NCBI GenBank assembly: GCA_947474495.1 | Contig: CANJIM010000024.1 | Location: 1 to 40,081, forward strand | Direction of reading: 5' to 3' | Length of the DNA: 40,081 nucleotides | Source of the DNA: Rhodospirillaceae bacterium | GTDB taxonomy: Bacteria; Pseudomonadota; Alphaproteobacteria; SMXQ01 | Shown here: in pieces, positions 1-40,081 of the stretch | Layout of the letters: each line of letters begins with the position of its first letter | Numbering within the stretch: the stretch's first letter is position 1 | Translations under genes and position numbers: made by a program | Notes under the pieces: generated by a model | The model's input: only the letters and a program-made list of their open reading frames with translations | Told to the model about the DNA's origin: nothing | The model's database searches: none

Positions 1-30
1 CTTGTCTTTTTCGCGGGGGGTGAGGTTCAC
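1..30 (-). CDS. ureA: Urease subunit gamma, first 10 codons (partial)
   Basis: Read on the minus strand from a GTG at position 30, the window edge encodes MNLTPREKDK, the hallmark N-terminus of the urease gamma subunit (UreA), a small structural subunit of the cytoplasmic nickel enzyme that hydrolyses urea. A purine-rich ribosome binding site (AGAGGAA) lies just upstream of the GTG. The gene continues beyond the window. It follows the stop codon of a ureD remnant by 18 bases, the usual ureD-ureA order. Identification rests on ten residues plus gene order, but this N-terminus is very conserved. Confidence 0.85.
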   Translation of the reverse strand, partial: MNLTPREKDK

Positions 31-48
31 GGCTTCCTCTTCTTTTCT

Positions 49-445
49 TCAGCAGGACCAAACACGCGGCAGACGGGCCGGCAGACCGGCGGCCTCCGCG
101 CGGAACGCGGCGAGATAGGCGGTGAGCGAGCGGCGCACAGCGGCGGCGGCGCCGAACCAGCGCACGATAAGGACACCATTCACGATAGTGGCGCCGCAGC
201 GCGTCTCGGACGCTTCGAGCAATGCGCGCGCGGCATCGAGAAGTTTGGCTGCGTCATCAGCGACATACAGAACCATGGCGGCAGATTCAGCGCCCGCGAA
301 GGTATAAGGCGAATCGATCAGCCCGGCGATGTCCCCATCGAGGCGCCGGCACGGCGCACATCCAGCCGTCGTGCGACAAACCCGTGCCGAAGGGCTCGCC
401 ATGGGCCACGACCGAACACGACGAACTTGCAGGCGAGCAAGCGGC
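49..445 (-). pseudogene. ureD: Decayed urease accessory gene ureD (3' remnant, frameshifted)
   Basis: UreD is the urease accessory protein that works with UreF and UreG to load nickel. The last 85 or so codons of one frame read like its C-terminus: RLDGDIAGLIDSPYTFAGA, then ETRCGATIVNGVLIVRW, ending LPRVWSC. The segment before it, with VVFGRG and HGFVARRLDVRRAG, lies in another frame, and the two meet near position 345. The residues usually found between them (about eight) are absent, so a small deletion accompanies the frameshift. A further frame slip is likely near VFGR, where HGEP appears in a third frame. Upstream of about 440 no UreD similarity is visible and the DNA becomes AT-rich, so roughly the first half of a normal protein of about 270 residues is gone. 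The gene cannot make functional UreD. A working copy elsewhere is possible. Confidence 0.8.
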
Positions 446-449
446 CGGC

Positions 450-612
450 CGGCGCCCCTTGGGCGGCTGTATAATGAATGTTATATAGTTTCGCCAGGGA
501 AAGTACTGACAGCAAAACTAAAGGGTTGGGGGACTCTTTTACCCCAAATTGACTAATAAATAGTCATAATAATTTTTGCACAAAAATATTGCGGTTACTT
601 CATCGGCGATGT
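450..612. other. AT-rich intergenic segment with short inverted repeats
   Basis: This stretch is clearly more AT-rich than its surroundings. It contains TTGGGG/CCCCAA (526-531 and 542-547) and TGACTA/TAGTCA (550-555 and 561-566) inverted repeats. It lies downstream of the marR-type gene and at the point where ureD similarity stops. The repeats could be a weak terminator or a regulator site. No gene is seen. Confidence 0.35.
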
Positions 613-1161
613 CTATGGCCGTAAGGATTCCGCAGCGTTGTGCTGTTGTGCCAGATGCGCGCTATCGGCAGGCAGGCCGTAGCCGGCACTCGTCAGCTTG
701 CGCATCAGTTCTTCGACATAATCGATATAGGAGCGGAAACTGCTGCGTCCCTGCGGGGTCAAGGCAATGACCATGCGGCGCCGGTCGTTCTGGGCACGAC
801 GCAGCTCGACCAAGCCGATCGCCTCAAGATCGCGCACCACATACTGCAACGTCCGATGGGGCCGCCCGATCGTCGTTTCCAAGGTGGAATAGTTCATCCG
901 CGCATCCGGCGCCCGTGCCACGGCGATCAAGACATCCCAACGAATGGTCGAGCCGCGCGTCTGCAGGTTGAGGTCCCCCCAGCCGCGCGCTTGCCACATG
1001 AGATCGGCAAAAAGTTGAAACTTTTCGCCGAAACGCTCGTCACCGGCGTCGGACGCAAGTCCCTGAGACACATAAGATTGCTTGGACATAAAGCTAACAG
1101 CCCCCCGATTCGGCCAAGGCCCCCCCGCGATCGCTTTGGGAGAACCCGATGCTTCGGTCAT
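613..1161 (-). CDS. MarR-family winged-helix transcriptional regulator
   Basis: The protein of up to 182 residues has a winged helix-turn-helix core: a helical stretch ending STIRWDVLIAVARAPDARMNYSTL style, a recognition segment around GRPHRTLQYVVRDLEAIGLVEL, and a wing with RRAQNDRRRMVIALTPQGR, the pattern typical of MarR proteins. These are dimeric cytoplasmic repressors that often sense small aromatic or amphipathic ligands. An internal ATG at 1089 (MSKQSYVSQ) is an alternative start: the 24 residues before it look unstructured and neither start has a strong ribosome binding site. The gene is divergent from aapJ across about 160 bases, so it may control the amino-acid transporter, but that is inferred from position only. 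Confidence 0.75.
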   Translation of the reverse strand: MTEASGSPKAIAGGPWPNRGAVSFMSKQSYVSQGLASDAGDERFGEKFQLFADLMWQARGWGDLNLQTRGSTIRWDVLIAVARAPDARMNYSTLETTIGRPHRTLQYVVRDLEAIGLVELRRAQNDRRRMVIALTPQGRSSFRSYIDYVEELMRKLTSAGYGLPADSAHLAQQHNAAESLRP

Positions 1162-1272
1162 AACCTATTTTTTGCCGCACTGATTCGCAGTTATCGGGAC
1201 CTGTGCTTAAGAAGTAATACGGACGCACTAGCTAGATTGTGGTGTTCGCGAAAAGCATGTTACCGTTCTTCA

Positions 1273-1290
1273 TGCCGCGAAAATGCGGCA
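1273..1290 (+). repeat. Perfect hairpin in the aapJ leader
   Basis: TGCCGC and GCGGCA are perfect 6-base arms around a 6-base loop, about 33 bases upstream of the aapJ start. It could be a leader hairpin or an operator half of the neighbouring MarR regulator. There is no T-run, so it does not look like a terminator. Confidence 0.35.
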
Positions 1291-1322
1291 GACTCATTGG
1301 GTTTTCACTTGGGGACAACAGC

Positions 1323-2348
1323 ATGAAATATCGGTATCTCGCTGCCATTCTCGGCGCCGCTTGCGGCACCCTGGCGGCCCTGCCCGCACTTGCGGGCCCG
1401 ACACTCGATGCCGTAAAGGCGCGCGGTGAAATCGTTTGCGGCGTGAACACCGGTGTCGCCGGTTTCTCCGCCCCCGACAGCCGCGGCGAATGGAAAGGCA
1501 TCGACGTCGATATCTGCCGCGCCACCGCTGCCGCGCTGTTTGGCGACGCCAAGAAAGTGAAATATGTCGGCCTCACCGCTGCGCAGCGTTTCACCGCCCT
1601 GCAGTCCGGCGAAGTGGACGTCCTGTCGCGCAATACAACCGGCACGCTGACGCGCGACACCTCGCTCGGCCTCAACTTCATCGCGCCGAACTTCTATGAC
1701 GGCCAGGGCTTCATCGTCGCCAAGAAGCTTGGCGTCAAAAGCGCCAAGGATCTGGGCGGCGCCACGGTCTGCGTGCAGCAAGGCACGACGACCGAGCTGA
1801 ACATGGCCGACTACGGCCGCGCCAATAAGATCGCCTTCAAGCCGGTTGTCATCGAAAAGGTCGAAGAGACGGTCGCAACCTTCTTCTCCGGCCGTTGCGA
1901 CGCTTACACGGCAGACGCCTCGGCGCTGGCTTCGGTCCGCTCGACCGCCGCGTCGAACCCGGACGACTACGTGATCCTGCCCGAGATCATCTCCAAGGAG
2001 CCGCTCGGCCCGATGGTCCGCCATGGCGACGACCAGTGGTTTGATCTCGTGAAGTGGTCCTTCATGGCGATGCTCGAAGCCGAGGAATACGGCATCACCA
2101 CAGCGAACGTCGACGAGATGCTCAAGAGCAACGATCCGAACGTGAAGCGCATCCTCGGCGTCACCGAAGGCATGGGCAAGGCGCTCGGCACTTCCGAGAA
2201 ATGGGCCTACAACATCGTCAAGCAGGTCGGCAATTATGGCGAAAGCTTCGATCGTAACGTCGGCGCAAACAGCCCGCTGAAACTCGACCGTGGCCTCAAC
2301 GCCCTATGGACCAAGGGCGGCCTGATGTACGGCTGGCCGATCCGCTAA
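1323..2348 (+). CDS. aapJ: General L-amino acid ABC transporter, periplasmic binding protein
   Basis: A 341-residue family 3 solute-binding protein of the AapJ/BztA type. It captures L-amino acids in the periplasm and delivers them to AapQ-AapM. The ATG at 1323 follows a GGGGA site and gives a signal peptide with cleavage after PALA (residue 24). An in-frame start further upstream would hide this signal. The mature protein opens TLDAVKARGEIVCGV and has GEWKGIDVDICRA near residues 55-67, both characteristic of the AapJ subgroup, and ends with LMYGWPIR. It is the first gene of aapJQMP. A strong hairpin directly after the stop probably keeps binding-protein mRNA more abundant than the downstream membrane genes. 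Confidence 0.95.
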   Translation: MKYRYLAAILGAACGTLAALPALAGPTLDAVKARGEIVCGVNTGVAGFSAPDSRGEWKGIDVDICRATAAALFGDAKKVKYVGLTAAQRFTALQSGEVDVLSRNTTGTLTRDTSLGLNFIAPNFYDGQGFIVAKKLGVKSAKDLGGATVCVQQGTTTELNMADYGRANKIAFKPVVIEKVEETVATFFSGRCDAYTADASALASVRSTAASNPDDYVILPEIISKEPLGPMVRHGDDQWFDLVKWSFMAMLEAEEYGITTANVDEMLKSNDPNVKRILGVTEGMGKALGTSEKWAYNIVKQVGNYGESFDRNVGANSPLKLDRGLNALWTKGGLMYGWPIR

Positions 2349-2361
2349 AATTCAGAGAATA

Positions 2362-2388
2362 GACGCCGGCGGGCCTCCCGCCGGCGTC
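2362..2388 (+). terminator. Intra-operon attenuator hairpin after aapJ
   Basis: The arms GACGCCGGCGGG and CCCGCCGGCGTC form a perfect 12-bp stem with a 3-base loop, followed by a weak T-rich tail (ATTCGTTT). It lies between aapJ and aapQ. It probably terminates part of the transcription or protects the 3' end of aapJ mRNA, which fits the excess of binding protein over permease usual in ABC importers. Confidence 0.75.
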
Positions 2389-2426
2389 ATTCGTTTGGGT
2401 CCTATTTCGTAATGCGGGAGTAAGGC

Positions 2427-3638
2427 ATGGCGGCTCAACCGGGGGAAACCGGCGCAACGGCCGGCACGCCGATTCCAAAGGCTCAACGCGCCGTGTTCTG
2501 GAACGATCCGCGCGTGCGCGGCATCTTCTACCAGATCATCGCTGTCGCTCTGATCGGCGGCGCCGTCTGGTGGCTCGCCTCCAACACAATCGCCAATCTG
2601 AACGCGCGCAATATCGCGACGGGCTTTCACTTCCTCGGCCGCGAAGCCGGCTTCGAGATCGGCGAGAACCTGATCGACTATTCGCCGGCCGATACCTACT
2701 TCCGCGCCTTGCTCGTCGGCGTGCTCAATACGCTGCGCGTCGCCGTGCTCGGTATCATTCTCGCAACGCTCGTCGGCACCATCATCGGCATCGCGCGCCT
2801 GTCGAAAAATTGGCTGATCGCCAAGCTCGCCTCGATCTATGTCGAGGTCGTACGCAACATTCCGCTGATTCTGCAGCTGTTCTTCTGGTATTCGCTGATC
2901 ACCGAATTCCTGCCCGGCCCGCGCGACGCCCTAAACCCTATGCCCGGCGTCTTCCTGTCGAATCGCGGCCTGAAATTTCCGCTGTTGGCGCACGAGTTCG
3001 CTTACGACCTGGCCCTCCTTCTGTTTGCCGTTGGCCTGATTGCCGCCGTCGTCGTCGGCCGCTGGGCCACGAAGCGCCAGGATGCCACCGGCCGGCATTT
3101 CCCGACGATTTGGGTCAACCTCGGCCTGATCTTCGGCTTGCCGATCGTCGGCTGGCTCCTCGCCGGCGCCCCGCTCACCTTCAACGCCCCGAGCCTGCAG
3201 GGTTTCAACTTCGTCGGCGGCGCCTCCTTAAGCCCGGAGTTCAGCGCCCTGCTGCTCGGCCTCGTCATCTATACGGCCGGCTTCATCGCCGAAATCGTGC
3301 GCAGCGGCATTCAGGCTGTCGGTAAAGGCCAGACGGAGGCCTCGCTGTCATTGGGCCTGACGAAAGGTCAAACGCTGCGCCTGATCGTCATGCCGCAAGC
3401 CTTGCGCGTCATCGTGCCCCCGATGACAAGCCAATATCTCAATATCACCAAGAACAGTTCGCTCGCCGTCGCCATCGGCTTTCCCGACATCGTCTCGGTT
3501 GCCAACACGACGCTGAACCAGACCGGGCAGGCCATCGAAGGCGTCGCCATCATCATGGCCGTGTTCCTGACGATCTCGCTCTCCATCGCGACCTTCATGA
3601 ACTGGTACAACAAGCATATTGCCTTGGTGGAGCGCTGA
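2427..3638 (+). CDS. aapQ: General L-amino acid ABC transporter, permease AapQ
   Basis: A 403-residue inner-membrane permease with several long hydrophobic segments. The C-terminal third carries the BPD_transp_1 fold with the EAA loop (EASLSLGLTKGQTLRLIVMPQAL, near residues 300-330) that docks the ATPase. Family 3 amino-acid permeases of the Aap/Bzt subgroup are longer than the roughly 220-residue HisQ type because they carry an extra N-terminal part, and this length fits. It pairs with AapM (next gene) as a heterodimer. The ATG has only a weak upstream site (GGGAGTAAGGC). The aapM start codon begins two bases after its stop codon's first base region (stop 3636-3638, ATG 3640). Confidence 0.92.
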   Translation: MAAQPGETGATAGTPIPKAQRAVFWNDPRVRGIFYQIIAVALIGGAVWWLASNTIANLNARNIATGFHFLGREAGFEIGENLIDYSPADTYFRALLVGVLNTLRVAVLGIILATLVGTIIGIARLSKNWLIAKLASIYVEVVRNIPLILQLFFWYSLITEFLPGPRDALNPMPGVFLSNRGLKFPLLAHEFAYDLALLLFAVGLIAAVVVGRWATKRQDATGRHFPTIWVNLGLIFGLPIVGWLLAGAPLTFNAPSLQGFNFVGGASLSPEFSALLLGLVIYTAGFIAEIVRSGIQAVGKGQTEASLSLGLTKGQTLRLIVMPQALRVIVPPMTSQYLNITKNSSLAVAIGFPDIVSVANTTLNQTGQAIEGVAIIMAVFLTISLSIATFMNWYNKHIALVER

Positions 3639-3639
3639 T

Positions 3640-4731
3640 ATGACAGACTCCACTATTTCCGCGATCATGCCCAAGCCGATCACCGGACCGTTGATTTGGC
3701 TGCGCGCCAATCTCTTCGCCAACCCGTTCAACATCCTGATGACCGTGCTGGTCGTCTGGTTCCTCGCCATGAGCCTGCCCGCCCTGCTCGACTGGGTCCT
3801 GCTCGACGCGGTCTTCCAGGCCAACAACGTGCGCGAATGCCGCGCCGCCGGCTCGGGTGCCTGCTGGGCCTTCATCGGCGAGAAGCACCGGCTGATTCTG
3901 TTCGGTCTCTATCCCTATGACGAACAATGGCGGCCCATGCTGGTCGTCCTGTTGCTGATCGCCATGGTCGGCGTCAGCTGCCTGCGGCGCTTCTGGACGA
4001 AATGGCTGGCGCCCATGTGGGTCGCTACGCTGATGATCGTCGGCGTTCTTATGTGGGGCGGCGTGCTCGGCCTCACCTATGTCGAGAACGCGCGATGGGG
4101 CGGCCTGCCGCTCACCATGATCCTCGCCTTCGTCGCCATCGCCGTCGCCTTCCCGCTCGGCGTGTTGCTGGCGCTCGGCCGCCGCTCCAACCTGCCGGCG
4201 ATCCGCGCCATCTGCACCATCTACATCGAGCTGGTGCGCGGTGTGCCTGCCGTGTCGCTGCTCTTCATGGCCTCCGTCATGCTGCCGCTGCTGCTGCCCG
4301 AGGGCATGAGCATCGACAAGCTGCTCCGCGCGCAGATCGCGCTGATCGTCTATGCCTCCGCCTACCTCGCGGAAGTCGTACGCGGCGGCCTGCAATCACT
4401 CTCCAAAGGCCAATACGAGGCCGCCGACGCCCTTGGCCTCACCTATTGGCAGAAGCAGCGTCTAATCATTTTGCCGCAAGCGCTCCGCATCACCATCCCA
4501 CCTCTGGTCAACACGCTGATCACCGTCTTCAAGGACACCTCCCTCGTCGTCATTATCGGTCTTTATGACCTGATGAACGCCGCCAAAGCATCCTTCGTCG
4601 ACCCGGCTTGGCGCGGCAGCTCGATCGAAGCCTATGTCTTCGTCTCGTTGATCTACTTCGCCTTCTGCTTCTTCATGTCGAAATACAGCCAGAGCATCGA
4701 GAAGCGCCTGGCCAAATCTCAGAATCGCTAA
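3640..4731 (+). CDS. aapM: General L-amino acid ABC transporter, permease AapM
   Basis: A 363-residue partner permease of AapQ with N-terminal membrane segments, a middle hydrophobic block and the EAA loop ([23 protein letters not shown], near residues 256-280). The start at 3640 is chosen because it follows the aapQ stop by a single base and has GGTGGAG upstream; an earlier in-frame start at 3619 would overlap aapQ. The tight spacing suggests translational coupling. The gap to aapP is 10 bases, completing a single transcript. Confidence 0.92.
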
Positions 4732-4741
4732 AGGGACCAGC

Positions 4742-5509
4742 ATGGCCACCGCAGTTCAGCAGCCTTCAGACGCGCCGATGATCCTCCTCGAGAAGGTCAA
4801 CAAATGGTACGGCGACTTCCATGTGCTGACCGACATCGACCTGAGCGTAAAGCGCGGTGAACGGATCGTCATTTGCGGACCGTCGGGCTCGGGCAAATCG
4901 ACGATGATCCGCTGTATCAATCGCCTCGAAGAGCATCAGGCCGGCCGCATCGTCGTCGATGGCGTCGAATTGACCAACGACGTGCGCAAGGTCGATGCCG
5001 TGCGCCGTGATGTCGGCATGGTGTTTCAGCATTTCAATTTGTTCCCGCATCTCACCGTGCTGCAGAACCTCACCCTGGCGCCGATCTGGGTGCGCAAGAC
5101 GCCGAAGGCGGAAGCCGAGGCGACGGCAATGAAATATCTCGAGCGCGTGCGCATTCCCGAGCAGGCCAACAAATTTCCCGGCCAGTTGTCCGGCGGCCAG
5201 CAGCAGCGCGTCGCCATCGCGCGCGCGCTCTGCATCAACCCCAAGGTGATGCTGTTCGACGAGCCGACCAGCGCTCTCGATCCCGAGATGGTCGCCGAAG
5301 TGCTCGACGTGATGATCAAGCTGGCGGAAGAATCGAACGTCACCATGCTCTGCGTCACCCATGAAATGGGCTTCGCGCGCAGCGTGGCGGATCGGGTGAT
5401 CTTTATGGACCGCGGCCAGATCGTCGAGCAGAACACGCCGGAAGAATTCTTCAGCCATCCGCAGAACGAACGCACCAAGCTGTTCCTGAGCCAGATTCTG
5501 GCCCATTAG
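4742..5509 (+). CDS. aapP: General L-amino acid ABC transporter, ATP-binding protein
   Basis: A 255-residue ABC ATPase that powers amino-acid uptake by AapQM. Visible motifs: Walker A GPSGSGKS (46-53), Q-loop Q96 in [16 protein letters not shown], signature [15 protein letters not shown] (from 149), Walker [16 protein letters not shown] (from 169) and the H-loop histidine 207 in CVTHEMGFA. This is the polar-amino-acid (PAAT/HAAT) subgroup. The gene closes the aapJQMP operon. No clear terminator is seen before the hydrolase gene 48 bases further on, so some read-through is possible. Confidence 0.95.
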
Positions 5510-5557
5510 CCAATATCTGCTTCAATAAGCTGCGCCAGCAACCATAGGGAGTTTCCC

Positions 5558-6253
5558 ATGCAGGGACGCAAGATCGCGGTGCCCACCCGCGATGGCAAGA
5601 GCATGTCCGCCGAGTATTTCGCCGCCCCTGGCAGCTACGGGCCGGCCATCGTCATGATCCCCGCGATTTTCGGCCTCCACGATCCCGAGCGCGCCATCGC
5701 CTGGAGCTACGCCGAAGTCGGCTTTCCCGTGCTGGTGCCCGACATGTTCTTCCGCACCATTCCCGGCGCCTTGGCGCGCGAGGGCGCCGAGAAGGACCAG
5801 GCGCAAAAGCGCTATGCCGAGTTCGATGCCGCGCAAGGGGCCAAGGACGTCGCCGACGCCGTCGCCTTTCTCAAGACTCAGGACCAATGCTCCGGCAAGG
5901 CCGCCGTATTCGGCTATTGCTTCGGCGGTCGCCTCGCCTATCTCGCGGCCGCCACCGGTGCGGTAGACGGCGCCGTGTCGTTCCACGGCACCAAGATCGG
6001 CCTCGATCTCGACCAGGCCAAGGGCGTGAGCTGCCCGCTACAAATTCACGTCGGCGACGTCGATCCGCAGATTCCGCTCGAAGAGACCGAGCGCACGCGC
6101 GCGGCTCTGGCCGGCAAAACAGACGTCGGCATCTTCGTCTATCCCGGCGCGGCGCACGGCTTCACCGGCCAGGGCCGTCCGTCCTACCACCTGCTCGCCG
6201 ACAGTATGTCGCGCGCCGGCGCATTGGCGCTGATGGCGAGCTTGGCCGCTTAG
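5558..6253 (+). CDS. Dienelactone hydrolase family protein
   Basis: A 231-residue alpha/beta hydrolase, usual length for the dienelactone hydrolase (carboxymethylenebutenolidase) family. The Cys-Asp-His triad is complete: Cys121 in GYCFGG, Asp169 in GDVDPQIP and His200 in GAAHGF. IPAIFGLHD near 34-42 is the family oxyanion-hole region. Family members open dienelactones in chlorocatechol degradation, but many act on other esters and lactones, and no chlorocatechol genes lie nearby, so the substrate is unknown. RBS AGGGAG precedes the ATG. It runs co-directionally after aapP and converges on the Gfo/Idh gene. Confidence 0.88.
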   Translation: MQGRKIAVPTRDGKSMSAEYFAAPGSYGPAIVMIPAIFGLHDPERAIAWSYAEVGFPVLVPDMFFRTIPGALAREGAEKDQAQKRYAEFDAAQGAKDVADAVAFLKTQDQCSGKAAVFGYCFGGRLAYLAAATGAVDGAVSFHGTKIGLDLDQAKGVSCPLQIHVGDVDPQIPLEETERTRAALAGKTDVGIFVYPGAAHGFTGQGRPSYHLLADSMSRAGALALMASLAA

Positions 6254-6269
6254 CCGCTAGGCAACCGTC

Positions 6270-7238
6270 TCAGGCCACGATCTGCGGCTTGCCGCTCTTC
6301 GCCGATTTGGCCATCGCTTCGAGCACAGCAATAGCGTGCACGGCATTCTCCACCGTATAGGGAAACGGCGCCGCGCCGGTGACGGCGTCGGCGAAGGCTT
6401 CCATCTCAGCCCGCTCCGCATCGATCTCCGTGAGCTCGACATGCTGTGGCTCACCCTTCAGGCCCTTATAGGCGAACTCGGTCTGCTCGCGCATCTCAGC
6501 CCAACCCTGGCTGCCGAAGACATGGAGGCGGGTCAGCTCCGGCGTCACGCCGTTGGCCTGCAAGGTGCCGGTCTGGCCGCCCTTGAATTTCAGCAGCACG
6601 GCGGTGACGTCGGCGAGCGGAATATGCGTGGCGATCTGCGTCGTCGCCGCCGCATGCACCTCGGAGATCGGCCCCAGCAACTCGATCATCAGATAGAGCG
6701 GATGATCGGCCAAGGCGCCCGGCGTCGCCTGCTCCGGATCGGCCTTCCAAGTACCGGGCTGAACCTTGCGATAGCGGTCGACGCAGAAATTGCCTTCGGC
6801 ATGGACCAGCGCGCCGAGCTCTCCCGCCTTCACGCGTTTGCGCAATTCTTTGACGTTGGGATAGAAGCAGCGGTTGAACCCCATGGCGAGCAGCTTGCCG
6901 GACTTGGCGGCGGCCGCCGCCAGCGCGTCGGCTTCGGACTTGGTCGTCGCCATCGGCTTGACCGCCAGCACATGCTTGCCGGCTTGCAGCGCCTGCAGGC
7001 TATGCGGCGCATGTAGACCGCCCGGCCCGGCGCTGACCACGGCGGTGATCGACGGATCGGCCAGCAGCGCCGTCACGTCAGGATACAGCTTGATCCCATG
7101 CGTCTCGCAGAACGGCGCGGCCTTGCCGGACGTGCCGCTCGCGGCACCGGTAAAGCGCAGCTTGCCGCTCTTGCCCTGCGCCGATTCGACCAGCCGGCGG
7201 CCCCAGCCGCCCAGCCCGATGATCCCCACGTCCAGCAT
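6270..7238 (-). CDS. Gfo/Idh/MocA family NAD(P)-dependent oxidoreductase
   Basis: A 322-residue protein with an N-terminal Rossmann fold (VGIIGLGGWG, GxGxxG at residues 8-13) and the C-terminal alpha/beta domain of glucose-fructose oxidoreductase relatives. The start at 7238 is set by the strong site GGGGAGGGG and by the Rossmann strand directly after the ATG; the open frame extends upstream into the aminotransferase gene but that part is not protein-like. The usual EKP motif reads VKP here (AVKPMATT): the lysine is kept but the preceding glutamate is valine. The substrate cannot be named; many members oxidise sugars, inositols or other polyols. It lies 16 bases after the aminotransferase stop and is probably co-transcribed with it. 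Confidence 0.85.
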   Translation of the reverse strand: MLDVGIIGLGGWGRRLVESAQGKSGKLRFTGAASGTSGKAAPFCETHGIKLYPDVTALLADPSITAVVSAGPGGLHAPHSLQALQAGKHVLAVKPMATTKSEADALAAAAAKSGKLLAMGFNRCFYPNVKELRKRVKAGELGALVHAEGNFCVDRYRKVQPGTWKADPEQATPGALADHPLYLMIELLGPISEVHAAATTQIATHIPLADVTAVLLKFKGGQTGTLQANGVTPELTRLHVFGSQGWAEMREQTEFAYKGLKGEPQHVELTEIDAERAEMEAFADAVTGAAPFPYTVENAVHAIAVLEAMAKSAKSGKPQIVA

Positions 7239-7254
7239 CGTCCCCTCCCCGTTT

Positions 7255-8427
7255 TTATTTATTGCGTCTTGTCGCCACAGTCTCCAATCGCCGCAGGGAT
7301 TCGTCCAGCGTTTCGTCGCGCTTGGCAAAGCAGAAGCGCAGCACGGTCTTGACCGCATCACGGTCGTAAAAGGCGCTGACTGGGATGGTGGCGACACCCG
7401 CCTCACGCACCAGGCGTTGGCTGAAGGCGACATCGTCTGTCTCGCCCAAGGGCGCGATGTCGACGTTCAGGAAATAGGTGCCCTCCGCCGGTAGCACGGT
7501 AAAGCCGCGCATCGTGAGACCTGCCGCGAAGCGGTCGCGCTTAGCCGCGAAGCCGGCACGCATATCGGCGAAATAGGCGTCGGCCTTGCCGAGTCCATAG
7601 GCCACCGCAACCTGCAAATTGGGCGGCGTGGTGAAGGTGAGAAACTGGTGCGATTTCGCCAGCACCCTCAAGATCGGTTCGGCGGCGCAGACGAAGCCGA
7701 CCTTCCAGCCGGTCAGCGAAAAGATCTTCCCGGCCGAGCCGATCTTCACAGCCCGTTCGCGCAAAGCGGGGATCGACAGCACCGAGACATGCTCGCGCCC
7801 GTCGAAGACGATATGTTCCCACACCTCGTCCGATACGACGATGGCGTCGCTCTTGGTGACAAAGCGCGCGAGCATGTCCAAGTCTTCGCGGGCGAAGACG
7901 GTCGCCGTCGGGTTGATCGGATTGTTAAGCAGCACCAGCTTGGTGTTCGGCGAGAAGGCCGCCGCGAGTTGCTCCTCGGTGAATCGCCAGTGCGGCGGCT
8001 GCAGGGTGATGAACTTCGGCACGCCGCCGGCCAATTTCACTAGCGGCAGGTACGCGTCGTACATCGGTTGGAACAGCACGACCTCGTCGCCCGGCTCGAT
8101 CAGGCCGAGGATGGCGCCGGCCAGCGCCTCGGTGCCGCCCGAGGTCACCATCACCTCACGCTGCCAGTCGAGGTCGAGGCCCTGGAAGCGCTTGTAATGC
8201 CCGGCGACGGCCTGGCGGAGTTCCGGCAGGCCCAGCATCGGCGGATATTGGTTGTAGCCGTCGACCAGCGCCTCGGCGGCCTTGCGCCGCACATCGTCCG
8301 GCCCGGCATCTTCGGGAAAGCCCTGGCCCAAATTGATCGCGCCGGTCTCGCGCGCGAGGCCCGACATGACCTCGAAGATGGTGGTCGGCAGATTGGCGAA
8401 CAGCGGATTCACGATGGCCTCGGACAA
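7255..8427 (-). CDS. Pyridoxal-phosphate aminotransferase, class I/II
   Basis: A fold-type I aminotransferase of about 390 residues. Visible: INLGQGFPE near the N-terminus, YNQYPPMLGLPELRQAV for substrate binding, TSGGTEAL (PLP phosphate side), NNPINPT, SDEVWEHIVFDG (Asp200 to the pyridine nitrogen) and SAGKIFSLTGWKVGF with the PLP lysine 234. It resembles the methionine/kynurenine aminotransferase (YbdL/KAT) subgroup; a specific substrate is not assigned. The open frame begins at a TTG at 8427; a GTG four codons later (8415) has a GAGG site five bases upstream and is at least as good a start. It is divergent from the hydroxyacid dehydrogenase and leads a two-gene unit with the Gfo/Idh gene. 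Confidence 0.88.
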   Translation of the reverse strand: MSEAIVNPLFANLPTTIFEVMSGLARETGAINLGQGFPEDAGPDDVRRKAAEALVDGYNQYPPMLGLPELRQAVAGHYKRFQGLDLDWQREVMVTSGGTEALAGAILGLIEPGDEVVLFQPMYDAYLPLVKLAGGVPKFITLQPPHWRFTEEQLAAAFSPNTKLVLLNNPINPTATVFAREDLDMLARFVTKSDAIVVSDEVWEHIVFDGREHVSVLSIPALRERAVKIGSAGKIFSLTGWKVGFVCAAEPILRVLAKSHQFLTFTTPPNLQVAVAYGLGKADAYFADMRAGFAAKRDRFAAGLTMRGFTVLPAEGTYFLNVDIAPLGETDDVAFSQRLVREAGVATIPVSAFYDRDAVKTVLRFCFAKRDETLDESLRRLETVATRRNK

Positions 8428-8525
8428 TGACGCAAGCGGCCCGCGAGGCTAACCCAGTTGACCCGCCGCGCAAAGCCGCCTTCACTGTGGCTAACAGCCG
8501 GAAGGCCAGACTGGAGAGCCCCGCC

Positions 8526-9500
8526 ATGCGCGTCGCCGTGATCGACGATTTCCTCAAAGTCGCCCTCAAGACCGCTGACTGGGGGCCCGTCCAGGCCCAG
8601 GCCGAGGTGACCGTCTTCACCGATCATCTGGCCGATCCCAAGGCGCTCATCGAGCGGCTCAAGCCCTTCGAGATCGTCGCTGTGATGCGCGAACGCTCGG
8701 CCTTTCCGCGCGCCGTGCTGGAACAGCTACCCAACCTCAAGCTGCTGGTCACCGCCGGCAAGGTCAACCGCAGCATCGACCTCGCCGCCGCCACCGACCA
8801 GGGCGTCATCGTCTCGGGCACCGAGAGCGTCGGTAATTCGACCTGCGAGTTGGCCTGGGGATTGATCCTGGCGGTCGCCCGCAACATTCCGGCCAACGAC
8901 GCCGACGTGCGCCAGGGCGGCTGGCAGCTCAGCACCGGCATGAGCCTGCAAGACAAGACGCTCGGCATTCTGGGGCTCGGCAAGATCGGCAGCCGCAGCG
9001 CCAAGGTCGCCCAGGCCTTCGGCATGAAGGTGATCGCCTGGAGCCAGAACCTCACCGAAGAACGTTGCAAGGAAATCGGCGTCGAGAAGGCCGCGAGCAA
9101 AGAAGATTTGCTCAAGCGCGCCGACGTGGTGACGATCCATCTGGTCTTAAGCGACCGCACGCGCGGACTGATCGGCGCGCCGGACCTGGCGCTGATGAAA
9201 CCGACGGCGATCCTGGTCAATACCTCGCGCGGGCCGATCATCCAGCAGGAGGCGCTGCTCGCCGCGCTCGAGGCCGGACAAATCGGCGGCGCCGGGCTCG
9301 ACGTCTATGACATCGAACCGATGCCGGCCGACCATCCGCTACGCAAGGCGCCGCGCACGGTGCTGACGCCGCACCTCGGCTATGTTTCCGACAGCAGCTT
9401 CGGCGCCTTCTACAGCGGCAGCGTCGAGGACATTGCCGCCTACCTGAATGGCAAACCGATCCGCGTTCTCAACCCGGACGTGTTGCAGAAGAAAGCCTAA
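8526..9500 (+). CDS. D-isomer-specific 2-hydroxyacid dehydrogenase family protein
   Basis: A 324-residue NAD(P)-dependent 2-hydroxyacid dehydrogenase. The nucleotide-binding signature TLGILGLGKIGSRSAKVAQAFGM is intact, and the catalytic Arg (NTSRGPII), Glu (YDIEPMP) and His (LTPHLGY) are all present. The ATG at 8526 has GGAGAG upstream and starts the MRVAVIDDF strand; an upstream in-frame start would add an unlikely low-complexity extension. Family members include phosphoglycerate and glyoxylate/hydroxypyruvate dehydrogenases; the substrate here is open. With the divergent aminotransferase it could interconvert an amino acid, keto acid and hydroxy acid. Its end overlaps the convergent molybdoenzyme gene by four bases. 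Confidence 0.9.
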   Translation: MRVAVIDDFLKVALKTADWGPVQAQAEVTVFTDHLADPKALIERLKPFEIVAVMRERSAFPRAVLEQLPNLKLLVTAGKVNRSIDLAAATDQGVIVSGTESVGNSTCELAWGLILAVARNIPANDADVRQGGWQLSTGMSLQDKTLGILGLGKIGSRSAKVAQAFGMKVIAWSQNLTEERCKEIGVEKAASKEDLLKRADVVTIHLVLSDRTRGLIGAPDLALMKPTAILVNTSRGPIIQQEALLAALEAGQIGGAGLDVYDIEPMPADHPLRKAPRTVLTPHLGYVSDSSFGAFYSGSVEDIAAYLNGKPIRVLNPDVLQKKA

Positions 9501-11827
9501 GCGGCTTTACCTGCCTTGCCAGCCTGAATGATCCGCCACAAGCGTTCGGGCGTCGCCGGCATCTCGACATTGCGCACGCCCAAGTGCGACAAGGCGTCCA
9601 CCAGGGCGTTGGACACCGCCGGCATGGCGCCGACGCAGCCCGCTTCGCCGGCCCCCTTGACGCCGAGCGGATTGCTCAAGGTCGGCACCGGATTGCTCTT
9701 CACATGGATCATGGAGAAATGCTCGGCGCGCGGCATGGCGTAGTCCTGAAACGAGCCGGTCAAGAGCTGGCCGTCGTCGTCGAAGCGGACGTCTTCCATC
9801 AGGATCTGGCCGAGTCCCTGCGCCACGCCGCCGATGATCTGGCCGTGCAGCATCAAGGGATTCAGCACATTGCCGACATCGTCGACGACGTTATAGCGCA
9901 GCACCTGCACGCTGCCGGTTTCTTCGTCGATCTCCAACTCGCAGATATGCGTGCCGTTGGGATAGTTGATGGCATTGCTATGGAACACCGCGCTTGCCAA
10001 CAGGCCGATCTCCTCGCCCGCCGGAATGTTCTTCGGGCTGAGAGATTCGCGCGCCACTTCCTGAATGTCCATGGTGCGGTTGCTCGCCTTCGACGAGAAG
10101 ATACCGTCCTTGAACTGTACCTGGTCAACCGCGACGCCGAACATATGGGCGGCGACTTTCGTCGCCTTGGCGACGATCTTGTCCGCCGCCAGCTTCATGG
10201 CGCCGCCGCCAATGGTGGCCGTGCGCGAGCCGCCGGTGCCTTCGCCGAAGAACACCTTGTCGGTGTCGCCCTGGACATATTGGACCTTCAGCGGATCAAG
10301 GCCGAGCCGATCGCAGACGAGCTGCTTGAAGGTCGTCTCGTGCCCCTGCCCTTGCGCGATGGCACCGGAGAGGATCGTGACTTGGCCCGAGCGGTCGAAG
10401 CGGATTTCCGCGCCCTCGTAGCCGGGCGACGCGGCGCGTTCAATGCTGTTCGACAGACCCAATCCGCGCAGCTTGCCGCGCGCCTTCGATTCTTCGCGGC
10501 GCTTGGAAAAGCCGGCGTAATCGGCCATGGCCATCGCCAAGTCCATGTTCTGCTCGAACTCGCCGCAGTCGTAAACAGGGCCAAGCGCCGTCTTGAACGG
10601 CATGGCGGAGGACGGAATGATGTTGCGACGGCGCAATTCCGCCGCGTCAATCTTCAATTCGTCGGCGGCGATGTCGATCAGCCGCTCGATGACGAAGGCC
10701 GCCTCGGGCCGGCCATTGCCGCGATAGGGCCTCACGGGATGCGTGTTGGTGAGCACAGCGGTGACATCCACATGGATCGCCGGAATGATGTAGACGCCGG
10801 CGAGCGAGCCCAAATTGGCGACTGGCGGCGATTCGCCGCCGCTCTGCACATAGGCGCCGACATTGGCGATGTTGCGCACGCGCACTGCCAAGAACTTGCC
10901 GTTTTTGTCGAGCGCCAACTCTCCCTCGGAGACGACATCTCGCGCGTTGCCGTCAGACAGGAAGGATTCCGAGCGTGTGGCGATCCATTTGACAGGCCGG
11001 CCGACGATCTTCGCCGCCAGCAGCACCATGCCGACCTCGTTGTAGACGGGAGACTTCATGCCGAAGCTGCCGCCGATGTCGCCGCAGACCACGCGCACCT
11101 TGCTTTCCGGCACGTTGAGCACTTCGGCCAATTCCTCGCGGAACGAATGCGCGCGCTGCAAGGTGGTGTAGGCGGTGTAATGCTCCTCGCTCGGACTATA
11201 GACGCCGATCGAGCCGCGCGGTTCCATGGTCGCCGCCGTCACGCGGTTGATCGTCAAGCGATGATTGACGACGTGGTCAGCCTTGGCAAAGGCTTCGTCG
11301 GTCGCTGCCTTGTCGCCTTGCAAATGCACGAAGCAGATATTGTCGTCGCAGTTCGCCCATACCTTGGGCGCACCGGGCTCGATCGCCTTGACAGCATTGG
11401 TCACAGAGGGGAGCGGATGATACTCGACGTCGACCAGTTCGGCCGCGTCCATCGCCTGGGAGACGGTTTCGGCGACGACGAAGGCGACCGGATCGCCCAC
11501 GTGGCGCACTTGGCCGTCGACCAGCGCCGGATAGCGCGGGCGCACCATCGGCTTGCCATCGCGTAATTTACGGCCCGAACCGCGCGGCAAGTCTTGAAAG
11601 CCCGACGCCTTCCAATCATCGCCGGTCAGTACGGCGAGCACGCCTGGCGCCGCCAGCGCGGCAGTGGTGTCGATCTTGAGTATTTTGGCCGCGGCATAAG
11701 GCGAGCGCACGACCCAGCCATGGGCCATATGGGGCATCACCATGTCCGAGATATAGCGGCCGCCGCCGCGCAGCAGCCGCAGGTCCTCAAAACGTGGCAC
11801 GGCCTGGCCCAAGGCAAACTCGCCCAT
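9497..11827 (-). CDS. Xanthine dehydrogenase/CoxL-family molybdopterin-binding subunit
   Basis: A 776-residue large (Mo-cofactor) subunit of the xanthine oxidase family: an N-terminal a/b hammerhead domain (GGGRYISDM, ALVDGQVRHVGDPVAFVVA) followed by the two Mo-binding domains with GGSFGMKSPVYNE, RPYRGNGRPEA, GQGHETTFKQ and GVKGAGEAG, whose Glu (about 728) is the catalytic base. PYRGNGR is not the AYRCSFR loop of form I CO dehydrogenase, so CO is not the expected substrate. ATG 11827 with a GAGGGG site is preferred over a TTG two codons earlier. The FAD (CoxM) and 2Fe-2S (CoxS) partners are not next to it, which is unusual. A mobA-like gene is divergent. The substrate, perhaps an aldehyde or N-heterocycle, cannot be told. 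Confidence 0.9.
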   Translation of the reverse strand: MGEFALGQAVPRFEDLRLLRGGGRYISDMVMPHMAHGWVVRSPYAAAKILKIDTTAALAAPGVLAVLTGDDWKASGFQDLPRGSGRKLRDGKPMVRPRYPALVDGQVRHVGDPVAFVVAETVSQAMDAAELVDVEYHPLPSVTNAVKAIEPGAPKVWANCDDNICFVHLQGDKAATDEAFAKADHVVNHRLTINRVTAATMEPRGSIGVYSPSEEHYTAYTTLQRAHSFREELAEVLNVPESKVRVVCGDIGGSFGMKSPVYNEVGMVLLAAKIVGRPVKWIATRSESFLSDGNARDVVSEGELALDKNGKFLAVRVRNIANVGAYVQSGGESPPVANLGSLAGVYIIPAIHVDVTAVLTNTHPVRPYRGNGRPEAAFVIERLIDIAADELKIDAAELRRRNIIPSSAMPFKTALGPVYDCGEFEQNMDLAMAMADYAGFSKRREESKARGKLRGLGLSNSIERAASPGYEGAEIRFDRSGQVTILSGAIAQGQGHETTFKQLVCDRLGLDPLKVQYVQGDTDKVFFGEGTGGSRTATIGGGAMKLAADKIVAKATKVAAHMFGVAVDQVQFKDGIFSSKASNRTMDIQEVARESLSPKNIPAGEEIGLLASAVFHSNAINYPNGTHICELEIDEETGSVQVLRYNVVDDVGNVLNPLMLHGQIIGGVAQGLGQILMEDVRFDDDGQLLTGSFQDYAMPRAEHFSMIHVKSNPVPTLSNPLGVKGAGEAGCVGAMPAVSNALVDALSHLGVRNVEMPATPERLWRIIQAGKAGKAA

Positions 11828-11948
11828 ACGCAACCCCTCTGATTTTTGCAGCCGAACCGGGAGACCTCTTGGCCGGCAAATTGGGGTAAACTTTACGGCC
11901 TGCCGCCCTGGCTTTCAAATGTCCTGAATCTGCGATCCACCCACCGGA

Positions 11949-12590
11949 ATGGTCGACCATCAGCCCCCTGCCTACGATTCCTCGCGCCCGCCCATGGTTG
12001 GCGTCATTCTGGCTGGCGGCGCCGCCAAGCGCATGGGGGGCGGCGACAAATGCCTGCAGCAGATCGGCGACAGGACAGCACTCGCCCATATCGTCGCGCG
12101 CTTATCGCCGCAAGTGGACCGACTGGTGTTAAACGCCAATGGCGATGCCGCCCGCTTTGCCGGCTATGGCCTGGAGGTGATCGCCGACGCCGAGACGGAG
12201 CAAGGTCCGGTCGCCGGTCTGCTCGCCGGCCTTGCCCATGCGCAAGATAACGGATACCCGCTCTGCCTCACCGTGCCGGGTGATGCGCCGCTTGTGCCGC
12301 GCGATCTCGCCGCGCGGCTCTATCGGACGATGCTGGATAAAAATGCGCCCTGTGGCGTGGCGACGAGCGGCGGACGCCGGCAGAACGTCTTCGCTCTCTG
12401 GCGAACCTCCGCACTGCCCGACGCGCGAGAGCTCTACGCCGACGGAGTGCGCGCGCTGTGGCGGTTGCAGGACGCTCTCGGCGCAGTCGAAACGCCGTTC
12501 CCGGCCGACGATGCCAACGGCTTTTCCGGCTTCAACCGAAGCGAAGACCTAACAGCTCTCGCCACAGCCTTGGCCCGCGCAGAACGCTGA
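11949..12590 (+). CDS. mobA: MobA-like molybdenum cofactor guanylyltransferase
   Basis: A nucleotidyltransferase of 213 residues (198 if the internal ATG at 11994 is used). The signature LAGGAAKRMGGGDK (21-34) is the GTP-binding loop of MobA, which attaches GMP to molybdopterin to make the guanine dinucleotide form. NGDAARF, VIADAETEQGPVAGLLAGL and VPGDAPLVP follow in the family order, and the protein ends FSGFNRSEDL. MocA-type cytidylyltransferases, which serve xanthine-dehydrogenase-family enzymes, share this fold, so the adjacent molybdoenzyme makes a MocA-like role thinkable, but the motif spacing looks like MobA. It is divergent from the molybdoenzyme gene across about 120 bases. Confidence 0.8.
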   Translation: MVDHQPPAYDSSRPPMVGVILAGGAAKRMGGGDKCLQQIGDRTALAHIVARLSPQVDRLVLNANGDAARFAGYGLEVIADAETEQGPVAGLLAGLAHAQDNGYPLCLTVPGDAPLVPRDLAARLYRTMLDKNAPCGVATSGGRRQNVFALWRTSALPDARELYADGVRALWRLQDALGAVETPFPADDANGFSGFNRSEDLTALATALARAER

Positions 12591-12607
12591 GCCAGCGCGG
12601 AACGCGC

Positions 12608-12836
12608 TTAAGCGGCGCGAATGCGGGTGAGGAATTCATCGACTTCACCGCGCAACGTATCGGAATGGCCGACCAAGGCACCAGAGCTTTCCTGCATATG
12701 CTTGGCCGTTTCGCCGGTTTCCCGGGCCGTCTCCGTCACATGAATGATATTGCTGGAAACTTCGCTGGTGCCCGCCGAAGCTTCTTGAACGTTGCGCGCG
12801 ATCTCGCGCGTCGCAGCGCCCTGCTCCTCAACCGCC
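12608..12836 (-). pseudogene. Methyl-accepting chemotaxis protein, C-terminal remnant
   Basis: About 75 codons match the end of a chemotaxis receptor: [29 protein letters not shown], then [15 protein letters not shown] at the C-terminus. This is the part just after the CheA/CheW-binding hairpin tip, through the second methylation helix. Everything upstream (sensor, membrane segments, HAMP, hairpin) is missing. Similarity stops abruptly near 12836, exactly where the plus-strand MFS remnant begins. There is no start codon of its own, and the frame beyond the junction encodes unrelated residues. It is a pseudogene left by a deletion. Confidence 0.85.
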
Positions 12837-13343
12837 CATATCGTCTTCTTCGTCGACTTTATCGCCCGTGGCCTCGACAGGGGCATTGCGGTCGGTGCCG
12901 GCTATTGGGTGCTGTTCGGCATCGGCGCGAGCGTTGGGCCCCTGCTCGCCGGCCTGCTGGCCGACCGCATCGGTTTTCGCAATGCCCTGCGCGCCGCCTA
13001 TGCCCTGCAAACCGCCGTTGTCGCCCTGCCGATCTTCGATGCCGGCCCCATCAGTCTTGCGATATCCGCGCTGATCGCCGGCGCCTCCACGCCGGGCGTG
13101 GTCGCGCTCACCATCGGGCGCACGCAAGAGCTGGTGCCGTCGGAAGATGCCCGCCGCCTCGCCTGGCGCAACTGCACGCTCATGTTCGCCCTCGCACAGG
13201 CCATTGGCGCATATCTTTTGTCCTATATCTTCGCTCAAACGCACGGCTATGCCATGCTGTTCGCGCTCGGCGCTGGCGCCCTCGCGCTCAGTCTGGTGCT
13301 TGATCTCGTGCTGGCGCGCAACCAAGCCCCGCTCGCGCCGTAA
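12834..13343 (+). pseudogene. MFS transporter, C-terminal remnant (YbfB/YjiJ-like)
   Basis: About 169 codons read as the C-terminal half of a major facilitator transporter: [17 protein letters not shown], then GASVGPLLAGLLADRIGFR (the central MFS motif), followed by four or five hydrophobic helices to LVLARNQAPLAP. The first six helices are missing. Similarity begins at the junction with the minus-strand chemotaxis remnant near 12834-12838; any start upstream would come from antisense chemotaxis-gene codons. The best family guess is the YbfB/YjiJ group. Its stop codon overlaps the ribosome binding site of the next gene. Not expected to be functional. Confidence 0.82.
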
Positions 13344-13354
13344 GGAGGATTGCC

Positions 13355-13933
13355 ATGAAGATCTATTACAACGTCACATCGCCTTACACGCGCAAAGTCC
13401 GCATCGTTCTGCACGAAAAAGGCCTGTTCGATGTCACCGAGCAGATCCTCGTCGATCCTTGGGCGGATCCGGCGGCGCTACATGCCACCGTGCCGGTCGG
13501 CCGCGTGCCGGCACTCGTCACCGACGACGGCCTGGTGCTCAGCGAAAGCACGACGATCTGCGATTATCTCGATACGCTGCCCAGTGGGGCATCACTCATC
13601 GGCAAAGACCGCTGGCCAGTGATGGCGCGGGTGGCCGTCGCGCAGGGCATCATCGATGCCTCCTTCGCCATCGCCATCGAGGCACGCCGGCCCGAAGCCT
13701 TGCGCTCGACCGATGCTGTCGCGAGACACAAGCGCGCCATCCTGCGCATTCTCGCCAGCGCCGAAGCCACGGATGGTCGCTTCGATCTTGGCGACATCAG
13801 CCTAGCCACTGCTCTGGGCTATCTCGATTTGCGCGTGCAGGACGTCGATTGGCGGAAGGCCCGTGCGGACATCGCCGGCTGGTACGCCACGGTCAGCCAG
13901 CGCCCCTCGATGATTGCGACCAATCCGACCTAA
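13355..13933 (+). CDS. Glutathione S-transferase family protein
   Basis: A 192-residue soluble GST. The N-terminal thioredoxin fold has YYNVTSPYTRKVRIVL with Ser9 at the usual glutathione-activating position, the cis-proline segment VGRVPALV and the gamma-glutamyl-binding LSESTTICDYL. An all-helical C-terminal domain follows. The length is slightly short, as in many bacterial GST-like proteins of unknown substrate. A near-perfect ribosome binding site (AAGGAGG), formed partly from the stop of the MFS remnant, lies 7 bases before the ATG. With that transporter broken, this gene depends on whatever promoter survives upstream. It converges on the amidohydrolase gene. Confidence 0.88.
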   Translation: MKIYYNVTSPYTRKVRIVLHEKGLFDVTEQILVDPWADPAALHATVPVGRVPALVTDDGLVLSESTTICDYLDTLPSGASLIGKDRWPVMARVAVAQGIIDASFAIAIEARRPEALRSTDAVARHKRAILRILASAEATDGRFDLGDISLATALGYLDLRVQDVDWRKARADIAGWYATVSQRPSMIATNPT

Positions 13934-13949
13934 GCGACCGGCAACACTC

Positions 13950-15110
13950 TCAAGGCTCGCCGAAGAAGCGGACGGGATTGTCCCACATCATCTTCTTCAT
14001 GGCGGCTTCGCCCATCGCGCTCTGCCAGGGCAAGACGCGATCCACCGATTCCGGAAACCGCGATTCGGCATGGGGGTAATCTGAGCCGAACATGAGGATA
14101 TGATCGCCCAACAGTTCGGTGACATGCTTGGCCATGAGCGGGCCTTCATGCTGCTCGATCGAGGCGAAGAAACGGCCGCCCGTCACGTAGTCGCTAATCT
14201 TATGCTTCAGCTCGGCGACATAGCCGACATAGATCGCCTGATCGTCGAGCCGGTTCGCCCAGAACGGCAGCCAGCCGAAGCCCGATTCCAACACGCCGTA
14301 GCGAAGGCCCGGATAGCGGTCCATCAAGCCGCCGCCGATAAAGGCGGCCATGGCACGCATCGCCGCCCAGGGATGGCTGCCGCTGCGCCCGATGAAGGGA
14401 TTGCCCCACATGTCGCGGTAGCCCGGATAGCCCCAGGCGAGGCTGTGATGGATGACGGCAAGGTTATGCTTCTGCGCCGCTTCCCAAATTGGATGAAGGT
14501 CGGGGTGATCCAGCGGATAGTCGAGCGGCAGGCTGGGATGGACGGCGACCACCCAGGGCTCCTTGCCCCAACGGTTGATCTCCTCCACCGACCCTGCGAT
14601 CGACATCGGCCCCACGCTCAGGCAGGACTTGAGACGGCGCGTGTCGCGGCCACAGAATTCATGAAGATAGCGGTGCTGCGCGCGGATGAACTCCATCTCG
14701 ATCTCGGGATCGCTATGGCCGACCCCGCCGACACTGACGATGAAATGCACGTCGACGCCTTCGGTATCCATGTCGCGCAGGCGCGCGGCAGAGTCTTCAT
14801 CCGCTCCGCCGTAGGAGGGAAAGCTGACGCCCATGAAATGCTGGAAATGGCGCTCGGCATTCTCGTTCGGCCCCGCATCGCCCAGTCGGCGCGGCTTGTT
14901 CTTGCTCCAGCCCTGGCGGTCGGCAAAGTTGAAGCGGTGGCGATAAGGCGGCTGATAAGTCTCGCCCGCCCAGCCGATCTTCACTTCTCGCAAGCGGCTA
15001 TCGATGTCGGGCACCAGCTTCAGCAGCTTCTGCGACAGATGCGGCCGCAACGTTTCCGCCGACGGGCCGACATGCGTGTCCGTATCAAAGATTTTCATCC
15101 CATTGCGCAT
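13950..15110 (-). CDS. Amidohydrolase-2 family protein (ACMSD-like TIM barrel)
   Basis: A 386-residue TIM-barrel metal enzyme. The N-terminal metal motif is FDTDTH (Asp9, Asp11, His13) in place of the HxH of classical ACMSD. Later ligands are visible in AVIHHSLAWGYPGY and FGSDYPHAESRFPES, and GVLESGFGWLPFWANRLD is typical of this subgroup. Family members are hydrolases or non-oxidative decarboxylases of aromatic and related acids. RBS AAGGGG precedes the ATG. It is the last gene of a four-gene unit with a class II aldolase, TctC and TctAB, only 19 bases after the permease gene, which suggests that it acts on the imported carboxylate. The exact reaction is unknown. Confidence 0.88.
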   Translation of the reverse strand: MRNGMKIFDTDTHVGPSAETLRPHLSQKLLKLVPDIDSRLREVKIGWAGETYQPPYRHRFNFADRQGWSKNKPRRLGDAGPNENAERHFQHFMGVSFPSYGGADEDSAARLRDMDTEGVDVHFIVSVGGVGHSDPEIEMEFIRAQHRYLHEFCGRDTRRLKSCLSVGPMSIAGSVEEINRWGKEPWVVAVHPSLPLDYPLDHPDLHPIWEAAQKHNLAVIHHSLAWGYPGYRDMWGNPFIGRSGSHPWAAMRAMAAFIGGGLMDRYPGLRYGVLESGFGWLPFWANRLDDQAIYVGYVAELKHKISDYVTGGRFFASIEQHEGPLMAKHVTELLGDHILMFGSDYPHAESRFPESVDRVLPWQSAMGEAAMKKMMWDNPVRFFGEP

Positions 15111-15129
15111 AACGTTCCCCTTTAATTTC

Positions 15130-17160
15130 TTATTTGAACAGGCCTGCGATCCACTCGCCGAAGTAAGGCTCCGGCCAATAGACGCCCATGTAATAATCCA
15201 GCAAGCCGTAGGACATGCCGGTGACGATCAAAATCCCGATGATCGAGGTGATAACGGCGCTGCGGCCCTTCATCATCGCGAGCGGCAGGCAGGCGGCGAA
15301 CAGGATCGAGCCATACATCAGGCCGATTGTGCTGATCGCCAGCAAATAGCAAGCCATAGCGATCGCCAGCTTCACGCCGTTGGCCAGGGCTTCCGGCACG
15401 AGCGCGCTGCGCAGCCCGATATCCATGATCTTGCCGGTGCGCCTGCCGCGGCCGAAAATCAATTGGAAGGACATCAGGACCAGCACGACGCTGCAGGTCG
15501 CGATCGGCAAGAAGCGAGCCGAATCCGCATAAGACGCGGAGCCGACGATGCCGTAAACCGCGACCGCCATGAGGGCCAGAGTGAACAGATGCTCGCCGCG
15601 CCAAGGCGCCAAGAGACGGTCTCGCAAACTCAGCGAGGCGTGCGCTTGCGCCGCCACGATATCCTCGTCGTCCTGCATCGCGGCGGCCGTAGAGCGGTTG
15701 CTGCGCATCAGCAGCACCGTCGTCGCCACGGTGATGACGATCAGAGTCAAGGTGATCGGACGGGTGATGAAGCTGATCGCGCCATGCGCCGACAGAGCGC
15801 TTTGCAGGTTTTTCTCGATCACGCCGCCCAGGATGAAGCCGAGGATCAACGGCGCGCGCGGCCAGCGATAGGCCTTCATCAGCAGACCGACCGGCGCAAA
15901 GACCAGCAGAATGATGACCCCGAACCAGCCATCGCCCGACTGAAAGGCCGACAGGAAGGAGATCGGCAAAATCACGGCGGCGATGCCGATGTAGGGAATC
16001 GTCGTCAACTTGGCGAGCTGCGCGGTCATGCAGAGGCCGATCGCCACCATGATGAGATTGGCGATGCCGAAACTGACCGCAATCATGATCGTGATGTCGG
16101 CATGACGATCGAGCATCTGCGGACCGGGCGCGATGTTGTAGGCCAGCATCGCATAGAGAATGAAGACCCAGGAGAGGCCTCCCGGCACACCGAAGGCGAG
16201 CGTCGGGATCGCCTGGCCGCCCTCTTTCGAGTTCTGCGCGGATTCGGCGAAGATCACGCCGTCCAGCGAGCCACGGCCGAACTGCGACTTATCCTTGGAG
16301 AGCGCCACGCCCACCGCATAGGACAGCCAGTCGATCACTGCGCCGCCGATGCCCGGCACCATGCCGAGAAAGACGCCGAGCAGAGAATGGCGAATGGTGA
16401 TCTTCCAACGCTTCATTCCGGCCTTGGCGCCCTCGATCACTTCCTTATTCGAGATGACCGCGACGCCCTTGGAGCTGACGGCTTTGCCCGTCGCGCTCAG
16501 GTCGAACACCTCGGGCAGCGCGAAGATGCCGAGCGTCATGGCGATCATCGGCAAGCCGTCCGACAAATTCAGGTCGCCGAAGGTGAAGCGTTCGGTGCCG
16601 GTGCCCCAATGCACCCCGACCGCACTGAGCAGCAGGCCGATCATGCCGGCCGTGATGCCCTTCGCCATCGCGCCGCTGCTGAGGACGGAGACCATGGCGA
16701 TGCCGAAGATCGCCATGGCGGCGATTTCCGAATAGCCGAAATTCAGGATGAACGGGCGGATGATCGGAATGGTGATCACCAAGGCGATGGCGCCGACGAT
16801 GCCGCCCAGGCCCGCCGCGGCGTAGGTTGCGCCGAGGGTGTGGGCCGCCTTGCCGCGCTCCGCCAGTTGATGGCCTTCGAGGAATGTCACCTGCGTCGCC
16901 GCACTCGGATAGCCCAGCAGGATGGTCGGCACCGTGTCCAGCGAGCTCGACACGCCGCCGATGGTGGCCAGCAGAACGATGCCGATGAGCGGGTCTTCAA
17001 TGGTGAACAGGATGAAGGGAATGGCGATTGCCATGACCATCGGCGTGCCGACGCCGGGCAGAAGCCCGATCAAGGCAGCAACAAATACGCCGGTCAACAA
17101 CGCGCCCCAATAGCTGAGCGTCGCCAAATGGGCTAGGCCAGCCAAAATCGTATCGACCAT
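15130..17160 (-). CDS. Tripartite tricarboxylate transporter, fused TctA-TctB permease
   Basis: A 676-residue inner-membrane protein, well above the roughly 500 residues of a normal TctA. Residues 1 to about 490 are TctA: GLLPGVG (32-38) and the pseudo-repeat GMVPGIGG (266-273), AESAQNSKEGG (305-315) and FGVPGG (323-328). After a polar linker (RSNRSTAAAMQDDEDIVAAQ) a second block from about 525 has the four-helix layout of the small subunit TctB. No separate tctB is nearby, which supports a true fusion. Secondary transport of carboxylates, driven by an ion gradient, would use the TctC protein encoded just upstream. The substrate is not evident; family substrates include citrate, tartrate and aromatic dicarboxylates. 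Confidence 0.9.
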   Translation of the reverse strand: MVDTILAGLAHLATLSYWGALLTGVFVAALIGLLPGVGTPMVMAIAIPFILFTIEDPLIGIVLLATIGGVSSSLDTVPTILLGYPSAATQVTFLEGHQLAERGKAAHTLGATYAAAGLGGIVGAIALVITIPIIRPFILNFGYSEIAAMAIFGIAMVSVLSSGAMAKGITAGMIGLLLSAVGVHWGTGTERFTFGDLNLSDGLPMIAMTLGIFALPEVFDLSATGKAVSSKGVAVISNKEVIEGAKAGMKRWKITIRHSLLGVFLGMVPGIGGAVIDWLSYAVGVALSKDKSQFGRGSLDGVIFAESAQNSKEGGQAIPTLAFGVPGGLSWVFILYAMLAYNIAPGPQMLDRHADITIMIAVSFGIANLIMVAIGLCMTAQLAKLTTIPYIGIAAVILPISFLSAFQSGDGWFGVIILLVFAPVGLLMKAYRWPRAPLILGFILGGVIEKNLQSALSAHGAISFITRPITLTLIVITVATTVLLMRSNRSTAAAMQDDEDIVAAQAHASLSLRDRLLAPWRGEHLFTLALMAVAVYGIVGSASYADSARFLPIATCSVVLVLMSFQLIFGRGRRTGKIMDIGLRSALVPEALANGVKLAIAMACYLLAISTIGLMYGSILFAACLPLAMMKGRSAVITSIIGILIVTGMSYGLLDYYMGVYWPEPYFGEWIAGLFK

Positions 17161-17189
17161 TACTACCCCCGATCCTCAACGCTTGAAGC

Positions 17190-17220
17190 GCCGGCACCGG
17201 CCACGACGGCCGATGCCGGC
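17190..17220 (-). terminator. Intra-operon hairpin between tctC and tctAB
   Basis: Arms of 13 bases (17190-17202 and 17208-17220) pair with a single mismatch around a 5-base loop. It sits directly after the tctC stop on the minus strand and lacks a T-run, so it is more likely a processing or partial-termination hairpin. Its position matches the hairpin after aapJ. Confidence 0.55.
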
Positions 17221-17227
17221 ATGACGG

Positions 17228-18325
17228 CTAGAACCGCTTGCGCGCCCAGTCTTCCCAGGTTTTGAAAGCGTCCTGGAACTCGACGTAGTCCTTCACCATT
17301 TGCTTGATGTCGCGCTCGACAATCTCGCCTGGGGTGTATTGCACGGGATCGCCCTGCAGCACCTCCAGCTTCTCAGCGAACTCCTTGTCTTTCAGCAAGG
17401 CCGCGTAGGACGTGCGGAAGGCTTCGATGATCGGATCCGGCGTCTTGGGCGGCGCCATGAAGATTTTGCTGTAGCGGTCGATCAGGTTGCTGAGCGCGAT
17501 GAACTGCCGGCGGTTCTCGGGATCCGGAATCAGATCTGCGGCATAAGGCACTTCCGACGGCATGCCGATTTCCTTGTTCGCGCGTACCTCGACGTCCGGG
17601 GCTTCGATGATGGCGATCGGCCGGACCGTGCCGTCCTTGAGCCAGCCCGGCCGCATCACCGGCAAGCCGAACCACGCCGTTCCCGCGCCGCCCGGCATCC
17701 AGGCGTTGGTGTCGCCGCGTTCGAGCTCAAGCAGGCTGTCGGCGGTGCCCGCCGCGCCGGGAATGAACTTCATCGGGATGTTGAGCCATTCCGACAGGGC
17801 GGCCATGCGCATCGCGCTCGCCTGCGATGGCGTCCGCCACCCCATGCGGACGACTTCCTTGCCGTTCACAGCCTCGCGCAGAGTCTTGTAAGGGAAGGTC
17901 TTGTAGCCGAAGAGGATGCTGGCCGACGCGACATGCGTGCCGATCATGCGGTTTTCCTCGACCTTATATTCGGCCTGAGGAACCGAAAACTGATTGGTCA
18001 CGTTGGGGCTGCCGGTCAGCTCGATGGTCATGCCATCCGGCGGGCTCTTATAAAGGCGATTGGCCGATGCCGTGTTCGGCGTGATGTTGGTGACTTGAAA
18101 GCGCGGATGACCGGGCATGTATTTGCCCCAGTTGGCCGCGAAATGCCTGGCCTGCAGATCGGTGCCGCCGCCAGGACCGAATCCGACCTGCATGCGGATC
18201 GTCTTGCCGGCGAAGTATTTGGCGGCGTCGAACTTCGTCTCCTGCGCTTGCGCAGGATCGATAGCCATCCACATGACGGTCGATAGCAAAAAAGCCACGC
18301 AAGATTTTGCGGTGCGCTTTCCCAT
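17228..18325 (-). CDS. TctC/Bug family periplasmic solute-binding protein
   Basis: A 365-residue binding protein for the TctAB permease. The ATG at 18325 is chosen because GAGAGGGGAG lies just upstream and because it begins a signal peptide (basic MGKRTAKS, hydrophobic core, cleavage likely after PAQAQ, about residue 28). The Bug fold is seen in YFAGKTIRMQVGFGPGGGTDLQAR (first carboxylate-binding loop) and NITPNTASANRLYKSPPDG. The classical PGAGG loop is replaced by a divergent NTASAN segment. It is the second gene of the operon and precedes the fused permease, so this binding protein is the probable specificity determinant. Confidence 0.88.
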   Translation of the reverse strand: MGKRTAKSCVAFLLSTVMWMAIDPAQAQETKFDAAKYFAGKTIRMQVGFGPGGGTDLQARHFAANWGKYMPGHPRFQVTNITPNTASANRLYKSPPDGMTIELTGSPNVTNQFSVPQAEYKVEENRMIGTHVASASILFGYKTFPYKTLREAVNGKEVVRMGWRTPSQASAMRMAALSEWLNIPMKFIPGAAGTADSLLELERGDTNAWMPGGAGTAWFGLPVMRPGWLKDGTVRPIAIIEAPDVEVRANKEIGMPSEVPYAADLIPDPENRRQFIALSNLIDRYSKIFMAPPKTPDPIIEAFRTSYAALLKDKEFAEKLEVLQGDPVQYTPGEIVERDIKQMVKDYVEFQDAFKTWEDWARKRF

Positions 18326-18381
18326 GACGTTCTCCCCTCTCGCTGTAGGCGGCTCGATCTGCGTCGAGTCCGCCCGGTTAT

Positions 18382-19116
18382 CTAGCCTTTCGACAACTCC
18401 ACGTAATATCGCCACGCGGCCGCCTGGCGGGGCGAGCCGCCGCTGGCGTCCTTTTGGCGCTTTTTTTCGAGAAACAGTTTGAGGTCTTCCTCAGGAATGG
18501 TCCGCGGCTGGCCGAGCAGATGGGCCTGATAATTCATCTCTGCCGCTTCATTGAGTTGAATCGCGCGGATCGCCGCGTCTTCGACCGACGCGCCGACGCT
18601 GGTGATACCGTGCCCGCGCATCAAACAGACCCGCTTGCTGCCAAGGGCTGCCGCCAAGTCGTCGCCGAGCTGCTCGTCGTCGATCAGAACGCTGCGATCG
18701 TAGGTCGGGATGCCGTCGAGTATCAGGTCCAGGCTGCTGGGATCGTAGGCGCCATAGAGCGGCGCGATATCCTTACCGCAGATCGTGAAGAGAACGACCG
18801 TCGAGGGATGCACATGGACCACGCTACGCACATCGCTGCGGGCGCGATAGAGGCGCGTGTGAATGTAGACTTCGATCGGCACGGCAATACCGTCCGGCCC
18901 GTCGATCTTATTGCCATCGAGATCTACCGTGATGACTTGCTCGACAGTGGTGAATCTCACGCCGACTTCGGCGCGGCCGCGCCCGCGAATGAAAATTCGC
19001 TTCCCATCGTCGGCCAGACAGCTGATATGGCCCGTTGCGGCCTTCGTCAGATTCATCGAACCGAGTACGCGGCAAGCTTGCGCGACGAGTTCGCGCGACT
19101 CTAAATCCGTCGGCAT
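18382..19116 (-). CDS. Class II aldolase/adducin family protein
   Basis: A 244-residue metal-dependent enzyme. The family zinc-type ligands are visible: His101 and His103 in VVHVHPSTVV and His169 in LMRGHGITSVG; Glu82 in PIEVYIHTRLY is the usual acid. Family reactions are retro-aldol cleavage of sugar phosphates and decarboxylation, for example of dihydroxyphthalate; substrate-phosphate loops are not obvious, so a decarboxylase or aldolase on an acid is plausible. The start at 19116 is preferred because GGGGAGGGG precedes it and MPTDLESREL is a normal N-terminus. It is the first gene of the TTT operon, 56 bases before tctC. The promoter must lie in 19117-19300; I see no convincing -35/-10 pair. 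Confidence 0.87.
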   Translation of the reverse strand: MPTDLESRELVAQACRVLGSMNLTKAATGHISCLADDGKRIFIRGRGRAEVGVRFTTVEQVITVDLDGNKIDGPDGIAVPIEVYIHTRLYRARSDVRSVVHVHPSTVVLFTICGKDIAPLYGAYDPSSLDLILDGIPTYDRSVLIDDEQLGDDLAAALGSKRVCLMRGHGITSVGASVEDAAIRAIQLNEAAEMNYQAHLLGQPRTIPEEDLKLFLEKKRQKDASGGSPRQAAAWRYYVELSKG

Positions 19117-19300
19117 TACCCCTCCCCGAGGTCCGCATTGCTTCTGCAACGTCTTACCGAATCATTCGCTAACATTTCATAGCGATATATTACGCAGTCT
19201 ACACATCAACTTTATGGCCGCAAAGAAAATCGGCGAATTCGGAGAATCAAACCGAGGAACTGCGGCGCGCCACCATCGGAATTGCAGTTATTCCGCGCAT

Positions 19301-19335
19301 AAAAAAAGCCCGCCTCGATGAGACGGGCTTTTTTT
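19301..19335 (-). terminator. Rho-independent terminator after the orphan TctC gene
   Basis: On the minus strand a stem of GCCCGTCTC and GAGGCGGGC (one G-U pair) with a 3-base loop is flanked by seven A and followed by seven T. It lies 15 bases after the stop codon at 19350. The A and T runs make it usable in both directions. Confidence 0.9.
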
Positions 19336-19349
19336 ATAGCTCGGCGTGA

Positions 19350-20372
19350 TTATTTCATCGCGGCTGCAACCTGGTCGATCACGGCCTTCGGCGTTTCGTA
19401 GACCTGGGCGTAAAGCGCCGCCACCTCTTCGCCACTCATCGGCCCCTGCGGGTCGAGACCGCGCTTGTTGGCATCCGCTTTATATTCAGCATCGCTGGTC
19501 ATGGCGACGAACGCTTCGCGCAGCGCCTTCAGGCGATCGGCCGGCAGGTTGGGCGGCCCGGCGATCGGCCGGCCCGCTTCCGACGGCGCAAAGATGAAGG
19601 TCATCGCCTGCTTCTGCTCCGGCGTCTTGGCGATCTCGAAGGCCGTTGGCACATCGGGATAATCCGGATGACGCTTGATCGATGCCTGCAGCATGATGAT
19701 GAGCTTCTTGTCCACAAGCAGCTGCGGCACCGCCGTCTGCATCGAATCGACCGAGGCGAAACGGCCATGGGCCTCGCCGCGCTCGATGGCGATGAAAGTC
19801 TCGCGGCTGCCTTGATAGCCGGTGATCAACTTGAACTTGGTGCCGAGGATCGCATTCAGCACCTTCGGATAGATGTCGGTGGTCGCCGCCGCGCCGGTGC
19901 CGGCGACGATCGTCTCTTTGATAAAGAGGTCCTCGGCCGTCTTGGTCGGCGCCTGATGCCAGACGGCGAGCACGGAGTGGGTGTTGCCGAGGCTACCGAT
20001 CCAGCTGAACTTCGTCGCCTCGAAGCGGGCATTCCCGCCCGGATTGAGCAACGGATCGACGGCGATCGGGCCGACATATCCCAGTACCGTGCCGTCCTTG
20101 GCTGCCACGTTATAAAGATGATTGCCGGCGACCAGGCCGCCGCCACCCGGCATGTTCTGCGCCATCACGTTGGGATTGCCCGGCACGAACCTGCCGTAAT
20201 ATTGCGCCATAGTGCGGGCCGAGGTGTCGAAGCCGCCGCCGGGCGTGCCGGCGATCAGAATGGTGATCGTCTTGCCTTTGTAGAACTCCGCCGGCGACTG
20301 GGCAGACGCCACGGCAGTGGTGAGCAGCAGGGCGCTGGCGACCCCAAGCGTCGCCTTCAGGGTGCGGGACAT
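19350..20372 (-). CDS. TctC/Bug family binding protein (orphan)
   Basis: A 340-residue periplasmic binding protein of the Bug type. It starts with a signal peptide (MSRTLKATLGVASALLLTTA, cleavage after VASAQ), then YKGKTITILIAGTPGGGFDTSAR and VMAQNMPGGGGLVAGNHLYN, the two carboxylate-binding loops, both intact. The ribosome binding site AGGAGG is strong. No TctA/TctB is adjacent on its own transcript, so it is one of the many orphan Bug proteins that may share the TctAB fusion encoded 2.2 kb downstream. It lies 114 bases after a gentisate-dioxygenase-like gene on the same strand, so an aromatic or hydroxy-acid ligand is reasonable but unproved. It ends at a strong terminator. Confidence 0.9.
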   Translation of the reverse strand: MSRTLKATLGVASALLLTTAVASAQSPAEFYKGKTITILIAGTPGGGFDTSARTMAQYYGRFVPGNPNVMAQNMPGGGGLVAGNHLYNVAAKDGTVLGYVGPIAVDPLLNPGGNARFEATKFSWIGSLGNTHSVLAVWHQAPTKTAEDLFIKETIVAGTGAAATTDIYPKVLNAILGTKFKLITGYQGSRETFIAIERGEAHGRFASVDSMQTAVPQLLVDKKLIIMLQASIKRHPDYPDVPTAFEIAKTPEQKQAMTFIFAPSEAGRPIAGPPNLPADRLKALREAFVAMTSDAEYKADANKRGLDPQGPMSGEEVAALYAQVYETPKAVIDQVAAAMK

Positions 20373-20486
20373 GGAAGCCTCCTGTTAAATGTTCTTATCG
20401 GCACGCGATTGGGCGCTATTCATAGCCGCCATGCGGCAAAGCACAAGAACGGCCTTTCGCAACAAACTATCTAGAAAATGAATAGC

Positions 20487-21533
20487 TCAGGCGCGCGGCC
20501 GTTCTTCATAAAAGGCCAGCTTCTTCTGCAAGGGCGCGTCGTCGATGCGAATAAGCCGCGCCGGCTGCTTGCCACCGGCCTTGTGCATGAGTTGCGCGAA
20601 AACCGTTGTCGAGAAGGTGTCGCCGGCCTTCCAAGCGAAAGACTCGCCGTTGACCGTGGAGACGCCCTCACCCTCGACGCAATGAAACACCGCGCTCGCC
20701 GAGCGCAGCGGCGGCATCGCCGTTTCACCGGCCCGCAGCAGCATGGCGGTGAATCCCAGGGTCGGCAGGCAGCTGTCGCCGGTCTCCGGATTGACGAAGG
20801 CCAACTCGACGGCTTCGCCCGGCGCCGCCACCGATGCCATGCGGTCCAAGGCGGCGCGCGTGCGCGCCCACGGATAGCGCATCAAGGGATAGGCCGGGCG
20901 CGGCGCGCCAAGCGGGCGGACGGGCAACAAGCCAGCCTCGCTATATTCGACCTGCGAGGCGTCGGGACGGTTGGCCGCCGCCTGCAGCTTGCCTTCGACC
21001 GCATATGAGCCTTCGAGATAGACGAACAACGGCAGATCGAGCGCATCGAGCCAGATCACCGGCTCCTTGCCGTCATGGCCATGGTCGTGGCGCTGGCCAC
21101 CCGGCGTCAGAATCACGTCGCCGCGCGACATCGGGCATTTCTCGCCCTCGACGATGGTATAGGCCCCTTCGCCCTCGACGATAATGCGCGCCGCGCTCGG
21201 CGTGTGCTTGTGCGACGGCGCGGTTTCGCCGGGCAACAGAAGCTGCAGGCCACAATAGATCACCGAGGTCGCCTGCATGGCACCATTGCCGCGACCGGGG
21301 TCGGACAGCACCAGGACCCGGCGCTCGGCCTTTTCGATCGGCGTCAGTTCGCCGGCCTGCAGCAGCAACGGCCGGATGCGGTCGATGGCCCATAGACATG
21401 GCTTGGTGACGGGGCGCGGCGCGTCATGCGGCAGCACATTGCGCATCATCGGCCAGAGCGGCGCGACATTCGCCTGCGTCATCGCCTCGCGGTAATCGGC
21501 AGGCAGGCTCTCCAAAGTTCCCAGTTCGGCCAC
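20487..21533 (-). CDS. Gentisate 1,2-dioxygenase-like bicupin protein
   Basis: A 348-residue bicupin of the gentisate/salicylate/1-hydroxy-2-naphthoate dioxygenase family (extradiol-type ring cleavage using Fe(II)). The first cupin carries the metal site: His108 and His110 in PSHKHTPSAARIIVEG and His149 in GQRHDHGHDG. The second cupin (AVFHCVEGEGVSTVNG) has lost the HxH, as is usual for the family. The N-terminal part LPADYREAMTQANVAPLWPMMRNVLP also fits. The start is GTG at 21533, set by AAGGAGA eight bases upstream. No maleylpyruvate isomerase or fumarylpyruvate hydrolase gene is adjacent, so the physiological substrate is uncertain. It is probably co-transcribed with the downstream TctC gene. 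Confidence 0.88.
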   Translation of the reverse strand: MAELGTLESLPADYREAMTQANVAPLWPMMRNVLPHDAPRPVTKPCLWAIDRIRPLLLQAGELTPIEKAERRVLVLSDPGRGNGAMQATSVIYCGLQLLLPGETAPSHKHTPSAARIIVEGEGAYTIVEGEKCPMSRGDVILTPGGQRHDHGHDGKEPVIWLDALDLPLFVYLEGSYAVEGKLQAAANRPDASQVEYSEAGLLPVRPLGAPRPAYPLMRYPWARTRAALDRMASVAAPGEAVELAFVNPETGDSCLPTLGFTAMLLRAGETAMPPLRSASAVFHCVEGEGVSTVNGESFAWKAGDTFSTTVFAQLMHKAGGKQPARLIRIDDAPLQKKLAFYEERPRA

Positions 21534-21629
21534 GCGGTTGTCTCCTTTTCTTATAAGGGAGATATAGCATGCCCGTTTGGGCGGGGGAAATGTCCGCCGA
21601 GTGCCGCCGCAGAACGTTCCGCCGCAGGC

Positions 21630-21917
21630 CTAATGCGCGCAGCTCTCGCCAAGAGGGAGAGGAGCTTCAGGCCCCTCTCCCTTCACTGACTCGCTATCGT
21701 CGGTATCGGATTGCAGCAAGCCTTCCAGTTCCTTGGCCGCCTGGCGCGAGGTCTGGATCATCTGCGCCTCGTCTTGATAGACCGCATGTTGTTCCTGAAG
21801 GGTCTTTTCGTCATGCGCCAGGAAGCGCCGTAGGCTGATGCGTGCTTCCTCGCGATTGACTCCCAGCTCGATCAGAAGTTGTTCCGACAGGAACAAGCTG
21901 GAATAGAGCGTTTCGCG
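21630..21917 (-). pseudogene. KefB/KefC-type potassium efflux protein, C-terminal remnant
   Basis: About 75 codons resemble the extreme C-terminus of a glutathione-gated or related K+/H+ antiporter: RETLYSSLFLSEQLLIELG, RRFLAHDEKTLQEQHAVYQD, then IQTSRQAAKELEGLLQSD. The membrane domain and Rossmann (TrkA-N) domain are missing. Similarity begins abruptly at about 21917, where the plus-strand TauD remnant starts. The last 19 residues (from ESVKGEGPEAPL) come from an intergenic repeat and look like read-through beyond the original end. There is no credible start codon. Non-functional. Confidence 0.75.
21655..21681. repeat. GGGAGAGG/CCTCTCCC inverted repeat
   Basis: Perfect 8-base arms (21655-21662 and 21674-21681) around an 11-base loop at the 3' end of the kef remnant. 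Hairpins with a similar core are common dispersed intergenic elements in proteobacterial genomes and often act in transcription termination. Only one copy is seen in this window. Confidence 0.45.
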
Positions 21918-22279
21918 GCGCGGAGATCGGCAACGTCGATTTGATGAAGCCGCTCTCGAACGTCGAGGTCGACGACATCCACAAGGCCTTCGCCAAGCAT
22001 CCGGTTACGGGCAAGAAGCTGCTGTTCGTCAACGCCAGCCAGACGACTCACATCAATGATGTGCCGCGCGCCGAAAGCGACGCGGTCATGAAATTCCTCG
22101 CCGATCATTTCGCCAATCCGGAATGGGTCGTGCGCTTCAAGTGGACGCCCCATTCGATCGCCGTGTGGGACAACCGCTGCACGCACCATCGCGCCATTTG
22201 GGACTACCACCCGAACGTGCGTTCGGGCTTCCGCATCCAGATCAAGGGTAGCCAGCCGCCGATCCCGGCTTACGCCTAA
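21914..22279 (+). pseudogene. TauD/TfdA-family dioxygenase remnant with internal deletion
   Basis: The frame opens with RGAEIGNVDLMKPLSN, the N-terminal region of a TauD-type Fe(II)/2-oxoglutarate dioxygenase (about residue 20 of a normal protein), and passes within 20 codons into HPVTGKKLLFVNASQTT, which belongs near residue 170. About 120-130 residues between them are missing, including the HxD pair of the facial triad. The C-terminal part is well preserved: WTPHSIAVWDNRCTHHRAIWDYHP with the last His ligand and FRIQIKG with the 2-oxoglutarate arginine. The start of the gene is also missing at the junction with the kef remnant. It cannot bind iron normally. It reads on towards the ABM gene. 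Confidence 0.82.
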
Positions 22280-22299
22280 GCGAACAGAGGCAATCGTAG

Positions 22300-22683
22300 A
22301 TGGCACAGGAACCGCTCGCCGAGCTCGACAACGTCCTGCACATCTACGATTTTCGCGTCAAAGCCGGTATGGGCGATGAATTCATCGCCCTTTTTAATGC
22401 CTTCGATTATTCCGACGACAACGTGATGCACGCCTCACCCGCCCAGGTGAAGGACGGCGTGCTATGCCGCGACACGGAAGATCCCGACCGCTTCTATCTC
22501 GTCGGCGAATGGCGCAGCGTCGAAGAGCATATGGCGATTCGCAAGGAGCTGATCGAACGCACCAAGGGCAAGCGCGGTTTCGTCTCGCTCATCGAAGGCG
22601 GAAAATTCGCGCCCAACTACGGCAAGGTCGTTTCCAGCACGCCGGCCGAAGTTCTCCAGCGCGCCGCTAAAAAAACTAGCTAG
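22300..22683 (+). CDS. Small ABM-domain (dimeric alpha-beta barrel) protein
   Basis: A 127-residue soluble protein. LHIYDFRVKAGMGDEFIALFNAF, DRFYLVGEWRSVEEHMAIRKEL and SLIEGGKFAP follow the strand-helix pattern of antibiotic-biosynthesis-monooxygenase-type ferredoxin-like domains, which form dimeric barrels and include cofactor-free oxygenases and heme-degrading enzymes, as well as many proteins with no known role. It has an AGAGG site 9 bases before its ATG and lies 20 bases after the TauD remnant, with which it was probably co-transcribed. It overlaps the convergent NMT1-like gene by eight bases. Confidence 0.65.
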   Translation: MAQEPLAELDNVLHIYDFRVKAGMGDEFIALFNAFDYSDDNVMHASPAQVKDGVLCRDTEDPDRFYLVGEWRSVEEHMAIRKELIERTKGKRGFVSLIEGGKFAPNYGKVVSSTPAEVLQRAAKKTS

Positions 22684-23599
22684 GCCAGAAGGCGCGGGCT
22701 TCTATTGAGACGATCTCGTCGTAGCTCGGATTGCCCTTGAGGATGCCGATGTCGCGCGAGAAGGCGTTCATACCTTCGACAAACTCTTTGGAAATCACTG
22801 GATCGTAATAAGGCAGATCGCGGCGGATCAGCTCGGCGATCAATTCGGCTTCCGACGCCGGGAAATGCTTGCGGCCGACTTTGGTCGCCAGATCCGGGTC
22901 GGCCTTGAGCGCCGCATGCGTCTTCAAGATCGCGCGCACCGCCGCGCCGGCAAACTTGGGATTGTCCTTGAGCAGCGCGTCGGTCGTCGCCAGGGAGGCC
23001 ATCGTGTAATTGAAGCAGGGCTTCGGTCCATCGCCGCGCCGCACGTCGAGCACCACCGTCCCCGCCCCGCTGCGCACCGCCACTTCGGTGCCCATGCCGT
23101 TGGCCCAGAAGCCGTCGATCTTGCCTTCGGCCAGCGCCTTGGCGGCGGTCACGCCGAAATTCACCCCGGCTCCCACGGCGCCCGGCACCGGCGCGATCGT
23201 CACCTTGTCGCGCTCCAGATCGATGCCGCCTTCCTTGAGCAGACCGCGCAGGCCCATCTCGACCCAAGGCGCGGCGCCGATGCTCTTGCCCTTCACCACC
23301 GAGAGATCCCCGCGCTTTGCCTTCAAGTCGGCGCGCATCACGAGAAACCAGTACATGCCTTGCGCCTGGGCGCAGAGCAGCTTGACGCCCTGCCATTCGG
23401 GAAAGGCGGCGAGCGCCGAATGGGCGGAACCGCCGACGAACTGGATATTGCCGTCGCGCAATTCGCGATAGGCGCGGTCGACCGGAAAGATCATCTCGAA
23501 TTCGACGTCGAGGCCTTCAGCAGCGAAGAAGCCGAGTTCGACGGCGGCGACGGCGGGAAAATAGGAATTCGAGATGAGATCGGGAACGGCGAGTTTCAT
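22676..23599 (-). CDS. NMT1/THI5-like ABC substrate-binding protein, no signal peptide
   Basis: A 307-residue protein with the fold of SsuA/TauA/ThiY-type binding proteins: LAVPDLISNSYFPAVAAVELGFFAAEGLDVEF at the N-terminus, FVGGSAHSALAAF and GFWANGMGTEVAVR later. These bind nitrate, sulfonates, taurine or pyrimidine precursors. Unlike normal members it begins directly with the first strand (MKLAVPDL) and has no signal peptide; the frame does not offer a better upstream start. No ATPase or permease gene is adjacent. It may be cytoplasmic, with a sensory or enzymatic role, or it may have lost its export signal. It lies 52 bases after an amidase remnant on the same strand. Confidence 0.78.
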   Translation of the reverse strand: MKLAVPDLISNSYFPAVAAVELGFFAAEGLDVEFEMIFPVDRAYRELRDGNIQFVGGSAHSALAAFPEWQGVKLLCAQAQGMYWFLVMRADLKAKRGDLSVVKGKSIGAAPWVEMGLRGLLKEGGIDLERDKVTIAPVPGAVGAGVNFGVTAAKALAEGKIDGFWANGMGTEVAVRSGAGTVVLDVRRGDGPKPCFNYTMASLATTDALLKDNPKFAGAAVRAILKTHAALKADPDLATKVGRKHFPASEAELIAELIRRDLPYYDPVISKEFVEGMNAFSRDIGILKGNPSYDEIVSIEARAFWPS

Positions 23600-23651
23600 G
23601 TCGCGAAGGCTCCAGCGGATGGAAGACGGCCGCTATAGGGCCAGGAAAAGC

Positions 23652-23981
23652 TTACGGCTGCAAGATCGCGAGCAGACCGCCCGCCACCGAGACCGCCGCC
23701 GCGTCGCTGCCCATGAATCCGAGAACCTGTAGACCGAGCGGCATGCCGCCGACCTCGAAGACCGGCAAGGACAGCGCCGGCACAGCGAGCATGGAGCCCG
23801 GCACCGCGAAGATCGGATCGCCGGTCAGCATGCCCTTGGGCGCGGGGCCCGTGGCCGCCAAGGTGATGCAGGCATCGAAACGTTCGGCCAGCGCGTTGCG
23901 ATACGCCGTCTCGACAGGATCGGCGTTGAAATCCTGCGGATTGAAGTTGAGGCCGCCAAATGCCTTGCTGAGCCCGGTCAT
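23652..23981 (-). pseudogene. Amidase signature family, C-terminal remnant
   Basis: About 95 codons match the end of an amidase (AtzF/GatA-type): ERFDACITLAATGPAPKG, then GDPIFAVPGSMLAVPALSLP and GMPLGLQVLGF. The Lys-Ser-Ser catalytic region and more than 300 residues are missing. An ATG at 23981 exists but leads into residues unrelated to amidases, so translation is doubtful. It precedes the NMT1-like binding-protein gene on the same strand; the intact pair may once have served uptake and hydrolysis of an amide. Confidence 0.78.
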
Positions 23982-24199
23982 GACCTACATCGCCCGTTGA
24001 ACTTGAAAATCCCTGAACGGCCGCGAAAATGCTGTCGCGAGCGGTCCATGCGCAAAGAATACAGGTACCGATATATCTGTCAACCTACCCGGCCAATACC
24101 AACCGAAGATGCCCGTTTCGCGAGCAATTGCTACTTGCCGCTGGGCACATGGGCGGCGATAGTCTGGCCCGCCTACCCTACTGTTCCGAGGAGTTCCGC

Positions 24200-24709
24200 G
24201 TGGCCGTCACAACCAAGAAGAGCCCGGCCAAAGCCAGCACGGCGATCCCCGCCCTCGTCCATGACGCACAAATCTCGTCGCTCGTTAATTTGGCGGCGCG
24301 CCTGACCAATAAGGCGGCCCGCGTCCGCCTCGGCGAGATGGGCGCCTGGCCCGGCCAGATTCCGCTGCTGCTCTGGTTGCTGGAGGAAGACGGGATGATC
24401 CAGAAGGATCTCGTCGCCAAGTCGAACATGGAACAGTCGACCGTCGCCGAGCATCTCGACCGCATGGAGCAGAACGAACTTATCTATCGCAAACGCGGCG
24501 ACGAGGACAAACGGACCTACCGCATCTATCTGACCAAGAAGGCCAAGGCCATGTCGCACGACCTCCTTGCTGGCATGGAATCGGGCGCACGGACCTTCAC
24601 GCAAGGAATCGACAAGGACGACCTGGTCATGTTCGACCGTGTCATCCGCAAATTCATTGCCAATCTCGACGGCTTCGTGCGTAAAGCCTCGGCCAAAGCC
24701 GAGGACTGA
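24200..24709 (+). CDS. MarR-family transcriptional regulator
   Basis: A 169-residue winged-helix regulator: WPGQIPLLLWLLEEDGMIQKDLVAKSNMEQSTVAEHLDRMEQNELIYRKR is a textbook MarR DNA-binding segment, followed by the wing DEDKRTYRIYLTKKAKAM and a C-terminal dimerisation helix. The start is taken as GTG at 24200 because GAGGAG lies six bases upstream; the frame stays open upstream but without protein-like content. A 20-base imperfect palindrome (24061-24080, matching 6 of 10 positions per arm) in its upstream region could be its operator. It converges, with a three-base gap, on an MFS exporter gene that may be its target. Confidence 0.85.
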   Translation: MAVTTKKSPAKASTAIPALVHDAQISSLVNLAARLTNKAARVRLGEMGAWPGQIPLLLWLLEEDGMIQKDLVAKSNMEQSTVAEHLDRMEQNELIYRKRGDEDKRTYRIYLTKKAKAMSHDLLAGMESGARTFTQGIDKDDLVMFDRVIRKFIANLDGFVRKASAKAED

Positions 24710-24712
24710 AGC

Positions 24713-26155
24713 TCAGTCCGGAAGAATTGCGGCGGCGGGGCGGCTCTTGCGCACGAAGCGCGCCATAAAGAAGACCGCGCCGACCAGCGGCAACAGGCCG
24801 ACGCCGAACACCATGCTCGCGGCGTGATTGACGGTGGCGGCGTCGCGCGCGGCACCGAACCCGGCCATGTTGGCGATCAGGCCGGATGTCGCCGCGCCCA
24901 GCGCCGTTCCCAGAGAGCGCAAGGAGGCGAGCGACGAGGCGGTGATGCCCTCCTCCCCCGGCACTGCGCAGGCGATGGTGCGCGCGCTCAAGTTGGCATG
25001 ATGGATGCCGACGCCGAGGCCCAGTAGGCAGGCCGCCGCCGTCAACAGCGGCAACGACATCACCAGCGTGCCGCTGACCAGCCCGGTGACGCCGACCAGC
25101 ATCATCAAGGGGCCGGATTGCAGCATCGCGTCCTCGCGCCGGCCGCTCCAACCGGCGACGATAAAGCCGCCCACCGTCCAGCCCGCCGAAATCAGGATCG
25201 TCAGATAGCTGATCAGCAACGGCGTCACGCCATAGGCCACCTGCAGCAACAACGGCAGGAACAGCGTGATCGAGGTTTGCGTCACCCCCCCGATGAAGAC
25301 GATCCACAGCGCCAGGCCGACCGGCGAGCGCAAAGACAGCAGGCCGGAGGGATAGAGGCGGTTCGACGAGTTGCCGTCGAGCCGGAAGGTCTGCCAGACC
25401 AGCAGCACGCCGGCGACGATGAAGCCGGCCCGCAGCAAAGGATCGCCCGCCGGCCCGGCGGCGGCGATGGCGAAGACGCCGGCGGTGAGCAGCGCGAAAC
25501 GTCCGGCCGGGAAGGTCGCGGTCGCCGCCTTGCCGGTCAACGCGCCGGTCTTGGGGATTCGCAGCCAGACCAGCAGATTGAACGGCGCCAGGAAGATCAG
25601 CATGGTCCAGAAGGAGCCGCGCCACCATCCGATCTCGGCGAAGGCGCCCCCGACCACCGGGCCGAGCAATTGCGCCACCATCCAAGTGCTCTGATAGATC
25701 GACAGGATGCGCGAGCGCTGCGAACCGACGAAGACGGCGCTGACCAGATCCATGCTGCCGCCAACCACCAGACCGCCGGCGAAGCCCTGGATGCCGCGGG
25801 CGGCGACCAGCGACCCCATGTCTGGCGCCAGGGCGCAGGCGACCGCGCAGAGCAGGAAAACGAATCCTGCGAGCGCCAGGCCGTTGCGCCGCCCCAGTTT
25901 GCGCCAGATCGGCCCGACCGCCGCAGTGCCGAGGATGGTGCCGATTGAATAGAGCATCGACGCCCAGGTGTAGTAGGCGCCGCCACCGATATCGGCGACC
26001 ACCGTCGGCATGATAATGGCCATCACCAGCACTTGCAGCGCATGGACGATGACCCCGAGGATGATCAGGACGGTGTAGAGCCCGCGCCCGTCGCGAAACA
26101 GGTCGGCGTAACTGGAGGGGCTCGCCTCGGCGGCGGAAGGGGCAGCGTGCGACAT
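24713..26155 (-). CDS. MFS transporter, probable drug/H+ antiporter
   Basis: A 480-residue membrane protein with evenly spaced hydrophobic helices. Visible MFS motifs: LGRRNGLALAGF in the loop after helix 2 (motif A type) and LGPVVGGAFAEIGWWRGSFW near helix 5 (motif C type, characteristic of export proteins). Length and motifs suggest the drug/H+ antiporter group. It is convergent with the marR gene and shares the 500-base upstream region with pckG. The substrate is unknown. Confidence 0.85.
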   Translation of the reverse strand: MSHAAPSAAEASPSSYADLFRDGRGLYTVLIILGVIVHALQVLVMAIIMPTVVADIGGGAYYTWASMLYSIGTILGTAAVGPIWRKLGRRNGLALAGFVFLLCAVACALAPDMGSLVAARGIQGFAGGLVVGGSMDLVSAVFVGSQRSRILSIYQSTWMVAQLLGPVVGGAFAEIGWWRGSFWTMLIFLAPFNLLVWLRIPKTGALTGKAATATFPAGRFALLTAGVFAIAAAGPAGDPLLRAGFIVAGVLLVWQTFRLDGNSSNRLYPSGLLSLRSPVGLALWIVFIGGVTQTSITLFLPLLLQVAYGVTPLLISYLTILISAGWTVGGFIVAGWSGRREDAMLQSGPLMMLVGVTGLVSGTLVMSLPLLTAAACLLGLGVGIHHANLSARTIACAVPGEEGITASSLASLRSLGTALGAATSGLIANMAGFGAARDAATVNHAASMVFGVGLLPLVGAVFFMARFVRKSRPAAAILPD

Positions 26156-26240
26156 GCGTGCGTTCCGATTATGGATGATCAGCCTTTAGCACGCATGACG
26201 CGCCGTCTCATAGGCGCCGAATGCGGAACGCGGAGGCGCC

Positions 26241-26261
26241 AAATGCTGCGTTGCAGCAATT
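26241..26261. promoter_or_regulatory. Candidate operator palindrome
   Basis: AAATGCTGC and GCAGCAATT pair at 8 of 9 positions around a 3-base centre, a size typical of LacI/GntR-type sites. It lies 86 bases from the MFS start and about 410 from pckG. No regulator is assigned. Confidence 0.4.
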
Positions 26262-26349
26262 ATTTTATCCACTGATGAAACAGCATCCCATTTTTTGCGA
26301 TGGCAGATCATCTGATGAAAAATCCTTGCGGAAAAAAAACTTCAGCCCT

Positions 26350-26378
26350 GTGAAAAGCGATTTTACGGGGCTTTTCAC
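26350..26378 (+). repeat. Hairpin in the pckG leader
   Basis: GTGAAAAGC and GCTTTTCAC form a perfect 9-bp stem around an 11-base loop, about 290 bases upstream of pckG. It is not followed by a T-run, so it may be a regulatory hairpin or an operator. Confidence 0.45.
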
Positions 26379-26669
26379 GGCCCTGGCAGTTCCTGCTAAC
26401 GCCTGGTTTTTGCTGTCAAAATGCTCGGTGTGAATGGTTCTTGAAACTGGTCTATGCAACCCGTATGTCATGGTCTTGCGCGATGACTTTCCGCGACAGA
26501 CGAATCGAATCGGCAAAGCGCCTCATCTCGTCATTTTCGATCATACCAGCCGTGCGCTTGCGATCGTTGACGCAAGCGGTGACGCCATGCTTTTTAGCCT
26601 CGGACCGGGTGCGACGAACCGATAACGCGCCGCCCGGCCATTGCTTTTCAGTCTAGGAGACCTGCGTTA

Positions 26670-28514
26670 ATGACGACCGCCACCGTACCGGGCCTCAGCC
26701 CCGCGCCGACCGGCCATAAGAAGCTCGTGGAATGGGTGGCGCAGATCGCCGCCATCACGAAGCCGCACAGCGTGCATTGGTGCGATGGGTCAGACGCCGA
26801 ATTCAATCTCCTGGTCGACCGCCAGCTCGCCACCGGGACCTTGCGCGAGCTCAATCCGGACAAGCGGCCGAACTCCTATTACGCCGCCTCGGACCCGCGC
26901 GACGTGGCGCGTGTCGAGAGCCGCACCTACATCTGCTCCGAGAAGCAGGAAGACGCCGGCCCGACCAACAACTGGATGGCCCCCGCCGAGATGCGCGCCA
27001 CGCTGGCGCCGCTGTTCGACGGTTGCATGCGCGGCCGCACCATGTATGTCGTGCCCTTCTGCATGGGTCCGCTCGGTTCGAAGATCAGCGCGCTCGGCGT
27101 CGAGATCACCGATAGCGCTTACGTTGCCGCCTCGATGCGCATCATGACCCGCATGGGCAAGGCCGCGCTCGAAGAGATGGGGACCGACGGCTTCTTCGTG
27201 CCGGCCGTGCACACAGTCGGCGCGCCGCTGAAGCCGGGCGAGAAGGATGTCGCCTGGCCTTGCAACGAAGAAAAATACATCGTGCAGTTCCCCGAGACGC
27301 GCGAGATCTGGTCCTACGGCTCCGGCTACGGCGGCAACGCCCTGCTCGGCAAGAAGTGCTACGCGCTGCGCATCGCTTCGGTGATGGCGCGTGATGAAGG
27401 CTGGTTCGCCGAGCATATGCTCATCCTTAAGCTGACTTCACCAAAGGGCCAGGTGCGCTACATCGCCGCCGCCTTCCCGAGCGCCTGCGGCAAGACCAAC
27501 CTCGCCATGCTGCAGCCGACCATTCCCGGCTGGAAGGCCGAGATGATCGGCGACGACATTTGCTGGATGCGTTACGGCGACGATGGCCGCTTGTACGCCA
27601 TCAATCCGGAGTTCGGCCTGTTCGGCGTCGCGCCGGGCACCAATCCGAAGACCAACAAGAACGCGATCGACGCGCTCTATGCCAACGTCGTCTACACCAA
27701 CGTCGCGCTGACGGCGGACAACGATGTGTGGTGGGAAGGCCTGACGAAAGAGCCGCCGGCCGGCCTGATCGACTGGAAGGGCAACCCTTGGTCGCCCGAC
27801 AAGGGCACCGCCGCCGCCCATCCGAACGCCCGCTTCACCGTGCCGGCCAGCCAGTGCCCGAACATCGCCCCGGAATGGAACGACCCGAAGGGCGTGCCGA
27901 TTTCCGCGATCCTGTTCGGTGGCCGCCGCGCCACCGCGGTGCCGCTCGTGACGGAAGCTTTCGATTGGCAGCACGGCGTGTTCCTCGCCTCCAACGTCGC
28001 CTCCGAAGGCACGGCGGCGGCCGAGAACAAGGTCGGCGAGTTGCGCCGTGACCCGTTCGCCATGCTGCCGTTCTGCGGCTACAACATGGCCGACTATTTC
28101 GGCCATTGGCTCAAGACCGGCAAGAAAAGCAGCGCCGACAAACTGCCGCGCATCTACTTCGTGAACTGGTTCCGCAAGGACAAGGCCGGCAAGTTCGTGT
28201 GGCCGGGCTTCGGCGACAACAGCCGCGTGCTCAAATGGATCTGCGAGCGCCTCGACGGAACCGCCGCCGCGGTGGAAACGCCGATCGGCCTGTTGCCGAC
28301 CAAGGAATCGCTCGACACCGCCGGCCTCGACATCACCGAGGAACAGCTCGACTTACTGCTGACCGTCGATACCGCAGTCTGGAAGGAAGAAGCCTCGCTG
28401 ATTCCCGACGGCTACAAGATCTTCGGCGACCGCCTGCCGGCCGAATTGTGGAAGGAATACGAGGCCCTGGTGCAGCGCCTCGAATCGGGCGCCAAGCGCA
28501 AGGCCGTCGGCTAA
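26670..28514 (+). CDS. pckG: Phosphoenolpyruvate carboxykinase (GTP)
   Basis: A 614-residue enzyme of gluconeogenesis that converts oxaloacetate and GTP to PEP, CO2 and GDP. The length and the P-loop [11 protein letters not shown] with the reactive Cys273 identify the GTP-dependent type, not the ATP-dependent Pck[22 protein letters not shown] (from 217) and [21 protein letters not shown] near the C-terminus are also diagnostic. RBS TAGGAGA lies 9 bases before the ATG. It is monocistronic: a 514-base upstream region and a strong terminator after the stop. It fits a cell that grows on imported amino acids and organic acids. Confidence 0.97.
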
Positions 28515-28539
28515 TTCATAACAAGCACGAGACGCAGAG

Positions 28540-28569
28540 GGGCGGTGGAGCGATCCACCGCCCCTTTTC
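28540..28569 (+). terminator. Rho-independent terminator of pckG
   Basis: Perfect 11-bp stem (GGGGCGGTGGA with TCCACCGCCCC) with a GCGA loop and TTTT, 26 bases after the pckG stop. The inner stem and loop are identical to the terminator after the phoX-like gene. Confidence 0.95.
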
Positions 28570-28684
28570 TTATCCAGTGCCCGGCGCCATCTGCTAACTT
28601 GAATCATTCGGTCGACGACCAAGATATAAAGAGGGCGCCGCGCCATTTGGCGATTACCCCCGAAAGCCTCTAAGGATTCCCGCA

Positions 28685-30340
28685 ATGCCAAAAGGCTCTG
28701 ACCTTCTCGTCGCCGCGTTGGAGAACGAGGGTGTCGAACGCATCTTCGGCGTACCTGGCGAAGAGAATCTCGATGTCGTCGAATCGCTACGCAATTCCAA
28801 GATCGAATTGGTGCTGACGCGCCACGAACAGGCCGCCGCGTTCATGGCGGCGACGCACGGCCGTCTGACCGGTCGCCCCGGCGTCTGCATCTCCACCCTC
28901 GGCCCCGGCGCGCTGAATTTCTCGACCGGCGCCGCCTATGCCTATCTCGGCGCCATGCCGATGATCATGATCACCGGGCAGAAGGCGATCCTCTCGCACA
29001 AGCAGGCCAAGTTCCAAATCATCGACGTCGTCGCCTCGATGAAGCCGCTGACCAAGCTGACGCGCCAGATCGTCAGCGCCGCCAGCATCCCGACCACCGT
29101 GCGCGATGCCTTCCGCGTGGCGATGGAAGAGCGCCCCGGCCCGGTGCATCTCGAACTGCCGGAAGATATCGCCGGCGAAGAGGTCGAGGCCGTGCATGTC
29201 ATCGCGCGCCATCCGCTCGAGCGGCCCATCGCCGGTCCCGAAGCGCTCGACCGCGCCGCCGAGATGATCCTCGCTGCCAAGAACCCGCTGATCATGATCG
29301 GCGCGGCCGGCAACCGGCCGCGTCTCGTCGAATGCTTGTCGGCCTTCGTGCGCCGGGTCCGCCTGCCCTTCTTCAACACGCAGATGGGCAAGGGCGCCGT
29401 CACCGGCGGCTCGAACCTCTATGTCGGCACGGCGGCGCTGTCCGAACGCGACTATGTCCATCGCGCCATCGAAGCCGCCGATCTCATCATCAGCATCGGC
29501 CACGACACGGTGGAGAAGCCGCCGTTCCTGATGAAGCCGGTCGGCGGACCGAAGGTCATTCATGTCGGCTACCTCTCCGCCAACGTCGAAGAGGTCTTCC
29601 ACCCGGACGCCGAAGTGATCGGCGACATCCGCGCCAGCGTGCTCGGCCTCGCCGACCGGCTCGAAGGCAAAACTGGCGCGAGTCCACTTCTGCTCGACCT
29701 GCGTCAAAAAATTCTCGCGTGCCTCAACGACCGCGCCGAGGAAGACCGTTTCCCGATCACGCCGCAGCGCATCGTCCATGACGTGCGCACCGTCATGCCC
29801 GACGACGGCATCGTCTGCCTCGACAACGGCATGTATAAAATCTGGTTCGCGCGTAACTACCGCACGCACGAAGCCAACACGCTGCTGCTCGACAACGCGC
29901 TGGCCACCATGGGTGCCGGCCTGCCCTCAGCGATGATGGCGGCCATCCTCAACCCGGACAAACGCGTCATGGCGGTGTGCGGCGACGGCGGCTTCATGAT
30001 GAACTCGCAGGAGATGGAGACCGCAGTGCGCCTCGGACTCAATCTCGTCGTCGTCATCTTGAACGACAGCGCCTACGGCATGATCCGCTGGAAGCAGGCG
30101 GTCGATCACTTCGCCGACTTCGGCATGACCTTCAAGAATCCCGACTTCATCAAATATGCCGAAAGCTACGGCGCCAAGGGCTCGCGCGTCACGGCGGTGG
30201 CCGATCTGGTGCCGACGCTGGAGGCCGCCTTCCAGGGCGGCGGCGTGCATCTGGTCGACGTGCCGATCGACTATTCCGAGAACATGCGCGTGCTCGTCGA
30301 CGAGTTGCGCAGCCAATCGCTCGGCGAAGAACCGAAGTAG
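28685..30340 (+). CDS. Acetolactate synthase large subunit-like TPP enzyme
   Basis: A 551-residue thiamine-diphosphate enzyme with the three usual domains. Pyrimidine-binding part: GVERIFGVPGEENLDV and catalytic Glu48 in LTRHEQAAAFMA. Central domain from about 190. Pyrophosphate part: GDGGFMMNSQEMETAVRLGLNLVVVILND (from 433), the Mg-TPP motif. It resembles IlvB/AlsS-type acetolactate synthases but has no ilvH small subunit beside it and is followed by an aldehyde dehydrogenase, so a catabolic acetolactate synthase or another 2-keto acid decarboxylase/ligase is possible. The spacing of 39 bases to the next gene suggests an operon. Confidence 0.88.
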   Translation: MPKGSDLLVAALENEGVERIFGVPGEENLDVVESLRNSKIELVLTRHEQAAAFMAATHGRLTGRPGVCISTLGPGALNFSTGAAYAYLGAMPMIMITGQKAILSHKQAKFQIIDVVASMKPLTKLTRQIVSAASIPTTVRDAFRVAMEERPGPVHLELPEDIAGEEVEAVHVIARHPLERPIAGPEALDRAAEMILAAKNPLIMIGAAGNRPRLVECLSAFVRRVRLPFFNTQMGKGAVTGGSNLYVGTAALSERDYVHRAIEAADLIISIGHDTVEKPPFLMKPVGGPKVIHVGYLSANVEEVFHPDAEVIGDIRASVLGLADRLEGKTGASPLLLDLRQKILACLNDRAEEDRFPITPQRIVHDVRTVMPDDGIVCLDNGMYKIWFARNYRTHEANTLLLDNALATMGAGLPSAMMAAILNPDKRVMAVCGDGGFMMNSQEMETAVRLGLNLVVVILNDSAYGMIRWKQAVDHFADFGMTFKNPDFIKYAESYGAKGSRVTAVADLVPTLEAAFQGGGVHLVDVPIDYSENMRVLVDELRSQSLGEEPK

Positions 30341-30379
30341 CCCTCGGCCACGTCGAGGCAACCGTCATAGGAGTCCCCC

Positions 30380-31759
30380 ATGCTGCAGGTCGTTCAGGCG
30401 TTTGACCGCGCGCTCATCACAGAAATCCCGACGGAGAACGCCGCCGCGCTGGAGGCCAAGCTGCAGGCGGCGCAGAAGGCCTTCGCCAATCGCGCCGGCT
30501 GGCTCAAGCCGCACCAGCGCATCGAGATTTTGCGCAAGATCGCGACGATCATGGAAACGCGGCGCGATCACTTGGCCCTGCAGATTGCCCGCGAGGGCGG
30601 CAAGCCGCTGGCCGACGCCATCGTCGAGACGACGCGCGCGATCGATGGCGTGCGCAATGCCGCCGACGAGCTGCGCAATTTTGCCGGCAAGGAAATCCCC
30701 ATGGGGCTCACCGCCGCGAGCGATGGGCGCTGGGCCTTCACGACGAAGGAGCCGATTGGCGTCGTCGCGGCGATCTCCGCCTTCAACCATCCGCTCAACC
30801 TGATCGTTCATCAGGTCGCGCCGGCCATCGCCACCGGCTGCCCGGTCATCGTCAAGCCGGCCGGACCGACGCCGCTCTCCTGCCTGGAATTCGTCGCCAT
30901 CGCGCGCGAGGCCGGTCTGCCCGAGCCCTGGGCGCAGACCTTCATTCCCGAGAGCACCGCGCTCGCCGAAAAGCTGGCGACCGATAATCGCATCGCCTTC
31001 CTGAGTTTCATCGGCTCGCCCAAGATCGGCTGGATGCTGCACCACAAGTTGACGCCGGGCGCCCGCTCGGCCCTCGAGCATGGCGGCGCCGCGCCAGCGA
31101 TCGTCGATGCCAGCGCCGATCTGGAACGCATCATCGAGCCGATCGTCAAGGGCGCCTACTACCATGCCGGCCAGGTCTGCGTGTCGACCCAGCGCATTTT
31201 CGTCCATGAGAAAATCCGCGGCGAATTCGTCGAGCGCCTGACCGCGCGTGTCGCCAAGCTGCGCACCGGCGATCCGACCAAGCCCGACACCGACGTCGGC
31301 CCGCTCATTCATCCGCGCGAGACCGAGCGCGTCTCGGCCTGGATCGAAGACGCCCAGGCCGGCGGCGCCAAGGTCATCGGTGGCGGCCGCCTGTCGGAGA
31401 CGACGCTGCTGCCCTCCATCGTGCTCGACGCGCCGACCGACAGCGACATCTCGCAGGACGAGGTGTTCGGCCCGACGGTCTGCGTCTATTCGTTTAAAGA
31501 CCTCGACGACGCCATCGCGCGCGCCAACGCCGTCGCCTGGTCGTTCCAGGCCAGCATCTTCGCCCAGGACATCGACGTCGCGCTACGCGCCGCAGAGCGG
31601 CTGGAAGCCTCCGCCGTGATGATCAACGACCCGACGGCCTTCCGCGTCGATTGGATGCCCTTCGCCGGGCGCAAGCAGTCGGGCTACGGCACCGGCGGCA
31701 TTCCCTACACGATGCACGATATGTCGCAGGACAAGATGATCGTGCTGCGTCGGCGCTAA
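30380..31759 (+). CDS. NAD(P)-dependent aldehyde dehydrogenase
   Basis: A 459-residue ALDH superfamily enzyme. Catalytic residues are in place: Asn136 (AFNHPLN), Glu233 (ALEHGGAAPAIV; LEHGG in place of the usual LELGG) and the nucleophile Cys267 (HAGQVCVSTQR). EVFGPTVCVY and FAGRKQSGYGTGG near the C-terminus are typical. It oxidises an aldehyde to an acid; the partner gene is a TPP enzyme, so the aldehyde may come from 2-keto acid decarboxylation. RBS AGGAG precedes the ATG. A terminator follows. Confidence 0.9.
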   Translation: MLQVVQAFDRALITEIPTENAAALEAKLQAAQKAFANRAGWLKPHQRIEILRKIATIMETRRDHLALQIAREGGKPLADAIVETTRAIDGVRNAADELRNFAGKEIPMGLTAASDGRWAFTTKEPIGVVAAISAFNHPLNLIVHQVAPAIATGCPVIVKPAGPTPLSCLEFVAIAREAGLPEPWAQTFIPESTALAEKLATDNRIAFLSFIGSPKIGWMLHHKLTPGARSALEHGGAAPAIVDASADLERIIEPIVKGAYYHAGQVCVSTQRIFVHEKIRGEFVERLTARVAKLRTGDPTKPDTDVGPLIHPRETERVSAWIEDAQAGGAKVIGGGRLSETTLLPSIVLDAPTDSDISQDEVFGPTVCVYSFKDLDDAIARANAVAWSFQASIFAQDIDVALRAAERLEASAVMINDPTAFRVDWMPFAGRKQSGYGTGGIPYTMHDMSQDKMIVLRRR

Positions 31760-31787
31760 GGGCTAGCCCCTTACTCTTCATGCGTTG

Positions 31788-31816
31788 AGCGGCGGGCTCA
31801 TCGCCGGCCGCTTTTT
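31788..31816 (+). terminator. Rho-independent terminator after the aldehyde dehydrogenase gene
   Basis: Stem AGCGGCGGGC with GCCGGCCGCT (one mismatch), a 5-base loop and TTTT. It runs directly into the first PadR-type palindrome. Confidence 0.8.
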
Positions 31817-31859
31817 CTAAGATATATCTTGAAGGGGATATTTCTAAGATATATCTTGA
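31814..31859. promoter_or_regulatory. Tandem identical palindromes upstream of the padR-type gene
   Basis: The 19-base sequence TTTCTAAGATATATCTTGA occurs twice (31814-31832 and 31841-31859), 27 bases apart. Its core AAGATATATCTT is a perfect 12-base palindrome. A degenerate third copy, TTTCTAAATTATATCAA, is at 31898-31914, inside the start of the padR-type gene. The pair probably forms the autoregulatory operator of the PadR/YqjI-like repressor, overlapping the promoter of the two-gene operon. Confidence 0.75.
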
Positions 31860-31881
31860 GTGCATCTAGAATAGTAAGAAG

Positions 31882-32508
31882 ATGCACTACATGAATTTTT
31901 CTAAATTATATCAACGGCTTGAATGCCACGGCATGCGCCGTGGCGGTCATTGGTCCGACCATGACAACCTCGCCGGCCCCCGTGCCGGCCGGCATGGACC
32001 GCATAACGATCATCGCAGCAATCATCGCGGCGGCGGTCGCCGGCGCATGTTCGACAACGGCGAACTGCGCTTGATCCTTCTGCACCTCGTCGCCGAACAG
32101 CCGCGCCACGGCTACGACCTGATCCGCGCCATCGAAGAGCTGAGCGGCGGCGCCTATGCCCCCAGCCCAGGCGTGGTCTACCCCACCCTCACCTTGCTCA
32201 GCGACATGGGCCAACTGACCGAACAGGCCGCCTCCGTCGATCATGGTGGCGCGCGTAAGGCTTTCGCCATCACCGATGCGGGCAAAAGCCAGCTGACCGA
32301 ACACGCGACGACCGTGAAAGCGCTGTTGGAGCGGCTCGGCGCGGCGGCAGAGTTGCGCGAACGCACGGATGCGACGCCGGTGCGGCGCGCCATGCACAAT
32401 CTCAAGAGCGTGCTGATGGACAAGCTCGCCGACCGCTCCGACAAGGACATGGTTCTGAAAGCGGTCGCCCTGCTCGACGAAGCGGCGCAGAAAATCGAGC
32501 GGCTCTGA
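31882..32508 (+). CDS. PadR-family regulator, YqjI-like, His-rich N-terminus
   Basis: A 208-residue protein. Residues 17-55 are rich in His, Gly and Arg (HGMRRGGHWSDHD, GRHGPHNDHRSNHRGGG), followed by a PadR winged helix: GELRLILLHLVAEQPRHGYDLI and YAPSPGVVYPTLTLLSDMG. The arrangement closely follows E. coli YqjI, a nickel-responsive repressor with a metal-binding N-terminal tail; here the tail has histidines but only one cysteine (Cys15, lost with the later start). Starts at 31882 and 31891 are weak, and an ATG at 31933 in the loop of a hairpin gives MRRGGHWSDHD. The stop overlaps the next start (TGATG). It probably represses its own operon in response to metal. Confidence 0.85.
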   Translation: MHYMNFSKLYQRLECHGMRRGGHWSDHDNLAGPRAGRHGPHNDHRSNHRGGGRRRMFDNGELRLILLHLVAEQPRHGYDLIRAIEELSGGAYAPSPGVVYPTLTLLSDMGQLTEQAASVDHGGARKAFAITDAGKSQLTEHATTVKALLERLGAAAELRERTDATPVRRAMHNLKSVLMDKLADRSDKDMVLKAVALLDEAAQKIERL

Positions 32509-33332
32509 TGAACCAGATCGATCGCCTGCGTCGTCGTTTCGCCGATGAGATGGGAGGGGCTGCTAATGAATCAGTTGGCCTCCACGAGACGCGCCGGATG
32601 CGTCACGAGGTGCGCCGCCGCACCCTCACGGTCAGCCGCATCGAGCATCTCACGCCGCGCATGATGCGCGTTCATTTTATCTCGCCCGAATTGGCGGATT
32701 TCGCCAGCGCCGCACCCGACGACCATGTGAAGCTATTCTTCCCGCAAGCCGGCAGAATCGACGGCAAGCCGGTCATGCGCGATTTCACGCCGCGCGCCTT
32801 CGACCGCGCCGCCGGCCGCCTGACCATTGACTTCGCCCTGCACGAGAACGGGCCGGCAACCGAATGGGCGGCCAACGCCAAAGTCGGCGACAGGCTCGAC
32901 ATCGGCGGCCCGCGCGGCTCCCAGATCGTGCCCGACGATTTCGACTGGTATTTGCTGATTGGCGATGAAAGCGCACTACCGGCCATCGGCCGGCGTGTCG
33001 AGGAATTGCGCGCCGGCGCGCCGGTGACGACGCTGATCGCCATCGTGCACCCTTACGAGGAGCAGCGTTTCAAAACGCAGGCGGTCTGGACCCCGATATG
33101 GCTCCATCGCGGCGAGCCCAATAAAGGCGACGCCGACCTACTGCGCGATAGACTGGCCGACTTTACGCCGCCGCCTGGCGACGGATTTATCTGGATCGCT
33201 GGCGAAGCCGCCATCGTGCGGACGCTCCGCGCCCACATGATCGAGGAGCGTCATCATCCGAAAGCCTGGGTCAAGGCGGCTGGCTATTGGCAACGTGGCA
33301 AAGCCGATGCGCATGTCGAAATAGGCGACTGA
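32508..33332 (+). CDS. Siderophore-interacting FAD protein (YqjH/ViuB-like ferric reductase)
   Basis: A 274-residue flavoprotein of the siderophore-interacting family. RDFTPRAFD is the FAD-binding RxxTPR motif, GPRGSQIVP and LLIGDESALPAIGRRVEEL are family hallmarks of the NADPH side. Relatives reduce ferric siderophores in the cytoplasm to release iron. Its ATG overlaps the regulator's stop, so translation is coupled. The same two families, YqjI and YqjH, are linked in E. coli, where the genes are divergent; here they form an operon. It converges on an MFS gene after 26 bases. Confidence 0.9.
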   Translation: MNQIDRLRRRFADEMGGAANESVGLHETRRMRHEVRRRTLTVSRIEHLTPRMMRVHFISPELADFASAAPDDHVKLFFPQAGRIDGKPVMRDFTPRAFDRAAGRLTIDFALHENGPATEWAANAKVGDRLDIGGPRGSQIVPDDFDWYLLIGDESALPAIGRRVEELRAGAPVTTLIAIVHPYEEQRFKTQAVWTPIWLHRGEPNKGDADLLRDRLADFTPPPGDGFIWIAGEAAIVRTLRAHMIEERHHPKAWVKAAGYWQRGKADAHVEIGD

Positions 33333-33358
33333 GAGGACTCGCCCTCAGCGCCCCGCAG

Positions 33359-34573
33359 TCACAGCCCTGCGCTCCATTTCGACTGGGTGCGGTAGACCAC
33401 CACAGCCAGGACGGCGCAGGCCGTCAGCAGTAGACCACCCATCACCATAAAGCCGTTGGTGATGCCGAAGGTCTCGACGATCAAGCCCATGACGATCGGC
33501 GCGATGATGGAGGACAGGCGGTTGTTCGTCACCCGCAAGCCGACGATCGAGCCTTGCACGTGGCTCGGCACAGCCTTGGCTTGCAGAGAGAACATCAACG
33601 GCTGAACCAGCCCCTCGAAGCCGCGCCGCATGCTGTGAGCGATCGCCAGCAACAGGAACGCGCCTCCCAGCAAGGGCGTGAACGTCAGCAAAGCGATCGA
33701 GACCGTGGTGAAGCCCAGCATCAGCCATGGAATCGGCAGCCAGCGCGCCACCCGCCCAGCCGCGAGCGAAGCAAAGCTGTTGGTGATCTCGGCGATGGAG
33801 AACATCACGCCGATCATCGTGCCGGCGAAACCGACTTCGCGCAGATAGACGATAAAGAACGAATTCTCCACGCCGTTGGTGGCGTGGCGCATGAAGGAGA
33901 TGGCGAGCGTGAAGGCCACCAGCGGCAAGAGAGCGAGCTTCAGAGAACCGGTGTAGTCCGACAAGCGCGGCAGAATGTCGCGCCAGCCGATACGGCCGAC
34001 CAGCGTTTCCGCCTTCTGCGGATTCTCGATCTGCGTGATAACCAGAAACATCAGGCCGGCCCATAGGCTGACGCCGAGGAACGACACCGTCGGACCGGCG
34101 AAGTCCCACAGCAACCCCATCAGTAACGGCGCCATGACGTTGCCAAGACGCGAAAAGAAGCTGAACTGGCCGATCTTGCCCGGCTCGCCCTTGGTCAATT
34201 GCGCGATAATGGTCTGCGCGCCGATCCAAGACATGTTGCCGGCGAAGCCGATCAGCATTTGCAGCGTCACCATCAGCGGAAACCATGGCAGGACCGGATA
34301 GAGCGCCGCCAGCGAGCCCGACACGGCCGCGAAGAACAGCATGACGCGACGCGTGCCGAGGCGGTCCATCAGCGCGCCGCCGTGGATTGCCAGGAAGAAG
34401 GTGATCATCGACTTGGCGCCGACCAGGATGCCGATCTCGGTTGGCGAAACGCCTTGCAGCACCGCCCACAAGGGCACCACCATCGTCAGCAGTTCGGCCT
34501 GGCCCATGCTGAAGAGGCCAGCAGCATAGGCCGCATGAAGGCTGCGCTTGGATGGCGGGGCGCGGTCTGACAA
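33359..34573 (-). CDS. MFS transporter
   Basis: A 404-residue major facilitator with about twelve hydrophobic helices; GGALMDRLGTRRVMLFF is the loop 2-3 motif. The start is taken as TTG at 34573, seven bases after a GGAGG site; the open frame continues 63 codons upstream, across the divergent gene, but those residues are basic and not transporter-like, and no ATG is available. FMRHATNGVENSFFIVYLREVGF in the seventh helix region marks a distinct but unnamed subfamily. It is divergent from another MFS gene of only general similarity. The substrate is unknown. Confidence 0.82.
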   Translation of the reverse strand: MSDRAPPSKRSLHAAYAAGLFSMGQAELLTMVVPLWAVLQGVSPTEIGILVGAKSMITFFLAIHGGALMDRLGTRRVMLFFAAVSGSLAALYPVLPWFPLMVTLQMLIGFAGNMSWIGAQTIIAQLTKGEPGKIGQFSFFSRLGNVMAPLLMGLLWDFAGPTVSFLGVSLWAGLMFLVITQIENPQKAETLVGRIGWRDILPRLSDYTGSLKLALLPLVAFTLAISFMRHATNGVENSFFIVYLREVGFAGTMIGVMFSIAEITNSFASLAAGRVARWLPIPWLMLGFTTVSIALLTFTPLLGGAFLLLAIAHSMRRGFEGLVQPLMFSLQAKAVPSHVQGSIVGLRVTNNRLSSIIAPIVMGLIVETFGITNGFMVMGGLLLTACAVLAVVVYRTQSKWSAGL

Positions 34574-34741
34574 AAAAGCCTCCGGTCGCGCGGGCGCCGC
34601 GGCGTTTATCGCGCGGTCTTTGATCTCCCTCGGCTTCGCGGTTTTACACGCTAGCGAGGTAAAGGCCAATCTTCGCGCACGCTGCCCGTCTCGCGTTGCG
34701 AAACAGCACGGCTTTTTTCTGAAGATCGCGGGGAAATTGCT

Positions 34742-35992
34742 ATGATCAAGCGAATCCTGCAAACCTCAGCGAACAAGATCTTGCGCATTCACGCACTCCG
34801 CCAGTCATTCCCCAATCTGCCGTCCAAGCCCCTGCTCGTCCTACTGCTGCTCGTCTTCTTCAAGCAGGCGGGCAACGGCATGGTGTGGTCGGTGCTGGCG
34901 CTGAACGGCCAGCATCTCGGCGCCAGCGCCGCGGTCGTCGGCTTCATGATCTCGCTCTACGGCGGCACGCGGCTGGTGATCAACATTCCCGCTGGCTTCG
35001 CCTCTGAGAAATATGGCCGCCGACGCATGATGAGCGCCGGCTGCGCCATGCTCGCGCTCTCCTCGCTCTGGGTCGTCTTCACCGATGATCTGGTGTCCTT
35101 CTTCATCGCCGTCATCCTGCAAGGCCTGGCCTCGTCGGTTTTCATGACATCGGCGCTCGCCGCAGTGGCCGATCTCGGCACGCCGGGACGCCGTATCGAA
35201 GACATGTCGCTCTATCAGGCGGCCAACATGATCGGCGCCAGCATGGGCCCGGCGATTGGCGGCCTGACCGCCAGCTTGTGGGGATTCGATGCGCCGTTCT
35301 GGGCCAATGGCCTGATGGCCGTTTGCGGCATCGTCGCTTTCGCCTCGATGCCCTGGAGGGAAGCTTCTGCCGAAAAGGCGCTCCGCACCCGTGCGCCCAA
35401 AGGCCAATTGCTCGTGCTCGCTAAGCAAGGCTCGAACGTCTGGCTGATGTATTTCAGCATCTTCTATGTGCGCTCGGCAGCGAACTGGATTTTGATGCCG
35501 TTGATCGCCCAGGACCGCTTCAACCTGGATCTTGCCCATATCGGCCTCATCCTCACCGTCGGCGCCGTCGCCAATGTCTGCGTCCTCGGATTCACCGCCC
35601 GCATCAACCGCACGTTCGGGCGCATGTGGACAGTTGTCCTTGCTAGCATTCTCACGCTGGTCGCCTGCGCGCTAGTCGCCTTCGGCAACGATCCGATCTA
35701 TCTTTGGATCAGTTCAATGATGTTCGGCGTCGGCGGCGCCATCGCCACACCGACCCTTGTCGCCTACGTCACCGACATCACGCCCGAGGGCCAACGGGGC
35801 CCGGCTATGGGCATGCTGCGCACCTCGCAGGATTTGGCACTGATGATCGGCCCGACCATCACCGGCCTGCTCAGCGATCATCTCGGCCTTGGCTTTCAGG
35901 GCGGTCTGTTCGGCTGCCTCCTGCTATTGGGCGGCGCGACCGTGCTCTTTCGCATTGCCGAAGGCCGCCGCCTCGCCCCGCCCGCCGCTTAA
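34742..35992 (+). CDS. MFS transporter
   Basis: A 416-residue membrane protein of the major facilitator superfamily. SEKYGRRRMMSAGCAML is motif A after helix 2, and AANMIGASMGPAIGGL (helix 5 region) resembles motif C of exporters. The second half has TPEGQRGPAMGMLRTSQDLALMIGP. The first 28 residues are basic and cytoplasmic. GGGGAAAT precedes the ATG. It is divergent from another MFS gene and 116 bases upstream of an FMN dehydrogenase on the same strand. Confidence 0.87.
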   Translation: MIKRILQTSANKILRIHALRQSFPNLPSKPLLVLLLLVFFKQAGNGMVWSVLALNGQHLGASAAVVGFMISLYGGTRLVINIPAGFASEKYGRRRMMSAGCAMLALSSLWVVFTDDLVSFFIAVILQGLASSVFMTSALAAVADLGTPGRRIEDMSLYQAANMIGASMGPAIGGLTASLWGFDAPFWANGLMAVCGIVAFASMPWREASAEKALRTRAPKGQLLVLAKQGSNVWLMYFSIFYVRSAANWILMPLIAQDRFNLDLAHIGLILTVGAVANVCVLGFTARINRTFGRMWTVVLASILTLVACALVAFGNDPIYLWISSMMFGVGGAIATPTLVAYVTDITPEGQRGPAMGMLRTSQDLALMIGPTITGLLSDHLGLGFQGGLFGCLLLLGGATVLFRIAEGRRLAPPAA

Positions 35993-36108
35993 GCGGCCGA
36001 CCAACCCCGGTTGTCGCTCATTTCCGTGCTGGTCCGTGGGGCCTGGAGCAGTTAGCCTTACGTCTTGGGAACGGCGTGGGGACGCCGCATAAAACAAGGG
36101 GGCGTATC

Positions 36109-37299
36109 ATGAGCAGGCTCGATCGTTGCTACAACATCGCGGATCTGCGTCTGCAGGCGAAAAAATTTCTGCCCAAAGGCGTGTTCGAATATATCGACCG
36201 CGGCGCCGAAGATGAGGTCGCCGTCGTCGAGAACCGCGACGCCTTCAAGCGGATCAAACTCCGCACGCGCTTCATGGTCGATCTCAGCAAGATCGATATG
36301 AGCACGACGATCCTCGGCAAGCGCTGGAGTTTCCCCTACGCCGTCTCGCCGACCGGCATGACCGGTCTGGTTTGGTACCAAGGCGAAGTCGAGCTGGCGC
36401 GGGCCTGCACCGCGCAAGGCGTGCCCTTCACACTGGCGACCAACTCGATCACAGCCATCGAGGACGTCACGCGCGGCGCGCCCGACGGCAATATTTGGTT
36501 CCAGCTCTATATGTGGAGCGAGGAGGATCATTCCTACGCCTTGATCAAGCGCGCCAAAGACGCCGGCTGCAAAGCTCTCGTCGTCACCATCGACGGCGCG
36601 CTCGGCAACAATCGCGAATACAACAAGCGCAACGGCTATGCCGTACCGTTCAAGCTTTCGCCGCGCACCGCCTACGACATGCTGAGCCATCCGCGCTGGT
36701 TCGGCGGCGTGCTCTGCCGCTACGTCGCCAATGGCGGCATGCCGCGTCATGAAAACTTCCCTGAGCATTACCGCCACCGCATCACCACCAAGACCAGCAA
36801 AAGTCCGACGCGCCATCGCGCCATGACCTGGCCGGACATCCGCAAGCTGCGCGATTTCTGGCAAGGGCCGCTGATCGTCAAGGGCATCCTGCGCCCTGAG
36901 GACGCCGAGGCCGCCATCGCGCACGGCGCGGACGGCATCGTCGTCTCCAACCATGGCGGCCGCGCGCTCGACGCCGCCGCGCCGACCATCGACATGCTGC
37001 CGGAGATCGCCGCCGCCGTGAACAAGCGCGCCACCATCCTGCTCGACAGCGGCATCCGGCGCGGCGGCGACATCGTCAAGGCGCTGGCGCTCGGCGCCGA
37101 CGCCGTGATGGCCGGGCGGCCGACGCTCTTTGGCACCGCGACCGGCGGCAAGGCCGGCGGCGAAAAGGCGCTCACGATCATGCATCGCGAGTTCGAGAAG
37201 ACCATGGCCTATGTCGGCTGCCGCACGATTGCCGAGGTCAGCCCTGACGTCCTCGCCTATCCGCCGCGCGGCTATGCACGAGCCATGGCGGCGGAATAG
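36109..37299 (+). CDS. FMN-dependent alpha-hydroxy acid dehydrogenase
   Basis: A 396-residue TIM-barrel flavoenzyme of the L-lactate dehydrogenase/mandelate dehydrogenase/glycolate oxidase family. ATG 36109 follows AAGGGGGC. Visible: YIDRGAEDE (29-36), FMN loop SPTGMTGL (80-87), Lys258 in LIVKGI, the catalytic His282 and Arg285 in VVSNHGGRALD and the phosphate site LLDSGIRRGGDI and MAGRPTLFG. It oxidises an L-2-hydroxy acid to a 2-keto acid, passing electrons to oxygen or the quinone pool; the substrate is not given by sequence. It may be co-expressed with the upstream MFS gene, which could carry the acid. Confidence 0.92.
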   Translation: MSRLDRCYNIADLRLQAKKFLPKGVFEYIDRGAEDEVAVVENRDAFKRIKLRTRFMVDLSKIDMSTTILGKRWSFPYAVSPTGMTGLVWYQGEVELARACTAQGVPFTLATNSITAIEDVTRGAPDGNIWFQLYMWSEEDHSYALIKRAKDAGCKALVVTIDGALGNNREYNKRNGYAVPFKLSPRTAYDMLSHPRWFGGVLCRYVANGGMPRHENFPEHYRHRITTKTSKSPTRHRAMTWPDIRKLRDFWQGPLIVKGILRPEDAEAAIAHGADGIVVSNHGGRALDAAAPTIDMLPEIAAAVNKRATILLDSGIRRGGDIVKALALGADAVMAGRPTLFGTATGGKAGGEKALTIMHREFEKTMAYVGCRTIAEVSPDVLAYPPRGYARAMAAE

Positions 37300-37322
37300 G
37301 CCGCCATCTCAAGGGATTGCGA

Positions 37323-37362
37323 TAGTCATGGAGGTGTCATAATCGGGTCTTCGGGCTGTCAT
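37323..37362 (+). promoter_or_regulatory. Putative Pho box (four 11-base repeat units)
   Basis: TAGTCAT (37323), GTGTCAT (37334), GGGTCTT (37345) and CTGTCAT (37356) recur every 11 bases and match the PhoB unit CTGTCAT at 5, 6, 4 and 7 of 7 positions. They lie 112 bases upstream of the phoX-like start, where a PhoB-activated promoter is expected. Confidence 0.75.
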
Positions 37363-37473
37363 AACCGCTGACTAAGGTTCCCGCCGCGACTGGAGCCTTC
37401 CTCGCACCCTTTTGGCGCAGCCCCTGCGCCCTGGCTTCGTCGCTCTCCGTATCACCCTATGGAAAGCCCAGCC

Positions 37474-39420
37474 ATGACCCAACAGACGACCTCTCGCCGC
37501 GATGCTCTCAAGCTGCTCGCCGGCGTGCCGATGCTACCCCTCGCCACCGGCTCAGCCGCGTCCTTCCTCTTCGGCACCACCAGCGCGCTGGCCGCCAATG
37601 CGAGCTTCGTGTCCGCCAGCTTTAGCTCGATGCCGGCGCCGTCACTGGCCGATCCGGCCGCCATGGCCGTGACCACGGTCGGCTCGCGTCTGACGGTGAC
37701 GTTGAGCGACAAAACCACGCAGACCTTCGATCTCGCCTATCAGCCCTTCTTCATCACCGGCGACATGGTCCCCAACGGCAAGGGCGGCAAGATCCTCGCC
37801 GGCGGCTATTACGACATTAACAACAAGCCGATCATGGACACCTCCGTCGCCGGCAAGGAACGCCACTTCTTCTCTGACGCACCGGATGGAATGTCGCTTC
37901 TCAAGTTGGCGAACGCCAAGGTGCCGGGCGTCAAGGGCAACGCGCTGTTCGCCGTGGTGCAGTTCGAATACACGTCGCAGGATCAAAAGGGCACCGACAC
38001 CTACGGTGCACTGCCCTCGCCGATCGCCGTGCTCACGCTCGACCAGGATCCCAAGACCGGCAAGCTCAGCTTGGTGAAGTACCACAACGTCGATATGTCA
38101 AAGGTTCATGGCCTATGGATCACCTGCGGCGCCAGCCTGACGCCGTGGGGCACGCATCTGTCGTCCGAGGAATACGAGCCGGACGCGCAGTTCTTGGAGA
38201 ACACGAAATACTTCAAGGCCTTTAGCAAGAGCACCTTCGGCGACGAGACCAAGGCCAACCCCTATCACTACGGCCATATGCCGGAAATCACCGTCCATGC
38301 CGATGGCACGGGCACGGCGAAGAAGCATTACAATCTCGGCCGTATCTCGCACGAGTTGGCCCAGGTCATGCCCGACGAGCGCACGCTGCTGATGGGCGAT
38401 GACGCGACCAACAGCGGCCTATTCATGTTCGTCGCTGACAAGCCGCGCGATATTTCGTCAGGCACGCTTTATGTCGCCAAGTTGGGCACCGGCTTCGCCC
38501 TCGATCCGGCGGCGCCCGGCGCCGATCTCACCTGGATCAACCTCGGCCATGCCACCAGCGCCGAGATCGAGAAGCTTGCGAACAGCCTGAAGCCGTCCGA
38601 CATCTTGGACGCCAAGAAGGATGATCCGAACGACAGCAGCTACAGCAAGGTCTTCTACAACGGCGCGCCGAACTGGATCAAAGTGAAGCCGGGTATGGAG
38701 AAGGCCGCCGCCTTCCTCGAAACCCACCGCTACGCTTATCTCAAGGGCGGCAGCATGGGCTTCTCCAAGATGGAAGGCACCACCGTCAACGCCAAAGACA
38801 AGATCGCCTACTCGGCCCTGCAAAACATCGTCGATTCGATGGTCAAGGGCGGCAAGGGCTGGAACGCCGAAAGCAACATCGGCTTCGACAAAGCGCTCAC
38901 CGCCGGCGGCATCATGGAGATGAAGCTGGTCGGCGGTCTGCGCGACACGGCCGGCGCGGCCATCAATAGTGAATGGGTCCCGACTCATACGAAGATGATG
39001 ATGATCGGCGAGGACATCGCCGCCGATGCGCTCGGCAACCTCGCCAACCCGGACAAAGTCGGCAACCCGGACAATCTGAAGTTCTCGGAAAAGCTGCGTA
39101 CCCTCTTCATCGGCGAGGACAGCGGCTATCACGTGAACAACTTCCTGTGGGCCTACAACATCGACACCAAGCAGCTGTCGCGCATCATGTCGATCCCGGC
39201 GGGCGGCGAATCGACCGGCCTGCAAGCGGTCGATGAGCTGAACGGCTGGACCTACATCACGTCGAACTTCCAGCATGTCGGCGACTGGAGCAAGACGCTG
39301 CACGCCAAAGTGCAGCCAACGCTCGATCCGCTGGTCCGCGCCAACTACAAGGACCGCTACGGCGCCGCCGTCGGCTATCTGACGGCGATCCAGACCAGCG
39401 TGAAACTGGCCAAGGCTTAA
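37474..39420 (+). CDS. phoX: PhoX-like (DUF839) phosphatase, Tat-exported
   Basis: A 648-residue secreted protein of the PhoX/DUF839 family, calcium- and iron-dependent alkaline phosphatases released or held in the periplasm to gain phosphate from organic esters. The N-terminus has a twin-arginine signal (SRRDALKLL, Arg8-Arg9; cleavage near TSALA). Family segments: LWITCGASLTPWGTHLSSEEYEPD, HYGHMPEI, RISHELAQVMPDERTLLMGDD and AGGESTGLQAVDE. ATG 37474 is preferred to 37459 because GGAAAG lies just upstream. A Pho box precedes it and a strong terminator follows. Relatives of unknown activity exist, so phosphatase function is probable, not certain. Confidence 0.88.
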   Translation: MTQQTTSRRDALKLLAGVPMLPLATGSAASFLFGTTSALAANASFVSASFSSMPAPSLADPAAMAVTTVGSRLTVTLSDKTTQTFDLAYQPFFITGDMVPNGKGGKILAGGYYDINNKPIMDTSVAGKERHFFSDAPDGMSLLKLANAKVPGVKGNALFAVVQFEYTSQDQKGTDTYGALPSPIAVLTLDQDPKTGKLSLVKYHNVDMSKVHGLWITCGASLTPWGTHLSSEEYEPDAQFLENTKYFKAFSKSTFGDETKANPYHYGHMPEITVHADGTGTAKKHYNLGRISHELAQVMPDERTLLMGDDATNSGLFMFVADKPRDISSGTLYVAKLGTGFALDPAAPGADLTWINLGHATSAEIEKLANSLKPSDILDAKKDDPNDSSYSKVFYNGAPNWIKVKPGMEKAAAFLETHRYAYLKGGSMGFSKMEGTTVNAKDKIAYSALQNIVDSMVKGGKGWNAESNIGFDKALTAGGIMEMKLVGGLRDTAGAAINSEWVPTHTKMMMIGEDIAADALGNLANPDKVGNPDNLKFSEKLRTLFIGEDSGYHVNNFLWAYNIDTKQLSRIMSIPAGGESTGLQAVDELNGWTYITSNFQHVGDWSKTLHAKVQPTLDPLVRANYKDRYGAAVGYLTAIQTSVKLAKA

Positions 39421-39440
39421 GCCCGACTTCGGTCACGCAA

Positions 39441-39470
39441 ACGGCGGTGGAGCGATCCACCGCCGTTTTT
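39441..39470 (+). terminator. Rho-independent terminator of the phoX-like gene
   Basis: Perfect 11-bp stem (ACGGCGGTGGA with TCCACCGCCGT), GCGA loop and a T-run, 20 bases after the stop. The inner stem and loop are the same as in the pckG terminator. Confidence 0.95.
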
Positions 39471-39533
39471 CTATGGTTCGAGCTTCGAAAAGTGGGCCTT
39501 TTCCCGCCAAATCGGCCGTTCCGGCCCGCAAGA

Positions 39534-39562
39534 TTGACAGGGCTGGGCTGGGCCTTTACAAC
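39534..39562 (+). promoter_or_regulatory. Sigma-70 promoter of tRNA-Ser
   Basis: TTGACA (39534-39539) and TACAAC (39557-39562) are separated by exactly 17 bases. Transcription would start near 39569, leaving a leader of about 70 bases before the tRNA, with a perfect hairpin ACGGCAG/CTGCCGT at 39578-39598. Confidence 0.85.
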
Positions 39563-39640
39563 GGCGAACCCCTGGGAACGGCAGGACTTTTCTGCCGTCC
39601 TCGAGGTGTCCAGCCAGGCCCTTCGGGGCCTTCCTCGTGA

Positions 39641-39733
39641 GGAGCGATGGCCGAGTGGCTGAAGGCGGCGGTTTGCTAAACCGTTATACGATCAAAAGTC
39701 GTATCGAGGGTTCGAATCCCTCTCGTTCCGCCA
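39641..39733 (+). tRNA. tRNA-Ser (anticodon GCT)
   Basis: A complete class II tRNA. Acceptor GGAGCGA (39641-39647) pairs with TCGTTCC (39723-39729, one G-U), discriminator G and encoded CCA follow. The anticodon loop is TTGCTAA with GCT at 39675-39677 on a 5-bp stem. The long variable arm has ATACGA/TCGTAT, as in serine tRNAs, and GGTTCGAATCC is the T arm loop. It reads AGC/AGU codons. No repeat of its 3' end, which would mark an integrated element, is seen downstream within the window. Confidence 0.97.
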
Positions 39734-40007
39734 CGAGACTCAATATATCTGTTATAAAACAATGGAATAACCCACATCACGTGGGACCTACCCACAATTT
39801 ATCCCACAAATCGAGCTTCGTTCGCCCCCCTTCGCCTTCGACGGCGGGGGTCCGCATCAACATAGGCACGACACGTAAATGGTGCCGGTGCGGGGCAGCA
39901 GAGCGAACCACCCCCCGGCTGGCCGGATTTTACTCCGCCGCAGCCGCAAAACGCCGCCGCTTCAGTGGCCTACTTTGTCAGCGCCGCAAACACTATGCGA
40001 GGCCGCT
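39734..40007. other. Intergenic region downstream of tRNA-Ser
   Basis: No gene recognised. It begins AT-rich and carries three CCCACAW copies (39771, 39791, 39803), the first also part of a CCCAC/GTGGG inverted repeat (39771-39785). A GC-rich section follows. Confidence 0.4.
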
Positions 40008-40081
40008 TCAGAACTTGGCGCTGAACATCGCCAATCCGTCGAAGGACGTCATGCCGTCGCCGAATACAGCTTCGCCGTTCA
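40008..40081 (-). CDS. Unidentified protein, C-terminal end (partial)
   Basis: On the minus strand an open frame enters from the window edge and ends with a TGA at 40008-40010; the last residues are FGDGMTSFDGLAMFSAKF. The family is not recognised. A final Phe with alternating hydrophobic residues before it is compatible with an outer-membrane beta-barrel, but 23 residues are too few for a claim. Confidence 0.4.
   Translation of the reverse strand, partial: NGEAVFGDGMTSFDGLAMFSAKF

Follow-up and report, generated by a model that had tools for sequence, protein, structure and literature searches.

The stretch of DNA analyzed here (the window; 40,081 nucleotides) is the entire contig C24, one of the 127 contigs that make up an alphaproteobacterial assembly of 3.0 Mb and 96% completeness. 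Four genes on its minus strand, all open and free of internal stops, encode a class II aldolase-fold protein (ALD), a periplasmic binding protein (TctC), a fused membrane protein (TctA-TctB), and a PF04909 protein (AH). The features of the operon, from its upstream end, are as follows.

About 19301 to 19330, minus strand: stem-loop between the TctC2 gene and ALD, read by eye as AAGCCCGTCTC ATC GAGGCGGGCTT and followed by a T-run.
18382 to 19116, minus strand: ALD, 244 amino acids, predicted class II aldolase-fold decarboxylase of the PhtC (3,4-dihydroxyphthalate decarboxylase) family (NCBIfam NF053537, 201.0 bits).
17228 to 18325, minus strand: TctC-type periplasmic solute-binding protein of a TTT importer, 365 amino acids (Pfam TctC, 23 bits; GPGGGTD motif).
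15130 to 17160, minus strand: fused TctA-TctB membrane subunit of the TTT importer, 676 amino acids (Pfam TctA, 319 bits).
13950 to 15110, minus strand: AH, 386 amino acids, PF04909, candidate amidohydrolase-related dinuclear oxygenase (ARO), assigned from the dinuclear ligand set, Foldseek, and an AlphaFold2 model.

The intergenic gaps are 56 nt (ALD/TctC), 67 nt (TctC/TctA-TctB), and 19 nt (TctA-TctB/AH), and a G-rich, purine-rich Shine-Dalgarno-like stretch precedes each of the four starts, the preferred TctC start being the ATG at 18325. These features bear out the sequence-only reading of four tightly spaced same-strand genes with ribosome binding sites. Pfam assigns Aldolase_II to ALD (121 bits) and Amidohydro_2 to AH (75 bits), both above cut-off. 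The downstream limit of the operon is a convergent GST gene (13355–13933). The terminator-like stem-loop at 19301–19330 sets the operon apart from the upstream genes; an automated scan did not list it. The nearest of these upstream genes encodes a second TctC (TctC2; 19350–20372, minus strand) and follows a double-cupin gene resembling gentisate 1,2-dioxygenase (20487–21533, minus strand), which scores 264 bits against a cut-off of 442. The latter gene was rejected as an operon member because the stem-loop intervenes and the gene is missing from the sister locus. Together with TctC2 it is possibly a separate gentisate/salicylate-type unit. The region 21680–24000 looks like a recombination or decay zone and holds gene remnants: an unidentified piece (21680–21920, minus strand), a TauD fragment that matches no more than the final third of the family (21941–22279, plus strand), an amidase-like C-terminal piece (23652–23981, minus strand), and an NMT1-type protein. 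A PadR-like regulator followed by a siderophore-interacting-protein (SIP)-type FAD reductase is found at 31882–33332 (plus strand); a similar SIP gene adjoins ALD in one related locus (L041).

The importer was assigned from its domains. TctA matches residues 20–440 of the fused subunit. The TctB domain in the C-terminal 210 residues scores 27.7 bits in the window and 30.7 bits in the sister genome, against a cut-off of 29.1. TctC falls below its Pfam cut-off of 27 bits; it carries the canonical GPGGGTD motif, is 25% identical to the neighboring bona fide TctC, and has an 83% identical orthologue in the same position in the sister genome. Its structure model has a pLDDT of 42. All three TTT components are present, with TctB and TctC sub-threshold in the window, and the original identification of TctC and a fused TctA-TctB is upheld by these domains and by the TctB score of the sister orthologue. 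The terephthalate transporters TphC/TpiAB (PMC8556258) are tripartite aromatic acid importers of the TctA/TctB/TctC type that also adjoin aromatic catabolic genes, but here TctA and TctB are fused and TctC is under the Pfam cut-off. For river water, a purely correlative link between TTT importers and the degradation of organic matter from land has been reported (PMC7597016).

The metal site of AH was compared with those of the AROs (PMC10811679, PMC10401708, PMC7782822). The AH residues D11, H13, H222, E275, D344, and H347, within the motifs DTDTH, IHHS, LESGFGWLPF, and SDYPHAE, correspond to all six ligands of AibH2 (D25, H27, H211, E265, D337, and H340; PMC7782822, PMC10401708). A further acid two residues past the last histidine (D342 in AibH2, E313 in PtmU3) is said to mark binuclear centers, and AH has E349. 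The seven positions are at least 97% conserved among 66 homologues and invariant in a 26-sequence alignment. The AlphaFold2 model of AH (pLDDT 90.5) retrieved AROs (SfbO, AibH1H2, TruffO, and PtmU3) at Foldseek PDB ranks 1–19, DitZ was also among the structural matches, and the nearest PDB chains in a profile search were again AROs. The first decarboxylase, 5-carboxyvanillate decarboxylase, is at rank 20, and the margin between the two fold classes is moderate, with TM scores of about 0.6–0.7 for both. AH shares the six ligands, the seventh acid, and the closest folds with SfbO, TruffO, PtmU3, and the AibH1H2 enzyme encoded in the Aib operon of Rhodococcus wratislaviensis (AibH1H2, AibG, AibF, AibT). 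It differs from them in being only about 20% identical and in lacking both an H1-type partner and a neighboring Rieske ferredoxin gene. Relatives of AH in the plasmid records searched are all distant, at no more than 27% identity over the full length.

If AH were instead a metal enzyme without oxidative chemistry (a hydrolase, hydratase, or decarboxylase), with either the imported compound or a product of ring cleavage as its substrate, the operon would be a classic catabolic pair of PF04909 and class II aldolase enzymes. Decarboxylation, hydration, or hydrolysis is the activity of most characterized PF04909 enzymes (PMC10811679), LigW and ACMSD appear among the structural matches at ranks of at least 20, and the operon lacks a redox partner. 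The active-site residues argue otherwise. LigW aligns to AH through VGHMGE-ALPYW and DYPYQ, so that the Glu275 equivalent is absent and His347 and Glu349 are replaced, and the ACMSD residues are His9, His11, His177, and Asp294, with His228 (PMC6362003). AH does not have this ACMSD/LigW-type decarboxylase signature (a catalytic histidine after strand 6, H228 in ACMSD, and no second-site acid or histidine); it has E275, H347, and E349. The LigJ/LigI-like PF04909 proteins of the neighboring pathways provide an internal contrast, since they read SHGGGAIPY and TECPG and lack the dinuclear set. Hydroxylation by AH is likelier than decarboxylation or C-C hydrolysis because the full dinuclear ligand set is present and the ACMSD/LigW residues are absent. 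The six ligands also occur in at least six further PF04909 proteins among those sampled in the same genome, so the signature marks a metal site rather than a reaction and is not proof of oxygenation. On balance, a non-oxidative AH is rather unlikely and an oxygenase is modestly favored. From its sequence and model, AH is a candidate two-metal, oxygen-using enzyme of the ARO class, which was discovered recently and has been little studied. Given the ligand set and the ARO-like fold, the initial view that it decarboxylates or cleaves C-C bonds is probably mistaken. The genome contains many PF04909 proteins, several of them adjoining lone TctC genes (L005, L006, L007, and L008).

A small Rieske protein is encoded beside about 90% of AibH2-like genes (PMC10401708). 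We found no ferredoxin or Rieske protein in or adjoining the window operon, and a motif search of 76 loci for a Rieske ferredoxin near AH returned none that was both close and small. An adjacent redox partner is a statistical rather than an absolute ARO feature; AH lacks it and is therefore termed a candidate only. Seven AH homologues of 43–47% identity, from soil-type alphaproteobacterial assemblies (L082, L089, L090, L094, L096, L101, and L107), lie within 0.6 kb of a Fer2 ferredoxin and an FAD ferredoxin reductase. In these loci the AH homologue, which has the full dinuclear ligand set, is divergent from a putidaredoxin-like Fer2 ferredoxin that is followed by the reductase, and the ferredoxin and the reductase are each at least 72% identical among the seven. 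A P450 as the true partner of this pair was considered and rejected, as no P450 motif was found in those loci. The gene order suggests a candidate ARO electron chain with P450-type partners in place of the small Rieske protein. By association, this linkage points to oxygen chemistry within the broader AH family, and it bears indirectly on the window gene: in the AH tree a long branch separates the clade of ferredoxin-linked homologues from the module group. In the part of the tree covering L040–L072, the module group (99/96 support) is nested among Chloroflexota sequences, mostly Dehalococcoidia and SAR202, a position that suggests transfer between Chloroflexota and the alphaproteobacterial lineage of the window.

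ALD is no orphan by family search. Its best NCBIfam model is the PhtC equivalog NF053537, where its 201.0 bits exceed the cut-off of 200 by a marginal one bit; the next model scores 78.5. The same model gives 204.4 bits for the sister orthologue, 202.3 for the orthologue in genome G004, and 178–188 for three others. ALD is 36% identical, at 96% coverage, to the PhtC of Arthrobacter keyseri pRE1, and the class II aldolase metal site (E82, H101, H103, and H169) is invariant, including in pRE1 PhtC. In the pRE1 phthalate cluster the class II aldolase gene, which we take to be phtC, directly follows the Rieske, ferredoxin, and reductase genes. By these scores and residues, ALD is a predicted member of the PhtC 3,4-dihydroxyphthalate decarboxylase family. 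A sugar-phosphate aldolase was rejected, as the best such models score 55–77 bits against cut-offs of at least 250. The vitamin B6 route was also discarded; its enzyme (HMPDdc, mlr6791, 2z7b) is a structural relative (50.5 bits) that is not specially close.

The neighborhoods of ALD orthologues were compared in ten other genomic regions from the same bacterial family. Varying subsets of a Rieske oxygenase, a Gfo/Idh/MocA dehydrogenase, LigB, a LigJ/LigI-like PF04909 protein, and a LigK-like RraA protein surround them, a predicted layout of a phthalate-like upper pathway joined to a protocatechuate-4,5-cleavage-like lower pathway. The genome of the window encodes a second ALD (68% identity; contig C20) inside a phthalate-like cluster of that kind. 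The actinobacterial phthalate operon phtBAaAbAcAdC of A. keyseri pRE1 has in common with the window operon a PhtC-type decarboxylase, there the last upper-pathway step, and an aromatic dicarboxylate context that is also seen in relatives of the window operon. It places a Rieske dioxygenase and a dehydrogenase before PhtC, whereas in the window operon a candidate oxygenase of PF04909 and a TTT importer take their place. ALD could instead decarboxylate a ring-cleavage product after the imported acid is cleaved, in the manner of DhbB, a class II aldolase-fold decarboxylase of 3-carboxy-2-hydroxymuconate semialdehyde (PMC6362003), and ALD orthologues do adjoin LigB extradiol dioxygenases. This order of events is improbable, because the best family match, PhtC, acts on intact dihydroxyphthalate and because the Rieske oxygenase and Gfo/Idh/MocA genes that accompany ALD orthologues are expected upstream of ring cleavage.

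Conservation of the operon was examined in related genomes. The exact order ALD-TctC-TctA-TctB-AH is present in the window and in genome G001 (loci L044/L111), the sole other species of the genus searched, with identities of 69% (ALD), 83% (TctC), 76% (TctA-TctB), and 83% (AH). In this sister species the four genes end a run of twelve genes in one direction (L111, 3138–16059) that reads ABC ATPase, permease, RidA, LigB, LigJ-like, three RraA, ALD, TctC, TctA-TctB, and AH. The run thus contains two importers (ABC and TTT) and three different RraA-type aldolases, of which the third is LigK-like. LigB, LigJ/LigI-like, and LigK-like genes, resembling those of the protocatechuate 4,5-cleavage pathway (LigAB, LigI/LigJ, and LigK), lie directly upstream of the module. 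The RidA gene hints at an enamine or imine intermediate, and an amino or N-heteroaromatic acid is a possible substrate on this hint. Beyond the genus the arrangement changes. L040 keeps TctC-TctA-TctB-AH with ALD not adjoining; its upstream neighbors encode a LigB-type enzyme and a binding protein. In L041, L042, and L043, ALD and AH flank an ABC ATPase, a permease, and a binding protein in place of the TTT importer, and in L043 a LigB gene directly precedes ALD. In G004 the two enzymes are encoded on separate contigs, with the AH gene facing that of a different fused TctA-TctB in convergent orientation. Overall, ALD, AH, and a transporter are linked in five of the six genomes with an AH of at least 66% identity, and no close AH was found outside the bacterial family of the window in a sample of 385 alphaproteobacterial genomes. 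Because the same enzymes flank an ABC importer in three contigs, it is the enzyme pair, and not the transporter type, that is conserved. The pair, whose importer can be exchanged, is kept across a lineage of order rank, whereas conservation of the exact four-gene set is limited to a single genus. The suggested search for the four-gene order thus found it in two species of that genus and, beyond it, the pair with a swapped importer; linkage in relatives, whose lack would have counted against the module, was found. Gene order, protein families, metal-ligand residues, linkage, and ring-cleavage neighbors in relatives are all read from the sequences themselves.

This linkage also bears on whether the genes serve different substrates, with the TTT importer and AH belonging to one route and ALD to a general phthalate-like route. 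The absence of an adjoining ALD in L040 fits such a division, as do the ALD orthologues of G003, G005, G007, and G009, genomes with no close AH. Co-transcription of genes for different substrates is nevertheless unlikely: ALD and AH stay linked across two importer types in the five genomes, and for a genome of 3 Mb the chance that two single genes fall no more than 5 kb apart is estimated as about 0.3% per genome.

The genome of the window (G000; 3.0 Mb) was searched for the remaining steps. Contigs C51 and C59 each carry, at an end, a LigB orthologue (83–84% identical to its G001 counterpart); the two adjoin a LigJ-like gene (97%) and RidA plus ABC genes, respectively. A LigK orthologue (E below 1e-20) was not found in this incomplete genome, the assembly of which is broken there. 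The 32 Rieske-domain matches in the genome fit an aromatic diet. The proposed uptake-and-breakdown module for a carboxylate gains support from the conserved linkage and the adjoining ring-cleavage genes in relatives. It cannot be called self-contained, as other parts of the genome must supply the ring-cleavage enzymes and the electron donor.

The preferred reading, held tentatively at close to an even call, is that the operon serves the uptake and the upper-pathway conversion of a polycarboxylate with an aromatic (or heteroaromatic) ring, with the oxygenase AH acting before the decarboxylase ALD. Its more general part, uptake and decarboxylation of an aromatic-type acid, is likely. The TctC/TctA-TctB importer would bring the acid into the cell. 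AH, with an Fe2 or Mn/Fe center, would hydroxylate it with O2, drawing electrons from a ferredoxin system whose genes lie outside the operon. ALD, as a PhtC-type enzyme that depends on a metal, would then remove the carboxyl ortho to the hydroxyl to give a catechol-like acid, which a LigB-type extradiol dioxygenase, encoded elsewhere, and LigJ/LigK-type enzymes would convert to pyruvate and oxaloacetate. We infer the direction of the chemistry, the order of hydroxylation and decarboxylation, the aromatic nature of the acid, the O2 chemistry in AH, and the electron donor. A monooxygenase paired with an aromatic decarboxylase is a better reading of the operon than one in which AH decarboxylates or cleaves C-C bonds.

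The native substrates of AROs are mostly unknown, and genome context did not readily reveal them (PMC10811679). The operon ties a candidate ARO to a specific importer and to a decarboxylase whose family works on aromatic diacids bearing hydroxyl groups, and the range of substrates to consider is thereby narrowed. A further suggestion is that other annotated amidohydrolase genes beside TTT importers may encode oxygenases. A bolder and less likely idea is that a PF04909 Mn/Fe or Fe2 oxygenase replaces the Rieske dioxygenase and dihydrodiol dehydrogenase before a PhtC-type decarboxylase, with TTT and ABC importers freely exchanged. If true, this would be a new route into the protocatechuate-type pathway and would give the AROs an aromatic substrate class.
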